Assembly: GCA_938002605.1 (NCBI GenBank)
Contig: CALLAF010000020.1
Span: 1-64,000 of the forward strand
From: an uncultured Paracoccaceae bacterium
Lineage (GTDB): Bacteria > Pseudomonadota > Alphaproteobacteria > Rhodobacterales > Rhodobacteraceae
Reading direction: 5' to 3'
Length of the DNA stretch: 64,000 bases
Positions 1 to 64,000 of this stretch are shown piece after piece. Under the pieces are notes generated by a model, which saw nothing but the letters and a program-made list of their open reading frames with translations, ran no database searches and had not been told where the DNA came from. Positions within the stretch are counted from its first letter, which is position 1; each line of letters opens with the position of its first letter. The translations under genes and the position numbers were made by a program.

Positions 1-123
1 CCTGGCGGGGCGGCTGTCGGCACCAAGCTACAAGTCAAAATGTTTGATAAATTGTGGCCTGCCGAGATCGTCGAAGACAGCCCTTATGATCCGAAAAACG
101 CCACCATCCGCGTTGATGGGTAA
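1..123 (+). CDS. C-terminal end of a GcvT-domain (dimethylglycine/sarcosine dehydrogenase-like) oxidoreductase, partial
   Basis: The window opens inside a gene. The last 40 codons read in frame 1 to a TAA at 121-123. The segment VGTKLQVKMFDKLWPAEIVE followed by DSPYDPKN is typical of the C-terminal aminomethyltransferase barrel that ends FAD-dependent dimethylglycine/sarcosine dehydrogenase-like enzymes of Rhodobacterales. These oxidise N-methyl groups of glycine-betaine breakdown products. The N-terminal FAD domain, and hence the substrate, lies outside the window. It could also be a stand-alone GcvT-like protein. Confidence 0.7.
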   Translation, partial: PGGAAVGTKLQVKMFDKLWPAEIVEDSPYDPKNATIRVDG

Positions 124-154
124 AAAACTGAAGGCGCGCTAACTGCGCGCCTTC
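121..154 (-). terminator. Rho-independent terminator of the minus-strand acetyltransferase operon
   Basis: A perfect 10-bp inverted repeat, GAAGGCGCGC (130-139) and GCGCGCCTTC (145-154), has a 5-nt loop. Read on the minus strand it is followed by AGTTTTTTACC, a proper U-tract. The left arm includes the stop codon of the acetyltransferase gene. It may also help to end the plus-strand gene, but that side has no T-run. Confidence 0.8.
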
Positions 155-837
155 AACGCTGTGATTTGTTGGCCGTTTGCATCAAAATTGGATGGGGCCA
201 GCCAATCTTGAAACGCCTTGTCAACGCCCGCCCAGTCCTGATCAAGCACTGAAAACCACGCCGTATCGCGGTTGCGCCCTTTGTAGACCGTAGCTTGGGG
301 AAATAGCCCGTCATAGGAAAAGCCAAGCCGTGCAGCCGCATTGCGCGACGGGGCATTGAGCGCATCGCATTTCCATTCATAGCGGCGATAGCCCAAATCG
401 AAGGCGCGTTTCATCATCAGATACATGGCTTCGGTCGCCGCAGGGGTGCGTTGCAGCGCTGGCGCAAAGGTGATGAAACCGACCTCGACCACACCATTTG
501 CGGGATCGATGCGCAGGAAACTGGCTACGCCGACGGGCTTTCCGCTGTCTTTCGCGATGATCGTGAAAAATAGCGGGTCCGCGCTGTGCTGCGCCGCCGC
601 AACCCACGTGGCATAGTCATTTTCGGTCGCAAACGGGCCGACAGGCATGTAGGTCCAAAGCGTTCCAGTTGTATCCGCATCAAACGCGGCAAACAGATCA
701 GCGCTATGCGCTGCCTCAAGTGGCTCCAGATCGCAAAACTGCCCCTGCATCGGTGTTCTTGGGATCGCTGGGCATCCGGTCCAATCAGCGACCGGGGCGC
801 CAATTGGCTGCCCCTGTGGGTTTTGGTGTTCGGTCAT
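139..837 (-). CDS. GNAT-family N-acetyltransferase (RimJ/RimL-like)
   Basis: This 232-residue protein belongs to the RimJ/RimL-like GNAT group, which moves an acetyl group from acetyl-CoA to an amine. Visible family features are the strand with AKDSGKPVGVASFLRID, the central acetyl-CoA-binding region and the late NAPSRNAAARLGFSYDG segment. I start at the ATG at 837 (MTEHQNPQGQ). The frame stays open to 1008, but that extension overlaps the upstream FAD gene and has no domain-like character. It is the last gene of a three-gene minus-strand run, 10 nt after the oxidoreductase. The substrate is unknown. Confidence 0.85.
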   Translation of the reverse strand: MTEHQNPQGQPIGAPVADWTGCPAIPRTPMQGQFCDLEPLEAAHSADLFAAFDADTTGTLWTYMPVGPFATENDYATWVAAAQHSADPLFFTIIAKDSGKPVGVASFLRIDPANGVVEVGFITFAPALQRTPAATEAMYLMMKRAFDLGYRRYEWKCDALNAPSRNAAARLGFSYDGLFPQATVYKGRNRDTAWFSVLDQDWAGVDKAFQDWLAPSNFDANGQQITALKARS

Positions 838-847
838 TTGGTATCTT

Positions 848-1918
848 TCAGGAAAAGCGCGCAGGCGAGAGCGCCGCGACGGCTTCGGCAGGTATTTCGG
901 AGGTTCTGCCCGCAATGATATCGGCCAATAGTTGGCTTGCTGCGGGGGATGATTGCATCCCGTAGCCGCCTTGCCCGGCGCACCAAACAAAGCTGGGGTC
1001 GCGTACATCGGGGCCTAAAACCAATGTCCGGTCGGGTGCAAATGTCCGCATCCCGGCCCAAGACGCAAGTAATCGGGTCACGGACATCGTGACGTTCTCT
1101 TCGAACCGCGCGAGCCCCTCGGCAAGCACCATATCGTCGGCGTATACATCATGTGGGGTCACCAGGTCTTCGTCCGCCGGGGACACGATCAGCGCGCCTG
1201 CGTCTGGCTTTGAATACCAAGTTTCGCCTGCGGCAAACACCATCGGCCAGCTGCTGACGTCCATGCCATCAGGCGCAGGGATGCGCGCCATTGATCGGCG
1301 CAGCGGCGTGAAACCAAGCGGTGTGATCCCGGCCATTACAGTGATTTCGTCGACCCAACCACCGGCGGCGTTGATAATGGTCTTTGCGTCATAAGTCTCG
1401 GATGCCGTGGTTACGGCCCAGCCGTTGCCGTGGCGGGTAATTGCGGTGACTGCGGCTTTGGTAACGATGTTCGCGCCATTCTGGCGGGCGGCCCGCGCGA
1501 ACGTCTGGACCAGTTTGTCGGTGTCGATGTCTTGTGCGCGGTCGTCGTAGCCCACTTGGGTAACGACATTCCGGTCTAAAATCGGGAAATGTGCGACGGC
1601 TTCATCGATGGTCAGGCGCTTAAGCCCCATCTGGGCGAAATCTGCGTCAAATGCGGCTTGGTCATTTGCGGACCCAAGGAGCATCAACCCACGCGGGCTG
1701 AGAACATCAGCGTCTTTGTGAAAATCATATGAGGCCGCGTTTAGCGCGATGGTCGCAGGCTTGCCGTAGTTGCGTTCAAACAGCGCAGCCGAGCGGCCCG
1801 AGGCATGATAGGCCAGCGCGCTTTCGCTCTCCAAAACCGTGACGCTGCCCAGTTCTGACAGGCGCGCCGCAGCGGAAATGCCGGCGATGCCGCCGCCAAT
1901 GATCAAAAAGTCAATCAT
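848..1918 (-). CDS. NAD(P)/FAD-dependent oxidoreductase of the D-amino-acid oxidase (DAO) fold
   Basis: This 356-residue flavoprotein opens with a Rossmann dinucleotide-binding motif (FLIIGGGIAGISAA, Gly8-Gly13). An Asp/Glu-rich strand end (VTVLESES) and a C-terminal GQGGYGMQ motif follow, the latter shaping the FAD site in DAO-family enzymes. The family oxidises amines or 2-hydroxy acids; the substrate cannot be read from the sequence. Its ATG overlaps the TGA of the upstream aldo/keto reductase (ATGA at 1915-1918), so the two are probably co-translated. It may belong with the amine-oxidising gene cut off at the window's left edge. Confidence 0.88.
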   Translation of the reverse strand: MIDFLIIGGGIAGISAAARLSELGSVTVLESESALAYHASGRSAALFERNYGKPATIALNAASYDFHKDADVLSPRGLMLLGSANDQAAFDADFAQMGLKRLTIDEAVAHFPILDRNVVTQVGYDDRAQDIDTDKLVQTFARAARQNGANIVTKAAVTAITRHGNGWAVTTASETYDAKTIINAAGGWVDEITVMAGITPLGFTPLRRSMARIPAPDGMDVSSWPMVFAAGETWYSKPDAGALIVSPADEDLVTPHDVYADDMVLAEGLARFEENVTMSVTRLLASWAGMRTFAPDRTLVLGPDVRDPSFVWCAGQGGYGMQSSPAASQLLADIIAGRTSEIPAEAVAALSPARFS

Positions 1919-2847
1919 GCTTCTTCCAATCTGTCGGTCGCGGGGGCGGGTGTGATACTCAGCGCGGTAATTCGGTCATAAAGTGCTTGGGGCATGTTAA
2001 AATCCTGCGCCGCTAATGATGGGGCGAGTTGCGTCACGGACCGGGCCGAAATGATCGGGCGCGGGGCCGTAGGGTGGGTCTTGACCCACGCCACCGCAAG
2101 GGTCGCAGGATCGGTGTCCGTATCTGCGGCAAGCGCAGAGAGTTCGCGCGCAGTGTCATGCATCCAAGGCTGATTATAGCGGGCCTTATAACGCGAATCC
2201 TCAGTCAAACGCCCATTGCCACCTGCAGCGTATTTTCCGGTTAGCAGGCCCCCACCAAGAGGTGAATAAGGCACGATCGTTATGTCTTGATCTTGTGCGA
2301 CCGGGATAATCTCGACCTCGGATTGCCGTTTCACAAGGCTATACATCGGCTGGATCGCGTCAATTTTAGTGCCTAGCGTTTGGGCGATGCTTTGGGCCTT
2401 CATCACTTGCCATGCAGCATAATTCGAAACGCCAACATAGCGGATCAACCCTTTGGCTTGCAGCTCTGCCAGGGTACTGAACGTGTCCACAAGCGGGGTG
2501 TCAGGATCAAAACGGTGCATGTACAACAGATCGATAGCATCTTCGTTCAATTGCGCACGGCTACGGTCGAATTGTTCAAGTATGTTTTTGCGTCCAGCGC
2601 CGCCGACATAGCCAACCTTGCTGGCGATAAACAGATCGTCACGGGCCGCTTTGATCATCGGGCCTAGCAGCGTTTCCGACGCGCCCCCCGTATAGCCGAC
2701 AGCCGTATCAAAATGGTTCACGCCCGCAGTAGAGGCAGCTTCAAACATCGCGCGGCTTGCGTCAGCGTCGGCGGTGCCGCCAAATTGCATGGTGCCAAAG
2801 GTGAGATCGGAAACGGGCGTGCCGTTGCGGGTCAAAAGCTGTGTCAT
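1915..2847 (-). CDS. Aldo/keto reductase
   Basis: The 310-residue protein carries the aldo/keto reductase catalytic tetrad: Asp47 and Tyr52 in HFDTAVGYTGG, Lys77 in IASKVGY and His111 in LLYMHRFD. The family reduces carbonyls with NAD(P)H in a TIM barrel in the cytosol. It resembles the D-threo-aldose/L-fucose dehydrogenase-like branch, though that assignment is uncertain. It is the promoter-proximal gene of the minus-strand run AKR, FAD oxidoreductase, acetyltransferase. The start at 2847 gives the usual short N-terminus (MTQLLTRNGTPVSDLTFGTM). Confidence 0.9.
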   Translation of the reverse strand: MTQLLTRNGTPVSDLTFGTMQFGGTADADASRAMFEAASTAGVNHFDTAVGYTGGASETLLGPMIKAARDDLFIASKVGYVGGAGRKNILEQFDRSRAQLNEDAIDLLYMHRFDPDTPLVDTFSTLAELQAKGLIRYVGVSNYAAWQVMKAQSIAQTLGTKIDAIQPMYSLVKRQSEVEIIPVAQDQDITIVPYSPLGGGLLTGKYAAGGNGRLTEDSRYKARYNQPWMHDTARELSALAADTDTDPATLAVAWVKTHPTAPRPIISARSVTQLAPSLAAQDFNMPQALYDRITALSITPAPATDRLEEA

Positions 2848-2963
2848 GGCTGCACCTTTGCACGGCTTTTATGCCAAGAAAAGCGCGCGATTGTACCCGT
2901 CACAATCTATGGGTTGGTGCCATCTGGCCCGCCGCATCGTGACAGGCCAGATGGCTGTTATAT

Positions 2964-3389
2964 CTACGCCGAGGCGTTGTCGGTCGTTACATAGGTGCAT
3001 GCATGGCAGGCCGCCGCGCCAGTTTGATCAAACCAACGGCATGTTGCGCGAATTGGACATGAAGGAAGACCGTTTTGGATCGGCAGATCGATACTTTCGA
3101 GATGCGTCAATACCCGATCAATCACCCCACATCTGTTGCCGGTCCATTGGCTGCATCCCGTGGTAGCACAGCCCGATGCAAACCGCATGCGTTGTTCGGG
3201 CGGGCCTGCTTGCCGCGCTGTGTCTACGAAATGCGCATCAATTGGCATTGCCGTGCGCAGATGGTTGATCCGCCCGTCTTCCCCTTTGACGCCCAGTAAT
3301 GTGGCGCCCGGTTCGCAACGCGCACTGGGGCAGGTGCGGTCTGCCCCAGTGCTGGTGAGTTCCGGAACGCCCTTTTCAGGGCAGCCCAT
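2964..3389 (-). CDS. Ten-cysteine protein of unknown function, probably metal- or Fe-S-binding
   Basis: A 141-residue protein with cysteines at 3, 20, 25, 74, 79, 87, 111, 117, 128 and 131. Two clusters stand out: Cys74-x4-Cys79-x7-Cys87, followed by GVIDRVL, and Cys111-x5-Cys117-RWF-x7-Cys128-x2-Cys131. I recall the second pattern (CPIR..CRWF...ACxxC) from conserved unnamed proteins in other bacteria, so this is probably a real family rather than chance. Cysteine spacing suggests a metal or iron-sulfur site, which is inference. Its ATG overlaps the TAA of the upstream 76-codon gene by one base, so translation is probably coupled. Confidence 0.7.
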   Translation of the reverse strand: MGCPEKGVPELTSTGADRTCPSARCEPGATLLGVKGEDGRINHLRTAMPIDAHFVDTARQAGPPEQRMRFASGCATTGCSQWTGNRCGVIDRVLTHLESIDLPIQNGLPSCPIRATCRWFDQTGAAACHACTYVTTDNASA

Positions 3390-3619
3390 TAGAACGCACC
3401 CAGCCGTTTTCCGATCTCGACTTCGATATCGCCAAGGCGATCAAGGTCGGGGTGCAGAATAATCCCCCACCATTCGCGCGGGAATTTGACTGCAAAAGGT
3501 TTGTCATACCCTAGCCGCGCAACGTGTTTTAGCGCGACCGATTGCAGTTCATTCTGAAGTTGAAGTTGGTCTTCTTTTGACATTGGCATTTCACCAAGGT
3601 CGATTGCAAAACGTGCCAT
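3389..3619 (-). CDS. Small conserved-looking protein of unknown function, coupled to the ten-cysteine protein
   Basis: A 76-residue cytosolic protein (MARFAIDLGEMPMSKEDQLQ...) with no membrane segment and no cysteine. Its tryptophan pair in FPREWWGIILHPD is distinctive. A good ribosome-binding site (AAAGGAGTGC) precedes the ATG at 3619. The stop shares a base with the start of the ten-cysteine gene, so the two are translated together and may act together. Transcription diverges from yghZ across a 167-bp spacer. I do not recognise the family. Confidence 0.65.
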   Translation of the reverse strand: MARFAIDLGEMPMSKEDQLQLQNELQSVALKHVARLGYDKPFAVKFPREWWGIILHPDLDRLGDIEVEIGKRLGAF

Positions 3620-3786
3620 AAGAGCACTCCTTTTTTATTAAAGTTGCTGTCGCTGAAAATAGGATGCGACAAGGGAATTGTAGCACACGTTAAGGTTGCT
3701 GTGGGGTCAGGTATTCCTGACTGCCCTGTTGACATCGGGTTTGACGCATGGTCGCTTGCGTCGAAATCGAATTTGGGGGGAAGCCG

Positions 3787-4842
3787 ATGACATATGTACC
3801 AGCCGAAAACCGTTATGAAAAAATGGTCTATCGCCGCTGCGGAAACTCTGGTGTGAAGCTGCCTGCTATCTCGCTTGGGCTTTGGCACAACTTCGGCCAT
3901 GACACCCCGCATGAGACCAAACAAGCAATCTGCCGGACTGCATTTGACAATGGAATCACCCATTTTGATTTGGCCAACAATTATGGTCCGCCACCGGGTT
4001 CAGCCGAACATGCGTTTGGGTCGATCTTGGCCGAAGATTTTAAAGGCCACCGCGATGAGCTGATCATTAGCTCAAAGGCCGGATACGGGATGTGGCCGGG
4101 CCCTTATGGCGAATGGGGAAGCCGCAAATACCTGGTGTCATCATGTGATCAGTCGCTTAAACGGATGGGGCTTGATTATGTTGATATCTTTTATTCCCAC
4201 CGCTTTGATCCCGATACGCCGCTCGAGGAAACGATGGGCGCGCTGGATTACATCGTGCGATCGGGTCGCGCGCTTTATGCGGGGATTTCGTCTTATAATA
4301 CCGAACGCACTCGCGAAGCCGTCGCGATTTTGAACGATCTGGGCACACCCTGCCTGATCCATCAGCCGTCTTACAATATGCTGAACCGCTGGGTCGAACG
4401 CGACGGGCTGAAAGATACGTTGCAAGATTTGGGTGTGGGATCAATCGCATTTACCCCGCTGGCCCAAGGTATGCTGACCAAAAAATATTTGGGTGGCATT
4501 CCGGATGACAGCCGCGCCAGCCAAGGAAAGTCATTGTTTCCAACGATGCTGACTGACCGCGCCATTGAAAATATCCGCAAGCTGAACGAAATTGCCGAAA
4601 ATCGCGGTCAAACATTGGCGCAAATGGCGATTGCATGGGTATTGCGCGGGGGCGGTATCACAACAGCCCTGATCGGAGCATCCAAACCTTCCCAAGTTGA
4701 AGATTGCGTCGGCGCTATAGCCAACCTTGATTTCTCCCCCGAAGAATTGGCGCTCATTGATCAATATGCTGACGAAGAGCAGATCAACCTATGGGCAGCC
4801 TCGGCCGAGCAATCCAAAGGTGCGGTAGATCGCCGAAAATGA
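3787..4842 (+). CDS. yghZ: L-glyceraldehyde 3-phosphate reductase (YghZ/Gpr-type aldo/keto reductase)
   Basis: The 351-residue protein follows E. coli YghZ closely as I remember it: the YRRCGNSGVKLPAISLGLWH opening, THFDLANNYGPPPGSAE, GYGMWPGPYG and the SYNMLNRWVE region. Catalytic residues are Asp61, Tyr66, Lys97 and His138. The enzyme reduces aldehydes such as L-glyceraldehyde 3-phosphate and methylglyoxal with NADPH, a detoxification role in the cytosol. I chose the ATG at 3787 (MTYVPAENRYEKM) because a strong GGGGGGAAG ribosome-binding site precedes it. An upstream ATG at 3748 has none. Confidence 0.9.
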   Translation: MTYVPAENRYEKMVYRRCGNSGVKLPAISLGLWHNFGHDTPHETKQAICRTAFDNGITHFDLANNYGPPPGSAEHAFGSILAEDFKGHRDELIISSKAGYGMWPGPYGEWGSRKYLVSSCDQSLKRMGLDYVDIFYSHRFDPDTPLEETMGALDYIVRSGRALYAGISSYNTERTREAVAILNDLGTPCLIHQPSYNMLNRWVERDGLKDTLQDLGVGSIAFTPLAQGMLTKKYLGGIPDDSRASQGKSLFPTMLTDRAIENIRKLNEIAENRGQTLAQMAIAWVLRGGGITTALIGASKPSQVEDCVGAIANLDFSPEELALIDQYADEEQINLWAASAEQSKGAVDRRK

Positions 4843-4982
4843 TCCAAGCGCAGTTATGTGCACATAATTGCAGCGACCGCGCTTCAATTTATGGTCGTTG
4901 GTTCCCTCATGCAGGCAATGGCGCTTTGCTTGTCAGAATAATCGGTCTAAAACCACCGAATATGCTGGTTTTGGCATAGTGT

Positions 4983-5612
4983 GTGTCGCGTGATCCTTGG
5001 TTTGACGGAGAAAGTATTGTGGACGGATTTCCAACCGCGAAACCGGGGCAAGTGATCGGGCTGCTGGGCGGCTCTTTTGATCCGCCGCATGCGGGGCATG
5101 TACACATTACCAAAGCCGCGCTGAAACGGTTTGGCCTAGATCATGTGTGGTGGCTGGTTAGCCCGGGCAATCCTCTCAAGGAAAACGGGCCTGCGCCACT
5201 GGGTGACCGGATTCAAGCCAGCCGCGCGTTGATGCAGCATCCGCGCGTCAAAGTGACCGGGATCGAATCCCAGCTTGGCACCCGTTACACGGCCCAAACT
5301 TTGCACGCGCTACGCAAACGTTATCCCGGAGTGCGATTCGTTTGGTTGATGGGCGCAGATAACCTGGCGCAATTTCACCGCTGGCAGGATTGGCGTTGGA
5401 TCATCGAAAATGTGCCCGTTGGTGTGATCGCGCGCCCCGGAGACCGTATCGCGGCGCGGTTGTCAAAAGCAGCAAAAGTTTACGTCCATTCAAAAGTGCC
5501 TAGTCGCGCCAGCCACATCATCGGGCGATTGCCCGCACCTGCATGGTCATTTGTGAATGTGCCGATGTCAGATACGTCATCATCTGCGATCCGCGCGCGG
5601 GGTGAGTGGTGA
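4983..5612 (+). CDS. nadD: Nicotinate-nucleotide adenylyltransferase
   Basis: This 209-residue enzyme couples nicotinate mononucleotide to AMP from ATP, giving deamido-NAD in NAD synthesis. The nucleotidyltransferase signature [11 protein letters not shown] (residues 29-39) and the C-terminal [11 protein letters not shown] match of the ISSTxIR motif are plain. The start is uncertain. A GTG at 4983 gives [13 protein letters not shown] at 5019, preceded by GGAG at good spacing, would give a protein beginning [10 protein letters not shown], which resembles relatives better. The stop overlaps the dacB start (TGATG), so the two are coupled. Confidence 0.92.
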
Positions 5613-7078
5613 TGCGTTTAACCCGCCGTGCAATGCTAATGGGGGCCGCGTCAAGCTGCGCGACGGCGACTTGGGCGGATGCGCCGATAACCTCGCGCCG
5701 CCCCATCGCACGCCCGTTCTCAGACAATATGCTTGTGCCACTTATCGCGACGTCTGGGCTTAGCGGCGATGTTGGGGCGGTGCTTGCAGATGCACAGACT
5801 GGCGCCATTATTGAATCTTACGGCGCAGATATGCTTCAGCCACCTGCAAGCGTGGCCAAGGCTTTCACCGCGCTTTACGCGTTAGAACATCTTGGGGCGC
5901 AATATCAATTTGAGACCTCTGTTTTTGCGGAAGGCCCTATCAATGATGGGGTATTAGATGGTAATTTGATCTTAGCCGGTGGTGGTGATCCGAACCTTGT
6001 CACGGATCAGCTGGCAGATCTTGCGCAACGTTTACGTGCGGCAGGGATCACACAAGTTACCGGCGATTTTTGCGTCTGGGATGACGCCCTGACAAATTTG
6101 GATGAAATCGATGACAGCCAGCTTGATCATTTGGGGTATAACCCGACGGTCACGGGTCTGAATCTAAATTTCAACCGGGTGCATTTTGAATGGAAACGCG
6201 AAGGTGGCGATTATGCAACCTTTATGGATGCGCGCAGCGATAATTATCGCCCAGCCGTGACGACGTCTCGGATAAGGATCGCGGATCGCGATGACCCGGT
6301 GTTCACCTACCGCGACCTTGGCCAGGTTGATCAGTGGACGGTTGCGCGCGCCGCGTTGAATGATGCGGGTTCGCGCTGGCTGCCCGTGCGCCACCCTGCG
6401 CTTTATGCAGGCGAAGTCTTTGCGACGTTCGCGCGCAGTCACGGTATTCGGCTGGGCACGCCAAAGGAAATCGCAACGATCCCCGAAAACGCAACCCAAG
6501 TGGCCGTAATCCAAAGCGAACCCCTGACCGAAATGATGCGCGCGATGATGCGCTATTCGACAAACATCACAGCCGAGGCCGCAGGTTTGGCCGCAACAAC
6601 GGCGCAGACAGGACAAAAATGGGGCTTGCGGGCATCGTCTGCACGGATGGCGCGCTGGGCCGGGCGACGCGCTAGCGGGATTACTCCGCAGTTTGCGGAT
6701 CATTCGGGGCTTGGGGATAGTGCGCGGATCACACCTGCGGATATGGCGCGATTTTTGACCGCGCCTGATGTCGCGCAAACCTTGCATCCGATTATGAAAG
6801 ATATTTCGGTACGCGACAGTGCGGGCGATACAATTGCTGCACTACAAGGCGCTGTGCAGGCAAAAACAGGTACGTTGAATTTCGTTTCAAACTTGGCTGG
6901 CTATTTGCGTGCCAAGGATGGGCGCAAAATGGCTTTTATCATATTTGCGTCTGATATGGCCGCCCGCGAAATCGGCAAGCTTGAAGGTGGCGAACGCCCC
7001 ACTGGTGCGCGGCGTTGGAACCGCAAAGCCCGTGATTTACACCACCGACTTTTGCGCTATTGGACAACCGGCGTTTAG
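5612..7078 (+). CDS. dacB: D-alanyl-D-alanine carboxypeptidase/endopeptidase (PBP4 type)
   Basis: A 488-residue peptidase S13 family protein that trims peptidoglycan stem peptides and cleaves cross-links in the periplasm. The three active-site motifs are present: S80-V-A-K83, the STN triad in MRYSTNITAEAAG and KTG in VQAKTGTLNF. The N-terminus ([20 protein letters not shown]) is an export signal with a twin arginine and could use Tat or Sec. The ATG at 5612 overlaps the nadD stop. The 3' end overlaps the convergent TerB-like gene by 4 bp. Confidence 0.92.
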   Translation: MRLTRRAMLMGAASSCATATWADAPITSRRPIARPFSDNMLVPLIATSGLSGDVGAVLADAQTGAIIESYGADMLQPPASVAKAFTALYALEHLGAQYQFETSVFAEGPINDGVLDGNLILAGGGDPNLVTDQLADLAQRLRAAGITQVTGDFCVWDDALTNLDEIDDSQLDHLGYNPTVTGLNLNFNRVHFEWKREGGDYATFMDARSDNYRPAVTTSRIRIADRDDPVFTYRDLGQVDQWTVARAALNDAGSRWLPVRHPALYAGEVFATFARSHGIRLGTPKEIATIPENATQVAVIQSEPLTEMMRAMMRYSTNITAEAAGLAATTAQTGQKWGLRASSARMARWAGRRASGITPQFADHSGLGDSARITPADMARFLTAPDVAQTLHPIMKDISVRDSAGDTIAALQGAVQAKTGTLNFVSNLAGYLRAKDGRKMAFIIFASDMAAREIGKLEGGERPTGARRWNRKARDLHHRLLRYWTTGV

Positions 7079-7494
7079 ATCGTCAGGTGGCGCGCACGTG
7101 CGCCCCGTTCAATGGCGGCGGCATGCAGGCGGTCAAGATCCAGCTCTTCGCGAATTTCTTCCAGCATGCGGCCTTCTTGTTCGTCAATCATCCCATCTGC
7201 TGCGGCAACATCACAAGACAGCGCATATGCTGTTTCAAACAGGCGTTCGGGCAATGCTTCGCGGATTAGACCAAACAAAGCCTCAAGCCCGTCTTCGGGC
7301 TCTAATAGGTCAAACACCATTTTGGACATGCGCGGCAGGCGTTCAGGGTCGTAACCCGCAAATACAGGAAGCATGTTAATCGCGTTGCTGATTTTGACCA
7401 ATTCAGACGTGCGGATGTTTTCATCCGAAGCAGAGACCGCAATCATCAATGCGGCAAGCGCGTCTTGGGCTGTCATCGGGGCGTCGTCGTTCAT
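7075..7494 (-). CDS. TerB-family (tellurite resistance TerB-like) protein
   Basis: This acidic 139-residue all-helical protein has the TerB-like pattern: an N-terminal helix (ALAALMIAVSASDENIRTSE) with acidic metal-binding positions, and a mirrored second half (ALSCDVAAADGMIDEQEGRM). TerB domains bind divalent metal and occur in stress-response operons. The role here is unknown and there is no ter operon nearby. I start at 7494 (MNDDAPMTAQ), preceded by AAAGGAAACAGC; the frame extends to 7521 without a better site. Convergent with dacB. Confidence 0.8.
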   Translation of the reverse strand: MNDDAPMTAQDALAALMIAVSASDENIRTSELVKISNAINMLPVFAGYDPERLPRMSKMVFDLLEPEDGLEALFGLIREALPERLFETAYALSCDVAAADGMIDEQEGRMLEEIREELDLDRLHAAAIERGARARHLTI

Positions 7495-7603
7495 GCTGTT
7501 TCCTTTATCTATGTGACCCATTTATTGACGCAGCCCCCCTGTCGCAATAGGGAGAGCGCAAACAAAGGTGCCACGGGGGTGCCGATTAGACATGAGAAAT
7601 ACT

Positions 7604-9169
7604 ATGACAAATATGCGCGACGCGGCGATGACATCCAAGGCTTGGCCCTTTGAAGAGGCGCGCCGTGTGCTCAAACGGTATGAAAAAAAGGACCCCGAAA
7701 AGGGCTATGTGCTATTTGAAACGGGTTATGGCCCGTCAGGTCTGCCGCATATTGGGACATTCGGCGAGGTCGGGCGCACAACGATGGTCCGCCGCGCATT
7801 CGAGATGATTTCTGACATCCCGACGAAACTCTTGTGTTTCTCGGACGATATGGACGGGATGCGCAAAATTCCGGGCAATGTGCCTGATCCGGCTGCTCTT
7901 GAGCCATTTATGCAAAAGCCGCTGACCGCGGTGCCTGATCCCTTTGGGACGCATGGCAGCTTTGGCGATCATATGAATGCGCGTCTGAATAACTTTTTGG
8001 ACACCTTTGGGTTTGAATATGAATTCGCTTCTTCGACCGAATATTACCAATCGGGCAAGATGGATGCGATCCTGCTGAAAGCCGCTGAAAAATACGATGA
8101 CGTGATGGCGATCATGCTCAAGTCATTGCGCGAAGAACGCCGTCAGACTTATTCGATCTTTTTGCCGATCAGCCCGACCACGGGGCAGGTGCTTTATGTC
8201 CCGATGAAAGAAGTCACCAAGGACGGCAATATCACGTTCACCGATGTGGACGGTACCGATGTGACGATGCCGGTGACGGGCGGAAACTGTAAATTGCAGT
8301 GGAAACCAGATTTCGGGGCGCGTTGGGCAGCACTTGGCGTTGATTTTGAAATGTACGGCAAGGATCACGCGACCAATACAGCGATCTACGGCGGGATCTG
8401 CCGTGCGTTGGGCGGGCGTCCGCCCGAGAACTTTACCTATGAATTGTTCCTCGATTCCGAAGGCCATAAGATTTCAAAGACTTCTGGCAACGGTCTGACA
8501 ATCGATGAATGGCTGACCTATGCATCGACCGAGAGCCTGTCGTATTTCATGTATCTCAAGCCAAAAACGGCCAAGCGGATGCATTTCGATGTGATCCCTA
8601 AGGCGGTGGATGAATATCACCAACAGTTGCGCGCTTATGCCGGTCAAGATGACAAGGGTAAGCTGAACAATCCAGTGTTCCACATCCACGGAAAAGATGT
8701 GCCTGCATCCGATATGGTTGTACCCTTTGCGATGCTGCTGAACCTTGCGTCTGTTTCTGGGGCCGAAGACAAAGAAACGCTTTGGGGCTTTATTCAGCGC
8801 TATGCCCCCGAGGCATCGGCAGAAAACAACCCGCAGCTGGATCAGGCCGCTGGTTTTGCCGTCAGCTATTACAATGACTTTGTGAAACCGACCAAGGTCT
8901 ACCGCGCCCCAACCGATCAAGAACGGGCCGCGATGGAAGACATGGTCGCACGGCTTAAGGTTTGGGATGGCGGACTGGACGCCGAAGCCTTGCAAACAAT
9001 GGTATTTGCGGTTGGCAAAGAGCATGAATTTGACCCGCTACGGAACTGGTTCACAGCACTTTACGAGGTGCTGCTTGGCGCGTCACAAGGGCCACGTTTT
9101 GGCGGGTTTATCGCGCTTTACGGCGTTGAGGAAACGATCAAGCTGATCGAAACGCAGCTTAACGCGTAA
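7604..9169 (+). CDS. lysK: Class I lysyl-tRNA synthetase
   Basis: A 521-residue aminoacyl-tRNA synthetase that charges tRNA-Lys. It has the class I signatures [13 protein letters not shown] (HIGH-like) and KISKTSGNG (KMSKS-like), and the family block [20 protein letters not shown]. Class I LysRS is the archaeal-type enzyme found in alphaproteobacteria in place of the common class II LysS. The start is uncertain: ATGs lie at 7568, 7592, 7604, 7613 and 7628. I use 7604 ([18 protein letters not shown]) by resemblance to relatives; none has a strong ribosome-binding site. A terminator follows. Confidence 0.93.
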
Positions 9170-9190
9170 ACCTTGATGCAGCGGTTTTCG

Positions 9191-9217
9191 AAGGCCGGGT
9201 TTACGCCCGGCCTTTTT
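9191..9217 (+). terminator. Rho-independent terminator after lysK
   Basis: A 9-bp stem AAGGCCGGG / CCCGGCCTT with a 6-nt loop and a T-run, 21 bp after the lysK stop. Confidence 0.88.
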
Positions 9218-9339
9218 GCGTTGCGTCCCCCACCGTGACGGTGGTGTCAGGGCTGCTTTAGCAGTTTCACGTACCTCTTTGGCAGCGGTGCCGCATGACG
9301 CGGAACCAAATTGCACGCCCTGTCAAAGAAGGTTTTCCT

Positions 9340-11628
9340 ATGAATAAAGCGATTACAGACGGAATTGTATTTCAACCGCTGCCGTTCTCGGCGGGGCTTG
9401 GGGTTTGGTCTAGCGGCGAAGGCACGCCCGGATCAGACACCTATGCAATCAGTGGATCGGGCGTGTTTGTGGCGGCAGACGCCGATTTCGCGGGCTGTCT
9501 TGAGGTTCTTAAGGTCGATCCGATTGCGCGCGTGCGCTATATGACTGAAACGCCTGTTTTGCCGGGGTGCTACCTGCGGGTCACGGCCAAGGTCAAAGCG
9601 ATTTCTGGCCCATTGCCAGGGGTGCGCGTATCTGGCTGGGCAGGGTTGACTGGGGGCGTCGCTGCTGCGGGCCTGCCCAGCTATGGCCCCGAGGTCCAGT
9701 TGACGACATATGGCGAGGTGGTGGAAATTACAGCGATCATTGGCACGGGTGATCGCACCGGGGTTGATATGCTGTGGACGGGGGCTGACTACGGGCATCT
9801 TGGCATTGATCTGACCGGGCCAACGGGTGGGGTTGTGCGGGTCGATGACCTCCAAATCGAAGACGTGAGCGCGGTGTTCACGCGTGATCTGCTGGCGCTG
9901 GTTGATGTGCTGGATTACGGCGCAAAGGGCGACGGTATCACTGATGATAGCGCTGCGTTTGAGGCCGCAGATGCTGCCGCAGATGGGCGCACGGTGATGG
10001 TGCCGCCGGGGGAGTATCTGCTGCAAAGCGACGTCACAATGGAAAACCATGTGAAGTTTGAGGGCCGGATCATTCAAGATCCGACTTACCGGTTCATCAT
10101 GCAACGTGGCTATAATTACGATGCCTATCTGGATGCGTTTCAGAACGAAGAACTCGCGTTCAAGAAAGCCTATCAAGCGTTGATCAACTTTGCCGACCAT
10201 GAATCGCTTGATTTGTGTGGGCGCCGGGTGGCTTTGACCGAACCCGTCGATATGCAAGCCTGCGACCCGACGCGGCTGGAATACGCGACCCGGCGGGTGG
10301 TACGCAATGGGCAGTTCCAACCTGTGTCAGGTGCCGCTTGGGACACCGAAATTTTCACCTCAACCGCGAGCTACGCCGCCGCGAACGAATTGGAACTGAC
10401 CAATGTTGTTGATATTGCCAATATCCCGGTAGGTTCTTTGGTCACGGGGAATGGTGTCGGGCGGGAAATCTATGTGAGCGCCGTCGATGTGCCTGGGCAA
10501 AGCCTGACGCTGAGCGCGCCGTTATATGATGCCGAAGGCAGTCAAAATTTCACCTTCACCCGGTTCAAATACCTGCTGGATTTTTCGGGCTACGATAAGC
10601 TGAACCAATTTGTCTTGGATGATATCGAATTTCAAGGATCTGGAATCGCCAGTGGGATTATGCTTGCCCCAGTCGGGCTGACCTTTCACCTGCGCGATTG
10701 CTTTGTGAACAAACCCAAGGATCGCGGGCTGACCTCACCGGGGCGTGGCTGTCAGGGGATGATGATTGACCGTTGTCAGTTTATTTCAGATGAGCAATCA
10801 CTGCCTGTGGCATCACGGGTCAGTATTGGGTTCAACGCCAATGCAAACGATGTCAAAATCCGCGATAACCGGGTCAACCGGTTCAAGAATTTTTGTGTGC
10901 TTTCAGGATCGGGCAGTTTGATCACAGGAAACCATTGGTTTCATGGCGATAATGAAATTTTGGGGCTACGCAAGGGGGGGGTGATTATTACCTCGCCCAA
11001 TCCGAAAACCATTTTTACCGGGAACTACTGCGACAATAATTTCATCGAATGGACCAATGAACACAGTAGTGACCCAGCGCTTGGCGTGCAGTTTTCTTTT
11101 GGTGGATTGACGATAACGGGCAATATTTTCCTGACCAGCGATGTGGCGTCTTGGGCAAATTTCATTGTGATAAAACCTTACGGTCCAGGGCATTACATTA
11201 ACGGATTCGCGGTGCTCGGGAATGTGTTCCGTTCATCAAATGGGCAAATTGACCGGGTCGAACGGGTTGATACGACCTTTGCGGACTTGGATTATAGCCG
11301 GACGCGCGGGCTCGAATTTCGAGGCAACACTTTTCACAATGTGCATGAACCTGTGTCGAACCCGGTGACGCTGGAACATGACCAAGCCACCGAAGCCCTG
11401 ACCTGGGTCATGGAAACAGGTGCGGCGCTGCCGTTTGAAGGTCATGCGCTTTATGTGGATAGCGTGCTGCCTGACGGGGCAATCACCAATAATGCGGGCA
11501 CACGTATTCACGAATTGCCGTGGGCCGAAGGTGGTCAGGGGGCTGATAACCGCACGGTGCATCTGAATTGGGGCACCGCCGTGAAAGGGCGCGCGCGCTA
11601 TCAGGTGCGGATGGACAACCCGTATTGA
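9340..11628 (+). CDS. Large right-handed parallel beta-helix protein (pectate-lyase-3/GH28-related)
   Basis: A 762-residue protein. Residues 1-190 form a beta-rich, carbohydrate-binding-like N-domain (MNKAITDGIVFQPLPFSAGL onwards). At about 190-250 comes VVDVLDYGAKGDGITDDSAAF, the hallmark opening of the pectate-lyase-3/GH28-related fold also used in phage tailspikes. About 300 residues of short N-rich rungs follow (ITGNHWFHGDN, FTGNYCDNN, ITGNIF, LEFRGNTFHN). No signal peptide is visible. I recall similar unnamed proteins in many Rhodobacterales. Candidate roles are polysaccharide binding or lysis, or a spike on a virus-like particle such as a gene transfer agent; neither is proven. The start at 9340 follows AAAGAAGG. 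Confidence 0.75.
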   Translation: MNKAITDGIVFQPLPFSAGLGVWSSGEGTPGSDTYAISGSGVFVAADADFAGCLEVLKVDPIARVRYMTETPVLPGCYLRVTAKVKAISGPLPGVRVSGWAGLTGGVAAAGLPSYGPEVQLTTYGEVVEITAIIGTGDRTGVDMLWTGADYGHLGIDLTGPTGGVVRVDDLQIEDVSAVFTRDLLALVDVLDYGAKGDGITDDSAAFEAADAAADGRTVMVPPGEYLLQSDVTMENHVKFEGRIIQDPTYRFIMQRGYNYDAYLDAFQNEELAFKKAYQALINFADHESLDLCGRRVALTEPVDMQACDPTRLEYATRRVVRNGQFQPVSGAAWDTEIFTSTASYAAANELELTNVVDIANIPVGSLVTGNGVGREIYVSAVDVPGQSLTLSAPLYDAEGSQNFTFTRFKYLLDFSGYDKLNQFVLDDIEFQGSGIASGIMLAPVGLTFHLRDCFVNKPKDRGLTSPGRGCQGMMIDRCQFISDEQSLPVASRVSIGFNANANDVKIRDNRVNRFKNFCVLSGSGSLITGNHWFHGDNEILGLRKGGVIITSPNPKTIFTGNYCDNNFIEWTNEHSSDPALGVQFSFGGLTITGNIFLTSDVASWANFIVIKPYGPGHYINGFAVLGNVFRSSNGQIDRVERVDTTFADLDYSRTRGLEFRGNTFHNVHEPVSNPVTLEHDQATEALTWVMETGAALPFEGHALYVDSVLPDGAITNNAGTRIHELPWAEGGQGADNRTVHLNWGTAVKGRARYQVRMDNPY

Positions 11629-11651
11629 TCACATGATGGGAAAGGGTTTCA

Positions 11652-11672
11652 GGGGGCGCAGTTTTGCGCCCC
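11652..11672 (+). terminator. Possible weak terminator after the beta-helix gene
   Basis: An 8-bp stem GGGGCGCA/TGCGCCCC with a GTTT loop lies 24 bp after the beta-helix stop. Only TATTGCGTTT follows, so the U-tract is poor. It falls inside the open frame 5' of ureD, which argues that ureD translation starts further downstream. Confidence 0.45.
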
Positions 11673-11746
11673 TATTGCGTTTGGGGTGCCAAGATGCCGC
11701 ATTTTTGGGCGACCGGGTGATTTCGCGTCAAAACTTGTGCGTTTTC

Positions 11747-12655
11747 GTGGCGTTTTGCTGGAAACTACCGCGTGGTTTTTGGCAGTTTGAACGGCGAAAG
11801 ATCAACCGCCGAGGCCCGCCCATCACTTATGCCGCCCAGATAAACGCTGCCACTGCTGTGCCAACTGGCCCGCGCGCAATGGGCGCATTGGCATTGATTG
11901 CGAAACGCCGAGGGGCGGAGACGGTGATCGCCGATTTACGGCAGCAAGGATCGCTCAAGGCGTTGTTTCCGCGTGTGCGCGGCGATGCACTGGACGCTGT
12001 GTTCCTAAATACGGCGGGCGGTCTGACAGGTGGCGATCAGATGCAGTTTGACGTGACCGCAAACGCGGGCGCACATATCACCTTGTCATCGCAAGCCGCT
12101 GAACGCGGCTACCGTGCCCACCCCGGTCAAATTGCGCAGTCTAAGGTCGCTTTGAATGTCGGATCAGGGGGACGCATCGATTGGATCCCCCAAGAAACCA
12201 TTCTGTTCGAAAGCGCGGCGCTTGACCGGCAGATGCATGTGCGACTTGCGGCAGACGCCACCGCTTTGATTGTTGAACCTGTCATCTTTGGACGCCCGGC
12301 AATGGGCGAAGATGTGCGGAACTTGCATTTTACCGATCAGTGGCGGATTTGGCGTGATAATAAATTGGTTTTTGCGGATGCGCTGCGATTGATTGGCGAT
12401 GCTAAAACCCATTTGCAACGCCGCGCGATTGCAGGCAGTGCCGGGGCAATGGCGACGGTTGTCTTGGCGGGGCCGCAAGCGCAAAGCTGCGCGCAAAAAC
12501 TAGACCTACCCGAAACCTGTGGCGCAAGTCTGATTGCTGAAGATTTGCTTTTGGTGCGGCTTTTGGCCGAAGATGGCTTTGCCCTACGCCGCATTCTAAT
12601 TCCTGTTGTTGAGGCGCTTTCAACCGCGCCGATCCCCCGTGTTTGGAGACTATAG
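11747..12655 (+). CDS. ureD: Urease accessory protein UreD
   Basis: UreD helps load nickel into apo-urease as part of the UreD-UreF-UreG complex. Recognisable blocks are [49 protein letters not shown] and [12 protein letters not shown]. The 5' end is unresolved. The frame is open from 11633, but the first ~40 codons cover a hairpin and look non-coding. An ATG at 11879 ([12 protein letters not shown]) would cut the usual N-terminus. A GTG at 11747 is the best intermediate choice, though no clear ribosome-binding site is visible. First gene of the urease locus; ureA follows 4 bp after its stop. Confidence 0.85.
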
Positions 12656-12659
12656 AACG

Positions 12660-12962
12660 ATGCAACTGACCCCGCGTGAAAAAGACAAACTATTGATCGC
12701 CATGGCGGCCGAGGTTGCGCGCAAGCGTCTCGCGCGTGGCGTTAAGCTGAACTACCCCGAAGCGATTGCGCTGATCACCGATGCCGTTGTCGAAGGCGCG
12801 CGCGATGGGCGTTCCGTTGCGGATATGATGCAGGCGGGTGCGCAGGTGATCACCCGCGATCAGGTCATGGATGGTATCGCTGAAATGATCCACGAAGTGC
12901 AGGTCGAAGCTACCTTTCCAGATGGCACAAAACTGGTGACGGTTCATGACCCGATCCGTTGA
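12660..12962 (+). CDS. ureA: Urease subunit gamma
   Basis: The 100-residue gamma subunit is the canonical length. [30 protein letters not shown] and the C-terminal [20 protein letters not shown] are near-invariant in the family. It assembles with UreB and UreC into the (alpha-beta-gamma)3 nickel enzyme that hydrolyses urea to ammonia and carbamate. The ATG at 12660 follows GGAG closely; an upstream in-frame ATG at 12606 lies inside ureD and is not used. Confidence 0.97.
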
Positions 12963-13004
12963 TTTTTTGAGTATTTATAGCAAGATGATGAGAGGGGTAG
13001 CGCA

Positions 13005-13310
13005 ATGAAACCCGGTGAATTGATCGTCGCAGAGGGCGATATTACATTAAATGCAGGCGCCGAAGCCGTGGTGATGGAAGTGGCCAATACAGGCGACCGT
13101 CCCGTGCAGGTTGGATCGCATTTTCATTTTGCAGAAACCAACCCTGCGTTGGATTTTGACCGCGCAGCCGCACATGGCTTGCGTTTGGATATCGCTGCGG
13201 GCACCGCCGTGCGGTTTGAACCGGGGCAACGCCGCGAAGTATCACTGATCCCGATGTCCGGCGCGCGCCGCGTGTTCGGGTTTAACGCAAAAGTTATGGG
13301 GGATCTTTAA
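13005..13310 (+). CDS. ureB: Urease subunit beta
   Basis: The 101-residue beta subunit shows the expected [18 protein letters not shown] start, [17 protein letters not shown] core and GNxx-type ending [15 protein letters not shown]. It is structural and contributes to the trimeric urease assembly. A GAGAGGGG ribosome-binding site precedes the ATG. ureC starts 1 bp after its stop, consistent with fixed 1:1 subunit output. Confidence 0.97.
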
Positions 13311-13311
13311 G

Positions 13312-15072
13312 ATGCCGGCAACAATTTCGCGCCGCGACTATGCGGCTATGTTTGGCCCCACAGTGGGTGACAAGGTTCGGCTTGCCGATACGGATTTGAT
13401 TATCGAGGTCGAACGCGACCTGACCGCCGAAGCCGCAGGTGCCGCTGTGACCGGCGGGTCAGGTGGCAACGCCTTGTACTATGGTGAAGAGGTCAAATTC
13501 GGCGGCGGTAAGGTTATTCGCGACGGTATGGGTCAATCGCAGGCGACCCGCGCTGAAGGGGCCGTTGACACGGTTATCACCAATGCGCTGATCGTCGATT
13601 GGACCGGTATCATCAAAGCTGACGTCGGCTTAAAGGGCGGCGTGATCGTTGCCATCGGCAAGGCGGGCAACCCCGACACCCAACCGGGCGTGGATATCAT
13701 TGTCGGCCCCGGAACCGAGGCGATTGCAGGCGAGGGCCGCATTCTGACCGCCGGCGGGATCGATAGCCATATCCACTTTATCTGTCCGCAACAGATTGAA
13801 GACGCACTGCATTCCGGCCTGACCACCATGATCGGCGGGGGTACTGGCCCAGCACATGGGACGTTGGCGACGACCTGTACGCCGGGGCCTTGGCATCTGG
13901 GGCGGATGATGCAATCGGCTGATACGTTTCCAATGAACCTTGCCTTTGCGGGGAAAGGGAATGCGTCTTTGCCTGCCGCACTGGAAGAACAAGTGTTGGG
14001 CGGCGCATCCTGTTTGAAACTGCACGAGGATTGGGGGACCACTCCGGCAGCTATCGATAATTGCCTGTCTGTCGCCGATGCAATGGATGTGCAGGTGATG
14101 ATCCACACAGATACGCTGAATGAATCTGGCTTTGTCGAAAACACTGTGGGGGCCATGAAAGGCCGCACGATCCACGCTTTCCATACCGAAGGTGCCGGTG
14201 GTGGGCATGCGCCTGATATCATCAAAATTTGTGGCGAAGAACATGTGCTGCCTTCATCCACCAATCCGACCCGGCCGTTTACAGTCAATACGGTTGATGA
14301 GCATCTCGACATGCTGATGGTCTGCCACCATCTTGATAAATCTATCCCCGAAGATGTGGCCTTTGCCGAAAGCCGTATCCGCCGCGAAACGATCGCCGCC
14401 GAAGATATTCTGCACGATATGGGCGCGTTTTCGATCATTGCGTCCGACAGTCAGGCGATGGGCCGCGTCGGTGAGGTGCTGATCCGCACATGGCAAACCG
14501 CTGATAAGATGAAGAAACAGCGCGGTAGCCTGCCCGAAGAGACCGGTGACAATGACAATATGCGTGTGCGCCGTTATATCGCGAAATATACAATCAACCC
14601 TGCAATCGCGCATGGGATTTCGGCGCATGTCGGATCAATTGAGGTTGGTAAACGCGCGGATTTAGTCCTGTGGAACCCTGCGTTCTTTGGGGTGAAGCCT
14701 GAAATGATTTTGATGGGTGGCACGATTGTTGCGGCGCAGATGGGCGATCCGAACGCGTCAATTCCGACACCGCAACCCGTTTACACGCGCCCGATGTTTG
14801 GCGCCTACGGGCGGTCAGTTGAAAATTCTGCTGTAACTTTTGTCAGTGCTGCGGCCCAAGACGATGGGTTGCGTGGCAAGCTGGGGCTGGCGAAACAAAC
14901 GCTGCCCGTGTCCAATACGCGTGGGATCGGCAAGCGCGATCTGAAGCTGAACGATGCGATGCCGCATATGGAGGTTAACCCAGAAACCTACGAAGTGCGT
15001 GCTGATGGTGAATTGCTTACCTGTGAACCGGCCAAAGAATTGCCAATGGCGCAGCGATATTTCTTGTTTTGA
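13312..15072 (+). CDS. ureC: Urease subunit alpha (catalytic)
   Basis: The 586-residue catalytic subunit has all nickel-site residues: His153 and His155 (IDSHIHF), the carbamylated Lys236 with His238 (CLKLHEDWG), His265 (MIHTDTLNE), His291 ([13 protein letters not shown]) and Asp379 (ASDSQAMGR). The flap Cys338-His339 pair sits in MVCHHLD. Each is exactly 19 positions beyond the Klebsiella numbering. The shift comes from an insertion near residues 40-60 ([13 protein letters not shown]). The enzyme is therefore expected to be active. The stop overlaps an out-of-use ATG (TGATG). Confidence 0.98.
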
Positions 15073-15168
15073 TGGGCGTGACGTTACGTATGGGGGGCTT
15101 GATTGCTGCGGTGCAGCATTTTATTGTGGGCCTTAGGGAGGAATCCATCGCTTTGAATGAGGCACAAA

Positions 15169-15306
15169 ATGGCTTTCCAGACAGACAATACAATGATCAC
15201 GAACCGCGAAATGGCGACCGAATTGGTCAAAGTCGGCGTGCGCGAAACACTGCGCTTCCCGCTGACGGCGGCGCGTTTTGTGTATCGACTAACGACGCGC
15301 AAATAA
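15169..15306 (+). CDS. 45-residue small protein inside the urease operon
   Basis: An ATG at 15169 with GAGG seven bases upstream opens 45 codons ending in TAA at 15304-15306. The product begins MAFQTDNTMITNREMATEL and ends with RFPLTAARFVYRLTTRK. It is amphipathic and basic at its C-terminus, with no signal peptide or cysteines. It reads in a frame different from the open frame that covers the same DNA. It sits between ureC and the secreted-protein gene, so it is probably cotranscribed with urease. I do not recognise a named family; whether it is translated is inference from the ribosome-binding site and its protein-like composition. Confidence 0.55.
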   Translation: MAFQTDNTMITNREMATELVKVGVRETLRFPLTAARFVYRLTTRK

Positions 15307-15347
15307 AAATACGCTACCTTTTGGCAAAACCAAAGGGGAGCGTTACG

Positions 15348-15938
15348 ATGAAACATCTATTTTGCCTTGCTGCATTGGCTGGGCCCGCTTGGGCGGATTG
15401 CCCGGTCGCGGCGGATTTGGCGGCGGGGATCACGTTCCAAATGGGTCCGGACGTGTCAGAGACCTATCAAATGTTGTCCGCGGATCAGGTGGCGTTAACC
15501 AGTACCTATTCGGATGGCTATGTGTCGCGCGCGCTGCTGGGGCAGGGCGTCTATTTGCTCGAATTTGTCGAAATCGACAATGGGGTTCCTGCGCTAGATA
15601 CGCGGGTAGACTATGTGTTCAGCATCCTTCCCGACGAGATGCCGGCCCCTGAACCGGGCGGGGTCTTTTTAGGGCGTATGACTGTGTCTGACAGCGCGGG
15701 TACATATGAAGATAAGGTGGTCGCGCGCTGGGGAGCGCTTGAGCGGCGGACATATGGCGATTGTACCTATGATATGATTGCGGGCACGCTCGCTTCATCG
15801 GGCGATGGGTATCCTTATGAAGAGGGAATACACTATCTGCCAGAGCTGGGCATCGGGTATCTTGCCACTTATTTGGATGTCGAAACGGACGAGATGGATG
15901 TCTATGAGGTCACCGGTATTGCGAGGGTTGGAAAATAA
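15348..15938 (+). CDS. Secreted protein of unknown function in the urease operon
   Basis: A 196-residue protein with a clear Sec signal peptide (MKHLFCLAALAGPAWA, cleavage before DCPVAADL). The mature part is acidic and beta-rich, with two cysteines, one at the mature N-terminus and one in TYGDCTYDM, which could pair. The ATG at 15348 follows GGGGAGCG. The frame is open upstream to 15069, but that stretch overlaps the 45-codon ORF in another frame and has no homology-like character. It lies 2 bp before ureE, hence in the same operon. Periplasmic; function unknown. Confidence 0.75.
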   Translation: MKHLFCLAALAGPAWADCPVAADLAAGITFQMGPDVSETYQMLSADQVALTSTYSDGYVSRALLGQGVYLLEFVEIDNGVPALDTRVDYVFSILPDEMPAPEPGGVFLGRMTVSDSAGTYEDKVVARWGALERRTYGDCTYDMIAGTLASSGDGYPYEEGIHYLPELGIGYLATYLDVETDEMDVYEVTGIARVGK

Positions 15939-15940
15939 AC

Positions 15941-16399
15941 ATGCAGGCGGTTGCCCACCACACACATCGTCACGCACACGGGCCTGTCGCCGACAGTGTT
16001 TCGCTCACCTATGATGCGCGGCTTTTGCGGCGCAAACGGTTGGTGACAACGGGCGGGGAGCCGTTTTTGGTTGACCTTGCCCAGACGACATCTGTTGATG
16101 CGGGGCATGTTTTTGTGCTGGATGACGGCCGTGAAATCGGTGTCACGGCGGCCGATGAACCGCTGATGCGGGTCACGGGCGATTTGGTGCGGTTGGCCTG
16201 GCATATTGGCAACCGCCATGCGCCCTGTGCGATCTTGCCTGATGCGCTGGTTGTGCAGCGTGAAAAGGTAATGCGCGCGATGTTGGAACAGCTGGGCGCA
16301 ACTGTAACTGATTTTGACGGGCCCTTTACCCCCGAAGGCGGGGCATATGGGCATGGGCGCACAATGGGCCATGACCACAGCCATTCTCATGCACATTGA
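15941..16399 (+). CDS. ureE: Urease accessory protein UreE (nickel metallochaperone)
   Basis: The 152-residue protein delivers nickel to the urease assembly complex. The UreE core is visible in SLTYDARLLRRKRLVTTGGE and LVRLAWHIGNRHAPC, where His of GNRH is the conserved dimer-interface ligand. Histidine-rich stretches occur at both ends: HHTHRHAHG near the N-terminus and GHDHSHSHAH at the C-terminus. This implies extra nickel-storage capacity. Its 3' end overlaps ureF by 11 bp. Confidence 0.95.
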   Translation: MQAVAHHTHRHAHGPVADSVSLTYDARLLRRKRLVTTGGEPFLVDLAQTTSVDAGHVFVLDDGREIGVTAADEPLMRVTGDLVRLAWHIGNRHAPCAILPDALVVQREKVMRAMLEQLGATVTDFDGPFTPEGGAYGHGRTMGHDHSHSHAH

Positions 16400-17024
16400 T
16401 CACCTATTAACCCTGACCCAATGGCTGTCACCCGCCTATCCAATTGGTGCATTTGCATGGTCGCACGGGCTAGAGCGTGCAGTGCAACGCGGTGATGTGG
16501 AAGGGGCGCAAGGTTTGCAAGACTGGTTGGCTGATGTGCTGACTCATGGGGCCGGGCGCACGGACGCGATTTTGCTTTGCGTGGCACATGGGGCGGATGA
16601 TGTGGGCGAAGTCGCAGCCCTTGCAGCGGTTTTGGCTCCATCGCAAGAACGCCGGATGGAAACCATGCAGCAAGGGGCGGCATTTGCTGCAACGACGCGT
16701 GCGGTCTGGCATTTGGACCTGCCGGATATGGCGTATCCAGTGGCGGTTGGGCGCGCCGCTGGGCTCATGGGGGTGCCTGCTGAGCAAACAGCGCAAGTCT
16801 GGTTGCAATGCTTTGCGAGCAATCTGGTGCAGGCCGCGCAACGTCTGATGCCCTTAGGCCAAACCGAAGGGCAGCGCATTTTAGCCGCACTTGCGCCGAT
16901 CTGTCGCGATATAGGCATGCAGGCCGCGCATTCTGATCTCGGTGCGATTGGGTCATCAAGCTTTGCTGTTGATGTCGCTTCGATGCAGCACGAAACCCAA
17001 AGCCCACGTATTTTTCGATCCTAA
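16389..17024 (+). CDS. ureF: Urease accessory protein UreF
   Basis: The 211-residue all-helical UreF acts with UreD and UreG as the assembly checkpoint that gates nickel insertion. Family blocks are QWLSPAYPIGAFAWSHGLE, the FASNLVQAAQRLMPLGQTEG segment and the SSSFAVDVASMQHETQSPRI ending. I start at the ATG at 16389 (MHIDHLLTLTQWL), inside the end of ureE. An in-frame ATG at 16371 would add six residues and cannot be excluded. Confidence 0.93.
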   Translation: MHIDHLLTLTQWLSPAYPIGAFAWSHGLERAVQRGDVEGAQGLQDWLADVLTHGAGRTDAILLCVAHGADDVGEVAALAAVLAPSQERRMETMQQGAAFAATTRAVWHLDLPDMAYPVAVGRAAGLMGVPAEQTAQVWLQCFASNLVQAAQRLMPLGQTEGQRILAALAPICRDIGMQAAHSDLGAIGSSSFAVDVASMQHETQSPRIFRS

Positions 17025-17040
17025 GTAGAAAGTCACTATC

Positions 17041-17649
17041 ATGTCACCGCACGGACCATTGCGCGTTGGAATTGGAGGGCCTGTCGGGGCCGGGAAAACC
17101 ACGCTAACAGCGGCGCTTGCTAAGGCGCTCAAAGATCAGGTCAGCCTTGGTGTCATTACCAATGACATCTATACCCAAGAAGACGCTGAAGCCCTGATGC
17201 GCATGCAAATCCTGCCTGCCGATCGCGTGATGGGCGTCGAAACCGGTGGCTGCCCACATACCGCGATCCGCGAGGATGCGTCGATCAACCTTGCTGCTAT
17301 TGCTGTAATGCGTGGGCGGCATGCTGATCTGGAATTGGTCCTGATCGAAAGCGGTGGCGATAACCTATCTGCGACCTTTAGCCCTGAATTGGCCGATGTG
17401 ACGATCTATGTGATTGATGTGGCCGCAGGCGAAGAAATCCCGCGTAAAGGTGGCCCTGCGATTACGCGTTCTGATATTCTGGTGATCAACAAAACCGATC
17501 TTGCACCGCATGTCGGTGCTTCGCTTGATGTCATGGCGCACGATGCCGCCAAGATGCGTGGCGATCTGCCTGTTGTTTTTGCAAGCTTGCGCAATGGGCA
17601 AGGTGTTGATGCGGTCATTACTCTGCTGCGCGAAATCGGGGGATTGTAG
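17041..17649 (+). CDS. ureG: Urease accessory protein UreG (SIMIBI GTPase)
   Basis: The 202-residue GTPase powers nickel delivery to urease. It has the P-loop [10 protein letters not shown] (12-21), the nickel-binding metal motif within [17 protein letters not shown] (Cys-Pro-His) and the guanine-specificity motif NKTDLAP. It ends the urease operon. Its last 32 bp overlap the 3' end of the convergent minus-strand gene at 17618. Confidence 0.96.
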
Positions 17650-18310
17650 CGGTAGTCCATATATCTACTTTGATCGCCGGGTCTTGATCCTCGGTCAGCG
17701 ATTGCACAGCGCCTACACTGATTGAGGCGCGGTCATTGAGGTGGAAAATCACTGCGGGGTTGATTTTGGCATATGTATCATCATTGACACCTTGTCCGGT
17801 TTGTAATTGTGCCATGACTGTCCAGTGGTCGTTGAAATGGTGACCCCATGTAAGGTCCGCCTTTGCGCGCCATGCTTGATCAAAGCTGCCGTAAGTTGCG
17901 CTGGCGTCAACCGTTAGCCACCCGCTATCCAGCCCGCGCCCCCACGACACACCGCCGCGCGTCAGATATTCAATGCCACCCCATGCATCCATACGCCCGC
18001 CCAATCCGATTTGGGCCCCGAAAACATCGCTTCCTGTGGGTTGTCCGAGTGGAAAACTGGCAAAGGCTATGGCGGATTGGGTCCCCTCAAGCACTGTCGC
18101 GTAATAATCGATGCCTAGGGTGACTGTGTCGTTCAACCCATATTCGCCATAGAACGTCGGATCGAAATTTACCGGTGCTTGCGGGTCGTCTGAGAGGCTT
18201 AAGCTTCCCCCGCTTGCAAAAAACACCTGACCTTTTTCACGCGCCCAAGGTCCGGCACCAAGCGGCGCGGCGCATAAGATGATAGATATGAGCGTAACCA
18301 ACAAACGCAT
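17618..18310 (-). CDS. Secreted, outer-membrane beta-barrel-like protein of unknown function
   Basis: A 230-residue protein with a Sec signal peptide ([20 protein letters not shown]). Amphipathic beta strands alternate through the mature part ([40 protein letters not shown]), as in small outer-membrane barrels. No C-terminal aromatic insertion signal is evident, so a surface or periplasmic beta protein is also possible. It converges on ureG with a 32-bp overlap. Function unknown; no link to urease is implied beyond position. Confidence 0.7.
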
Positions 18311-18572
18311 GCGCGACCCTTTACCTGTGCCAAGCCTGCTTTGTCGTGGTTAATTTCTGATTAAGATTGTCAGGCTCGGAAAACGATGCACGCCTGCAAA
18401 GAGGTTTGTCAAAAACATTACAAAACGCACGCCTCGCGGGTGTCAAGATTGACAAATTGCTTATCAGGAGGGCTAGAAGCCTTGGATTCCTTACCATTGT
18501 GATCATGATGTGCGGCGGAGGGACTCGGGCTTAGGCTTGAGTCAAAAGACACGTCACTCGGGGGGAGATACC

Positions 18573-20531
18573 ATGACCGATCAAACATCCAAGATGTATC
18601 CGCCGTCAGCACAAATGGCTGCCAATGCACATGCAGACAAGGCGACCTATGACGCGATGTACGCACAATCAATTTCAGACCCCGAAGGTTTTTGGGCCGA
18701 ACACGGCAAACGTTTGGAATGGATCAAGCCATTTACAAAGGTTAAGAACACCAGCTTTGAGCCGGGGAATATTGACATCAAATGGTTCGAAGACGGCACG
18801 CTGAACGTCGCAGCCAACTGTATCGACCGCCATCTTGAAACCCGGGGCGATCAAACCGCGATCATCTGGGAGCCCGATAGCCTCGACGATGAAGCACTGC
18901 ACATCACATATAAAGAACTGCACGAACGCACCTGCAAAATGGCAAACGTGCTCAAAGAAATGGGGGTCACTAAGGGCGACCGCGTTGTGCTTTACCTGCC
19001 AATGATCCCCGAAGCCGCCTATGCGATGCTGGCTTGTGCGCGGATTGGGGCGATCCATTCAATCGTATTCGCCGGTTTCTCGGCCGAAGCTTTGGGTGCA
19101 CGGGTGAATGCCTGTGACGCGAAGGTTGTGATTACAGCTGATGGCGCGCCGCGTGGTGGTCGTGTGACCAACCTCAAAGACAGCGTCAACCAAGCGCTCT
19201 TGCATGACTATGACCTTGTGAAATGTCTTGTGGTAAAACGTACTGGGCAGCAGATTGCCTTGCGTTCAGAAGGCGACTACTGGCTGCACGAGATGGAAGA
19301 AAAGGTCAGCGCAGATTGCCCGCCGACTGAAATGAACGCTGAGGATCCTCTGTTCATCCTTTACACATCCGGATCAACCGGGCAACCAAAGGGTGTTGTG
19401 CATTCCTCCGGTGGCTATCTCGTCTATGCGTCAATGACGCAGCAATACACATTCGACTACCATGATGGTGACGTGTTCTGGTGTACGGCCGATGTGGGCT
19501 GGGTCACGGGCCACAGCTATATCGTCTATGGGCCATTGGCCAATGGCGCGACAACAGTCATGTTTGAAGGTGTGCCAACCTACCCAGACGCGGGCCGCTT
19601 CTGGCAGGTTTGCGAAAAGCATAAGGTCAACCAATTCTACACCGCCCCCACCGCGATCCGCGCATTGATGGGCCAAGGAACAGAATTTGTTGAAAAATAT
19701 GACCTGTCTGATCTTAAGGTGCTGGGCACAGTGGGTGAGCCGATCAACCCAGAAGCTTGGAACTGGTACAATGATGTTGTTGGCAAAGGCTCCGTGCCGA
19801 TTGTCGACACATGGTGGCAGACTGAAACCGGCGGTCACCTGTTGACACCGCTGCCGGGCGCGACAGCGACCAAACCGGGATCAGCGACAACCCCATTTTT
19901 TGGCGTCCAGCCCGTGATTTTGGAACCCACTTCGGGCGAAGAAATCCACGATACCGCTGCCGAAGGCGTGCTGTGCATGAAAGACAGCTGGCCTGCCCAA
20001 ATGCGCACCGTTTGGGGCGATCATGAACGGTTTGAAAAGACTTATTTCAGCGACTACAAAGGGTACTACTTTACCGGTGACGGCTGTAAGCGCGACGAAG
20101 ATGGGTATTACTGGATCACAGGCCGCGTTGATGACGTGATCAACGTGTCCGGCCACCGGATGGGCACTGCCGAAGTCGAAAGCGCACTTGTCGCGCATTC
20201 CAAAGTCGCCGAAGCGGCCGTCGTTGGCTATCCGCATGCGATAAAGGGGCAGGGGATCTATGCCTATGTCACCTTGATGTCGGGCGAAGAACCTACAGAT
20301 GCGCTGCGCAAAGAACTGGAAGTCTGGGTGCGTTCTGAGATTGGCCCAATCGCCAAGCCTGACCTGATCCAATGGGCTCCTGGCCTGCCAAAAACACGAT
20401 CCGGCAAAATCATGCGCCGCATCCTGCGCAAGATCGCCGAAAACGATCACGCGACCTTGGGCGATATTTCGACGCTAGCCGATCCGTCAGTGGTTGATGA
20501 GCTGATCGAAAACCGGATGAACAAGGCCTAG
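18573..20531 (+). CDS. acs: Acetate--CoA ligase (acetyl-CoA synthetase)
   Basis: The 652-residue ligase makes acetyl-CoA from acetate, ATP and CoA through acetyl-AMP. It has the AMP-binding P-loop [21 protein letters not shown], the hinge region [21 protein letters not shown] and the C-terminal catalytic lysine in [11 protein letters not shown], where protein acetylation normally switches it off. The ATG at 18573 follows a strong GGGGGGAG ribosome-binding site; the longer frame from 18510 is not used. A bidirectional-looking terminator follows. Confidence 0.96.
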
Positions 20532-20578
20532 CTGATAGGGGACTTCCCTCAGCTAATCCTTTCGATATCAAGAAACCC

Positions 20579-20617
20579 AAAACGGCCCGACTTTGATTTT
20601 AAGTCGGGCCGTTTTTT
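20579..20617 (+). terminator. Rho-independent terminator after acs, probably bidirectional
   Basis: A perfect stem AACGGCCCGACTT / AAGTCGGGCCGTT is followed by a T-run. On the minus strand the same hairpin ends in TTTTGGG, so it can also stop transcription of the convergent di-heme cytochrome gene. Confidence 0.9.
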
Positions 20618-20650
20618 GCATTTTGAGATGCTGCACGCTTAGTGATCTTC

Positions 20651-22264
20651 TTAGGTGCTGTGGATCACAAGGTTTTCTAAGAATGCGATAAGCTCTTCTT
20701 GGTTCTCAGCGGGGAGTGCGGCGTAGGCATCGCGGCTTTGTGCGCCTTCTCCACCATGCATCAAGATTGCGTCGTTCAACGTGGTGGCACGACCATCGTG
20801 CAACCATGGCCCTGTTGAGCCAACGCTGGCAAGCGAGCGTGTCATGAACATTTCGGCACCGATCCCTAAAGGGGCAGATGGGTCCGCAAGGTCTGGGCCC
20901 ATGTCGTGACGTTTCAAATCGGTATACCAATTCACCACACCACGCCCTGATGCGTCGCTTTTGATCGCGCCCAGATGATAGGCTTCGCCTGACGCCAGGG
21001 TGACCTGATTATTTGGTGGGTCTGAGAGCATGTCGAATGACATCACAACATCTGGACGCAGCCCCCGATCCGCTGGATACGAGCCATCTGGGAATATGAC
21101 GTCGTAGAAACCGGGGGTTTGGCTTGGTTCACGGAAAGTCGGATCGTTCAGGACCATTTCCTGAGTGTGGCAGCTGTTGCAGCCGACCGTAACAAAATGT
21201 TCCTGCCCTGCTATGATTGCTGCCCGATCATCCGCGGCCAATGCGATCTGTCCGATATCGGCAAGCTCTATCAGGCTGGTGGGTCGTTCCAGCGCGGCCA
21301 TATAGATCGTCAACGCCGTCAGATCGCCAACGCTCAGTTCATTCGTGACGCCATCGAAATCGCCATCAGCGTCGCCAACCAATTCAACCCCTTGTAGCCC
21401 CATTTCATTATGGGCCGCCCCACGGGTAAAACTACGCAGCGTTGCTTCGTTGCCTTTCCAGCCAAAGGGCTTGACCACAAGATCATCATCGACCCCGGAT
21501 AGGCCGGCGGTATTGATGGAGACAGAACATGGTGCTTCGGTTGTCCGCGTGAATTCCAACGTCCCGAAAGTGACACCCTTGGTGACCAGCACCGCCGATG
21601 CGCTGCCCTGTGCGCAGGCCTGCATCCGTCCTGCCTCGCGCTGCAGGTAAAGATCAAGGCTCATTTCTTCGGCCAAACGTTGCGGGATCGCCAGTGCAAA
21701 GAGCGGTGTTGTGTTGCGCTCTAGGTATTGCGACGGATCGCCTGTATGCGCCGGGTCCAGTACAACGTTCAGCGCGATCCCCCCTGCGCCATTGGCCAAT
21801 GGCGCGTTGTGGCAACCAATGCACTGCGTTGAATTTGCACCGCCTTCGCGGGCAGGGAAATGCGTTGCCCATTCACCGGGTCCGTTCAAATCAGCGCGTG
21901 GGAACCGGCTGAACCGTCTACCTTCTCCGATATTGGCGCCAACACCTTGGGTGGCGGTAAAATCGGCTTCGGTCAGCTCATCGCCCATTTCAAACGCAAA
22001 TTCAAAAGCGACTTCGCGCTGCCCATTGGCCACAAGCTCGTTCAGATAAAGCTGGTCAATCGGCGCTAGTTCAAATTCTTCTTCACTCTCAGTGGCAACT
22101 TCGACGACCGCTTCGCTGGTTTCTGCTTCGGCGTCGATGTCGATAGGGGGTTCAACATTCGCGGATGCAACAAACGCGGCCAAGTCGCCGGGTTGCTTCG
22201 TTTGAAGGAAAATATATCCGCCGGCCAACAGACCGACAAAGATCAGTGCTTTGATAATGTTCAT
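20651..22264 (-). CDS. Di-heme c-type cytochrome of the DHOR ('thiol oxidoreductase-like') family
   Basis: A 537-residue protein with an N-terminal hydrophobic anchor (IIKALIFVGLLAGGYIFL), an acidic linker (EAETSEAVVEVATESEEE) and two heme-c sites: CIGCH at about 148-152 and CNSCH near 367. The C-terminal GPWLHDGRATTLNDAILMHGGEG block matches the DHOR family and the second cytochrome at 61346, as do the tails RDDLIAFLESL/NQEELIAFLENL. It is periplasmic and membrane-tethered; a role in iron or thiol redox is inferred from the neighbours of its paralog. A palindrome at 22342-22360 upstream resembles those before the imelysin genes. Confidence 0.85.
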   Translation of the reverse strand: MNIIKALIFVGLLAGGYIFLQTKQPGDLAAFVASANVEPPIDIDAEAETSEAVVEVATESEEEFELAPIDQLYLNELVANGQREVAFEFAFEMGDELTEADFTATQGVGANIGEGRRFSRFPRADLNGPGEWATHFPAREGGANSTQCIGCHNAPLANGAGGIALNVVLDPAHTGDPSQYLERNTTPLFALAIPQRLAEEMSLDLYLQREAGRMQACAQGSASAVLVTKGVTFGTLEFTRTTEAPCSVSINTAGLSGVDDDLVVKPFGWKGNEATLRSFTRGAAHNEMGLQGVELVGDADGDFDGVTNELSVGDLTALTIYMAALERPTSLIELADIGQIALAADDRAAIIAGQEHFVTVGCNSCHTQEMVLNDPTFREPSQTPGFYDVIFPDGSYPADRGLRPDVVMSFDMLSDPPNNQVTLASGEAYHLGAIKSDASGRGVVNWYTDLKRHDMGPDLADPSAPLGIGAEMFMTRSLASVGSTGPWLHDGRATTLNDAILMHGGEGAQSRDAYAALPAENQEELIAFLENLVIHST

Positions 22265-22341
22265 TGTATTCTTGCGTCCCCAAAGAATCCTCTGATCCCA
22301 AGCAGATCACCATCTTACTGATGCAAGCAACGCGGATTTTT

Positions 22342-22360
22342 TCCGATACCAGTTGTCGGC
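22342..22360. promoter_or_regulatory. Candidate iron-responsive operator upstream of the di-heme cytochrome (third copy)
   Basis: TCCGA-N9-TCGGC lies 78 bp upstream of the cytochrome start at 22264, in the spacer shared with the mscS end. It differs at one outer position from the two TCCGA-N9-TCGGA boxes at 58541 and 61301. The eight core bases alone are expected about once per 64 kb by chance, so this copy is supported mainly by its position before a paralog of the controlled gene. Confidence 0.5.
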
Positions 22361-22407
22361 GTGAACTCGCCGCGATCATTCTTGAATAGACTAATTATTG
22401 ATCGCGA

Positions 22408-23751
22408 CTACTCAGGGTCGAGTATTTTCACTTCGCGTTGCGGGAACGGGATGCTGATGTTGTTTTCAGCGAAAGCGTCCCAAAGTGCCAGAAATACGTT
22501 GCCTCGGATATTGGTCAGCCCGCCGGTTGGGTCGGTGATCCAAAAACGTAGGATGTAATCGACTGAACTGTCGCCAAACCCAACGATATGGCAGACGGTG
22601 GGCCGCGAGGTCAGCACCCGGTCAACGCTTTGTGCGGCTGCGATGGCGATCTTACGGACTTCGTGCGGGTTGTCCGTGTAGGAGGTGCCGAAATTGATAT
22701 CGAGCCGCACAAAATCGTTGGAATGTGACCAGTTCACCACTTGTCCGGTGATGAGGTCTTCGTTGGGGATCAGATATTCTTTGCCGTCTCGTGTGACGAC
22801 CGACACATAGCGCGCACCCAACGCGTTGATCCAGCCAAAGGTTTCGCCAAGGCTGATCACGTCACCCGGTTTGATCGATTTATCAAGCAAGATGATCACG
22901 CCCGACACAAGGTTTGACACAACCTTTTGCAGGCCAAACCCAAGTCCCACACCAATCGCACCTGATAGCACCGCAAGCCCGGTCAGATCGATCCCGATAG
23001 CCTGCACACCAAAGTAGAAGGCAGCGCTGTAAATGGCGACTTGCAGCCCCTTTATAATAAGGACCTGCATCGACGGGCTAATGTCAGAGTTAGCCCGCAC
23101 ACGGTTCGCCGTTGTTGCAGTGAAAAACCGTGCGAGGCCGATGAGCACACCAAGAATGACCAGCGATTGCACAAGCAAGAGCAGTGAAAAACGCATGTCG
23201 CCAATGGTGAAACCAGCCTGTTCGAGCAACCGCTCTGTAGGCGCAAGCAGCCCCAAAATGCGCAGGCTGACATAGGCCCAAGCGCCATAGCGGACAGTCT
23301 TTCGCAAAAGCGGGCTTTTGATCAGCCGGGTTGCGAATGCGATGGCCAGCCAGGCAAATGCGAGCGTGCCTATAATGCTAAGCAGGTAACTGCGGCTATT
23401 CCATGTGGTCTCGCGCATCACAAATATCGTGAGCCAGATCAACGTCACAAAAAAGATCGCGCGCAGCCGTTGGTTGATGACCACTAGAATACGAATGCGC
23501 CATTTCGGCCAGTTTTCCCGTGCGGCCATCCACGCCCTAATCCGCGGCCCTAACGCTGCGCGCAGCACATGCGCCAAGACAAAAAGCCCAATTGCGATCC
23601 CAAGCTGATAGATATTCCACGGACGGATAAACCCATCCGCAAATTTGCTGACATAGGCAAATAGATCGTTTCCAATTGTAAGAACCTGCTCCAACTGGGC
23701 ATCCCCTGAAAGGCTGTCCGTTGTTTCTGGTCCGTCGCTATGCCCTGCCAT
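22408..23751 (-). CDS. MscS-family mechanosensitive ion channel
   Basis: A 447-residue inner-membrane protein. Several transmembrane helices (about residues 45-225) are followed by the pore helix and MscS signature GAIGVGLGFGLQKVVSNLVSG, then the beta domain (KSIKPGDVISLGETFGWIN) and the vestibule with IPNEDLITGQVVNWS. The channel opens on hypo-osmotic shock to release solutes. It is longer than E. coli MscS (286 residues) because of extra N-terminal helices. It reads away from the RTX gene. Confidence 0.9.
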   Translation of the reverse strand: MAGHSDGPETTDSLSGDAQLEQVLTIGNDLFAYVSKFADGFIRPWNIYQLGIAIGLFVLAHVLRAALGPRIRAWMAARENWPKWRIRILVVINQRLRAIFFVTLIWLTIFVMRETTWNSRSYLLSIIGTLAFAWLAIAFATRLIKSPLLRKTVRYGAWAYVSLRILGLLAPTERLLEQAGFTIGDMRFSLLLLVQSLVILGVLIGLARFFTATTANRVRANSDISPSMQVLIIKGLQVAIYSAAFYFGVQAIGIDLTGLAVLSGAIGVGLGFGLQKVVSNLVSGVIILLDKSIKPGDVISLGETFGWINALGARYVSVVTRDGKEYLIPNEDLITGQVVNWSHSNDFVRLDINFGTSYTDNPHEVRKIAIAAAQSVDRVLTSRPTVCHIVGFGDSSVDYILRFWITDPTGGLTNIRGNVFLALWDAFAENNISIPFPQREVKILDPE

Positions 23752-23883
23752 GCCAATCTACCATATTTGGCGCTAGTCTTGCACGCCATGGGCGGTCGGG
23801 CAAGTTGGGCAATGTTAAAGCTTGCCGTGTGACAAGCGTAAGGTTAACAAAGCATTAAGTTATTCAATCTATAGGGCGTTTTG

Positions 23884-24825
23884 ATGTATATTACTTTGGC
23901 CGTATTACTGGCGACCTTTGGCGTGATCATGTTGTCGGTTGAAGACGACGAAGATGACGAAACAGACGGCGAAATCACTGGTACAAGCGGAAATGACGAA
24001 GTTTCAGGCACCGATGGTGACGACATTATTCGTACATGGGCGGGCGATGATATAATTGACGGCGGGGCCGGTGACGACGAAATTCGTCCGGGCGAGGGCG
24101 ATGATGTCGTTTACGGTGGTGACGGACGCGATTGGATCATTGGTAGCCCCGGCAATGACGAGTTGTATGGCCAAGTTGGCGGAGACCGCGTGTTTGGTGG
24201 CGACGGTAACGACTTTATTGACGGCGGATACGGGTCTGACCGTCTGGGTGGCCAAGATGGCGACGATACAATTTTTGGCGGATATGACTCTCGCGACGAA
24301 GGTGGCGTGATTGTCCCCGCGTTGCAGGCGACAGATACGATTACTGGCGGCGACGGTGATGATACGATTTATATTTGGGGCGGCGATGGCACGGCTGACG
24401 GTGAGGATGGGTCAGACGATTTGGTTCTCGTGACTGGCTCAGCCTCGTTGACTGCGGGCGCGGGCGATGGCGATGATTTCTATGTGCTGGCCAATGTCAC
24501 CGATGATCAATTGACCGAAGCGACCATTGAAGATTTTGATCCGGGCCGGGATACGCTCACGTTGACATTGGATCATGTGCCAGAGGGCGGTACATTGCCT
24601 GACGTCGATGTGACCATGACGCAAACCACGATTGATGGGGTGAATGGGGTTCTGGTCGAAGCCGTTTATACCGGACCCGGTGATGTCCCCGGTGATTTCG
24701 AAGGTGCGGTTGCATTTTTGAAAGGTGTGACGACCGATCAGCTTGACGCGACGAATGTCTCGGTTGCTTCAACCCAAGAAGCTGACCTCTTTGATGCAGA
24801 GGCGACAATGGCCGCAATCGCCTGA
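23884..24825 (+). CDS. Calcium-binding RTX-repeat protein with N-terminal membrane anchor
   Basis: A 313-residue acidic protein. Residues 1-18 are a hydrophobic anchor (MYITLAVLLATFGVIMLS), followed by a run of Asp/Glu. From about 35 to 130 it has GGxGxDxxx repeats (GGAGDDEI, GGDGRDWI, GGDGNDFI, GGQDGDDTI), and a second short set appears near 155. These fold as calcium-binding beta rolls. The C-terminal third is a beta domain starting ATIEDFDPGRDTLTL, common in such proteins. No protease or toxin domain is present. I use the ATG at 23884 rather than the TTG at 23881. Likely cell-surface or secreted; role unknown. Confidence 0.85.
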   Translation: MYITLAVLLATFGVIMLSVEDDEDDETDGEITGTSGNDEVSGTDGDDIIRTWAGDDIIDGGAGDDEIRPGEGDDVVYGGDGRDWIIGSPGNDELYGQVGGDRVFGGDGNDFIDGGYGSDRLGGQDGDDTIFGGYDSRDEGGVIVPALQATDTITGGDGDDTIYIWGGDGTADGEDGSDDLVLVTGSASLTAGAGDGDDFYVLANVTDDQLTEATIEDFDPGRDTLTLTLDHVPEGGTLPDVDVTMTQTTIDGVNGVLVEAVYTGPGDVPGDFEGAVAFLKGVTTDQLDATNVSVASTQEADLFDAEATMAAIA

Positions 24826-25021
24826 TTTTGACCGCCTGACCCTTGCGAGATGGCGCGCCCATGTGTATCTGACCGTCATGACGCAGGTTTTTGACATGGA
24901 TGACCGTGCCCGGCTGCCTTGGCGGTTTTACGGCGCGAGCTGCACGATACTAGCTAAGGGGTAATTCCCTTGCCAATTCCGCACGCCTGACCACATCTGA
25001 AATTTGATACGGGAGAGGACA

Positions 25022-26428
25022 ATGTCCCCCAAAACGCTCTATGATAAAATCTGGGATGCGCATGTCGCGCACGAAGCTGACGACGGCACATGTTTGCTGT
25101 ATATCGACCGTCACCTGGTCCACGAAGTAACCAGCCCACAGGCCTTTGAAGGTTTGCGTATGGCTGGCCGCACAGTACGTGCGCCGGAAAAAACGATCGC
25201 GGTGCCTGATCACAACGTGCCGACGACATTGGACCGCGCGAACGCGGCCACAATGACCGAAGACAGCCGCATTCAGGTCGCCGCACTTGATACAAACGCC
25301 AAAGAATTTGGCCTGCACTATTATCCTGTGTCCGATGTCCGTCAGGGCGTTGTGCACATTGTTGGCCCCGAACAGGGCTGGACCTTGCCCGGCATGACCG
25401 TTGTTTGCGGCGACAGCCACACGGCGACGCACGGTGCGTTCGGGTCTTTGGCCCACGGCATTGGTACGTCCGAGGTGGAACATGTTCTGGCCACGCAAAC
25501 GCTGATCCAGAAAAAATCCAAAAACATGAAGGTTGAAATCACTGGTAAGCTTGCGCCCGGTGTGACCGCCAAAGACATCACCATGGCTGTGATCGGGCAA
25601 ACCGGCACCGCTGGCGGAACTGGTTACGTGATTGAATATTGCGGTGAAGCCATCCAAAGCCTGTCAATGGAAGGCCGGATGACTGTCTGTAACATGGCTA
25701 TCGAGGGTGGCGCGCGCGCTGGCCTGATCGCCCCTGACGAGACTACATATGCCTACTGTAAAGGCCGCCCACACGCGCCAAAAGGTGCGGATTGGGATGC
25801 GGCGTTGGAATATTGGAAAACGCTCTACACTGATGAAGGCGCACATTTCGACAAAGTCTTGACCATCCGCGGCGAAGATATCGCGCCATTGGTCACATGG
25901 GGGACATCACCCGAAGACGTGCTGCCGATCACGGGTGTGGTTCCTGATCCAAGCAGCTTTGAAGGCGGCAAAGCCGGGGCTGTGCAGCGTTCAATCGACT
26001 ATATGGGTCTAGAAGTTGGTCAAAAACTGTCCGATATCAAAATCGATACCGTGTTTATTGGGTCTTGCACCAACGGGCGGATCGAAGATTTTCGCGCCGC
26101 AGCCGCTGTGTTGAAAGGCAAAAAGATCAAAGAGGGGATGCGCGCAATGGTCGTGCCCGGTTCTGGTCTGGTCCGTGCCCAAGCCGAAGAAGAAGGCATC
26201 GCGCAAATCTTTATCGATGCGGGCTTTGAATGGCGGCTTGCGGGCTGTTCCATGTGCCTTGCGATGAACCCCGACCAATTGGCACCGGGCGAACGCTGCG
26301 CATCCACATCAAACCGTAACTTCGAAGGCCGTCAAGGCTATCAAGGGCGCACACACCTGATGTCACCCGCAATGGCTGCTGCCGCTGCAATCACTGGCCA
26401 CCTGACTGATATCCGGGAGATGAACTAA
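25022..26428 (+). CDS. leuC: 3-isopropylmalate dehydratase, large subunit
   Basis: The 468-residue aconitase-family subunit isomerises 2- to 3-isopropylmalate in leucine synthesis with LeuD. The 4Fe-4S ligands are Cys in GSCTNGR and the CSMCLAMN pair. [20 protein letters not shown] and [12 protein letters not shown] are family signatures. The ATG at 25022 follows GGGAGAGGACA. Its TAA overlaps the ATG of the next gene by one base (TAATG). In most relatives that next gene would be leuD itself; here a chimeric lipoprotein gene intervenes. Confidence 0.97.
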
Positions 26429-26463
26429 TGGAAAAATTCACCACACTCAGCGGCATTGCCGCG
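26428..26463 (+). repeat. Duplicate of the first 12 codons of leuD (copy 1)
   Basis: 36 bp encoding [12 protein letters not shown], identical in protein and 33/36 in DNA to the start of leuD at 26845-26880. The three differences are synonymous third-base changes (AAA/AAG, TTC/TTT, ACC/ACG). Similarity fades immediately after codon 12. Confidence 0.92.
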
Positions 26464-26778
26464 CTATGCGCGTTGGCATCTTGTGGTTCGCCGGGCGATA
26501 TATCATTAAGAAACGCGAACTATTTTGGGTTTCAAGTGAATGATGGCACCTTATCTGGCAGTTACAATGGTGCAGGCTACACCAGCACGCTGGTACAGAA
26601 CCAAGTGAAGGGCGCTTGTACAAGTCGACAACTTTCTTCTTATGGGGAGACGCCATTAGAAAATGGGCTAACCGGTTTTACGGCGACTTGTTCAGGAGCT
26701 GCTATTTTCTCGCGTGGTTTTGTTGAGGTTGAGAAGACCCCGCAAGGTAATTTTATGTTTGAGGCATCTGGATCATAA
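26428..26778 (+). CDS. Chimeric small lipoprotein whose signal peptide begins with the LeuD N-terminus
   Basis: A 116-residue ORF starts on the leuC stop (TAATG). Residues 1-12 copy LeuD; they run into LCALASCGSPG, creating a lipobox (Leu-Ala-Ser-Cys, Cys19). The predicted mature part is about 98 residues, beta-rich, with a cysteine in KGACTSRQLS and another in FTATCSGAAIF that could pair. Codon use and AT content look different from leuC and leuD (for example a run through GATATATCATTAAG). Two readings fit: an alien lipoprotein gene landed in leuD and acquired its start, or a resident lipoprotein's 5' end was replaced by leuD sequence. Export as a lipoprotein is predicted, not shown. Confidence 0.7.
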   Translation: MEKFTTLSGIAALCALASCGSPGDISLRNANYFGFQVNDGTLSGSYNGAGYTSTLVQNQVKGACTSRQLSSYGETPLENGLTGFTATCSGAAIFSRGFVEVEKTPQGNFMFEASGS

Positions 26779-26844
26779 GGGTCTCAAGCTTCTCAAAAGA
26801 CAAATTGTATCTCAAAGTCTCTACGAGACTGGGATGAGGGAAAT

Positions 26845-26880
26845 ATGGAAAAGTTTACGACACTCAGCGGCATTGCCGCG
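26845..26880 (+). repeat. First 12 codons of leuD (copy 2 of the duplicated segment)
   Basis: Functional copy of the 36-bp repeat, at the start of intact leuD. A small hairpin (AGTCTC-TAC-GAGACT, 26816-26830) sits just before its ribosome-binding site. Confidence 0.92.
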
Positions 26881-27450
26881 CCACTGCCATTGGTTAACAT
26901 CGACACCGATATGATCATTCCAAAGCAGTTCTTGAAAACCATCAAACGCTCGGGCCTTGGCGCGAACCTGTTTGACGAAATGCGGTTTGATCGTGACGGC
27001 TCGGAAATCGCTGATTTTGTGCTGAACAAGCCACAGTATCGCGACGCACAAATTCTGGTTGCGGGCGATAACTTTGGCTGCGGGTCATCGCGCGAACACG
27101 CGCCTTGGGCGATTGCAGATTTCGGAATTACCTGCGTGATTTCAACATCGTTCGCGGACATCTTCTATAATAACTGCTTCAAAAACGGCATCTTGCCGAT
27201 CACGTTGCCGCAAGAGCAGGTTGATGTGTTGATGAAAGACGCTGAAAAAGGCTCAAACGCGCGGATCGAAGTTGATCTTGAAGCGCAAACTATCACGTCT
27301 TCAGACGGCGATGTGTTCACCTTTGAAGTTGATGCATTCAAGAAACACTGCCTGCTCAACGGCCTTGATGACATTGGGTTGTCGCTAGAAAAAGTGGCCG
27401 CAATTGACAGCTTTGAAGTCAAAGCAGCTGCAGAACGCCCGTGGGTTTGA
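26845..27450 (+). CDS. leuD: 3-isopropylmalate dehydratase, small subunit
   Basis: The 201-residue swivel-domain partner of LeuC is intact. Expected blocks are [20 protein letters not shown], the substrate loop [13 protein letters not shown] and [18 protein letters not shown]. The ATG at 26845 follows GAGGG. leuC lies 416 bp upstream, separated by the chimeric lipoprotein gene, so LeuD is translated from its own ribosome-binding site instead of by direct coupling. A strong terminator follows. Confidence 0.97.
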
Positions 27451-27469
27451 CCCGTTTCTAGATGTTCTG

Positions 27470-27499
27470 AAAAAGGCCGCGAAACATCGCGGCCTTTTT
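27470..27499 (+). terminator. Rho-independent terminator after leuD
   Basis: Stem AAAAGGCCGCG / CGCGGCCTTTT with loop AAACAT and a T-run. Confidence 0.9.
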
Positions 27500-27657
27500 C
27501 TATTTTAGAGACAATATATAAATTTTATTGCAAAATTCTTCAATTTCGTGACACTTCGTGGATAATGTTGTTTTCAGAGGCTTCAAAAGTGAACGTCCGT
27601 TGAGGCTGGTGTATTAAAATATATCCGCAGGTGCTTCGGATGGATACTATGTTGAAG

Positions 27658-27687
27658 TTGCATAATAAAATGCAATCTGCGTACAAT
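27658..27687 (+). promoter_or_regulatory. Putative promoter with an inverted-repeat operator
   Basis: TTGCAT (27658) and TACAAT (27682) are spaced 18 bp apart and lie 28 bp before the membrane-protein start. The -35 element is also the left arm of a perfect inverted repeat TTGCAT-N6-ATGCAA (27658-27675). The surrounding 200 bp is AT-rich and contains nothing else recognisable. Confidence 0.45.
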
Positions 27688-27714
27688 ACGTAGCGAGACT
27701 TAATCGCTAGATCT

Positions 27715-28569
27715 ATGAGGGGATTGATCAGCGTGTTTACCCGCTTACCAGGTGCAATCTTACGTGCCTTTATGGTCGTGATACTTGTCATGACGCCCGC
27801 GCTTCTACTGCCGCGCGACGCGCAGGACAATCTTCAAATTGTTGTTCTTTTTGCTATTTTTGCGGCGATCTTTACGATTGTTGAATATAGTTCGGCTAGC
27901 CCGAGCATCATTGAATTTCGCGAAGCGCCGCCATTTAATCGGGTGCGTTTTACAACCCTATTTGCAACAGTTCTGTGCCTATCCATGGTCTTTCGGGGGT
28001 ATGTTAGCCCTTCGGGGATCACAGAGCTTTTTCAGCAGGCGGGGGCTGGGATCGGTGCTGCAGCTGATTTCCCTTATTCTCCTGTGCGGCTCATGGTTTT
28101 GATGCTGCCTGAAGATACCTCGGCACAGATGGTGGCGCGTGTGCGTGACGGGGCAGGGCTCAGCTATATGATCTCGGCCTTTGCTATCATCTGGTTTGTG
28201 ATCGTTTTAAGGTTACAACAATGGCCGCGCCGCGAAGGACCATTTAATGTTTGGGTGAACTTACCGACCTTCAATTCAGCAGGCGGTGACGTTGTTGAAC
28301 GGATGGAGCGCGATGGCCGTGTTAACGTTATATTAGGGTTCTTGCTGCCATTCTTGGTCCCGGCTGTGCTCAAACTCTTTGCGAGTTTTGGTACGCCCGT
28401 TCGTTTGGACGAAATGCATACGCTGCTTTGGATGGTTGCCGCATGGGCGTTTTTGCCTGCAAGTATTTTGATGCGCGGCGTCGCGCTCAGCCGTGTCGCG
28501 CAAATGATCCGCATGCAAAGACAGGCGGCATCAGAACGGGCGGCCTTATCTGGGCATTATATGGGGTAG
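27715..28569 (+). CDS. Multi-pass membrane protein of unknown function
   Basis: A 284-residue inner-membrane protein with about five hydrophobic helices: roughly residues 15-33, 40-57, 82-96, 152-168, and a C-terminal pair in LGFLLPFLVPAVLKLFASFG and TLLWMVAAWAFLPASILM. I recall similar unnamed proteins next to leucine-biosynthesis genes in Rhodobacterales, but no domain name comes to mind. It begins after the leuD terminator with its own promoter-like region. The next gene's open frame overlaps its 3' end in another frame. Confidence 0.7.
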   Translation: MRGLISVFTRLPGAILRAFMVVILVMTPALLLPRDAQDNLQIVVLFAIFAAIFTIVEYSSASPSIIEFREAPPFNRVRFTTLFATVLCLSMVFRGYVSPSGITELFQQAGAGIGAAADFPYSPVRLMVLMLPEDTSAQMVARVRDGAGLSYMISAFAIIWFVIVLRLQQWPRREGPFNVWVNLPTFNSAGGDVVERMERDGRVNVILGFLLPFLVPAVLKLFASFGTPVRLDEMHTLLWMVAAWAFLPASILMRGVALSRVAQMIRMQRQAASERAALSGHYMG

Positions 28570-29543
28570 TCCTGATCGGTTTGCCGCAGGCAAGCCTTGC
28601 CGAAACGCTCCGCATCGCGACATATGCAGCCCCGCTTAGCCGCGCAGGCCCTGGTCTATTGTTGCGTGACATCCAAAAAGGCGAAGCCCCGCAAATCGCG
28701 GAAATTGCGCTGGTGATCACTGACATCGATCCTGACGTGCTTGTGCTGACGGATATTGACTATGACCGCGACGGTCTTGCGCTCGCGGCTTTTGCAGGCT
28801 TGTTGGGGGCCGACTATGCGTATCAATTTGCGGGCCCCTCAAACGCTGGAATGCCGACTGGCCATGATCTTGATGGGAACAATCGTTTGGGCGAGGCGCG
28901 CGACGCGCAAGGATACGGGATGTTTTCTGGCGACGGTGGAATCGCGATATTGTCGCAGTTTCCGCTTGGGGAGGTGACGGACCTATCGGGGCTGCTTTGG
29001 CGCGACATGCCCGGCGCTACCTTGCCGCCCATGTCTACAGAAATTGCGGCGGTTCAGCGGCTGTCTTCGACCAGCCATTGGATTGCGCCCGTCATTTTGG
29101 CTGACGGTCCCGTGGATGTATTGGCCTTTTCGGCGACACCCCCGGTCTTCGATGGTCCTGAGGATCGCAATGGGCTGCGTAATCGCGACGAGCTGCGCCT
29201 ATGGTCGCTGGTCTTAGACGGGGTCTATGGCCCGCCACCAAACAGCTTTGTGATCGCGGGCAACGCCAATCTTGACCCGATGGCTGGTGATGGGTTGCGG
29301 TCTGCGATGGCCGCATTCTTGGGTGACCCGCGACTCCAAGACCCTCTGCCCGAAAAAGCCACTGCATACTGGCCCGATCAGCCAGAATTGGGGGCGCTTC
29401 GGGTCAGTTATGTGCTGCCCTCGCAAGATTGGACGGTTGTGGACGCAGGCGTTGCTATGCCCGCGCCCGGTGACCCATCACTGCTGGACCGGAACTTGGG
29501 TGCGGGGCCTCATTGGCTCGTCTGGGTAGATATCGCGCGGTAA
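28428..29543 (+). CDS. Exported endonuclease/exonuclease/phosphatase (EEP) family protein
   Basis: The 371-codon frame encodes an EEP-fold hydrolase with a hydrophobic export segment at 41-58 (LIWALYGVVLIGLPQASLA). Family motifs are PDVLVLTDIDYD, GYGMFSGDGGIAILSQFP, RNRDELRLWSLVLDGV, the GNANLDP strand (Asn/Asp pair) and a late HWLVWVD histidine. Substrate may be a phosphoester or nucleic acid. The start is doubtful: ATGs at 28428 and 28443 put a 40-residue arginine-rich leader before the signal segment and overlap the previous gene by up to 142 bp. No ATG, GTG or TTG lies nearer. The 3' end overlaps the convergent epimerase-like gene by 66 bp. Confidence 0.75.
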   Translation: MDGCRMGVFACKYFDARRRAQPCRANDPHAKTGGIRTGGLIWALYGVVLIGLPQASLAETLRIATYAAPLSRAGPGLLLRDIQKGEAPQIAEIALVITDIDPDVLVLTDIDYDRDGLALAAFAGLLGADYAYQFAGPSNAGMPTGHDLDGNNRLGEARDAQGYGMFSGDGGIAILSQFPLGEVTDLSGLLWRDMPGATLPPMSTEIAAVQRLSSTSHWIAPVILADGPVDVLAFSATPPVFDGPEDRNGLRNRDELRLWSLVLDGVYGPPPNSFVIAGNANLDPMAGDGLRSAMAAFLGDPRLQDPLPEKATAYWPDQPELGALRVSYVLPSQDWTVVDAGVAMPAPGDPSLLDRNLGAGPHWLVWVDIAR

Positions 29544-30389
29544 GCCCGCATACATAACGGTGGCAATATCCGTGGCCTTGAAATCCGGCAAAATACTGTT
29601 GAACTTTGTCGCCGACACCTGATGGGGCAAGGCATAAAGATAACGCATTTCCCCCAATTCGCGCGCCAGTTCCCAGAAGGGTGACAACAGGCGCATTGCC
29701 CACCACGGGAATGGCGTTAGTTTAAATGATCTGCCAGTGTGAGTTTCGATCGCGTCCTTTAATTGATTGTTTGTGAAGGCATGTCCGGGAAACGGGATAT
29801 CTTCAAAGGGTGCTAGCTGATGCCGCCGCTCGGCGAGCATTACCGCCGCACGGGCCCAATCAGGTGCGTAGCAATAGGCCTGCAAAGTTGCGGGTGGTCC
29901 CATGTACGTCAGTTTACCTTTGCGAATGTTGCGCATGGTCGCAACGCTCATGATGTCACCATTACCGTCAGGGTCGATGAAGTTTCCGGCGCGTAGCAGG
30001 ATCGTTTGCACGCCAGATTCAGCATAGGTTTTTTCCATCGCGACCCGAATTTCGCCCTTGCGTGTATGCGGCCGGTGCGGTGTGTTTTCGTCAATCGTGC
30101 CCGGATTGTTCCCAAAATTATAGAGATTGGCTGGAACAATCACCGTTGCCCCGCTGGCTTTTGCTGCGACGGTGACCTGCGCAGTGATCTGAGGGATGAT
30201 CTTTGCCCAATTGTGGTAATTTGGTGGGTTCAACCCGTTGACGATGACGTCCGCGCCCATCGCCGCGCGGGTCATATCGTTAGTTTTGCGGTCATATTGG
30301 CGGACAGTCCAGCCCGCGTTTTCGAAAGCTTTGGTCGCGTGGCGACCGATTTTACCGGTGCCACCAAGAATAAGTACGGTCTGCGTCAT
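29478..30389 (-). CDS. NAD(P)-dependent epimerase/reductase-like protein (atypical SDR)
   Basis: A 303-residue Rossmann protein of the extended or atypical SDR type, with the nucleotide motif GGTGKIG (9-15) and a NmrA/epimerase-like layout (TVIVPANLYNFG, ILLRAGNFIDPD). The usual catalytic YxxxK is not evident; ANLYNF stands near its place, so it may be a binding or reductase-like member. It is transcribed divergently from the LysR gene at 30479, the arrangement expected when that regulator controls it. Confidence 0.82.
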   Translation of the reverse strand: MTQTVLILGGTGKIGRHATKAFENAGWTVRQYDRKTNDMTRAAMGADVIVNGLNPPNYHNWAKIIPQITAQVTVAAKASGATVIVPANLYNFGNNPGTIDENTPHRPHTRKGEIRVAMEKTYAESGVQTILLRAGNFIDPDGNGDIMSVATMRNIRKGKLTYMGPPATLQAYCYAPDWARAAVMLAERRHQLAPFEDIPFPGHAFTNNQLKDAIETHTGRSFKLTPFPWWAMRLLSPFWELARELGEMRYLYALPHQVSATKFNSILPDFKATDIATVMYAGLPRDIYPDEPMRPRTQVPVQQ

Positions 30390-30419
30390 CTGTCTCTCCT
30401 AATTTGGATGACGTGAACC

Positions 30420-30485
30420 TATCCATTCATTTGTGAAATTGAATTGTTTAATTTTTTCTATGTTGTATTCATTAATGAATGGATA
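30420..30485. promoter_or_regulatory. Inverted-repeat operator region between the epimerase-like gene and its LysR regulator
   Basis: TATCCATTCAT (30420-30430) and its exact reverse complement ATGAATGGATA (30475-30485) flank the divergent promoters. The right arm covers the lysR start codon. The right arm is also part of a 14-bp palindrome ATTCATTAATGAAT (30467-30480). Such paired sites suit a tetrameric LysR protein that represses its own gene and controls the divergent one. Confidence 0.55.
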
Positions 30486-31375
30486 AGCCAATTGAAAATC
30501 TAGACTGGTCACTTGTGCAGGCGTTTTTGGCAGTTGCCGAAACCGGGAGTCTGTCGGCAGCTGCGCGCACAATGGGGGCGAGTCAGCCGACATTGGGCCG
30601 CCAGATCAAAACCCTTGAGGCACAGCTGGGTGCGGATTTGTTTCACCGTAAACCGCGGGGATTTTCATTGACGCGCACCGGGGCCGAGTTGGTCGCGCCA
30701 GCGCGGGCCATGCGTGCGGCGGTGCAACAGATTGGGCTTACTGCGGCGGGACAGCAGGCGCGTTTAGCTGGAACAGTACGTATATCCGCAAGTGTCGCGG
30801 TTGCCGAAGATCATTTTCCGAAAATTGTCGCGCACATTCGCCAGCAAGAGCCTGAAATCGAGATTGAGATCGCCCCAACGGATGACAGCCATAATCTGCT
30901 TTTCCGCGAGGCCGACATCGCAATTCGCATGTATCGGCCGACGCAGCTTGATCTGGTGACCAAGCATCTGGGTGACTTAGAGCTGCGGATGTTCGCCGCG
31001 AAGACCTATATACAAACACATGGGCAACCGCGCAGCGTGGATGATCTCCTTGATCACCAGTTCGTAGGGTATGACCATGATGATAGGATCATTGCTGGGT
31101 TTCGCGCAGCCGGGGTCGAGGTGGGGCGCCATTTCTTTAGAACGCGCTGTGACGATCACGCGACCTATTGGGCGCTTGTAAAGGCGGGATGCGGGATCGG
31201 ATTTGCGCAGGCGGCCATCGGGGATCGGGATCCGGCGGTTGCCGCGATAGACGTGGGATTTCCGCTGCCCAAGTTGCCGATATGGCTAACAGCCCATGCC
31301 GCGATGCGTCAGACCCCGCGGATAAGGCGCGTTTGGGATCTCTTAGAACAAGGCTTGCGGCCCTTGGTATCTTGA
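30479..31375 (+). CDS. LysR-family transcriptional regulator
   Basis: A 298-residue regulator with an N-terminal winged helix-turn-helix (FLAVAETGSLSAAARTMGAS, then QPTLGRQIKTLEAQLGADLF) and a C-terminal effector-binding domain. The ATG at 30479 (MDKPIENLDW) lies within an inverted repeat; another ATG at 30475 is out of frame. It is divergent from the epimerase-like gene, its probable target. The ligand is unknown. Confidence 0.9.
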   Translation: MDKPIENLDWSLVQAFLAVAETGSLSAAARTMGASQPTLGRQIKTLEAQLGADLFHRKPRGFSLTRTGAELVAPARAMRAAVQQIGLTAAGQQARLAGTVRISASVAVAEDHFPKIVAHIRQQEPEIEIEIAPTDDSHNLLFREADIAIRMYRPTQLDLVTKHLGDLELRMFAAKTYIQTHGQPRSVDDLLDHQFVGYDHDDRIIAGFRAAGVEVGRHFFRTRCDDHATYWALVKAGCGIGFAQAAIGDRDPAVAAIDVGFPLPKLPIWLTAHAAMRQTPRIRRVWDLLEQGLRPLVS

Positions 31376-31432
31376 ACATTTGCTATGGGCAGGCTAGGCC
31401 TCGTGCAACTTATGCAACCAAGGACCAGACAT

Positions 31433-32536
31433 ATGGCAAACCCCTCCCTTTTGATCCTCGCCGGTGACGGCATCGGCCCCGAAGTTATGGACGAGGTGAA
31501 GCGCGTCATCGGCTGGTTTGGCGACAAACGCGGCGTTGCATTTGACGTCTCCGAGGACCTTGTCGGCGGCGCGGCCTATGACAAACACGGCGTGCCGCTG
31601 CACGACGACACAATGGCCAAAGCGCAAGAAGTTGACGCCGTTCTTTTAGGTGCCGTGGGCGGCCCGAAATACGACGATCTTGATTTCAGCGTAAAGCCTG
31701 AACGCGGCTTGCTGCGCCTGCGCAAAGAAATGGACCTGTTCGCGAACCTGCGCCCTGCGCAGTGTTTTGACGCGCTTGCAGATTTTTCTTCGCTGAAACC
31801 TGAATTGGTTTCGGGTCTGGATATCATGATCGTGCGCGAATTGACTTCTGGCGTTTACTTTGGCGAACCGCGCGGCATCCATATGGAAGACAACCTGCGT
31901 GTGGGTGTGAATACCCAACGCTATACCGAAGCCGAGATTGAACGCGGCGCACGCGCAGCGTTTGAGCTGGCGATGAAGCGCGATAAACGTTTGTGTTCGA
32001 TGGAAAAAGCCAATGTGATGGAATCGGGTATTTTGTGGCGCGATGTCGTGACCGAAGTACATGCGGATTACCCCGAAGTTGAATTGTCGCATATGTACGC
32101 TGACAACGGCGCGATGCAGCTGGTGCGCGCGCCCAAGCAGTTTGACGTGATCTATACTGACAACCTGTTTGGCGATATTTTGTCAGACTGCGCGGCTATG
32201 TTGACCGGCTCACTAGGCATGTTGCCATCCGCGTCCTTGGGCGTGCCAATGGCAAACGGGCGTCCAAAAGCGATGTATGAACCGGTTCATGGGTCGGCAC
32301 CTGACATCACGGGCCAAGGCAAAGCGAACCCGATCGCCTGCATTTTGTCTTTTGCCATGGCGCTGCGCTATTCTTTCGACATGGGCGCAGAGGCGGATCG
32401 TCTCGAGGCGGCGATTGAAACCGTCTTGGCAAATGGTGCCCGCACAGGCGACCTGATGGGGCCAGAAGGCGGCACGCCGCTTTCGACCACGCAAATGGGC
32501 GATGTGATCTTGGAAGCGCTCGACGCGTCACTGTAA
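31433..32536 (+). CDS. leuB: 3-isopropylmalate dehydrogenase
   Basis: The 367-residue enzyme oxidises and decarboxylates 3-isopropylmalate with NAD, the step after LeuCD. Visible signatures are [32 protein letters not shown], the substrate-site tyrosine in [13 protein letters not shown] and the metal-binding [20 protein letters not shown]. The ATG at 31433 follows AAGGACC. It is separated from leuCD by four unrelated genes, so it probably has its own promoter. Confidence 0.97.
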
Positions 32537-32676
32537 AGCACGGGACATAGCCCAACCACATGTGGGTTTGGGCAGGGTTTTGCCCGTCTTTGTCGATTGA
32601 CGCCCACATGGGCCGATCTTGACAGGGGCGGGCAATTTCTTTTTGTCTATGCCAAGAAATTCCGGAAAGGGCCGTG

Positions 32677-33651
32677 ATGTCTCCTAATGTCAAAGGCGCG
32701 ATTTATGCGCTGATCGCCTTTGCGGTCTTCGCGACACATGATGTGATCATCAAGGTGCTGGGCGCGACCTATGCGCCATTTCAGATCGTGTTTTTTAGCG
32801 TGTTGCTCAGCTTCCCGCTGGCGACTGTGATGTTGATGCGCGACACCACGCCGGGAACATTGTTGCCACTGCATCCTTGGTGGACCGCGTTGCGTACAGC
32901 TGCGGCGACAATCACCGGGGTCAGCGCATTCTATGCGTTTTCGGTGCTGCCTTTGGCGCAGGTTTACGCGATTTTGTTTGCGACCCCGCTATTAATCACC
33001 TTGCTTGCGATCCCTGTTCTTGGTGAAACAGTCCGTCTGCGCCGCTGGTTAGCGGTTTTAATCGGTTTGGCCGGGGTCATGGTGGTTTTGCGCCCTGGTC
33101 AGACGGATTTGACGCTAGGGCACCTCGCTGCACTGGTTTCGGCAGTCGGAGGGGCGGTGGCCTCGATTATCGTGCGTAAAATCGGGTCAGATGAGCGCCC
33201 GATTGTGATGATGCTTTACCCGATGGTTGCGAATTTTGTGTTGATGGGATGTGCTTTACCGTTTTTCTATAAGCCGATGCCGATTGAACACCTTGGTATG
33301 CTTGGCGTGATCGCTTTGTTCGCCTGGGTCGCGAGTTTCTTGGTTATTTTGGCCTATCGCGCAGGCGAGGCGGCGATTATCGCGCCGATGCAATATAGCC
33401 AAATTATTTGGGCGACGATTTTTGGCATGCTGTTTTTTGATGAAACGCCAGATGTTTATACGGGCGTTGGTGCCAGCATTATTATCGCAAGCGGTCTATA
33501 TATCGTGTTGCGCGAAAGCAGCGGCACCTCTGAAAATACGCCTGTGCTGCGGAACCGTTCGCGCAGCGTTACAGGCGCAGCCCCGCGTGTCAGTCTGTTC
33601 ATGCGCGCACTAGGCCAAACCCCGCCGCGACAGGGTGACGTTAAAAAATAG
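32677..33651 (+). CDS. EamA-family (DMT superfamily) transporter
   Basis: A 324-residue inner-membrane protein with ten predicted helices in two EamA repeats (first from IYALIAFAVFATHDVIIKVL, second from GHLAALVSAVGGAVASIIV). These proteins export amino acids or other metabolites. The C-terminal tail of about 35 residues is basic and cytosolic. The ATG at 32677 is preferred over the GTG at 32674. The substrate is unknown. Confidence 0.88.
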   Translation: MSPNVKGAIYALIAFAVFATHDVIIKVLGATYAPFQIVFFSVLLSFPLATVMLMRDTTPGTLLPLHPWWTALRTAAATITGVSAFYAFSVLPLAQVYAILFATPLLITLLAIPVLGETVRLRRWLAVLIGLAGVMVVLRPGQTDLTLGHLAALVSAVGGAVASIIVRKIGSDERPIVMMLYPMVANFVLMGCALPFFYKPMPIEHLGMLGVIALFAWVASFLVILAYRAGEAAIIAPMQYSQIIWATIFGMLFFDETPDVYTGVGASIIIASGLYIVLRESSGTSENTPVLRNRSRSVTGAAPRVSLFMRALGQTPPRQGDVKK

Positions 33652-33653
33652 TC

Positions 33654-35288
33654 CTACACGCGATCTTCGGGTGGCGCGAAACTATCTGCGCTGGCCCGCG
33701 CCCAGCGTTCTTTGTAAATAGTTTCATTGCTGTTCTCATCCAGTAAGAACCCGATTGGCAGGTATTTGTAGACATCGTTGGCTTCTGTCATTTGGCCATC
33801 ACCACGGCGCGTCATGAAGTGGTAGGGTAGAAAATCGCAAGGATTACTTAGCCCAGCAGCACCCGCCATTTCACCCAGTGCCTTCAGTGTGTTTTCATGA
33901 AAACGGGCGACGCGTTTCGCCTTGTCATCAACATTCAATGCTTGCTGCCGCAGCGGGTCTTGGGTTGTGACGCCAACGGGGCAGTGGTTTGTATGACAGG
34001 CCTGCGCCTGAATACAGCCAATCGCGAACATGTAACCGCGCGCTGAATTGCACCAATCGGCGCCCAGAGATAGGGCACGTGCGATGTCAAACGCGCTGAC
34101 GATCTTGCCTGCTGCGCCGATTTTAACATGATCGCGGATACCTGCACCACGTAGGGTGTTGTGCACAAACGTCAGCCCTTCGACCATTGGCATCCCGACA
34201 TGGTTCGAGAACTCAAGCGGGGCGGCACCTGTGCCGCCTTCGGTGCCGTCAACGACGATGAAATCTGGAATGATCCCGGTCTCAAGCATGGCTTTAACCA
34301 TGCACATGAATTCACGGCGGTGGCCGATGCACAGCTTAAATCCGACCGGTTTGCCGCCGGATTTTTCGCGTAAAACGCCAATGAACTCCATCAATTCAAG
34401 CGGTGATGAAAACGCGCTATGCGCGGCTGGCGACACGCAATCAACGCCCATGGGAATATCGCGGGCCTCGGCGATTTCAGGGGTGATCTTGGACGCGGGC
34501 AGCATCCCGCCGTGACCGGGTTTTGCACCTTGGCTAAGCTTAATTTCGATCATTTTGACCTGATCGGAGCTGGCCTGTTTCGCAAATTTATCTGCGCTAA
34601 ATGTGCCATCATCATTGCGGCAGCCAAAATAGCCGGACCCTATTTCATAGATCAGATCGCCACCGGGTTCGCGGTGGTAACGGCTGATCCCGCCTTCGCC
34701 GGTGTCATGCGCAAACCCGCCCATTTTGGCGCCTGTATTCAATGCCTTAATCGCATTGGCCGAAAGCGATCCAAAGCTCATGGCGGAAATGTTGTACAAG
34801 GACGCGTCATAGGGTTGTTTGCAGTTGGGGCCGCCGACCGTTACGCGAAAATCCGTATCTGTAAAGTGCACAGGTTGCACCGAATGGGTCAGCCACGAAT
34901 AGCCAGCTTCGTATACTTTTTCAGTGGTCCCAAATGGACGTTTGTCTTCGGCGCCTTTGGCGCGCTGATATACAAGAGAACGCTGTTCGCGGCTAAAGGG
35001 TTGCTCTTCTTGATCGCCTTCAATCAAATACTGGCGAATTTCAGGGCGAACGAGTTCAAATAGAAACCGCAAATGGCCCAACAGAGGGTAGTTGCGCAGA
35101 ATAGAATGGTGATCTTGGCGCATGTCGCGCAGCCCGATCAGGGTCAACACTGCAAATATTGCGCTTAGGAAAAACAGCCAAGGTGCCCAAAATCCCACAA
35201 AAAATGTGATGATGGTTAAGGCGGCGACCATCACGATCGTCGTATAGCGCTGCAACTCAATGATTTTGTGCACAACAAATTCTCCCAA
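33654..35288 (-). CDS. FMN-binding glutamate synthase-family protein (membrane-anchored)
   Basis: A 544-residue protein with two N-terminal transmembrane helices (about 17-53) and a GltS-like FMN barrel. Key blocks are YNISAMSFGSLSANAIKALN, GEGGISRYHREPGGDLIYEIG, VDGTEGGTGAAPLEFSNHVG and the 3Fe-4S cysteines in CIQAQACHTNHCPVG. It lacks the amidotransferase domain of true glutamate synthase, so its electron and amino partners are unknown. This stand-alone type is common in proteobacteria. It converges on the EamA gene with a 2-bp spacer. Confidence 0.9.
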   Translation of the reverse strand: MGEFVVHKIIELQRYTTIVMVAALTIITFFVGFWAPWLFFLSAIFAVLTLIGLRDMRQDHHSILRNYPLLGHLRFLFELVRPEIRQYLIEGDQEEQPFSREQRSLVYQRAKGAEDKRPFGTTEKVYEAGYSWLTHSVQPVHFTDTDFRVTVGGPNCKQPYDASLYNISAMSFGSLSANAIKALNTGAKMGGFAHDTGEGGISRYHREPGGDLIYEIGSGYFGCRNDDGTFSADKFAKQASSDQVKMIEIKLSQGAKPGHGGMLPASKITPEIAEARDIPMGVDCVSPAAHSAFSSPLELMEFIGVLREKSGGKPVGFKLCIGHRREFMCMVKAMLETGIIPDFIVVDGTEGGTGAAPLEFSNHVGMPMVEGLTFVHNTLRGAGIRDHVKIGAAGKIVSAFDIARALSLGADWCNSARGYMFAIGCIQAQACHTNHCPVGVTTQDPLRQQALNVDDKAKRVARFHENTLKALGEMAGAAGLSNPCDFLPYHFMTRRGDGQMTEANDVYKYLPIGFLLDENSNETIYKERWARASADSFAPPEDRV

Positions 35289-35370
35289 TACTCATAAGAA
35301 TACTTAGGTTGCAAAACTTGATTACGAAAGCGTTTCCTTTGAAAATCACAAAAGCGTTTCTTTGTGAAAT

Positions 35371-36180
35371 TTAGAAGTTAGGCGTTACGCCGGGCAAATC
35401 GAGCGCTTTGATCAACTCGCGCAGTTCTTGGCGGGCCGCCACGTTCGAGATGTTCATCCCCTTGACCCCAATATCACGCAGATCCAACAGGGTCAGGCCA
35501 CGCGGGAATAGCTCGCGAAAAATCACGCGTTCGTTGAAACCGGGGGCCGTGCGGAACCCAACGCGTTTGGCCAATTTGGTGATGGCGCGCTGCATTTTCT
35601 CTTTGTTGACCATGGCTTGGGCACCCATCCGGTTGCGCACAACCACCCAGTCAATCGGCTTGAGCCCGGCTTGCGCACGCAACTGCCGCGCGTTCCAAAC
35701 CATTTCTGAATAGACTGACGGCCCGGTAATTTCGTCGCCGTCGCTATCCACATGTGCCAGCAAATCAAAGTCAACGAAACTGTCATTAAGCGGGGTAATC
35801 AGCGTATCGGCGAGGCTATGTGCGACTTGGCTAAGCCGCGTATGCGACCCAGGACAGTCGATCAAAATAAAGTCATTATCGGCTTCCATTTGTGACACGG
35901 CCATCGACAGCCGGTGATCAAACGCGTTTTCACCGGGTTTCAGACTTGTTTGATCGATTTCTGGCAGATCGTGATAGCCCGGCGAAGGCAATTCCAATCC
36001 CTTTTGCTTCAGGAATTGGTTGCGGTTTGTGATATAGCGCCCAAGGGTTTTTTGCCGTAGGTCAAGATCAAGCGTCCCCACCCGGTGCCCCATACGCGCG
36101 AGCGCCGTCGCAACATGCATCGACACGGTGGATTTTCCCGCGCCGCCTTTTTCATTTCCGACGACAATAATATGTGCCAC
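35371..36180 (-). CDS. mipZ: Division-plane positioning ATPase MipZ (ParA/MinD family)
   Basis: A 269-residue ATPase with the deviant Walker A motif KGGAGKST (11-18), the DLDLRQKTLGRYITNR segment and Walker B ILIDCPG. In alphaproteobacteria MipZ binds ParB near the origins and forms a polar gradient that keeps FtsZ at midcell. I choose the GTG at 36180 (VAHIIVVGNEKGG), which has GGGG nine bases upstream. A GTG at 36195 would add five residues and has no ribosome-binding site. Gene order and the DLDLRQ motif favour MipZ over ParA. Confidence 0.88.
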   Translation of the reverse strand: MAHIIVVGNEKGGAGKSTVSMHVATALARMGHRVGTLDLDLRQKTLGRYITNRNQFLKQKGLELPSPGYHDLPEIDQTSLKPGENAFDHRLSMAVSQMEADNDFILIDCPGSHTRLSQVAHSLADTLITPLNDSFVDFDLLAHVDSDGDEITGPSVYSEMVWNARQLRAQAGLKPIDWVVVRNRMGAQAMVNKEKMQRAITKLAKRVGFRTAPGFNERVIFRELFPRGLTLLDLRDIGVKGMNISNVAARQELRELIKALDLPGVTPNF

Positions 36181-36571
36181 GCAATCTATCCCCACAGAAT
36201 ATGCTTTCGCGCACTATATGCTGCGGTTGGGCACAGGGGAAGTGATGGTGCACGTGAATTTCGTATATTCGTGCCGTGTAGGATACACTTTGCGCCACTC
36301 CCTTGACAGACGCGCTGCGAAAGCGCATGTGCACTGCAACTGATGCAAGCTGCCGCGTGAGCAGAGCGAGACGCATAGTCATTCGCAAGGCATCGTTAAC
36401 TTTCAGGTTCCCACATCACGCAGGGGTCCCGCGCCAAATCGGCGCCCGGACGATGCGGTTCAGGCTGTCAGCATATGGCGCAACCTTGCTTTGGTACTGC
36501 GGCATGCGGCTGCGTGCCTATATTTTTGTGCGGATCTATTTGGTCCGCTGTACAGATAGGATATCCATCAA
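36181..36571. other. 391-bp spacer between mipZ and the DEAD-box helicase gene
   Basis: No convincing gene; open frames here have poor composition. A TTGACA hexamer at 36303 and a small GCGC-TGCGAAA-GCGC hairpin after it may be promoter parts for the helicase. If so, its mRNA has a leader of over 200 nt, as seen in cold-regulated helicase genes. That is inference only. Confidence 0.4.
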
Positions 36572-37861
36572 ATGGATTTTGATATGCTGGGGCTTGCGCC
36601 CCGCCTTGTAAATGTTCTCAAAGAACAAGGGATCACTGATCCCACCCCAATTCAAACCCAAGCCATCCCGCACGCCATGAATGGCCGCGATGTCATGGGG
36701 CTTGCACAGACCGGTACGGGGAAAACGGCCGCGTTTGGTTTGCCGATGATCAACGCGCTGATGAAGGCCGGCGTAAAACCTAACGCCAAAACCGCGCGCG
36801 GGTTGATCCTTGCGCCGACACGTGAATTGGCCAAGCAGATCGCCGACAACCTGACCGCCTATACTAAAGGCAGCCATTTGAAAGTGGCGCTTGTGGTTGG
36901 TGGCGCTGGGATCGTGGCACAGACCAAGCGGCTTGCGGGCGGTGTCGACCTGCTGGTTGCCACACCGGGCCGTTTGATCGACTTGATTGACCGTCGCGCT
37001 GTACGCCTAGATGAAACCATCTACCTGGTGCTCGATGAAGCTGACCAGATGCTCGACATGGGCTTTATCCATGCATTGCGCCAGATTGCGCCGCTGTTGG
37101 CGAAAGATCGTCAGACGATGATGTTCTCTGCGACGATGCCCAAATTGATGTCAGAATTGGCAGCGACATATCTGAATGACGCGGTGCGCGTGCAGGTGAA
37201 CCCTCCGGGGCAGGCGGCCAAGAAAATCGCGCAATCGGTGCATTTCGTGGCCCAAGCCGCCAAGACCGATCTTTTGATTGAACTCTTGGATAAGCACCGC
37301 GATGAATTGGCGCTAGTGTTTGGACGTACCAAGCACGGCTGCGAAAAGCTGTATAAAGTGCTTGAGAAAAAAGGCTTTGCCGCCGCATCCATCCACGGCA
37401 ACAAAAGCCAAGGTCAACGTGATCGGGCGATCACGGCGTTTAAAGCAGGCAAGGTGCGTGTACTGGTCGCGACAGATGTTGCCGCACGCGGGATCGACAT
37501 CCCTGACGTGCGCCACGTCTATAACTACGACTTGCCGAATGTCGCAGACAACTATGTTCACCGCATTGGGCGGACTGCGCGCGCAGGCGCCGAAGGGTCA
37601 GCCGTTGCCTTGGTCGCACCGGACGAGATGATCGAACTGCAAGATATCGAAAAGACGATGAAGGAATCAATTCCTGTCGCGTCAGGGCGCCCATGGGAAA
37701 TCAAACCCGGTCAGAAAAAGCGCCCCAACGGCGGCGGCGGTGCCCGTCGCGGCGGTGGCGGCGGTGGTCGTCATGCTGGCGGTGGCAAACCCGGTGGCGG
37801 CGGTGGTCGCCGTCGCAGTGGGGGTGGTGGCGGACGTTCGCGCGGGCAATCGGCAGCCTAA
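36572..37861 (+). CDS. DEAD-box ATP-dependent RNA helicase (RhlE-like)
   Basis: A 429-residue helicase with motif Q (TPIQTQAIP), motif I AQTGTGKT (45-52), PTRELAKQI, DEAD near 155, SAT and HRIGRTAR. The last ~45 residues are an unstructured Gly/Arg-rich tail (ARRGGGGGGRH and similar) that binds RNA non-specifically. It unwinds short RNA duplexes in ribosome assembly or RNA decay. The codons of this tail form a GGC/GGT-rich stretch at 37730-37850. Confidence 0.93.
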   Translation: MDFDMLGLAPRLVNVLKEQGITDPTPIQTQAIPHAMNGRDVMGLAQTGTGKTAAFGLPMINALMKAGVKPNAKTARGLILAPTRELAKQIADNLTAYTKGSHLKVALVVGGAGIVAQTKRLAGGVDLLVATPGRLIDLIDRRAVRLDETIYLVLDEADQMLDMGFIHALRQIAPLLAKDRQTMMFSATMPKLMSELAATYLNDAVRVQVNPPGQAAKKIAQSVHFVAQAAKTDLLIELLDKHRDELALVFGRTKHGCEKLYKVLEKKGFAAASIHGNKSQGQRDRAITAFKAGKVRVLVATDVAARGIDIPDVRHVYNYDLPNVADNYVHRIGRTARAGAEGSAVALVAPDEMIELQDIEKTMKESIPVASGRPWEIKPGQKKRPNGGGGARRGGGGGGRHAGGGKPGGGGGRRRSGGGGGRSRGQSAA

Positions 37862-37873
37862 GCCAATGATAGT

Positions 37874-37909
37874 GGCGGCTCAGGACCAGTGTCTCCCAAG
37901 CCGCCTTTT
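37874..37909 (+). terminator. Possible terminator after the helicase gene
   Basis: Stem GGCGGCT / AGCCGCC with an 18-nt loop, followed by TTTTCC. The loop is long, so confidence is limited. Confidence 0.5.
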
Positions 37910-37916
37910 CCAAAGG

Positions 37917-38663
37917 CTAGTTACGTCCAGCCATAACACCACCATCAACATCCCAGACGGCGCCGGTGACCCATTCGGCGCTGTCATCCAATAAGAATGC
38001 AATAACCTTTGCGACATCGTCGGGTTCACCGATGCGACCAATTGGATGGAATTCGTTTAAGCTGGCCAATGTGGCATCCATCACATCATCTGGCACGAAT
38101 GCGCGGTAGATCGGTGTGCGCACGATTGCAGGCGCGACCGCATTCACGCGAATACCATGATCGCCCAATTCCATAGCCATATGCTGGGTCAAAGCGTGGA
38201 TGCCGGCCTTGGCCATTGAATATGCAGAGGATGGTGTTGCCTTAATCGCCTGATGCGCCCACATCGATCCGACATGAACAATAGCCCCTTTTTTGGCGGA
38301 AATCATACGATCAGCCACGGCTTGTGATAAAAAAAACGCAGCACGGTTTAGGTCCATGTACGTGTCATAGTCGGCTGCTGAGTGATCCGTAAAAGGCTTT
38401 GGGTTAAAATACCCAGCCGCATTCACAAAATGGGTGACAGCAGGGGCCGACTGAATGAATGCGGTCGCCTTTTCGATGCCGTTCTGCGTCGATAGATCTG
38501 CCTGCAAAGCCGCTGCACCTGCGCCAATTTCTGCAACAGCTTCATCCAGTTTGCCCTGATGACGCCCGATTATCGTTGTTGGAATGCCCGCCTTGGCAAG
38601 CAATTTGGCTGTCGCAAGCCCGATCCCGCTGGATCCGCCGCTGATGATTGCATGTTGTGTCAT
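37917..38663 (-). CDS. Short-chain dehydrogenase/reductase (SDR)
   Basis: A 248-residue classical SDR: cofactor motif GGSSGIG (9-15), NAAG, catalytic Ser of VGSMWAH and the YSMAK active-site pair, then the C-terminal [13 protein letters not shown]. Arg in IIGRHQ suggests NADP preference. It diverges from the HxlR-type regulator at 38771, its probable controller. Substrate unknown. Confidence 0.9.
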
Positions 38664-38770
38664 TGTATACTCCGTTGAGGTTTGGTCTCTGAAACGGTAT
38701 GTAGACGCGACGAATAGGGCTTAAAAAGCAGGCACTTTTTACAACGCTAGGCACCAAAAGGTACATCTTG

Positions 38771-39106
38771 ATGGTATTCCACGAAAAGAAAATTTCAGGG
38801 CGTATTGTACCGCCCGCCTCCGCCGAGATCGTACAAAAGATTTGCGGCTGCAAATGGTCGCTGACCGTGTTTTGGCTCCTGTCCGAAGGAATCAATCGGC
38901 CGGGTGAAATGGTGCGCAGCGTTGATGGGCTAACGACGAAAGTGCTCAATGATTGCTTGCGCCGAAATCTTGATTTTGGCTTGATAGAGAAAACAACATT
39001 CCCAGAAGTGCCGCCGCGGGTCGAATATCATGTTACGGCCTATGGAAAGCAATTTTTGAACATCATGCGGCAGCTTGAACAACTGGGGTCTGCACCGCGG
39101 ACTTAA
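38771..39106 (+). CDS. HxlR-family transcriptional regulator
   Basis: A 111-residue winged-helix protein with the HxlR pattern: KICGCKWSLTVFWLLSEGIN, GLTTKVLNDCLRRNLDFGLI and RVEYHVTAYGKQFL. The Cys pair CGC near the first helix could sense electrophiles or oxidants as in the HypR/YodB group, which is inference. The ATG at 38771 is chosen over the TTG at 38768. It is divergent from the SDR gene, with a 107-bp shared spacer. Confidence 0.85.
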   Translation: MVFHEKKISGRIVPPASAEIVQKICGCKWSLTVFWLLSEGINRPGEMVRSVDGLTTKVLNDCLRRNLDFGLIEKTTFPEVPPRVEYHVTAYGKQFLNIMRQLEQLGSAPRT

Positions 39107-39112
39107 GGCGCG

Positions 39113-39427
39113 CTACCCGTACTTGCGGAACGCTTCCATCTCGATGGCCAACTTGGTGTGCAATTCGGCGATAATCAGCATTTCTTCTTTACGTGCAGCC
39201 TCATCAGTCAATGATTTCAGGCGCTCTTGTGATGCAAGTATTTGCTGACGCAAAATAACAACCGGTGATTTCGCGTCAGCTTCCGACATAATCCGGTTCA
39301 ACACAGCGTCTTGCGGGCGATCAACCACTGGCAGGGGCTTACCCGCGCCCGGGAGGTTGTCGAGATCACCACGCTTTTCAGCGTTCTGAACGATCTGGTC
39401 AATAAGGCTGCTAAGTGGATGATCCAT
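39113..39427 (-). CDS. DUF1992 (DnaJ-homologue-domain) protein
   Basis: A 104-residue helical protein with the DUF1992 signature EKRGDLDNLPGAGKPLPV near residue 17, followed by long amphipathic helices. These proteins are sometimes annotated as DnaJ-homologue subfamily C member 28-like but lack a J-domain. Role unknown. It follows rpmE on the minus strand after a terminator. Confidence 0.82.
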   Translation of the reverse strand: MDHPLSSLIDQIVQNAEKRGDLDNLPGAGKPLPVVDRPQDAVLNRIMSEADAKSPVVILRQQILASQERLKSLTDEAARKEEMLIIAELHTKLAIEMEAFRKYG

Positions 39428-39446
39428 TGCTTACTCCTGAAACGCA

Positions 39447-39476
39447 AAGCGCCGCGCATTTGCATGCGCGGCGCTT
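39447..39476 (-). terminator. Terminator hairpin after rpmE
   Basis: A perfect 13-bp stem (39447-39459 with 39464-39476, AAGCGCCGCGCAT and its complement) has loop TTGC on the plus strand. On the minus strand TGCGTTT follows: a very strong stem with a short U-tract. It lies between rpmE and the DUF1992 gene. Confidence 0.7.
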
Positions 39477-39482
39477 GTAACA

Positions 39483-39506
39483 CGTAGGGTGGATCTTGAT
39501 CCACCG
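39483..39506. repeat. Short intergenic hairpin repeat, copy 1
   Basis: CGTAGGGTGGATCTTGATCC continuing ACCG: an 8-bp stem GGTGGATC/GATCCACC with loop TT, 6 bp downstream of the rpmE stop. The same element occurs inverted at 44011-44034. Confidence 0.7.
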
Positions 39507-39512
39507 CCCAGT

Positions 39513-39734
39513 TTAGAAGCCCAAACCAGCGTATTTGTTTTTGAACTTAGACACACGACCTCCAGCATCCATTAGACGGGTTGAACCGCCGTTCCATGCT
39601 GGGTGGACTGATGGGTCGATGTCGAGCGCCAGTTGGTCGCCCTCTTTGCCCCAAGTGGATTTCATCTGAACCACGGAACCGTCGGTCATTTTGACTTCGA
39701 TAAAGTGGTAGTCGGGATGGATATCTTTTTTCAT
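39513..39734 (-). CDS. rpmE: 50S ribosomal protein L31
   Basis: A 73-residue L31 beginning [20 protein letters not shown]. The zinc-binding CxxC residues are absent, so this is a zinc-independent form. It lies 11 bp after rplS in the same minus-strand operon, with AAGGA as ribosome-binding site. L31 bridges the ribosomal subunits. Confidence 0.93.
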
Positions 39735-39745
39735 GACAGCAATCC

Positions 39746-40129
39746 TTACGCTTGGGCGCCCTTAGGCGCTTTGTAGTTGGTGACTTCTGCGATACGTGCG
39801 GATTTACCACGGCGCGAACGCAAGTAGTAAAGCTTCGCGCGACGGACGCGACCACGGCGAACAACAGTGATGTTGTCGATGTTTGTGGAATGCAGTGGGA
39901 ACACACGTTCCACGCCTTCACCAAAAGAAATTTTGCGAACAGTGAATGACCCGGCAATGCCTTGGCCGTTTTTGCGGGCGATGCAGACGCCTTCGTAGTT
40001 CTGCACACGTGTGCGCGAACCTTCTGTCACTTTGTAACCAACGCGGATGGTGTCACCCGCTTTGAAATCGGGGATTTCTTTCCCCAGCGCAGCGACTTGC
40101 TCCGCTTCGAGTTGTGCAATCAGATCCAT
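39746..40129 (-). CDS. rplS: 50S ribosomal protein L19
   Basis: A 127-residue L19 with the conserved [30 protein letters not shown]-like ([20 protein letters not shown]) and [20 protein letters not shown] blocks. It sits at the 30S/50S interface. AAAGGAG precedes the ATG. In relatives it follows trmD directly; here an unknown gene and 340 bp of spacer separate them. Confidence 0.97.
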
Positions 40130-40469
40130 CTGACGGCTCCTTTGAAATGCTTGCGGTTATCCGCAATGTTTGTTTGCGTGGCTCAGAGCTCTGCGTCGTT
40201 ATCGGGTCCGCCGTAGCGCCCGCCAGAGATGCGTCATCATTGTTTATTGTGGCTGTCCGGTCCAACTGGTGAGTAAAGGATCAACGCAGACCCGCTCAAA
40301 ACCCAGATGGTTCCATAAACCATCACCCGGAATCAGCAAGCCGACCGGGAATAGCTGCGTATAGGATGATAAGGGGGGGGTGATCAAGGGGTTCAAGGCG
40401 AGAGATTTGGTAGCGAAGTAACGCGGTAACGCGAAATCGAGTGCTGAATTTTATAACAAATGGCCACCG
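40130..40469. other. 340-bp spacer between rplS and the unknown gene
   Basis: No gene is supported. It probably holds the rplS-rpmE promoter, since the gene at 40470 separates these from trmD. A G8 run at about 40373-40380 and a repeated TAACGCG (near 40430) are the only visible oddities. No tRNA-like or leader structure was recognised. Confidence 0.4.
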
Positions 40470-41006
40470 TCAGTTCTTATCGAACTCGTATCCTTTCCAC
40501 GTGGGCAACGGGTGATCTTCAATCCAACGGACAAATCTGGCCCGGATAAGCCTCTCAATGTTACCGCTATGAGCATCTGGCCAATAGTATTGAGTGTCTG
40601 ATGCCTCGAGATCAACGGCCGCATAGTGCAGCAGGTAAAAATCATAAATGGCGTCTTCATAGTCCTCATTTATACAAAGCTGGGCTAGCATAAACAGAGC
40701 TGAGGCACTATCTATGTTGCCTGAAATAAACCGTCTAATATAAGCGGTCGCTACGATTTCGATCGCCTCGACCTTAGATTGGATCTTTGGCAAGTGAAGC
40801 TCTCGTTGGATGCGGTCAAGTAGGCTGTCGATTTCAAATTTATTGAAAGGCTCGATTTCGCCCAGAAGGATAAACAACCCATCTGAGATGAAGCCCGCGA
40901 GAACCATGTTTTCGGCCCATGATACCAACGTTTTATCAGGTCCAAAGTCGAGAAAACGACGCGCATATAGTTCTGAAGTATACCGGGGTTCATTCGCGAG
41001 GTTCAT
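40470..41006 (-). CDS. Protein of unknown function inserted between trmD and rplS
   Basis: A 178-residue acidic, helical, cytosolic protein (MNLANEPRYTSELYARRFLD to GYEFDKN) without recognisable motif. It has an AT-richer base composition than its ribosomal neighbours and rare-looking codon choices (ATA, TTA, CTA). The trmD-rplS junction is normally tight, so this is probably a recent insertion. Acidic single-domain proteins of this size are often immunity proteins, but no toxin gene is nearby and I do not claim it. Confidence 0.6.
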   Translation of the reverse strand: MNLANEPRYTSELYARRFLDFGPDKTLVSWAENMVLAGFISDGLFILLGEIEPFNKFEIDSLLDRIQRELHLPKIQSKVEAIEIVATAYIRRFISGNIDSASALFMLAQLCINEDYEDAIYDFYLLHYAAVDLEASDTQYYWPDAHSGNIERLIRARFVRWIEDHPLPTWKGYEFDKN

Positions 41007-41089
41007 ATCTATCCCTAAGCATGACCGATTAACCAGAGAATGGTGGAGAACAAGTAGACCTAGCCAATTTAACTTTCAGCCTACTTAAG

Positions 41090-41893
41090 TTATTTGGTAT
41101 GCTTTTCCCACAAATCCGGCCGCCGTTCTTGTGTGATCTTCTCAGACATTTCGCGCCGCCATTGCGCAATCTTTGCGTGGTTGCCGGATAGCAGTACCTC
41201 GGGGATCGCGTGGCCCTGCCAGTCGGCGGGCTTGGTGTATTGCGGGTGTTCGAGCAGGCCGTTGGAATGGCTTTCCTCGACCGCGCTTTCGGCGTTGCCC
41301 AGCACACCGGGCAGCAGGCGCACGGTGGCGTCGATCATCGCTTGGGCGGCGATTTCTCCGCCGGTCATTACAAAGTCGCCAAGCGACACCTCTTGGATGC
41401 CGAAATGCTGCAAAATACGTTCGTCCACGCCTTCAAACCGACCGCAGAGCATCGTGACCCCATCCGTGCGCGCCCAGTTGCGGGCCATGTTCTGGTCAAA
41501 CCGCTGCCCACGCGGGCTGAGGTAAACCATCGGCATCACGCCTTTGGCACCGGCGCGCGCATCCCTGATCGCGGCCTCAAGCACATCAGCGCGCAGCACC
41601 ATGCCAGCCCCGCCACCAGCGGGCGTATCATCCACGTTGCGATGTTTGCCGATGCCATATTCACGCAGATCATATGTTTGCATTTGCCAGCGCCCGTCTT
41701 GCAGCGCTTTTCCGGTTAGGCTTTCACCCAAAACCCCCGGAAAGGCCTGCGGAAACAGCGTCAAAATTTGCGCGGTCCATGAGCCCGCAAGCTCAGGCGT
41801 GTCGGTCATCAATTCGCGCGGTTTCAGCGTCGGGCGAATAGAAATGCGGCCAGCGGCTTTGCCAGCGCTTTTTTTAGGTGTTTGGTCAGACAT
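41090..41893 (-). CDS. trmD: tRNA (guanine-37-N1)-methyltransferase
   Basis: A 267-residue SPOUT methyltransferase that makes m1G37 in tRNAs and prevents +1 frameshifting. The trefoil-knot motifs are clear: YLSPRGQRFDQ, LCGRFEGVDERILQHFG and EVSLGDFVMTGGEIAAQ. A roughly 35-residue basic N-terminal extension (KKSAGKAAGRISIRPTLKPR) precedes the domain, common in Rhodobacterales. It belongs to the rpsP-rimM-trmD-rplS group, but an opposite-strand gene separates it from rimM. Confidence 0.95.
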   Translation of the reverse strand: MSDQTPKKSAGKAAGRISIRPTLKPRELMTDTPELAGSWTAQILTLFPQAFPGVLGESLTGKALQDGRWQMQTYDLREYGIGKHRNVDDTPAGGGAGMVLRADVLEAAIRDARAGAKGVMPMVYLSPRGQRFDQNMARNWARTDGVTMLCGRFEGVDERILQHFGIQEVSLGDFVMTGGEIAAQAMIDATVRLLPGVLGNAESAVEESHSNGLLEHPQYTKPADWQGHAIPEVLLSGNHAKIAQWRREMSEKITQERRPDLWEKHTK

Positions 41894-41956
41894 ATCGTGT
41901 TTCTAGGGGATGACAGGGCGTTGCGAAAGGGGCAACGTTGTTACCGGAGAAGACGG

Positions 41957-42883
41957 ATGAGTACAGATTTCAACAGATTGCTGGAGCGCAGTGCCGAACA
42001 ACAAGCTGCGATTGACCGTTGGGATGCGGCCGTCATCGATAGTGTTTTGATGCAGCGGCTGACGCGTGGGGCATTGTTGGGCGCAAAGAAACACACAGGT
42101 GTGTTTGCAGCGCAGCTGAAGGGACAGCAGGTTGTGGTGCGACATATCGTGCGGGCCAATGCTGCGGATGTGGTTGCAAAAACACAGCATGATCTTGAAC
42201 AAGTTGGTCCGCGTATGTGCAGCGGTGATTGTCAGGTGAATCAGGTGATCGCTGCCGATGTGACACAAGGCGTCTTGGTGGTTTCGCATGTGCCTGGTGC
42301 GCCATATTCAGAGGCAACCGATCCTGATTTGCTAAGACACGCGGGACGATGGCACGCGGCATACGTCGGAGCGCGGCGCGACATCGGCCATTTTTCACCG
42401 CTGCATTGGCAAAAGAAACTGCCGGGGATGCCACGGAATGGATTGCAAGGGGATGATTTGGCGTTGGCAAAGGCATTACGCGAAGCATTACGACATCAGG
42501 CAGCTTCGGTGCAAGGGGTACAAGTCTGCCGCGTCGCCGGGCATGGCGATTTCGCGCCACATAATTTTCGGGTCGATGATGGCGTGCTTTACGGCTTTGA
42601 CACGGGAACGGCGGCCAAAGTGCCGCTGGCGCGCGAATTGGCCCATTTTTTGCATCATGTTGCATTAAAATCTGATGCAATATCCGGTGCGTGGGGGATT
42701 GATGCCGCGCAGGTTGCGGCTTTTGCACAGGCCGCTGAGCTGCCCGATGATGAGATCGACACGGTTTTGCGCTATTTTTATGGCTGGTATCTGTACCGGG
42801 CGTTTTTACGTTATGCCCGCAATGCAGGGCGGCGCGAAAAGCTGCGCGTGCTTATTCAGGGCTATCTTGATCTGTTTGTGTAA
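41957..42883 (+). CDS. Aminoglycoside-phosphotransferase-like kinase of unknown substrate
   Basis: A 308-residue kinase-fold protein. The phosphotransfer loop reads [17 protein letters not shown] (catalytic Asp in HGDFAPHN) and the metal-binding strand YGFDTGTA carries the second Asp. The N-lobe shows no clear glycine loop. Such APH/choline-kinase-like proteins act on small molecules or sugars. It lies on the plus strand inside the otherwise minus-strand rimM-trmD operon and overlaps the rimM 3' end by 32 bp. The ATG at 41957 follows CGGAGAAG. Confidence 0.75.
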
Positions 42884-43382
42884 ACAGACCCTCGGGCGGG
42901 TCTGCAATGATGCGCCCCGCGGACAGATCAACGGTCGGTACTGCGGCTTTGGTAAAGGGCAGCAGGATCGTTTCAGATTGACCGGGCGCGCTGAGTTCGA
43001 GCAGGTCGCCAGCGCCGTGATCCATCACGTTTTTGACGGTGCCAAGCGTGGCCCCGCCTGTATCCAGCACGGTTAACCCGATTAAATCGGCATAGTAGAA
43101 TTCATCATCAGGCAGCGACGGCAGCACATCGCGGTCGGCGTACAGGCTGACATTGCGTAGCGCGTCGGCCTCTTCTTTGGTGGTGACGCCGTCAACGCGG
43201 GCGGTGAAGCCGTTCTTAAGTTGGCCGGTCAGCACCATCTGGGCAAAGGCACGGCCATCTTCGGTATAAAGTGGGGTGTAATCTGCAATTGTAGCGGGGT
43301 CCGCGCAAAAGGATTTTAGACGGATTTCGCCTTTGACGCCAAAAGAGCCGCCAAGCGAGCCAACAATAACGCGGTCAGTCAT
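42852..43382 (-). CDS. rimM: Ribosome maturation factor RimM
   Basis: A 176-residue two-domain factor for 30S head maturation that binds S19. The opening [20 protein letters not shown] is the family's GxIxxxhGxxGxV pattern, and the PRC-barrel domain has [20 protein letters not shown]. Its ATG lies 8 bp inside the end of the 50-codon gene upstream, suggesting coupled translation. Convergent with the phosphotransferase gene. Confidence 0.95.
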
Positions 43383-43527
43383 GTGGGATATCCGATCTTA
43401 TGCACATTTGTTGGGTCCAGTTTCCGCCTGTGGCTTCGCAATTGGTCTGCGCATTGCTGCGTTCGGTCAATATGCCTGCAATAAAAGCAGCAGCGGTGAA
43501 AATCACAAGACGAAGTAAACGAAACAT
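43375..43527 (-). CDS. 50-residue membrane/secreted small protein between rpsP and rimM
   Basis: An ATG at 43525-43527 with AGGGA upstream opens 50 codons to a TGA at 43375-43377. The product [20 protein letters not shown] is followed by [15 protein letters not shown] and an ending with [10 protein letters not shown]. That is one basic-then-hydrophobic segment and two cysteines (about 30 and 42) on the outside. Its stop overlaps the rimM start by 8 bp, so translation is probably coupled. I recall similar tiny membrane proteins at this place in other Rhodobacterales. Function unknown. Confidence 0.65.
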
Positions 43528-43552
43528 GGGGTTTCCCTAAGGGGAGAGGGTG

Positions 43553-43577
43553 TTGCCCGACACGATTGGCCGGGCAA
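43553..43577 (-). terminator. Intercistronic hairpin after rpsP
   Basis: TTGCCCG / CGGGCAA with an 11-nt loop, 11 bp beyond the rpsP stop and before the 50-codon gene. No U-tract follows on the minus strand, so it may act as an mRNA-stability element or weak attenuator that keeps S16 output above RimM. Confidence 0.45.
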
Positions 43578-43587
43578 CGAAAGCGTC

Positions 43588-43980
43588 TTACTCTTCAGCA
43601 GGTGCTGCTTCTTCTGTAGGTGCGTTTGCAGCTTCTTCAGCGGCTTTTGCTTTTTCTGCTTTTTCTTCAGCGCGGGCTTGTGCCGCTTTGCCTGGTGTAC
43701 CCTTTTTCGGGTTAGAGCGGTCTTTCTTAGGCAGTTCGCCAGCAGCTTCGAGCATAGGTGAGACGCGGTCTGTTGGCTGTGCACCTTCGGACAACCAGTA
43801 TTTCACGCGGTCGATGTCCATTTTTACGCGGTCTTCGCTGTCTTTTGGCAACATGGGGTTATATGTGCCCAGTTTTTCGATGAAACGGCCATCGCGTGGC
43901 ATACGGCTGTCAGCCGCAACGATTGCGTAGTGAGGACGTTTCTTAGAGCCGCCGCGTGCGAGACGAATTTTCATAGCCAT
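43588..43980 (-). CDS. rpsP: 30S ribosomal protein S16
   Basis: A 130-residue S16 with the conserved [20 protein letters not shown] and [11 protein letters not shown] blocks. The C-terminal extension of about 45 residues is Ala/Glu/Lys-rich, as usual in alphaproteobacteria (the E. coli protein is 82 residues). AGGAG precedes the ATG at 43980. Confidence 0.97.
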
Positions 43981-44010
43981 GGTGTAGTTCTCCTATAAAT
44001 GGCAGGGGTT

Positions 44011-44034
44011 AGGTGGATTAAAATCCACCCTACG
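44011..44034. repeat. Short intergenic hairpin repeat, copy 2 (inverted)
   Basis: GGTGGATT-AA-AATCCACC followed by CTACG; on the minus strand it reads CGTAGGGTGGATTTTAATCC then ACCT, matching copy 1 at 39483. It overlaps the stop codon of the chorismate mutase gene (44030-44032). Confidence 0.7.
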
Positions 44035-44326
44035 ATTGGTGTTGTTTGTGGTGTTGGATCACTTCTTGAATAATGAAATTCAAGAATTTCTTGGCAAATT
44101 CCGGGTCAAGATCGGCCCGGTTTGCAAGGTCGGTCAGCCGTGCGATCTGATGCTCTTCGCGGGTCGGATCGGATGGCGGAAGGTCGTGTTCGGCTTTCAA
44201 TTTACCCACGGCTTGGGTGTGTTTGAACCGCTCGCCCAAAGTATAGACGAGGATCGCATCCAAACGGTCGATGCTTTCGCGGTGGCCTTTAAGGACCTCT
44301 GCGGCGCGTGTGGTGGCGTCAGACAT
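44030..44326 (-). CDS. Chorismate mutase (AroQ type)
   Basis: A 98-residue single-domain mutase that converts chorismate to prephenate for Phe/Tyr synthesis. AroQ helices are visible, including HRESIDRLDAILVYTLGERF, the KLKAEHDLPPSDPTREEHQI segment and the C-terminal FIIQEVIQHH. The ATG at 44326 follows AAAGGAGC; the open frame extends to 44485 through the acetyltransferase gene and is not used. It overlaps that gene by 8 bp. Confidence 0.93.
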   Translation of the reverse strand: MSDATTRAAEVLKGHRESIDRLDAILVYTLGERFKHTQAVGKLKAEHDLPPSDPTREEHQIARLTDLANRADLDPEFAKKFLNFIIQEVIQHHKQHQS

Positions 44327-44825
44327 TGGATGCTCCTTTTGTGTGGCGGTAAACAAGGCAATCGTCGCCCTTTGGCGTCGCGGCATGGGGATCGTGTATC
44401 GCGCCAAGCGCTTGCGCCACGCGGATAGATCCGGTGTTTTCGCGCCCGATATAGCTGACGATGCTTTGCAGCGGGGTTGTCGCAAACGTATAGTCGATCA
44501 TCACACGCGCCGCTTCTTGTGCCAGCCCGCGGCCGGTGAACCCATCGCGCAGGAACCAACCGCATTCCGGCTCTGGGAAATGCGGCGGATGTATCATGCC
44601 TGTGCTCCCGGCGAATTGGCCGTTTTCGGTGATCACGAGTGACCCAAAACCATAGAGCGCCCAAGTCGCGATATCATTGGTGAACCAATCCCAAGCTTTG
44701 TCTTTGCTAATAGGGCCGTCCATGTGAATGGCCCGATCGCTGCCCATGAATGCGGCATATGCATCAAAATCGTCGCGCGCAAAGGGGCGTAAGACCAACC
44801 GATCTGTATAAAGCGTTGGGATCAT
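44319..44825 (-). CDS. GNAT-family N-acetyltransferase
   Basis: A 168-residue RimJ/RimL-like acetyltransferase (LYTDRLVLRPFARDDFDAYA opening, GRGLAQEAARVMIDYTF acetyl-CoA loop, ENTGSIRVAQALGAI). It is the second of two tandem paralogs; its ATG overlaps the stop of the first (ATGA at 44822-44825). Cotranscribed with ffh and chorismate mutase by position. Substrate unknown. Confidence 0.88.
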   Translation of the reverse strand: MIPTLYTDRLVLRPFARDDFDAYAAFMGSDRAIHMDGPISKDKAWDWFTNDIATWALYGFGSLVITENGQFAGSTGMIHPPHFPEPECGWFLRDGFTGRGLAQEAARVMIDYTFATTPLQSIVSYIGRENTGSIRVAQALGAIHDPHAATPKGDDCLVYRHTKGASNV

Positions 44826-45370
44826 GTGATTGCCCCTGCTGCTTGGGCCGTCGCGCGCGGGTCGTCAAAGCGCAAGTGGCGCATGATGATGACCTTTTCA
44901 TCATCAATTGTATCGCGGCGTTCTTCCATAGCGCCAAGCCGTGTGGCGAGCGCCAAAGACCGCGTGTTGTTGGGGGCGATCAGCGAGATCAGTGGCTCTA
45001 ACCCCAAAACTTGACCGGCCCATTCGCGCACGGCGCAGGCCGCCTCAAAGGCGTAAGATTTGCCTTCGAACCCATCGAACATGTGCCACGCCATTTCAGG
45101 TTGGGGCCAGTCGAGATGGTTCAGAATGCCGACGCGGCCCGTTGCAAGGCCGCTGGATTTTTCTTCGACTGTAAAAAAGCCGTACCCGTGCCAGTTCCAA
45201 TGGCCGATCCCAGCGAGAAAACCGCGCCATGCGCCACGTGTTGAAACTGCCCCACCAAGCGTTTCCATGCGCGCAGATTCTGTCGCCCAAGCGGTAAAGG
45301 CCGCAAGGTCGCGCTTTTGCGGGCCACGCAGGACCAGTCGCGCTGTGGAAAGGGTGGGGGCGGGGGTCAT
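44822..45370 (-). CDS. GNAT-family N-acetyltransferase
   Basis: A 182-residue RimJ/RimL-like protein (LSTARLVLRGPQKRDLAAFT, WHMFDGFEGKSYAFEAACAV, PNNTRSLALATRLGAMEE). It is a diverged tandem paralog of the next gene, suggesting local duplication. It starts 3 bp after the ffh stop. Substrate unknown. Confidence 0.88.
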   Translation of the reverse strand: MTPAPTLSTARLVLRGPQKRDLAAFTAWATESARMETLGGAVSTRGAWRGFLAGIGHWNWHGYGFFTVEEKSSGLATGRVGILNHLDWPQPEMAWHMFDGFEGKSYAFEAACAVREWAGQVLGLEPLISLIAPNNTRSLALATRLGAMEERRDTIDDEKVIIMRHLRFDDPRATAQAAGAIT

Positions 45371-45373
45371 GGT

Positions 45374-46879
45374 TTACTTTTTCTTCCCAAAACCAGATAG
45401 GCCAGGGGGCAGCCCCATGCCGCCGCCCAATCCGGGCAGACCGCCGGGCATTTTCGCGCCAAGCGCCTTGGCGGCTTCTTCCATTGCTTTGGGATCGTTC
45501 ATATCGGGCATTGCGCCGCCGCCGGGCATGCCGCCGCCTTTGCCGAACATGCCTTTCATGGCTTGTTTCAGCATGCCGCCTTTGCCCATCTTTTTCATCA
45601 TATCGGCCATTTGGCGGTGCTGTTTGACCAGTTTGTTCAGCTCTGACACCTCAAGGCCCGCGCCTTTGGCGATCCGCTTTTTACGGGAGGCGGCCAGTAG
45701 ATCGGGGTTGGCCCGTTCTTTCTTGGTCATTGAATTGATCAGTGCGATCTGGCGCTTAAGGATACTGTCATCCATACCAGCCGCTGCCATCTGTTTGCCC
45801 ATTTTGGCCGCGCCGGGCATCATGCCCATCATACCTTCCATGCCGCCCATTTTCATCATCTGTTCAAGCTGCATTTTCAGATCGTTCATGTTGAAACGGC
45901 CCTTTTGGAACCGCTTCATCATGCGTTCGGCTTGTTCAGCCTCGATGGTTTCTTGCGCCTTTTCGACCAGCGCAACAATGTCGCCCATGCCAAGGATGCG
46001 GCCCGCGATACGCTCTGGTTCGAAGGTTTCAATCGCGTCCAGCTTTTCACCGACACCAACAAAGCGGATTGGTTTGCCAGTGATTGCGCGCATCGAAAGC
46101 GCTGCACCACCGCGTCCGTCGCCGTCCATCCGGGTCAGGACAACGCCAGAAACGCCGATCTTATCGTCAAATTCTTGGGCGACGTTCACCGCGTCTTGAC
46201 CGGTCAGCCCGTCAACGACCAACAGGGTCTCGCGCGGGTTGGCGACATCACGCACTGCAGCCGCTTGGGCGATCAGTTCTTGATCGATATGCAGGCGGCC
46301 TGCGGTATCAAGCATATAGACGTCATAGCCACCAAGGTTGGCTTGGGTCTTGGCCCGTTTGGCAATCGCAACAGGGTCTTCGCCCTTGACGATGGGCAAC
46401 GTGTCGACGCCGATTTGCGCGCCAAGGATTTGCAACTGCTCCATCGCGGCAGGGCGGTTCACATCCAATGATGCCATCAACACGCGTTTGCCGTCGCGTT
46501 CTTTCAAACGCTTCGCCAGTTTGGCGGTTGTTGTGGTCTTACCAGACCCTTGCAGACCGACCATCAGGATCGGGGCAGGCGGGTTATCAATTTTCAGCGC
46601 GCCGGGATCTTCGTCACCGGTCAACACATGTTGCAGTTCGTCATGGACGATCTTAACGACCTGCTGGCCCGGGGTGATCGATTTTGTGACGGCTTGACCG
46701 GTTGCTTTTTCTTGGACGGTTTTGACAAAGTCACGGGCGACAGGCAGCGAAACATCGGCCTCAAGCAGGGCCACACGTACTTCGCGCAGTGCGGTTTTGA
46801 CATCGTCGTGAGAAAGCGCACCCTGTTTAGTGAGCTTGTCAAAGACGCCAGATAGGCGGTCGGATAGATTCTCAAACAT
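45374..46879 (-). CDS. ffh: Signal recognition particle protein Ffh (SRP54)
   Basis: The 501-residue GTPase binds signal sequences and 4.5S RNA to target nascent membrane proteins. The N domain is followed by G1 GLQGSGKTTT (108-117), MLDTAGRLHIDQEL, TRMDGDGRGGAAL and the methionine-rich M domain (from about 330: MNDLKMQLEQMMKMGGMEGM). The tail after 440 is Gly/Met/Pro-rich and ends GKKK. First gene of the minus-strand cluster. Confidence 0.97.
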   Translation of the reverse strand: MFENLSDRLSGVFDKLTKQGALSHDDVKTALREVRVALLEADVSLPVARDFVKTVQEKATGQAVTKSITPGQQVVKIVHDELQHVLTGDEDPGALKIDNPPAPILMVGLQGSGKTTTTAKLAKRLKERDGKRVLMASLDVNRPAAMEQLQILGAQIGVDTLPIVKGEDPVAIAKRAKTQANLGGYDVYMLDTAGRLHIDQELIAQAAAVRDVANPRETLLVVDGLTGQDAVNVAQEFDDKIGVSGVVLTRMDGDGRGGAALSMRAITGKPIRFVGVGEKLDAIETFEPERIAGRILGMGDIVALVEKAQETIEAEQAERMMKRFQKGRFNMNDLKMQLEQMMKMGGMEGMMGMMPGAAKMGKQMAAAGMDDSILKRQIALINSMTKKERANPDLLAASRKKRIAKGAGLEVSELNKLVKQHRQMADMMKKMGKGGMLKQAMKGMFGKGGGMPGGGAMPDMNDPKAMEEAAKALGAKMPGGLPGLGGGMGLPPGLSGFGKKK

Positions 46880-46945
46880 AGGCCTTGGCCCCTCGCGTCG
46901 TTTCGTTTGCTTTACGTATATAGGAACGCAAAGCCTAAAGCAGTA

Positions 46946-46988
46946 GCGCCCCCGTGGGCATTACCCAATGCAGCGCGCCCCCGTGGGC
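46946..46988. repeat. Tandem 14-bp GC-rich repeat in the ffh-azoR spacer
   Basis: GCGCCCCCGTGGGC occurs at 46946-46959 and 46975-46988, a 29-bp period. Each copy is itself a small hairpin (GCCC-CCGT-GGGC). It lies in the 237-bp spacer upstream of ffh (46880-47116), which otherwise shows no gene I accept. Confidence 0.6.
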
Positions 46989-47116
46989 GCAACGCGCTGA
47001 CGGAGGGCGATCCCCTAGAAGGTGGGGACCGGAAAGCTGGCGCTATCCGGGTGTTGAATGGCGTTTATGCTGCTGCGCGGTACGAGTCAACATCCCGCAC
47101 AGCGCAAAGCCCGCGC

Positions 47117-47653
47117 TTAGGCGGCGGTTGGCAGTAAATCCTTGGCTGTATGAACTGTAATGTTATCAATTCCCACGAACCGTAGGATTTGGCGCAGATG
47201 TGGTGTTGCAAAGTCAATCGGTGCGTCAACTTGGGTTCCCCCCGAAGCGACGGCGACAATGGCTTTCTTTCCGGTCATCAAGCCAATGGGGCCGTTTTCG
47301 GTGTAAGAGAAGGTGACGCCGGGGCGTGCGATCAGGTCAACCCATGCCTTAAGCGCGGCAGGCATGCCGAAGTTATAGATCGGCATGCCGATCACGATGA
47401 TATCTGCTGCCGCGATTTCGGCGATCAAAATGTCTGACAATTCAAGCGATGCTATTTCAGCGATTGAGCGTTCCTCGGCGGGGACCAGTCGCGCGTTGAT
47501 CCATTGGCTGTTGACCTGTGGCATTGGGGTGATCGCCAAATCACGTGTGATGATCTTTGACGGCGCGAGGTCCGCGATGATCTTGGCGGTGGCGGCACGG
47601 CTGACTGAGCCGTCAGAAATGCCAGAGGCGGTAAGGTGAAGCACAGTTGTCAT
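47117..47653 (-). CDS. FMN-dependent NADH-azoreductase/NAD(P)H oxidoreductase (flavodoxin-like)
   Basis: A 178-residue flavodoxin-fold reductase. Its blocks are HLTASGISDGSVSRAATAKI, IVIGMPIYNFGMPAALKAWVD (FMN-binding loop) and VAVASGGT. It resembles AzoR, which reduces quinones and azo compounds with two electrons from NADH. Slightly shorter than E. coli AzoR (201). I use the ATG at 47653 with AAGGAAAACCCC before it. Divergent from a LysR regulator at 47763. Confidence 0.87.
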   Translation of the reverse strand: MTTVLHLTASGISDGSVSRAATAKIIADLAPSKIITRDLAITPMPQVNSQWINARLVPAEERSIAEIASLELSDILIAEIAAADIIVIGMPIYNFGMPAALKAWVDLIARPGVTFSYTENGPIGLMTGKKAIVAVASGGTQVDAPIDFATPHLRQILRFVGIDNITVHTAKDLLPTAA

Positions 47654-47762
47654 GGGGTTTTCCTTTGGTGCGAATTGCGATGGGTGAAAGGTATGCGCTT
47701 GCAAATTCGAACAAAACAACCAAAGATGAACAGTCTATGTTGATCAGCGCACAGGATATCCG

Positions 47763-48644
47763 ATGGATAATTGGGACGAAATTCGCACGGCCTATCAGGT
47801 TGCGCGCAAAGGAACGGTCAGTGGGGCCGCAGATTCGCTTGGGGTGCACCATGCGACGGTGATCCGCCATATTGATGCGCTGGAACAGCGGCTGGGTGTG
47901 AAATTGTTCCAACGCCATGCGCGGGGCTATACGGCGACGGAAGCCGGGCATGATCTTTTGCAGGTCGCGCAAGCCACCGATGATCAATTCACCCAGCTTG
48001 CGGGCCGGATCAAAGGGCAGGGCGAGGGCGTGTCTGGTGATTTGGTCGTCACCTCGCTGGAAATGATGTCTGATATCTTGACGCCGATTCTTATTGGGTT
48101 CCAAGCCAGCCATCCCGAGGTGCGTGTGCGCTTTCGGACAGGTGAACGCGTTTTCCGGCTTGAATATGGGGAAGCACATGTCGCGATCCGTGCCGGACGG
48201 ATGCCTGACGAACCTGATAATGTGGTGCAACCTTTCGTGACGCAGGGCATGGCGCTTGTTGCATCGGAAGCCTATGCCGCGAAATATGGTGTTCCCAAAG
48301 ATATCAGCGCATTCCATGAACACTACTTCGTTGGGCACGACGATGAAAAAAGTCGCGCGCCTTTTGCGAAATGGATGCGCGATCACGTCCCAACGAACCA
48401 AATTGTTTATCTCGCCAGCGAAATGCGCCACATGCGCGATGCTGTTCTTGCTGGGGCGGGGATCGGTTTTGTACAGCGCCATCTACTAGACCGCGATCTT
48501 GGGCTAACCGAGGTTATTGCCCCAGATGAAGAATGGGAAAGTAAGCTCTGGCTTGTCACCCATGTTGATTTGCACCGGACCGCAAAAGTGCAGGCATTTC
48601 TGACCTATCTAAAGAACGAAGTAAAAGGTCTTTCCAGCGCATGA
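47763..48644 (+). CDS. LysR-family transcriptional regulator
   Basis: A 293-residue regulator; the DNA-binding part is AYQVARKGTVSGAADSLGVH then HATVIRHIDALEQRLGVKLF, followed by a periplasmic-binding-like effector domain. Position makes the divergent azoreductase its likely target. Its stop overlaps the start of the downstream EamA gene (ATGA at 48641), so it may also be linked to that exporter. Confidence 0.9.
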   Translation: MDNWDEIRTAYQVARKGTVSGAADSLGVHHATVIRHIDALEQRLGVKLFQRHARGYTATEAGHDLLQVAQATDDQFTQLAGRIKGQGEGVSGDLVVTSLEMMSDILTPILIGFQASHPEVRVRFRTGERVFRLEYGEAHVAIRAGRMPDEPDNVVQPFVTQGMALVASEAYAAKYGVPKDISAFHEHYFVGHDDEKSRAPFAKWMRDHVPTNQIVYLASEMRHMRDAVLAGAGIGFVQRHLLDRDLGLTEVIAPDEEWESKLWLVTHVDLHRTAKVQAFLTYLKNEVKGLSSA

Positions 48645-49516
48645 CACCGGCACATGTTGGGCATCTTGCGATGCTGTTGTTTTCGGTCTTGATTGCCGGA
48701 TCATTTTCGCTGGGCGCGCTCGCGGCTAATGATATTGCGCCGCTAGCATTGAATGCGGTGCGGTTTTGGATTGCCTGCGCGATTATCGGCACCGCAGCCT
48801 TGGTCACAACAGGTATCCCGCGCAGCGCTTTGCGCGCCCCTTGGCGCTATGTGATGCTCGCAGTCTTCTTTACCACCTATTTTGTATTGATGTTCGAAGG
48901 GTTGAAAACCGCGGCCCCGGTCAGTGCGGCGGCAGTGTTTACATTGACCCCCATTCTATCCGCAGCTTTTGGCTGGCTGTTACTACGGCAGGTTTTGACC
49001 GGACGCATGGCGCTTGCGCTTGCGATTGGGGCCGCCGGTGCGGTCTGGGTGATTTTTCGGGCAGATTTCGCTGCGATTCTACGGTTTGAGATCGGCAAAG
49101 GCGAAGTGATCTATTTCTGGGGCTGCGTCTCGCACGCCCTTTACACACCTTTGGTGCGTAAATTGAACCGAGGCGAGCCGACCTTGGTGTTTACCTTTGG
49201 GACGCTGTTGGCGGGTGCAACCATCTTAACCGCCGTTGGGTGGCGTGACCTGATGGCGACTGATTGGATGCAGCTGCCTGATATTGTCTGGGTCGCAATT
49301 ATCTATACGGCGGTCGTCGCCAGTGCGATGACCTTTACCCTGCTTCAGTTCGCGGCGCTGCGGCTGCCGAGCTCCAAGGTCATGGCCTATACCTACCTGA
49401 CCCCATCATGGGTGATTGTCTGGGATATTGCGCTGGGCCATACGGCGCCACCGGCGCTGGTCTTGGTCGGGCTTGGCTTGACAGTTGTGGCACTGGTGAT
49501 GCTGCTGCGCGACTAG
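48641..49516 (+). CDS. EamA-family (DMT superfamily) transporter
   Basis: A 291-residue inner-membrane protein with ten predicted helices in two EamA repeats (FKTAAPVSAAAV-like segment GLKTAAPVSAAAVFTLTPIL, later FAALRLPSSKVMAYTYLTPS). Coupled by ATGA to the LysR gene. Its 3' end overlaps the convergent arsR gene by 4 bp. Likely a metabolite exporter; substrate unknown. Confidence 0.88.
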   Translation: MTPAHVGHLAMLLFSVLIAGSFSLGALAANDIAPLALNAVRFWIACAIIGTAALVTTGIPRSALRAPWRYVMLAVFFTTYFVLMFEGLKTAAPVSAAAVFTLTPILSAAFGWLLLRQVLTGRMALALAIGAAGAVWVIFRADFAAILRFEIGKGEVIYFWGCVSHALYTPLVRKLNRGEPTLVFTFGTLLAGATILTAVGWRDLMATDWMQLPDIVWVAIIYTAVVASAMTFTLLQFAALRLPSSKVMAYTYLTPSWVIVWDIALGHTAPPALVLVGLGLTVVALVMLLRD

Positions 49517-49839
49517 CTGTCGCCCAACTCATTTGTCAAAAATACCTCGAACGCGTCTAGGTCGATTGCGCCCATCTGGCCAAAAGCCTGCATCCAGACT
49601 GAAGCTTCGCGCAGCGCATCGGGTTCCAGCTTGCACCACTTCACGCGGCCACGCTTTTCTTGGCTGATCAGCCCGGCGGCGGTCAGCACGCCCAAATGCT
49701 TGGAAATCGCAGCGAGAGACATTTCAAACGGATCGGCCACATCTGTCACGGCCATGTCATCCTCGAGCAACATCGCGAGGATGCTCCGGCGGGTAGGGTC
49801 GGCAAGGGCTGAAAAGGCGAGGTCAAGTTTGCTGCTCAT
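49513..49839 (-). CDS. ArsR/SmtB-family transcriptional regulator
   Basis: A 108-residue winged-helix repressor: FSALADPTRRSILAMLLEDD, the recognition helix MSLAAISKHLGVLTAAGLIS and RGRVKWCKLEP. The CxC-type metal motif of ArsR is missing, so this belongs to the non-metal-sensing group. A perfect 16-bp palindrome (49870-49885) just upstream of its start is a likely self-operator. Confidence 0.88.
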   Translation of the reverse strand: MSSKLDLAFSALADPTRRSILAMLLEDDMAVTDVADPFEMSLAAISKHLGVLTAAGLISQEKRGRVKWCKLEPDALREASVWMQAFGQMGAIDLDAFEVFLTNELGDS

Positions 49840-49869
49840 AGCGCGATTAAGCGTGAACCTTGCAAAACG

Positions 49870-49885
49870 TCAACCAATTGGTTGA
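49870..49885. promoter_or_regulatory. Palindromic operator upstream of the arsR-like gene
   Basis: TCAACCAATTGGTTGA is a perfect 16-bp palindrome 30 bp before the ArsR start. Spacing and symmetry suit autorepression by a dimeric ArsR protein. The divergent atpI operon begins 158 bp further on. Confidence 0.6.
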
Positions 49886-50042
49886 ATGTTGTTTGTGGAT
49901 GGATTGGGCGTGATGGTGCAAATTGACGCACCTGAATTTATGAATTGTCATTTAAAAACAAAGTTATAGTGGGTTTTCACGATTACTTGACTCTGTGCCG
50001 TCACAGACCTAAACCATGCCCAACCTTCCGAGGGACCTTGAA

Positions 50043-50378
50043 ATGCCTGATCCGGACCATGCAGAACGCCTAAAGGCGCTAGATGCAAAGATCGCAGCGC
50101 TCAAAGCGCCAGAGCAAGTCAAGGACCATTCAGAAGAACACTATTCCCAAGCGCAGCTTGCGTGGCGGATGGTGATAGAGCTAGTCGCCGGTCTTGGGAT
50201 CGGCTTTGGCATCGGATATGGGCTGGATACCTTGTTTGGGACCATGCCAATTTTTCTGGTGCTGTTCATATTGTTTGGCCTCGCGGCTGGTGTTCTCACC
50301 ATGATGCGATCAGCCAACGAAGTGCAAACGAAGCAGCATGAAGCTGCGGAAGAAAAGGGTGACGCAAGTGGCGACTGA
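50043..50378 (+). CDS. atpI: F0F1 ATP synthase-associated protein AtpI
   Basis: A 111-residue protein with a charged N-terminal helix and two transmembrane helices (about 52-70 and 76-96, with [17 protein letters not shown] between them). AtpI helps c-ring assembly. I choose the ATG at 50043, with AGGGACC upstream, over the ATG at 50016, which has no ribosome-binding site. First gene of the F0 operon; it overlaps atpB by 11 bp. Confidence 0.9.
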
Positions 50379-51126
50379 AACAGAAGCAGCTTCCGAAGGT
50401 GGTCTGGTCTTTCATCCATTGGATCAGTTTATTCCCACGTCATTGTTTGGGGACGGTGCTGTTCATTGGTACACGCCATCTAACCTGACATTGTGGTTGG
50501 CCATTCTTGTGCTTGCCGTTGTTGGCGTTTTCGTTTTGGGTAGCCGCGGTCGTGGCATCGTGCCTTCGCGTATCCAGTCAGTCGGCGAATTGATGTACGG
50601 CTTCGTTTACAAGATGATCGAAGACGTGACCGGCAAAGACGCTGTCAAATACTTTCCCTACATCATGACGTTGTTCGTGTTTGTATTGTTCGCTAACTAC
50701 TTGGCGCTTCTGCCAATGTCGTACAGCCCGACATCCATGATTGCGATTACAGCGGTTCTTGGCTTTGGGGTCTTTATTGCCATCACTGTGCTTGGCTTTG
50801 TTAAGCACGGTACAGCATTCTTGGGACTGTTCTGGATGAAAGACGCGCCGGGCTTCTTGCGCCCGATCATCGCGATCATCGAAGTGATTTCTTACTTCGT
50901 GCGTCCGGTTAGCCTGTCCATTCGTTTGGCTGGTAACATTACTGCGGGTCACGTTGTGATCAAGGTTTTCGCTGGCTTCGCCGCGCTGACATTGGCCAGC
51001 CCCGCTGCGATCCTTGGTATTGTCGCCATCTACGGACTTGAGATCCTCGTGGCCGGTATTCAGGCGTATGTTTTCACGATCTTGACGTGTGTCTATCTAA
51101 AAGACGCGCTTCATCCCGCACACTAA
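50368..51126 (+). CDS. atpB: F0F1 ATP synthase subunit a
   Basis: The 252-residue subunit a forms the proton half-channels against the c-ring. The essential arginine lies in [20 protein letters not shown], and the last helices have [21 protein letters not shown] use the GTG at 50368 because AAAGGG lies at good spacing; an ATG at 50338 would add ten basic residues and overlap atpI further. Confidence 0.95.
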
Positions 51127-51133
51127 TCACCAC

Positions 51134-51155
51134 AAGGGTGGGATGTCCCACCCTT
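51134..51155 (+). repeat. Perfect hairpin between atpB and atpE
   Basis: AAGGGTGGGA (51134-51143) and TCCCACCCTT (51146-51155) form a 10-bp stem with a 2-nt loop. It sits 31 bp before the atpE start. Its sequence resembles the GTAGGGTGGAT hairpins at 39483 and 44011. It may stabilise the atpE message, whose product is needed in many copies. Confidence 0.6.
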
Positions 51156-51186
51156 TACTAAACTTCCAATCGTAAGGAGAATTCTC

Positions 51187-51408
51187 ATGGAAGGCGATAT
51201 CGCAAGCATCGGTGCCGGTCTGGCAGCAATCGGTTCAGGCATTGCAGCCATCGGCGTAGGCAACGTTGCAGGTAACTACCTCGCAGGCGCATTGCGCAAC
51301 CCATCAGCTGCTGCTTCGCAGACAGCGACACTGTTTATCGGCCTCGCATTCGCCGAAGCTCTGGGGATCTTCTCGTTCCTCGTCGCGCTTCTGCTGAAGT
51401 TCGCTTAA
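51187..51408 (+). CDS. atpE: F0F1 ATP synthase subunit c
   Basis: A 73-residue hairpin of two transmembrane helices. The first carries the GxGxGxG-like packing run ([20 protein letters not shown]), the polar loop is RNPSA and the proton-carrying carboxylate is Glu57 in [18 protein letters not shown] precedes the ATG. Confidence 0.96.
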
Positions 51409-51488
51409 GAACAAGCCGCTATCCTTACGTCTGGTTGGTGCAGTGATCTGCGCCAGCCAGTAAAATCACAAGGTATTCGGGGGCCACG

Positions 51489-52037
51489 ATGGCAACAGAC
51501 ACACACGAAACCGTAGTAAGCGCATGCTTGGACTCGCACGGCGGTGCCATCGGTATGCCGCAGCTTTGCGGTGAATGGATTCCACACCAGATTTTCTGGC
51601 TTCTTGTTGCACTTGCTGCAACATTCTTTGTGATGTCACGCATCGCGCTGCCCCGCATTGCTGCGGTCCTTGCAGAGCGGTCAGGCACAATCACAAACGA
51701 CCTTGCTGCTGCAGAAGAGCTTAAGAACAAAGCTGCCGAAGCAGAAGCTGCTTATGACAAGGCGCTTGTTGATGCACGTGCACAGGCCCAGCAGATCGTC
51801 GCTGAAGCCAAAGCAGAAATTCAAGCAGAGCTGGACGTTGAGCTTGCAAAGGCCGACGCGCAGATCGCTGAAAAAGCAGCCGAAAGTGAAAAGGCAATTG
51901 CCGAAATTCGCGACGGCGCAGTTAAATCTGTCACTGACGTGGCCAAAGCAACAACCAAAGAATTGGTTGCAGCAATGGGCGGAACAGCTGACGCAAAAAC
52001 AATCACCGCTGCGGTGACAGCTCGGATGAAAGGGTAG
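51489..52037 (+). CDS. F0F1 ATP synthase subunit b'
   Basis: A 182-residue stator subunit: one N-terminal membrane helix ([20 protein letters not shown]) and a long Ala/Glu/Lys-rich coiled coil. The paired b' and b genes are typical of photosynthetic and related alphaproteobacteria. Located 80 bp after atpE and 3 bp before the b gene. Confidence 0.93.
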
Positions 52038-52040
52038 ACC

Positions 52041-52604
52041 ATGCGCTTTATTTTTACCGCACTCCTCGCCCTGAGCGCATCGCCTGCATTAGCAGCTGGC
52101 GGCGATTATGGTTTCTTTTCGTTAAGAAACACAGATTTCGTCGTGCTCATCGCCTTTTTGATCTTGGTCGGCATCATGCTGTACCTCAAGGTGCCTAGCG
52201 CTGTCGGTGGCATGCTTGATAAGCGCGCTGTTGCGATTAAGTCCGAATTGGACGAAGCCAAGGCGCTGCGCGAAGAAGCACAATCTTTGTTGGCCTCATA
52301 TGAGCGCAAGCAAAAAGAAGTCGCTGAACAAGCAGAGCGCATCGTCGCCTCTGCCAAAGACGAAGCGACCAACGCCGCTGCCGAAGCCAAGGCTGACATT
52401 GCGACGTCAATCACACGTCGTCTTGCTGCCGCAGAAGAACAAATTGCAAGCGCCCAAGCTGCCGCCGTCAAAGACGTGCGCGACCAGGCGATCACGGTTG
52501 CTGTTGGCGCTGCCAAAGATGTGATTGCCAAGCAGATGGATGCAAAATCTGCAGGTTCATTGATCGACGATTCAATCGCGACGGTCGCCGACAAGCTGCA
52601 CTAA
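52041..52604 (+). CDS. atpF: F0F1 ATP synthase subunit b
   Basis: A 187-residue stator subunit. It has a signal-like N-terminus (MRFIFTALLALSASPALAAG), then the membrane helix TDFVVLIAFLILVGIMLYLK and a long coiled coil. It pairs with b' to hold the F1 head against rotation. Last gene of the F0 operon; a terminator follows. The F1 genes are not in the window. Confidence 0.94.
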   Translation: MRFIFTALLALSASPALAAGGDYGFFSLRNTDFVVLIAFLILVGIMLYLKVPSAVGGMLDKRAVAIKSELDEAKALREEAQSLLASYERKQKEVAEQAERIVASAKDEATNAAAEAKADIATSITRRLAAAEEQIASAQAAAVKDVRDQAITVAVGAAKDVIAKQMDAKSAGSLIDDSIATVADKLH

Positions 52605-52625
52605 GCGACATCGCATAACTGATTG

Positions 52626-52660
52626 AAAAGCCCGGATGCCTGCCAGCGTCCGGGCTTTTT
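52626..52660 (+). terminator. Rho-independent terminator of the F0 operon
   Basis: Stem AAAAGCCCGGA / TCCGGGCTTTT with a 12-nt loop and T-run. Confidence 0.9.
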
Positions 52661-52720
52661 CGTTGACAGTCATGTGCGACACGGAAACACTTTGCGAATG
52701 CTGATCGCGGAAACAACACG

Positions 52721-53455
52721 ATGACAGGTCTTTATCGGGCGCTTGGTGCGGTCGCTGCCTATTACGCTATCCTTGTCATCGCGACAGCGCTGCGTTTTCG
52801 AATTGGTCAAACACCGTCTGATACTGGCGCTGTATTGCTGGCGCTCCTCCCCGTGCAAGTCATTCTGCTTATGCTGTGCTTAGTTGCTGTGCATCCGTCT
52901 GGGTGGCGCTCTGTTGGGTTTGGGCGGTTTCGTCCAGCCGGGGCGATCTGGCTTTTGCCATCGATTGCGGTAATGGCGCTAATGCTGGGCGCGCTCTTGC
53001 CGTATCTAAGCAGGAACACGATGCCGCCGCGTACGGTGGTGCTGTTATTCACGGTGCCGTTGCTTATCGGGGTGACCGAGGAAATCATGTTTCGCGGTGT
53101 CCTATTGCGTGCTGCAATGGCGCGGTTACGCCTGTTTAAGGCGATGCTGCTGAGCGCTGTGCTCTTTGCGTTAATGCATGGGATTATCGGTATCGGCGGC
53201 CAACCGACCGTGATCACCCTACAACAAATGGGCTTTGCTTTTCTTGTTGGGATTTTCCTTGCACCAATCGCAATTGCGTCAGGCACGTTGTGGGTTGTGA
53301 TTATCTGGCATGCGGTTTGGGATATGTTGGTTTATGCCAGTCAAATGGCGGGCATTGTGCATCACTTTGCGTTAATCGGGATCATGATCCAGACTTTGGT
53401 TTCTGTGTGGCTTTGGGCGGGTTTGGTGCGCGCGGATCAGCGCGATACTTCGTGA
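52721..53455 (+). CDS. CPBP-family intramembrane metalloprotease
   Basis: A 244-residue membrane protein of about seven helices. The CPBP/Abi motifs are present: EEIMFRGVLLRA (Glu-Glu and Arg), FALMHGIIG (His) and the last histidine in IIWHAVWD. Relatives include Rce1-like prenyl-protein proteases and bacteriocin self-immunity proteins; the role here is unknown. The 3' end overlaps the convergent GntR gene by 19 bp. Confidence 0.88.
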   Translation: MTGLYRALGAVAAYYAILVIATALRFRIGQTPSDTGAVLLALLPVQVILLMLCLVAVHPSGWRSVGFGRFRPAGAIWLLPSIAVMALMLGALLPYLSRNTMPPRTVVLLFTVPLLIGVTEEIMFRGVLLRAAMARLRLFKAMLLSAVLFALMHGIIGIGGQPTVITLQQMGFAFLVGIFLAPIAIASGTLWVVIIWHAVWDMLVYASQMAGIVHHFALIGIMIQTLVSVWLWAGLVRADQRDTS

Positions 53456-54204
53456 TCAAGCCGCTTTTGTGCAAAGGTCTCATTCCGGTCCGATTTTTGC
53501 TGGTCAGAAAGAGAACCTTCGACAAAATTCAAATGCGCCTCTACTGCGGCGCGCGCAGCGGCGGGGTCGCGGGCCTGTAACGCGTCATTGATCGCACGGT
53601 GCTGGTCAAGCAATGTGTCGCGGGTGGTGCGTTGGTTGAACATGACAGAGCGGTTGTAAAACACGCCTTCGCGCAGCAATTCATACATCGATCGCATCAT
53701 ATGTAGCATGATGATATTATGGCTGGCCTCGATGATCGACAGATGGAAATCCGCATCAAGATAGGCTTCATCCGCCGGGTTCCGCTTTTCATGAGCGGCT
53801 TCCATTTTTTTGAAAATGGTGTTGATCAGGGCAAGGTCAGTATCACTGGCAAGTCGCGCGGCGCGTTCGGCGGCCAGCCCCTCCATGTCGCGGCGAAAAG
53901 AGATGTAATCAAACACCGCCTCAACATGGGTGGAAAATAGTTTCACAAGTGCTGGCGCAAAGGCCGAGCCCAGCACATCCGCGACATAGACACCTGCACC
54001 GGCCTTTGATGTCAGCAGGCCACGTGACTGAAGATCGGCCAAGGCTTCACGCAGGGAAGGGCGGGACACGCCCATGCGGTCGCTCAACTCGCGCTCAGAC
54101 GGTAACCGTTCACCGGGGCGCAGGATACCACGCAGGATCAACCCTTCGATTTGGCGAATGACGCCATGCGATAGTTTTTCTTGTTGTACCGGTTCGAATG
54201 GCAT
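53437..54204 (-). CDS. GntR-family (FadR/FCD subfamily) transcriptional regulator
   Basis: A 255-residue regulator with the winged helix (RPGERLPSERELSDRMGVSR, then PSLREALADLQSRGLL) and a C-terminal all-helical FCD effector domain with metal ligands in the DADFHLSIIEASHN segment. Such proteins often repress organic-acid operons (lactate, glycolate, pyruvate), but no such operon lies nearby. I use the ATG at 54204 (MPFEPVQQEK), preceded by GAGG; the frame runs to 54312. Confidence 0.9.
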   Translation of the reverse strand: MPFEPVQQEKLSHGVIRQIEGLILRGILRPGERLPSERELSDRMGVSRPSLREALADLQSRGLLTSKAGAGVYVADVLGSAFAPALVKLFSTHVEAVFDYISFRRDMEGLAAERAARLASDTDLALINTIFKKMEAAHEKRNPADEAYLDADFHLSIIEASHNIIMLHMMRSMYELLREGVFYNRSVMFNQRTTRDTLLDQHRAINDALQARDPAAARAAVEAHLNFVEGSLSDQQKSDRNETFAQKRLDHEVSR

Positions 54205-54261
54205 TGGCGCGGCCTCTTGTGAATTGGTCAATTTATATGACCGGGAGGCCTGTTTCACAAC

Positions 54262-54290
54262 GAAAAAGGGGCCGCAACTATGCGACCCCT
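54262..54290 (-). terminator. Rho-independent terminator of the OmpA-like gene
   Basis: On the minus strand GGGGTCGCA-TAGT-TGCGGCCCC (one T-G pair) is followed by TTTTTC. Confidence 0.85.
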
Positions 54291-54314
54291 CCTCGAATTG
54301 CGATAAACGCAAAT

Positions 54315-54971
54315 TTAGTTTGGCGTGATGATGATCTCAACGCGGCGGTTTGCTGCGCGGCCAGATGCGTTCAGGTTTGACGCGATTGGAGAATCTTCAC
54401 CTGCACCAAGGGCGCGAATACGTGAAGACGATACGCCACCGCTACGCAAGACTGCGGCAACCGCTTGGGCGCGGCGTTGTGACAGACCGAAGTTATAGCT
54501 TGCGTCGCCCACGTTATCAGTATGACCAACCACGTTCACAGTTGTGTTCGGGTAGTTGTTCAGCGATTGCGCAACGATGCGCAGATCGTTTTGTGACGCG
54601 CCAGATACTGCGGTGCTGTCAGTCGCGAACAAGATGTCTTGGGACAGGGTCACGATCAAATCATCGCCCTGACGTGTCACGCCAACACCGTTGCCAAGGC
54701 TCGCGCGAAGCTCTTCGGCTTGCTTGTCCATGTTGTTGCCGATCGCGGCACCGATGCCGGCGCCAGCTGCTGCAGTCAAAAGGGCAGCGCGGTTGCGATC
54801 CGCGTTAGAGCGGTCACGGTTGGTCAATAGGCCAGCCGCAGCACCTGCAGCCGCACCAATCAACGCACCTTGTTGGGCGTTTTGGTTGCCGTTAGGTGCA
54901 GTGCCGTCACAGGCCGTGACAAACATCAATGCCGAAGCAGCGATCGCAAGAGGAAGTTTTGAAATAATCAT
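54315..54971 (-). CDS. OmpA-family lipoprotein
   Basis: A 218-residue lipoprotein: signal peptide and lipobox MIISKLPLAIAASALMFVTAC, a glycine-zipper segment (GALIGAAAGAAAGLLTNRDR, GAGIGAAIGNNMDKQAE) and a C-terminal OmpA domain (VVGHTDNVGDASYNFGLSQR, ANRRVEI) that grips peptidoglycan. It anchors the outer membrane to the wall. The ATG at 54971 has GGAAAAC upstream; ATGs at 54986 and 55055 are less likely. Confidence 0.92.
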   Translation of the reverse strand: MIISKLPLAIAASALMFVTACDGTAPNGNQNAQQGALIGAAAGAAAGLLTNRDRSNADRNRAALLTAAAGAGIGAAIGNNMDKQAEELRASLGNGVGVTRQGDDLIVTLSQDILFATDSTAVSGASQNDLRIVAQSLNNYPNTTVNVVGHTDNVGDASYNFGLSQRRAQAVAAVLRSGGVSSSRIRALGAGEDSPIASNLNASGRAANRRVEIIITPN

Positions 54972-55158
54972 CGTTTTGTTTTCCATTCGATATGGGTGCG
55001 CAAATTGCGCGTTCTGGATAGCCCAGCTTATGCGGTGATTGCCAGTGTTATCCAATAGCGGGGTGCTATTCGGACAGGTTCCGCTTGTTTTTGAGGGGAT
55101 TTGAGTTCGCGAAATTTAGAAACACATTTGGAACCGCATTGCGGTAGACCATGTTTTC

Positions 55159-55261
55159 TTAGGCAAAGTTACGGGCCAAAACCAGACTTTCGAGAAGAAT
55201 GCAGCGAATGGCAGGTTCGAGCCCATACTTCATTTTTTCTGCGCCGTCGCGAATGTAAGCT
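55159..55261 (-). pseudogene. Possible out-of-frame tail of the adjacent unknown gene
   Basis: Downstream of the stop of the 155-codon gene, the +1 frame on the minus strand continues with protein-like sequence: EAYIRDGAEKMKYGLEPAIR then CILLESLVLARNFA to a TAA at 55159. It has no start of its own except an internal ATG. It could be the true C-terminus detached by a frameshift, a short separate ORF, or chance. The rest of the 290-bp spacer (54972-55261) shows nothing else. Confidence 0.3.
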
Positions 55262-55729
55262 TCAGCTGGGCTTTTGGTAGAACTTACGAAACTCGATGAG
55301 TGCCTTCGGCTGCGTTTCAACATAACGCAGGAAGCGGTCTCGGAACTTTTTGGTTTTTGCTTTCTTTGACAAACGGCTAAGCCAATGGCTGTTCAACTCA
55401 CGGCTGTTGGGCGATTCTTTGAGCAGTGTTCTAGCGGTTGGGAAGGGCGTCATAGCAAATACTATGCAGTATGCTTCCAACTCTGCGGGTAGCCAAAACC
55501 CCAATGAAATATCATCAATCTCTATAAGGAGATGCGCCCATTTAGTTCGACCGCTCTTCACTTCCGCTTCAATGAGTTTCCTGATGTCTGTCGAGGAAGC
55601 CCTGTGAAGATAAGCGTCCTTGCCATCTGTGCGGACGAGTTCGATTTCCGCGCTCTCGGGAAGAATTATGCGCGAACCGGACATCGTCGCATCATTGCCG
55701 TCGAAGTAGGTGGTAGACATGTTTTTCAT
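55262..55729 (-). CDS. Protein of unknown function
   Basis: A 155-residue soluble protein (start MKNMSTTYFDGNDATMSGSR; an ATG at 55720 is an alternative). The N-half is beta-rich, and the C-half is basic and helical (SRLSKKAKTKKFRDRFLRYV). No motif recognised. It is AT-richer than its neighbours and stands alone between two spacers, which fits an acquired or poorly conserved gene. The +1 frame after its stop looks coding. Confidence 0.55.
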   Translation of the reverse strand: MKNMSTTYFDGNDATMSGSRIILPESAEIELVRTDGKDAYLHRASSTDIRKLIEAEVKSGRTKWAHLLIEIDDISLGFWLPAELEAYCIVFAMTPFPTARTLLKESPNSRELNSHWLSRLSKKAKTKKFRDRFLRYVETQPKALIEFRKFYQKPS

Positions 55730-55901
55730 TACTATGCCGAGTTAGCATCATGAGTGGTTATTAACAACCGAAGCAACTCAACTGCAGACATTGGTGTAGC
55801 CGCAGCGAAAGGGCGGTTCGTCCGCATAGCGGACCTTCGTACGTTAATCGCCTCGCGTCGCATAGGCGTTTGCCCTAACGCTTAAGATTCAATTGATCAT
55901 T

Positions 55902-56741
55902 TTAGCAGTCAACTTCCGCCCGCGCCGATTCCCACGCGAGGATCGCGCGTTTTACCGGAAGGCCCCAGTGATAGCCGCCTAGCGCGCCTGATTTACGTAG
56001 TGCCCGGTGGCAAGGGATCAGCAGGCTGACAGGGTTGCGCCCAACGGCGGTGCCGACGGCGCGCACAGCTTTGGGGTTGCCGATAGCCCCCGCGATTTCG
56101 GAATAGGTTGTGACATGGCCTGTTGGGATGCGCAGCAAGGCCTCCCAGACTTTCAACTGGAATGGGGCGCCGATCATGTGCAACTGCGTTTCGCCTGTCA
56201 TCCCAAGGGCGGCGGTGGCCCAATCGCGCAAGGCGTCTGAGTTTTCTAAAAAGGTCGCGTTTGGCCAGCGCGATACCATATCTTTCATCGCAGCGTCGGC
56301 TCCTGTTTCGCCAGCGAAGGCCAGCCCACATATCCCGCGGTCCGTGCCCATCACCAAAGCAGGCCCGAAGAGGCTATCAAACCACCCCCAATAGATCGTC
56401 AGCTCCGCGCCGCCTTGGGCATAGTCGCCGGGGCTCATGGCCTCCCACCGCAAGAATAGATCATGCAGCCGCCCAGAGCCGGACAACCCGACCGAATGCG
56501 CGGTATCAAGCATGGTAAAGCGGTCGCGCAGCAAGGTTTTTGCGTGCCCGAGCGTCAAATATTGCTGGTATCGTTTGGGCGATACCCCCACCCATGTTGA
56601 AAACAGGCGCTGGAAATGCGCAGGACTCATTTGCATTTCTGCTGCGAGGTCCGCGAGGCTTAGCTGCGTGTCGCCAGCAGCGTCGATTGCATCAATCGCG
56701 CGGCGCATGACTTGATAGTGGTAGGGTTCATTGTGTTCCAT
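55902..56741 (-). CDS. Ada-like protein: AraC-type DNA-binding domain fused to O6-alkylguanine-DNA alkyltransferase
   Basis: A 279-residue fusion. Residues ~15-115 are an AraC helix-turn-helix pair (LSLADLAAEMQMSPAHFQRL, SPKRYQQYLTLGHAKTLL). The C-half is a methylguanine methyltransferase with the suicide cysteine in LLIPCHRALRKSGALGGYHW. It repairs O6-methylguanine and may regulate. The N-terminal zinc (Ada A) domain that accepts methyl-phosphotriesters is missing. The ATG at 56741 is preferred over 56831. Confidence 0.93.
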   Translation of the reverse strand: MEHNEPYHYQVMRRAIDAIDAAGDTQLSLADLAAEMQMSPAHFQRLFSTWVGVSPKRYQQYLTLGHAKTLLRDRFTMLDTAHSVGLSGSGRLHDLFLRWEAMSPGDYAQGGAELTIYWGWFDSLFGPALVMGTDRGICGLAFAGETGADAAMKDMVSRWPNATFLENSDALRDWATAALGMTGETQLHMIGAPFQLKVWEALLRIPTGHVTTYSEIAGAIGNPKAVRAVGTAVGRNPVSLLIPCHRALRKSGALGGYHWGLPVKRAILAWESARAEVDC

Positions 56742-56835
56742 GCCCGATAATCTAGGGAGGATACCCCCAGAACGCGACCCGAATATTGCGCATCTGCGCC
56801 TTGCCCCCTTAGGCGTGGCAAGGCATACCAAGGCA

Positions 56836-57480
56836 ATGGTAAAGCAGCTAGATTATCACACGATCCGCGAAATTTTTACGCGCTTTCATACGGCAGAGCC
56901 TGAACCAAAAGGCGAGCTTGAGCATGTGAACGTCTATACGCTGGTGGTTGCCGTGGCGCTTTCGGCGCAGGCCACAGATGTTGGGGTTAACAAGGCCACG
57001 CGTGCATTGTTCAAAATCGCGGATACGCCACAAAAGATGCTTGATCTCGGGCTTGAAGGCGTGACCGAACATATCAAAACCATCGGGCTATTTCGCCAAA
57101 AGGCGAAAAACGTCATCAAGATGAGCCAGATTTTGGTCGATGAATTCGGGGGCGAAGTCCCCAATTCGCGTGCTGCCTTGCAATCATTGCCCGGAGTTGG
57201 CCGCAAAACGGCTAATGTTGTTTTAAACATGTGGTGGCATCAACCCGCACAGGCGGTTGACACACATATCTTTCGCTTTGGAAACCGGAGTGGTGTGGCT
57301 GTTGGCAAAGATGTCGATGCGGTCGAACGCGCGATCGAGGATCATATCCCCGCTGACTTCCAGCAGCATGCGCACCACTGGATGATTCTTCACGGACGTT
57401 ATACATGCGTCGCCAGAAAACCAAAATGCGCGGCCTGTTTGATCCGCGATCTTTGTCTATTTGAGGATAAGAACCTATGA
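56836..57480 (+). CDS. nth: Endonuclease III
   Basis: The 214-residue bifunctional glycosylase/AP-lyase removes oxidised pyrimidines. The helix-hairpin-helix LPGVGRKTANVVLN carries the catalytic lysine, AVDTHIFRF the aspartate, and CVARKPKCAACLIRDLC the 4Fe-4S ligands (C-x6-C-x2-C-x5-C). The ATG at 56836 (MVKQLDYHTIREIF) matches relatives; the frame open from 56731 is upstream extension. Its stop overlaps the next start (ATGA). Confidence 0.96.
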   Translation: MVKQLDYHTIREIFTRFHTAEPEPKGELEHVNVYTLVVAVALSAQATDVGVNKATRALFKIADTPQKMLDLGLEGVTEHIKTIGLFRQKAKNVIKMSQILVDEFGGEVPNSRAALQSLPGVGRKTANVVLNMWWHQPAQAVDTHIFRFGNRSGVAVGKDVDAVERAIEDHIPADFQQHAHHWMILHGRYTCVARKPKCAACLIRDLCLFEDKNL

Positions 57481-58469
57481 AAAAGTTTCAAGTTGTCGGC
57501 ATCGGCAATGCAATGGTCGATGTGCTGGCTCGCGCCGAAGACGCGTTTCTTGAAAAGGCTGGGATCGAAAAAGGCATCATGCAATTGATCGATATGGACC
57601 GGGCCGTGTCGCTCTATGCGCAGGTCGGCCCTGCCAAAGAAATCAGTGGAGGATCAGCGGCGAATACCATTGCGGGGATTGCCCATTTGGGCGGACGCAC
57701 GGCCTATGTTGGCAAAGTCAAAGATGATCAACTGGGTGCCATTTTTGCGCATGATTTGCGCGCGCAGGGTGCCGTGTATGAAACCGCATTGGCATCTAAG
57801 TCCGAAGAGGCCGAAACCGGCCGCTGCATTGTGATTGTCACGCCCGATGGCGAACGGTCAATGAACACCTATCTGGGGGTCACTGAATTTCTGTCGCCAG
57901 ATGACATTGATGTCGTTCAAATGGCCGAAGCCGAATGGATTTATCTCGAAGGGTACCGTTTCGATGGCCCAGATAGCCACGCGGCCTTCGCCAAGGCGAT
58001 TGACGCGTGCAAAGGGGCAGGGGGCAAAGTATCGATCACCCTATCTGACCCGTTTTGTATTGATCGTCACCGCGACGCGTTTCGCGCCATGATCAAAGAT
58101 CATGTGGATCTGTTGTTCTGTAACCGTGCTGAAATGCTTTCCATGTATCAAACCGACGATTTTGATGCGGCGTTGGGCAAAGCTGCGGCAGAGGTCGCAA
58201 TTGTCGCCTGTACGGATAGCGAAAATGGCGTGCATGTCTTGGCGGACGGACAGCGTTGGCAAGTTCCGGCTGTTCCCACGCAGATTGTCGATGCTACGGG
58301 TGCGGGCGATTTGTTCGCGGGTGCATTCCTTTGGGGGCTGACCAATGGTTACGACCTTGAGACATGTGGCAAGATGGGCAATGTCGCCGCTTCCGAAGTG
58401 ATCAGCCACATCGGCGCGCGTCCCGAGGCGGATTTGAACGCGCTGTTTTCCAAGTATGGGCTTATCTAA
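57477..58469 (+). CDS. Adenosine kinase (PfkB/ribokinase family)
   Basis: A 330-residue sugar-kinase-fold enzyme: GIGNAMVDVLARAEDAF opening, EISGGSAANTIAGIAHLGG (motif 1) and DATGAGDLFAGAFLWGLTNG (motif 2, catalytic Asp and anion hole). It phosphorylates adenosine or a related nucleoside to the monophosphate. Coupled by ATGA to nth. A terminator follows. Confidence 0.92.
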   Translation: MKKFQVVGIGNAMVDVLARAEDAFLEKAGIEKGIMQLIDMDRAVSLYAQVGPAKEISGGSAANTIAGIAHLGGRTAYVGKVKDDQLGAIFAHDLRAQGAVYETALASKSEEAETGRCIVIVTPDGERSMNTYLGVTEFLSPDDIDVVQMAEAEWIYLEGYRFDGPDSHAAFAKAIDACKGAGGKVSITLSDPFCIDRHRDAFRAMIKDHVDLLFCNRAEMLSMYQTDDFDAALGKAAAEVAIVACTDSENGVHVLADGQRWQVPAVPTQIVDATGAGDLFAGAFLWGLTNGYDLETCGKMGNVAASEVISHIGARPEADLNALFSKYGLI

Positions 58470-58494
58470 AACCGTCATGCGTAACTGAATTCAG

Positions 58495-58524
58495 GTCGGG
58501 TGCAGCGATGCGTCCGGCTTTTTT
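58495..58524 (+). terminator. Rho-independent terminator after the adenosine kinase gene
   Basis: GTCGGGTGC / GCGTCCGGC (two wobble pairs) with loop AGCGAT, then TTTTTT. Confidence 0.75.
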
Positions 58525-58540
58525 ATATCCACTTTCATAT

Positions 58541-58559
58541 TCCGAGTAAAAAACTCGGA
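58541..58559. promoter_or_regulatory. Candidate iron-responsive operator before the first imelysin gene
   Basis: TCCGA-N9-TCGGA is a palindrome whose right edge abuts TTGACA (58560-58565), a good -35 hexamer. It starts 116 bp before the imelysin start. The flanking TAT on the left is also shared with the box at 61301. It resembles the 'Iron-Rhodo-box' I recall being predicted for Rhodobacterales. Confidence 0.68.
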
Positions 58560-58656
58560 TTGACATTGTTGATTGAATTGCTCAGGAAAGGGGCGTTAAT
58601 CCCGCTAGCGCCATGCAGGCAAGCAAACTGATTTACCGAACCAGAGGAATACCCAC

Positions 58657-59919
58657 ATGACCCGTAACTATCTTCTTTCAACTGCGCTTGGCCTTTGTAT
58701 CGCGACCCCGGCATTGGCCGTGGAAAAGGCTGATGTCTTGAACACATACGCTGACATCGCCGCTGCAGGCTATGACGATTCACGTATCACGGCCGTTGCA
58801 TTGCAAGCCGCTGTTGACGCGCTGATCGCTGATCCATCTGCAGAGGCGCTTCAAGCGGCAAAAACCGCATGGTTGGCAGCGCGCGTTCCCTACCAGCAAA
58901 CCGAAGTTTTCCGTTTTGGCAACGCGATCGTTGATGACTGGGAAGGTAAAGTGAATGCTTGGCCACTCGACGAAGGCCTGATCGACTATGTTGATCTGTC
59001 TTATGGCGGTGCGACTGATGAAAACATGTTTGCCGCATTGAACGTTGTCGCAAGCCCATCATTCACATTGTCCGGTACAGATGTAGACGCTGCGGCGATT
59101 ACGCCTGAACTGTTGGCTGAAACACTTCACGAGGCTGATGGTGTCGAATCAAACGTGGCAACTGGTTATCACGCGATTGAATTCCTACTGTGGGGCCAAG
59201 ATTTGAACGGCCACGCTGCTGGTGCAGGCAACCGCCCTTGGACAGATTATGCCGCTGGCGATGATTGCACCGGTGGTAACTGTGATCGCCGCGCTGCTTA
59301 CTTGAAAGCTGCGACCGATTTGTTGGTGTCCGATCTGGAGTGGATGACCGCACAATGGGTTGACGGTGGCGCTGCACGCGCAGAGCTGACCGAAACCGAA
59401 GCGGCTGGTATCTCAGCAATGCTGACAGGCATGGGTTCATTGTCTTACGGTGAAACCGCTGGCGAACGTATGCGTCTTGGCCTGATGTTGAACGATCCAG
59501 AAGAAGAGCATGATTGCTTCTCTGACAACACCCACAACAGCCACTACTACGATGGTTTGGGCGTGCAGAACGTTTACCTTGGCGAATATATCCGGGTCGA
59601 CGGCACTTTGGTTTCTGGTCCTTCACTGTCTGATCTGGTTGCTGAAACAGACGCTGCACTGGACACCGAAGTTCAGTCCAAATTGTCTGCAACAATGTTG
59701 GGCCTTGGCCGGATCAAATCTGCTGCCGAAGCTGGTTTCGCATACGACCAAATGCTTGAGCAGGGGAATGCGGCCGGCGAAGAGCTCGTCATGGGTGGCG
59801 TAAACGGTTTGATCGATCAAACACGGTCGTTTGAGCGTGTGGTTGCCGCACTTGGCGTTGATCAGATTGAATTCGAAGGTTCTGACAGCCTTGACGATCC
59901 AGAAGCTGTTTTCGAATAG
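58657..59919 (+). CDS. Imelysin-family (IrpA/M75-type) periplasmic iron-uptake protein
   Basis: A 420-residue exported protein with a signal peptide (MTRNYLLSTALGLCIATPAL-A). The imelysin signature GxHxxE is intact: Gly170-Tyr-His172-Ala-Ile-Glu175 followed by FLLWGQDL. A CTGGNC loop and a C-terminal imelysin repeat with DCFSDNTHNSHYYD follow, similar to IrpA-type iron-regulated proteins. These act in the periplasm or outer surface in iron acquisition. The upstream palindrome fits iron control. A terminator follows. Confidence 0.9.
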   Translation: MTRNYLLSTALGLCIATPALAVEKADVLNTYADIAAAGYDDSRITAVALQAAVDALIADPSAEALQAAKTAWLAARVPYQQTEVFRFGNAIVDDWEGKVNAWPLDEGLIDYVDLSYGGATDENMFAALNVVASPSFTLSGTDVDAAAITPELLAETLHEADGVESNVATGYHAIEFLLWGQDLNGHAAGAGNRPWTDYAAGDDCTGGNCDRRAAYLKAATDLLVSDLEWMTAQWVDGGAARAELTETEAAGISAMLTGMGSLSYGETAGERMRLGLMLNDPEEEHDCFSDNTHNSHYYDGLGVQNVYLGEYIRVDGTLVSGPSLSDLVAETDAALDTEVQSKLSATMLGLGRIKSAAEAGFAYDQMLEQGNAAGEELVMGGVNGLIDQTRSFERVVAALGVDQIEFEGSDSLDDPEAVFE

Positions 59920-59945
59920 AAACACGGTCTAAATCAGATTAGACT

Positions 59946-59980
59946 AGGGCGGTACTCTGCAAAGGGTGCCGCCCTTTTTT
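59946..59980 (+). terminator. Rho-independent terminator after the first imelysin gene
   Basis: AGGGCGGTAC / GTGCCGCCCT (one wobble pair) with a 10-nt loop and T-run; the last Ts abut the DUF1289 gene leader. Confidence 0.85.
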
Positions 59981-59992
59981 GTCGGAGCCATC

Positions 59993-60232
59993 ATGCCAAA
60001 GACACCAAGCCCCTGTATCGATGTGTGTAAGTTCAAACGCGAAGGGCACTGCATCGGCTGTTCCATGACCAAAGCACAAAAATCTATCTTTAAGGGCTTA
60101 AAGAAGGACAGCCAAAAGGCTGGGTTCGTTGATATGTTGATCGCGCAGCAAGATATTATGGGGAAATATGCGGGCTGGCGCATTGCCTACGAGAAAAAGT
60201 GCAAGAAAAAAGGCGCCAAAGCGCCCTTTTAG
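59993..60232 (+). CDS. DUF1289 cysteine-motif protein
   Basis: A 79-residue protein with the DUF1289 signature PCIDVCKFKREGHCIGCSMT (Cys spacing C-x3-C-x8-C-x2-C), probably a metal or Fe-S site. The tail is lysine-rich (KKCKKKGAKA). GGAGCC precedes the ATG at 59993; the longer frame from 59966 lies in the terminator. Function unknown. It lies between iron-handling genes and convergent to dps. Confidence 0.85.
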   Translation: MPKTPSPCIDVCKFKREGHCIGCSMTKAQKSIFKGLKKDSQKAGFVDMLIAQQDIMGKYAGWRIAYEKKCKKKGAKAPF

Positions 60233-60251
60233 ATCAGATTTTTGCGTAAGC

Positions 60252-60722
60252 TTAGGCCAAGTGCGACCGCAGGAACCAAGCGAATTTTTCATGCGTTTGG
60301 CCACGTGCGATGCACAGGTCTTCGGTCAATGTGTCGCCGTGTGACGCTGCCAATTCGCCGCATCCGGCCAATGTCGCGGCCAGTGTTTCTTGTGCGTCGA
60401 GCATCATCTTGATCATTTCTTCAGCCGTCGCGGTACCTTCAAATTCAGATACTTTGGAACGTTTGATCATGCCGGACAATGTACCTTCGGCGTGTTCGTT
60501 GATCGCTTTGATGCGTTCGGCAAGATCATCTTGCGCGACAAAGTGATCTTCGTACATTTTTTGAAACAGATCGTGAAGCGGGCCAAATGCCATCCCTGTC
60601 ACATTCCAGTGAAAGTTTTGTGCGAGCATCGTTGTAACCGCAGTTTCGGCAACTGTTTGATTCAACGCTTCTGCGATGGCTGCTTTGGCGTCAGTGCTCA
60701 GTGCAATAGCTGTTTGTGTCAT
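60252..60722 (-). CDS. dps: Dps-family DNA-binding/ferritin-like protein
   Basis: The 156-residue protein stores iron as ferric oxide in a 12-mer and protects DNA from peroxide. Inter-subunit ferroxidase residues align as His38 (NFHWNVTG), His50 (GPLHDLF), Asp65 and Glu69 (AQDDLAERI). The position normally Asp (His+4) is Gln54 here, a variant I recall in some alphaproteobacterial members. The gene has an exact Irr-box palindrome about 98 bp upstream (60820-60836). Confidence 0.92.
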   Translation of the reverse strand: MTQTAIALSTDAKAAIAEALNQTVAETAVTTMLAQNFHWNVTGMAFGPLHDLFQKMYEDHFVAQDDLAERIKAINEHAEGTLSGMIKRSKVSEFEGTATAEEMIKMMLDAQETLAATLAGCGELAASHGDTLTEDLCIARGQTHEKFAWFLRSHLA

Positions 60723-60819
60723 ATCAGACCCTCTTGAAAACGAATACAGGTGCTGGCTGGCGATAAGCTGGCTTGCTTGTCACCTTATTTACACCAGTAT
60801 TTTCAAAAGCCAAGAAGTT

Positions 60820-60836
60820 TTTAGAATAATTCTAAA
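60820..60836. promoter_or_regulatory. Irr box (iron control element, ICE) upstream of dps
   Basis: TTTAGAATAATTCTAAA is a perfect palindrome that fits the Irr consensus TTTAGAA-N3-TTCTAAA at every fixed position. It lies 98 bp before the dps start and overlaps the stop codon of the gene at 60832. Irr is the heme-dependent iron regulator of alphaproteobacteria; repression of an iron-storage gene under low iron would be expected. Confidence 0.8.
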
Positions 60837-61293
60837 CTTGAGGGAATTGCTCGGATATCCCACGGATCAGAAAGCCGATATTTCGTTGATGTTCGCGGGG
60901 CACCCGCGACCGAATTAAAAATGAAAAACTATCGCCGTCGCCGCGTTTAATCGCGCTAAGAGCCTGTACCAGCCAGGCCTCATCAAACGAGATCTCAGTT
61001 GTTCCGGGGCGATAGAACGTTGTTGTCCGTGCTGTGACCTGCCGCAAACATTTGATTAATGCGCGCGCGTGCGCGTCGCGCGCCGTTTCCGGCTGGCTGG
61101 ACAAAAGCGCGCAGGCCTTGAACAAGTCCGTTTGCGCCGAAACCCGGCATTCCAAAGCGATCACGCGTAGCCTATTAAGCACGTCACGCCATTGTGTCGT
61201 GATATCTGGTTGCTGGGCAGGTACTTCTGTCGAAGGTCGTGCCATCATGTCGCAGCTTAACATCAGGTTTGCCATAAAAAGTGACTCGCGCAT
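60832..61293 (-). CDS. Protein of unknown function beside the iron genes
   Basis: A 153-residue helical, cytosolic protein (TQWRDVLNRLRVIALECRVS, CLRQVTARTTTFYRPGTTEI, SFLIRSRVPREHQRNIGFLI). No domain recognised. The start is uncertain (ATG at 61293 or 61275, or further in; no good ribosome-binding site). It diverges from the cytochrome/imelysin operon, and the TCCGA-N9-TCGGA operator lies in their shared spacer, so it may be iron-regulated too. It resembles a hypothetical found next to Dps-type genes in relatives, from memory only. Confidence 0.6.
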   Translation of the reverse strand: MRESLFMANLMLSCDMMARPSTEVPAQQPDITTQWRDVLNRLRVIALECRVSAQTDLFKACALLSSQPETARDAHARALIKCLRQVTARTTTFYRPGTTEISFDEAWLVQALSAIKRGDGDSFSFLIRSRVPREHQRNIGFLIRGISEQFPQV

Positions 61294-61300
61294 TTTGTAT

Positions 61301-61319
61301 TCCGACTATAACTATCGGA
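61301..61319. promoter_or_regulatory. Candidate iron-responsive operator before the cytochrome/second-imelysin operon
   Basis: TCCGA-CTATAACTA-TCGGA, with TAT on the left and AA on the right, is 26 bp before the GTG at 61346 and 8 bp from the start of the divergent gene. It has the same half-sites and 9-bp spacing as the box at 58541. Confidence 0.7.
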
Positions 61320-61345
61320 AATACTCCGAGCAAGAAAGACACCTC

Positions 61346-62866
61346 GTGCGAAATCGTGCAATTATTCTAAAGCTAGCTTTTGTTTGCTTGCCAATCGAGC
61401 TTTATGCAGGCGTCTTGGACGAGCCGCATCTGAACATCGTGCCACGCACGGCCGCTGAACAGACACGCATTGATGCGGTCACGACGCCGACGACTGATTT
61501 CACGGCGCCATCGGCGTTTGAAGAAAACCCAGGTGGGGCCGCAACTGTGCGTGCACGCAACGACGCAAATGCTTTTTCGCAGCCATCTGGCAACATCAGT
61601 TTTGAAGACGAGCTTACGTTTAAGGTTGGCAACGGGTTTTTCCGCAAGCTTTGGGTGTCTTCGCCTTCGTCGACGTTGGCGTCGGACGGGCTCGGGCCGC
61701 TTTACAATGCGCGGTCTTGCCAGCGTTGTCACATCAAAGATGGCCGTGGCCACACGCCCGCGAACGCGGAAGATAATGCTGTTTCGCTGTTTTTGCGGGT
61801 CTCAATTCTCGGTGGATTTGATGCGAAAACGGCTGATATTGAGGGCTATCTCGCGACTTTGCCTGACCCTACCTACGGGCGTCAACTGCAGGATTTCGCC
61901 GTGCAGGGACACCCGGCAGAGTATCGGCTGGATGTGACCTATACCGAAGAGCCGATCACATTGTCGGGAGGCGAAACCGTGTCTTTGCGCCACCCGACCT
62001 ATGTAGCCGCAGATTTGGGCTATGGCCCGATGCACCCTGATGCGATGATTAGCCCCCGCATTGCACCGCAGATGATTGGGCTGGGTCTGCTAGAATCAAT
62101 CCCTGCCGCGGATATTTTAGCAAACGCGGACCCCGAAGATGCGGATGGTGATGGCATATCTGGGCGTGCAAACATCGTTTGGTCATTGGAGTTTGATCAA
62201 CCCATGCTCGGGCGCTTTGGATTAAAGGCGGGGACACCAACGGTGCGGCATCAATCGGCAGCCGCGTTTTCGGGTGACATCGGCATTTCGTCACCGCTTT
62301 TTCCAAACGGTGCGGGCGAATGCACGCCAGCGCAGCAAGACTGCCTGACCGCGCCGCATGGGGATGGCGATGTCCGCGTCACCGAAGTTGATGCCACGGG
62401 AATGGATTTGATCACTTTCTATAGTAGCAATCTTGGCGTTCCCGCGCGCCGGAATGTTGATGATCCCCAGGTTTTGCGTGGCAAAGAGTTGTTTTATCAA
62501 ACTGGATGTATTTCTTGTCATACCCCAAGTTTCGTAACCCATCGTCAGGAACCCGAAACCGCGCAAAGCTTTCAATTGATCTGGCCATATTCCGATATGT
62601 TGCTGCATGATATGGGCGAGGGGCTGGCTGATCATCGCCCCGAAGCCCGCGCAACCGGGACCGAATGGCGCACGCCGCCCCTTTGGGGGATCGGGTTGAC
62701 TGAGCAGGTCAGCGGCCATAGCAATTTTTTGCACGACGGCCGGGCGCGCAGCCTAATGGAAGCGATCCTCTGGCATGGGGGTGAAGCACAGGCTATGCGT
62801 GATACAGTGATTGAAATGTCTAAGCACGACCGTGACGATCTGATCGCATTCTTGGAGAGCCTATGA
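61346..62866 (+). CDS. Di-heme c-type cytochrome of the DHOR family in an imelysin operon
   Basis: A 506-residue exported protein. I start at the GTG at 61346, giving a signal peptide (VRNRAIILKLAFVCLPIELY); the frame open from 61034 runs through the divergent gene. Heme sites are CQRCH (125-129, followed by IKDGRGH) and CISCH near 390. SGHSNFLHDGRARSLMEAIL is the family's late block. In other bacteria such cytochromes sit with imelysin genes. A role in periplasmic iron redox is plausible but unproven. Paralog of the gene at 20651. Coupled to the next gene by ATGA. Confidence 0.88.
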   Translation: MRNRAIILKLAFVCLPIELYAGVLDEPHLNIVPRTAAEQTRIDAVTTPTTDFTAPSAFEENPGGAATVRARNDANAFSQPSGNISFEDELTFKVGNGFFRKLWVSSPSSTLASDGLGPLYNARSCQRCHIKDGRGHTPANAEDNAVSLFLRVSILGGFDAKTADIEGYLATLPDPTYGRQLQDFAVQGHPAEYRLDVTYTEEPITLSGGETVSLRHPTYVAADLGYGPMHPDAMISPRIAPQMIGLGLLESIPAADILANADPEDADGDGISGRANIVWSLEFDQPMLGRFGLKAGTPTVRHQSAAAFSGDIGISSPLFPNGAGECTPAQQDCLTAPHGDGDVRVTEVDATGMDLITFYSSNLGVPARRNVDDPQVLRGKELFYQTGCISCHTPSFVTHRQEPETAQSFQLIWPYSDMLLHDMGEGLADHRPEARATGTEWRTPPLWGIGLTEQVSGHSNFLHDGRARSLMEAILWHGGEAQAMRDTVIEMSKHDRDDLIAFLESL

Positions 62867-63879
62867 AACGACTATTGTTAGCATTTTCGGTAACCTTGGT
62901 GGCGACCGGGGCACCTGCGCAATCACTGTCTGATTTGACCTCTGCGGCGCTCGATACGCATGTCTTGCCCGGATACGCACGGCTTGCTGCGCAATCGCAG
63001 GCCCTTGCAGATGTAGCGCAGGATGATTGCGATGCGGCGTCACCTGTGCTGACGGCAGCTTATGGTGACGCGTTCGATGCCTGGATCGGGGTCAGCCACA
63101 TGCGTTTTGGCCCGTCAGAGGTTGACGACCGCGCCTTTGCATTGGCGTTTTGGCCCGACAGTCGCGGGGTGACCCCGCGGTCATTGTTAGGCTTGATCAG
63201 TGACGAAGACCCGATTGGGATGGATGCCGCTGCTTATGCAGATGTTTCAATTGCAGCGCGCGGGTTCTACGCGCTTGAGTTTTTGCTATACGATGATGCG
63301 GTTGCAACGGCGGGCAGTGACAGTTATCGCTGTGCGCTGATCCAGACGGTCACGGCGGATATCGCTGCACTCACTAACGCGATTGATGCGGAGTGGCGGA
63401 CGTCTTATGCGGATCTGTTGCGGTTCCCAACGGCAACTGGGCCGTACCGGACCGACGAAGAAGCCGTGCAAGAACTGTTTAAAGCGGTTTCAACGGGGCT
63501 CGAATTTTTGGGTGACACACGGCTTGGTCGCCCCTTGGGAACATTTGACCGCCCGCGTCCAACTCGGGCCGAGCTCTGGCGTTCTCAGCGTTCTCAGAGA
63601 CATGTCGTGCTTTCGCTTGCGGCGCTGCGTGAACTGGCGCTCATTTTATCTGCTGACAATGAACAGGTGCACGCTGCGATGAAGGATGCGTTTGATCGGG
63701 CACAAGGCCGGATCGTGCGGATCGATGATCCAGCGTTTGCGGGGGTTTCTGACCCGTCGGGGCGATTTGTTATCGAAGTTCTTCAGCAAGAAATCTCGGC
63801 GATCCGCACGGTGGTACGCAATGATCTGGGGCCAAAGCTAGGCGTTGTAGCCGGGTTTAACGCGTTGGACGGCGATTGA
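62863..63879 (+). CDS. Second imelysin-family protein, with altered signature
   Basis: A 338-residue exported protein (signal MKRLLLAFSVTLVATGAPAQ). It has the imelysin fold pattern: FDAWIGVSHMRFGP with an early helix, and GFYALEFLLYDDA. The GxHxxE signature reads Gly134-Phe-Tyr136-Ala-Leu-Glu139, so the histidine is replaced by tyrosine. Two cysteines (56 and about 160) may pair. It is coupled to the cytochrome gene (ATGA) and to the DUF1513 gene 1 bp on. Probably a periplasmic partner in iron handling. Confidence 0.85.
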   Translation: MKRLLLAFSVTLVATGAPAQSLSDLTSAALDTHVLPGYARLAAQSQALADVAQDDCDAASPVLTAAYGDAFDAWIGVSHMRFGPSEVDDRAFALAFWPDSRGVTPRSLLGLISDEDPIGMDAAAYADVSIAARGFYALEFLLYDDAVATAGSDSYRCALIQTVTADIAALTNAIDAEWRTSYADLLRFPTATGPYRTDEEAVQELFKAVSTGLEFLGDTRLGRPLGTFDRPRPTRAELWRSQRSQRHVVLSLAALRELALILSADNEQVHAAMKDAFDRAQGRIVRIDDPAFAGVSDPSGRFVIEVLQQEISAIRTVVRNDLGPKLGVVAGFNALDGD

Positions 63880-63880
63880 A

Positions 63881-64000
63881 ATGACCAGCAGACGGCAGTT
63901 TTTGGCAGGGCTTTTGGCGACAGGGTTGGTGCCAACGCCTACCTGGGCTGATGCAGGGTCGCCGCAGTATCTTTCGGCGGGGGCATTGCCGGATGGATCA
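63881..64000 (+). CDS. DUF1513 protein, N-terminus only (cut by the window edge)
   Basis: Forty codons from an ATG at 63881: a Tat-type leader MTSRRQFLAGLLATGLVPTP and the beginning of a mature domain (DAGSPQYLSAGALPDG). Export by Tat and position right after a DHOR cytochrome and an imelysin match the DUF1513 beta-propeller-like proteins found at the end of such operons. The rest is outside the window. Confidence 0.7.
   Translation, partial: MTSRRQFLAGLLATGLVPTPTWADAGSPQYLSAGALPDGS

Follow-up and report, generated by a model that had tools for sequence, protein, structure and literature searches.

Signal peptides can arise from unrelated sequence, random fragments being able to act as secretion signals, and the source of most of them cannot be traced, since they are so short and evolve so fast. 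A described route to novel junctions is homology-facilitated illegitimate recombination, in which, as far as the available part of the source describes it, one end is homologous, the other is usually joined at a micro-homology of 3 to 10 bp, and recipient DNA is lost, a deletion being generally observed (PMC3240628). The locus described here lies between leuC and leuD in a window of 64,000 nt (the whole stretch of DNA that was analysed), where a gene appears to be a chimera in which leuD codons 1 to 12 continue in frame into the last part of a lipoprotein leader, with an intact leuD downstream. As in homology-facilitated illegitimate recombination, so far as that part of the source goes, there would be one homologous end, one short-match join and a novel junction, read here from the sequence only; the difference lies in the product, an in-frame leader fusion standing beside a second, intact leuD start. 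The likeness to random-fragment signal peptides is that a leader-like sequence is easy to obtain, with 77 of 265 control fusions passing a lipobox rule (see below), whereas here the source can be identified: it is the beginning of the downstream gene, with its native translation context kept. The chimera thus compared seems to be genuine, with traceable parts, and a variant of known processes rather than a new type of system.

The leuC, lipoprotein and leuD features are all on the forward strand. The large subunit of isopropylmalate isomerase is encoded by leuC (25022..26428; Pfam Aconitase PF00330, E 3.5e-179), whose TAA stop at 26426-26428 overlaps the ATG of the chimeric lipoprotein ORF (TAATG). 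This ORF of 116 aa (26428..26778), assigned from the ORF list, the alignment of relatives and the lipobox LASC, begins with the first copy of leuD codons 1 to 12 (copy 1, 26428..26463), which specify its residues 1 to 12 and occupy what appears to be the ancestral, leuC-coupled position of leuD. The following LCALASC (26464..26484) aligns with the leaders of relatives and ends in the codon of the lipobox cysteine, Cys19 (26482-26484); the rest (26485..26778) is the predicted mature lipoprotein domain, recognized by its identity to relatives in the genus and by a structure model. Downstream of a 66-bp spacer of 42.4% GC (26779..26844) lies leuD, encoding the small subunit, intact and 201 aa long (26845..27450; Pfam Aconitase_C PF00694, E 3.7e-40), and its codons 1 to 12 (26845..26880) form copy 2. 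Upstream of leuC, at 23881-24825, there is a 314-aa ORF that by eye is rich in GGDGDD-type, calcium-binding-like repeats and has internal 54-nt repeats.

The two starts have different translation contexts. Upstream of the chimera, a Shine-Dalgarno-like GGGAG (26415..26419) sits in a junction that is the same as in two insert-free relatives (L088 and L090), and it may be a ribosome site left as a legacy of the ancestral leuC-leuD junction. Before leuD there is a putative ribosome site, GAGGG (26836-26840). The chimera would therefore inherit leuD's coupled start together with GGGAG, and leuD would now rely on GAGGG. Just before the latter, the spacer carries a perfect inverted repeat, AGTCTC-TAC-GAGACT (26816-26830), with a putative function; it is the only match in the window at up to two mismatches, with 0.80 expected by chance. 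The terminator scan gave no terminator-like site on the forward strand between leuC and leuD and found a terminator-like hairpin of 14 pairs 3′ of leuD (27469..27500), so leuC, the lipoprotein gene and leuD are likely to share one transcript. GC content is 47.0% in the lipoprotein part, 42.4% in the spacer, 56.0% in leuC and 49.8% in leuD, and at third positions 40.4, 60.1 and 58.2% in the lipoprotein part, leuC and leuD, respectively. The insert had been called AT-richer than its flanks, which is so against leuC; against leuD the overall difference is weak (47.0 vs 49.8% GC) and becomes clear at third positions.

Copy 1 and copy 2 are alike over 37 nt (26428-26464 vs 26845-26881, 92% identity); across codons 1 to 12 they agree at 33 of 36 bases and encode the same 12 residues. 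The three mismatches are the third positions of codons 3, 4 and 5 (AAA/AAG, TTC/TTT and ACC/ACG), all synonymous, which bears out the preliminary description of a repeat with synonymous changes only. Codons 6 to 12 are without difference, 22 exact bases are common to both copies, and the position of the join is blurred by base 26464, which lies past codon 12 and is also shared. At equal base frequencies, the chance of at least 33 matches in 36 is 4e-17 per site. The pair is the only one with at least 26 of 36 bases equal among 964 pairs of ORF starts from 410,852 bases of the same genome (the window and 20 further stretches; ORFs on the same strand, at least 80 aa, starting at the first ATG after a stop, at most 5 kb apart). 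When the 503 bases at 26378-26880 were compared with their own genome, one full match was obtained, the ten others being 15 to 28 bases long with E above 1. No other leuC-leuD gap longer than 32 bp contained a copy of a leuD start, the best 36-nt match being 22/36, among 56 of 56 genomes of the genus and 74 of 80 contig loci, two sets that partly overlap. The codon changes in copy 2 are not clearly explained by mRNA folding at the two starts (−18.2 kcal/mol, compared with −20.2 kcal/mol when the codons of copy 1 are used). Because the third-position difference of 3/12 equals that between this leuD and those of its nearest relatives (0.24), the copies look like two alleles rather than a fresh duplication; the earlier suggestion had been that the duplication is not very recent or that its donor was another strain.

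Which copy stands in its native place is suggested by the closest relatives. Among the genomes of the genus, G070 (locus L088), G064 (locus L090) and G030 have the leuD closest to the window's; none of the three has an insert, and leuC overlaps leuD in a TAATG; their amino acid identities to the window are 99.4%, 99.6% and 96.6% in leuC and 98.5%, 97.0% and 97.0% in leuD, respectively. G008, G005 and G078 are likewise without insert. The first 20 nt of leuD in G070, G064 and G030 are identical to copy 1, and copy 2 has three mismatches in that stretch. As these insert-free relatives carry the copy 1 sequence right after leuC, copy 1 is, on this comparison, the original start of leuD, still where it was, and the added one is copy 2. 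The preliminary description, which took the first codons of the lipoprotein gene for a copy of leuD's, was right that they are leuD codons, and the native position belongs to copy 1 instead of copy 2. In the leuD tree the window groups with L088 and L090 (support 98/98), and third-position divergence from these two loci is 0.23 to 0.24 in leuC and in leuD alike, which together argue that both genes are of the local lineage. The divergence changes little from one side of the insert to the other, except for a 75-base dip to 79% to 81% in the middle of leuC, and no clear donor-like tract or recombination boundary was seen in leuC or leuD. By parsimony, gain of the insert on the window's branch is simpler than repeated loss; this reading draws on leuD and parsimony, as the leuC tree leaves the exact place of the window unresolved (forks 79/84).

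The lipoprotein itself belongs to a family that recurs at this boundary. An initial search, which covered both near and distant relatives, found homologues in 5 of 59 other genomes, and a profile search of the whole genus placed the lipoprotein in 6 of 56 genomes including the window's, in all six between leuC and leuD. In the other five (G032, G026, G023, G015 and G001) the gene overlaps or closely follows the leuC stop, and the proteins start with MMTDLQG, MRTDLKM, MRRKTKL, MRFDGSI (or MRKPRLA from a later start) and MKKHINV, none of them LeuD-like. The window protein thus shares its mature domain and its place with these relatives (42% to 51% identity to four and, for the fifth, 45% across 73 residues; E 4.9e-33 to 2.3e-15), whereas they have leaders of their own and only the window copy begins with residues 1 to 12 of LeuD. 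A comparison of the leuC-leuD interval across relatives had been proposed in the preliminary description, and natural lipoprotein starts that already read these 12 residues would have counted against it; the closest genomes proved insert-free, and the five carriers have unrelated leaders. In the mature part the window protein keeps 12 of 13 columns that are invariant in six other aligned members, without a stop, and 38 of the 58 on which the four closest members all agree.

The lipoprotein also occurs beyond the genus. With 11 preselected candidates scored per genome, the profile matches at least 14 of 394 genomes of the wider taxonomic family, the 14 being the window's and G015 within the genus and 12 outside it. 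Four of the 12 (G161, G232, G351 and G337) have the gene at leuC-leuD; for the other eight, two of which are weak matches near E 0.001 (G382 and G310), no leuC or leuD lies within the 5 to 7 kb read around the gene. Members at leuC-leuD were also seen in Salipiger pallidus L071 and L029, and in G373 a homologue lies beside genes that by eye encode ATP synthase. In G337 (locus L170) a single leuC-leuD gap holds two tandem matches to the profile, the second with one in-frame stop. The profile also matches two Paracoccus yeei plasmids and gave no match in the phage records searched. On one of these plasmids (L195:3923-4333, NZ_CP044082.1) the homologue has downstream of it genes for a GntR regulator and for branched-chain amino acid ABC transport, possibly a second link to branched-chain amino acids, seen in the single region read. 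Pfam has no family for any of the seven aligned members, and NCBIfam gave weak scattered matches (best E 0.0076) and none for the window protein. A structure model built from three sequences has a compact beta-beta-alpha-beta-beta-beta-beta domain (mean pLDDT 75.6), fairly confident from about residue 30 and below 50 for residues 1 to 27; its comparison with the PDB gave nothing at E up to 0.001 (best E 0.15, TM 0.22). We take the members to be small lipoproteins in which two cysteines are conserved and may form a pair.

The boundary appears to be a recurrent insertion site in the genus, since 25 of 56 genomes, the window's included, have more than 50 bp there. Both leuD and the leuC-leuD distance were obtained in all 56, the gap being at most 50 bp in 31, 51 to 300 bp in seven and above 300 bp in 18; in ten of the 25 with the longer gaps, again including the window, the start of an ORF overlaps the leuC stop. 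Contig loci retrieved by leuD similarity, some of which are genomes of the genus set, gave 35, ten and 29 in the same classes (74 of 80, six having been dropped with leuC out of reach). Inspection by eye indicates that unrelated genes for apparently exported proteins recur at this boundary in the genus, some starting on the leuC stop codon. The gaps of L092 and L157 contain a lipoprotein of another family, those of L138, L141, L146, L147, L148, L150, L151 and L154 contain ORFs with twin-arginine-like starts, and that of L106 a secreted-looking ORF, all judged by eye. Other gap ORFs, mostly outside the genus, do not look exported. In Thalassospira a similar 62-aa ORF (MAD...INFRESAPRLGRAPVLE...) lies between leuC and leuD in four of four loci (L078, L080, L083 and L084).

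A single explanation that covers these observations, and that we consider probable, is recombination of a leuC-leuD allele with one that has the lipoprotein gene between leuC and leuD, an event which left the product with a putative type II leader. Homologous pairing at one end, most simply placed in leuC, would have been combined with an illegitimate join at the other, where leuD codons 11 to 13 and the h-region of the lipoprotein would share a short match; GCCGCGC, at most, would be the likely candidate for this micro-homology. The translation start and first twelve codons of leuD would thereby have been kept and the lipoprotein's own start dropped. In the direction that we prefer, DNA with leuC and the leuD start of an insert-free strain would have been taken up by a strain that had the lipoprotein gene, with recombination in leuC and the join inside the leader. 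Translation of the lipoprotein would then begin at the former start of leuD on the transcript of leuC and leuD, and the protein would be exported through Sec and receive its lipid at Cys19, with K3 as the n-region charge, LSGIAALCALA as the h-region and LASC as the lipobox; LeuD would be made from the second start. Every route to the chimera needs a donor with the lipoprotein beside leuD and one illegitimate join, and such donors exist in the genus. The loci examined held no close donor: outside its own genome, the 380-bp insert has at E below 0.1 one nucleotide match, of 67 bp at 72%, in G032. No second strain is known to carry the chimera, and the literature searched contained no description of this locus or of a lipoprotein whose leader derives from leuD.

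The leader is compatible with this explanation. The PROSITE PS51257 rule, which we take to require a Cys at 15 to 35, six uncharged residues before it and a Lys or Arg in the first seven, is passed by the chimera with Cys19, LASC, K3 and 15 uncharged residues before the cysteine. Its peak 8-residue hydropathy of 2.73 and net charge of 0 fall within the ranges of eight other rule-positive ORFs in 411 kb of the same genome (1.86 to 2.80 and −1 to +2), some of which, for example MKHLEFDYVIVGAGSAGC in L178, are probably not lipoproteins. Four of the five genus relatives pass, with charges of +2 to +4, above that of the chimera; the fifth, L002, fails, which keeps the rule from being decisive for the family. 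In a control, codons 1 to 12 of other gene starts (ORFs above 600 bases, leuD itself excluded) were fused to LCALASC; 77 of 265 passed, and 26 of 265 were rule-positive and at least as hydrophobic. Passing the rule is for this reason weak evidence of function, and by the same count enzyme starts that can complete a leader would not be rare, and the event would need no special pleading. A leader score matrix, which put the fusion above all ten of its training leaders and scored 93 of 643 control fusions as high, was not relied on, given only ten training leaders and controls that include at least 21 leuD-like starts. The earlier proposal that the leuD start became the n- and h-region of a lipoprotein at the leuC-coupled start fits the junction of insert-free relatives and the unrelated leaders of the five other carriers; it has to be narrowed in that the leuD-derived part is residues 1 to 12, which would supply the n-region but only the beginning of the h-region, LCALASC being most likely a remnant of the lipoprotein's own leader.

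The transfer might also have run in the opposite direction, a lipoprotein-free allele taking up, at leuD codon 12, a donor piece with the end of the lipoprotein gene, the spacer and the first codons of leuD, the homologous crossover being in the leuD start itself. It explains the data nearly as well as the preferred direction, and we judge it possible, if somewhat unlikely. The differences between the copies all fall in codons 3 to 5, and codons 6 to 12 are identical, as if a donor tract ended there, and the absence of a clear donor-like tract in the flanks also speaks for it; yet the crossover would have to fall within a very short stretch, and at about 24% third-position divergence seven codons free of difference are not rare. 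It would moreover leave a duplicated target, whereas homology-facilitated illegitimate recombination generally deletes, according to the available part of PMC3240628. The 37-nt direct repeats around the 380-bp insert could suggest instead a mobile piece that entered leuD after codon 12 with a 37-bp target duplication, a reading that we find very improbable: the repeats differ at three sites, 380 bp leaves little room for a transposase (the ORFs are the lipoprotein and short overlapping frames), and the insert starts in frame in the middle of a leader and ends at the leuD start, so that the order lipoprotein-leuD would already be needed in the donor, an order that exists in relatives. We give equally little credence to an assembly artefact in which two strains were joined at the common 22-mer. 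The genome is a draft of 64 contigs and the copies do have 22 exact bases in common, but such a join would also need reads running from leuD into lipoprotein sequence, leuD and the lipoprotein gene each have one match in the genome, and contamination is listed as 0.09.

A different kind of doubt concerns the product. The chimera could be real but dead or untargeted, a recombination by-product that is poorly translated or stays in the cytosol and is open only as it is recent, and this seems to us rather unlikely. The insert may be young, since it is absent from the nearest species, the leader charge is 0, and the rate at which other gene starts pass the lipobox rule lends the leader little weight. 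Against this, the frame is kept over the join, the translation context is inherited from leuD, the mature part is open and keeps 12 of the 13 invariant columns, and the hydropathy of the leader falls in the range seen in the other rule-positive ORFs.

Recombination of the two alleles with a putative leader as its outcome, our preferred explanation, would make the chimera a clean example of the source of a leader, the first residues of an enzyme being reused, by prediction, in an export signal. For this one leader the source can be set beside relatives that lack the insert and relatives whose leaders are ordinary, and whether a leader reuses an enzyme's first dozen residues can therefore be asked directly; the same locus bears on the fate of the enzyme whose start was taken. 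That the chimera is young and working, the enzyme start and its translational coupling having been turned into a leader in one step at a boundary that repeatedly swaps in genes for exported proteins, is a reading on which we find the balance even. If it is true, genes swapped in at the leuC-leuD boundary can take over the start of leuD.
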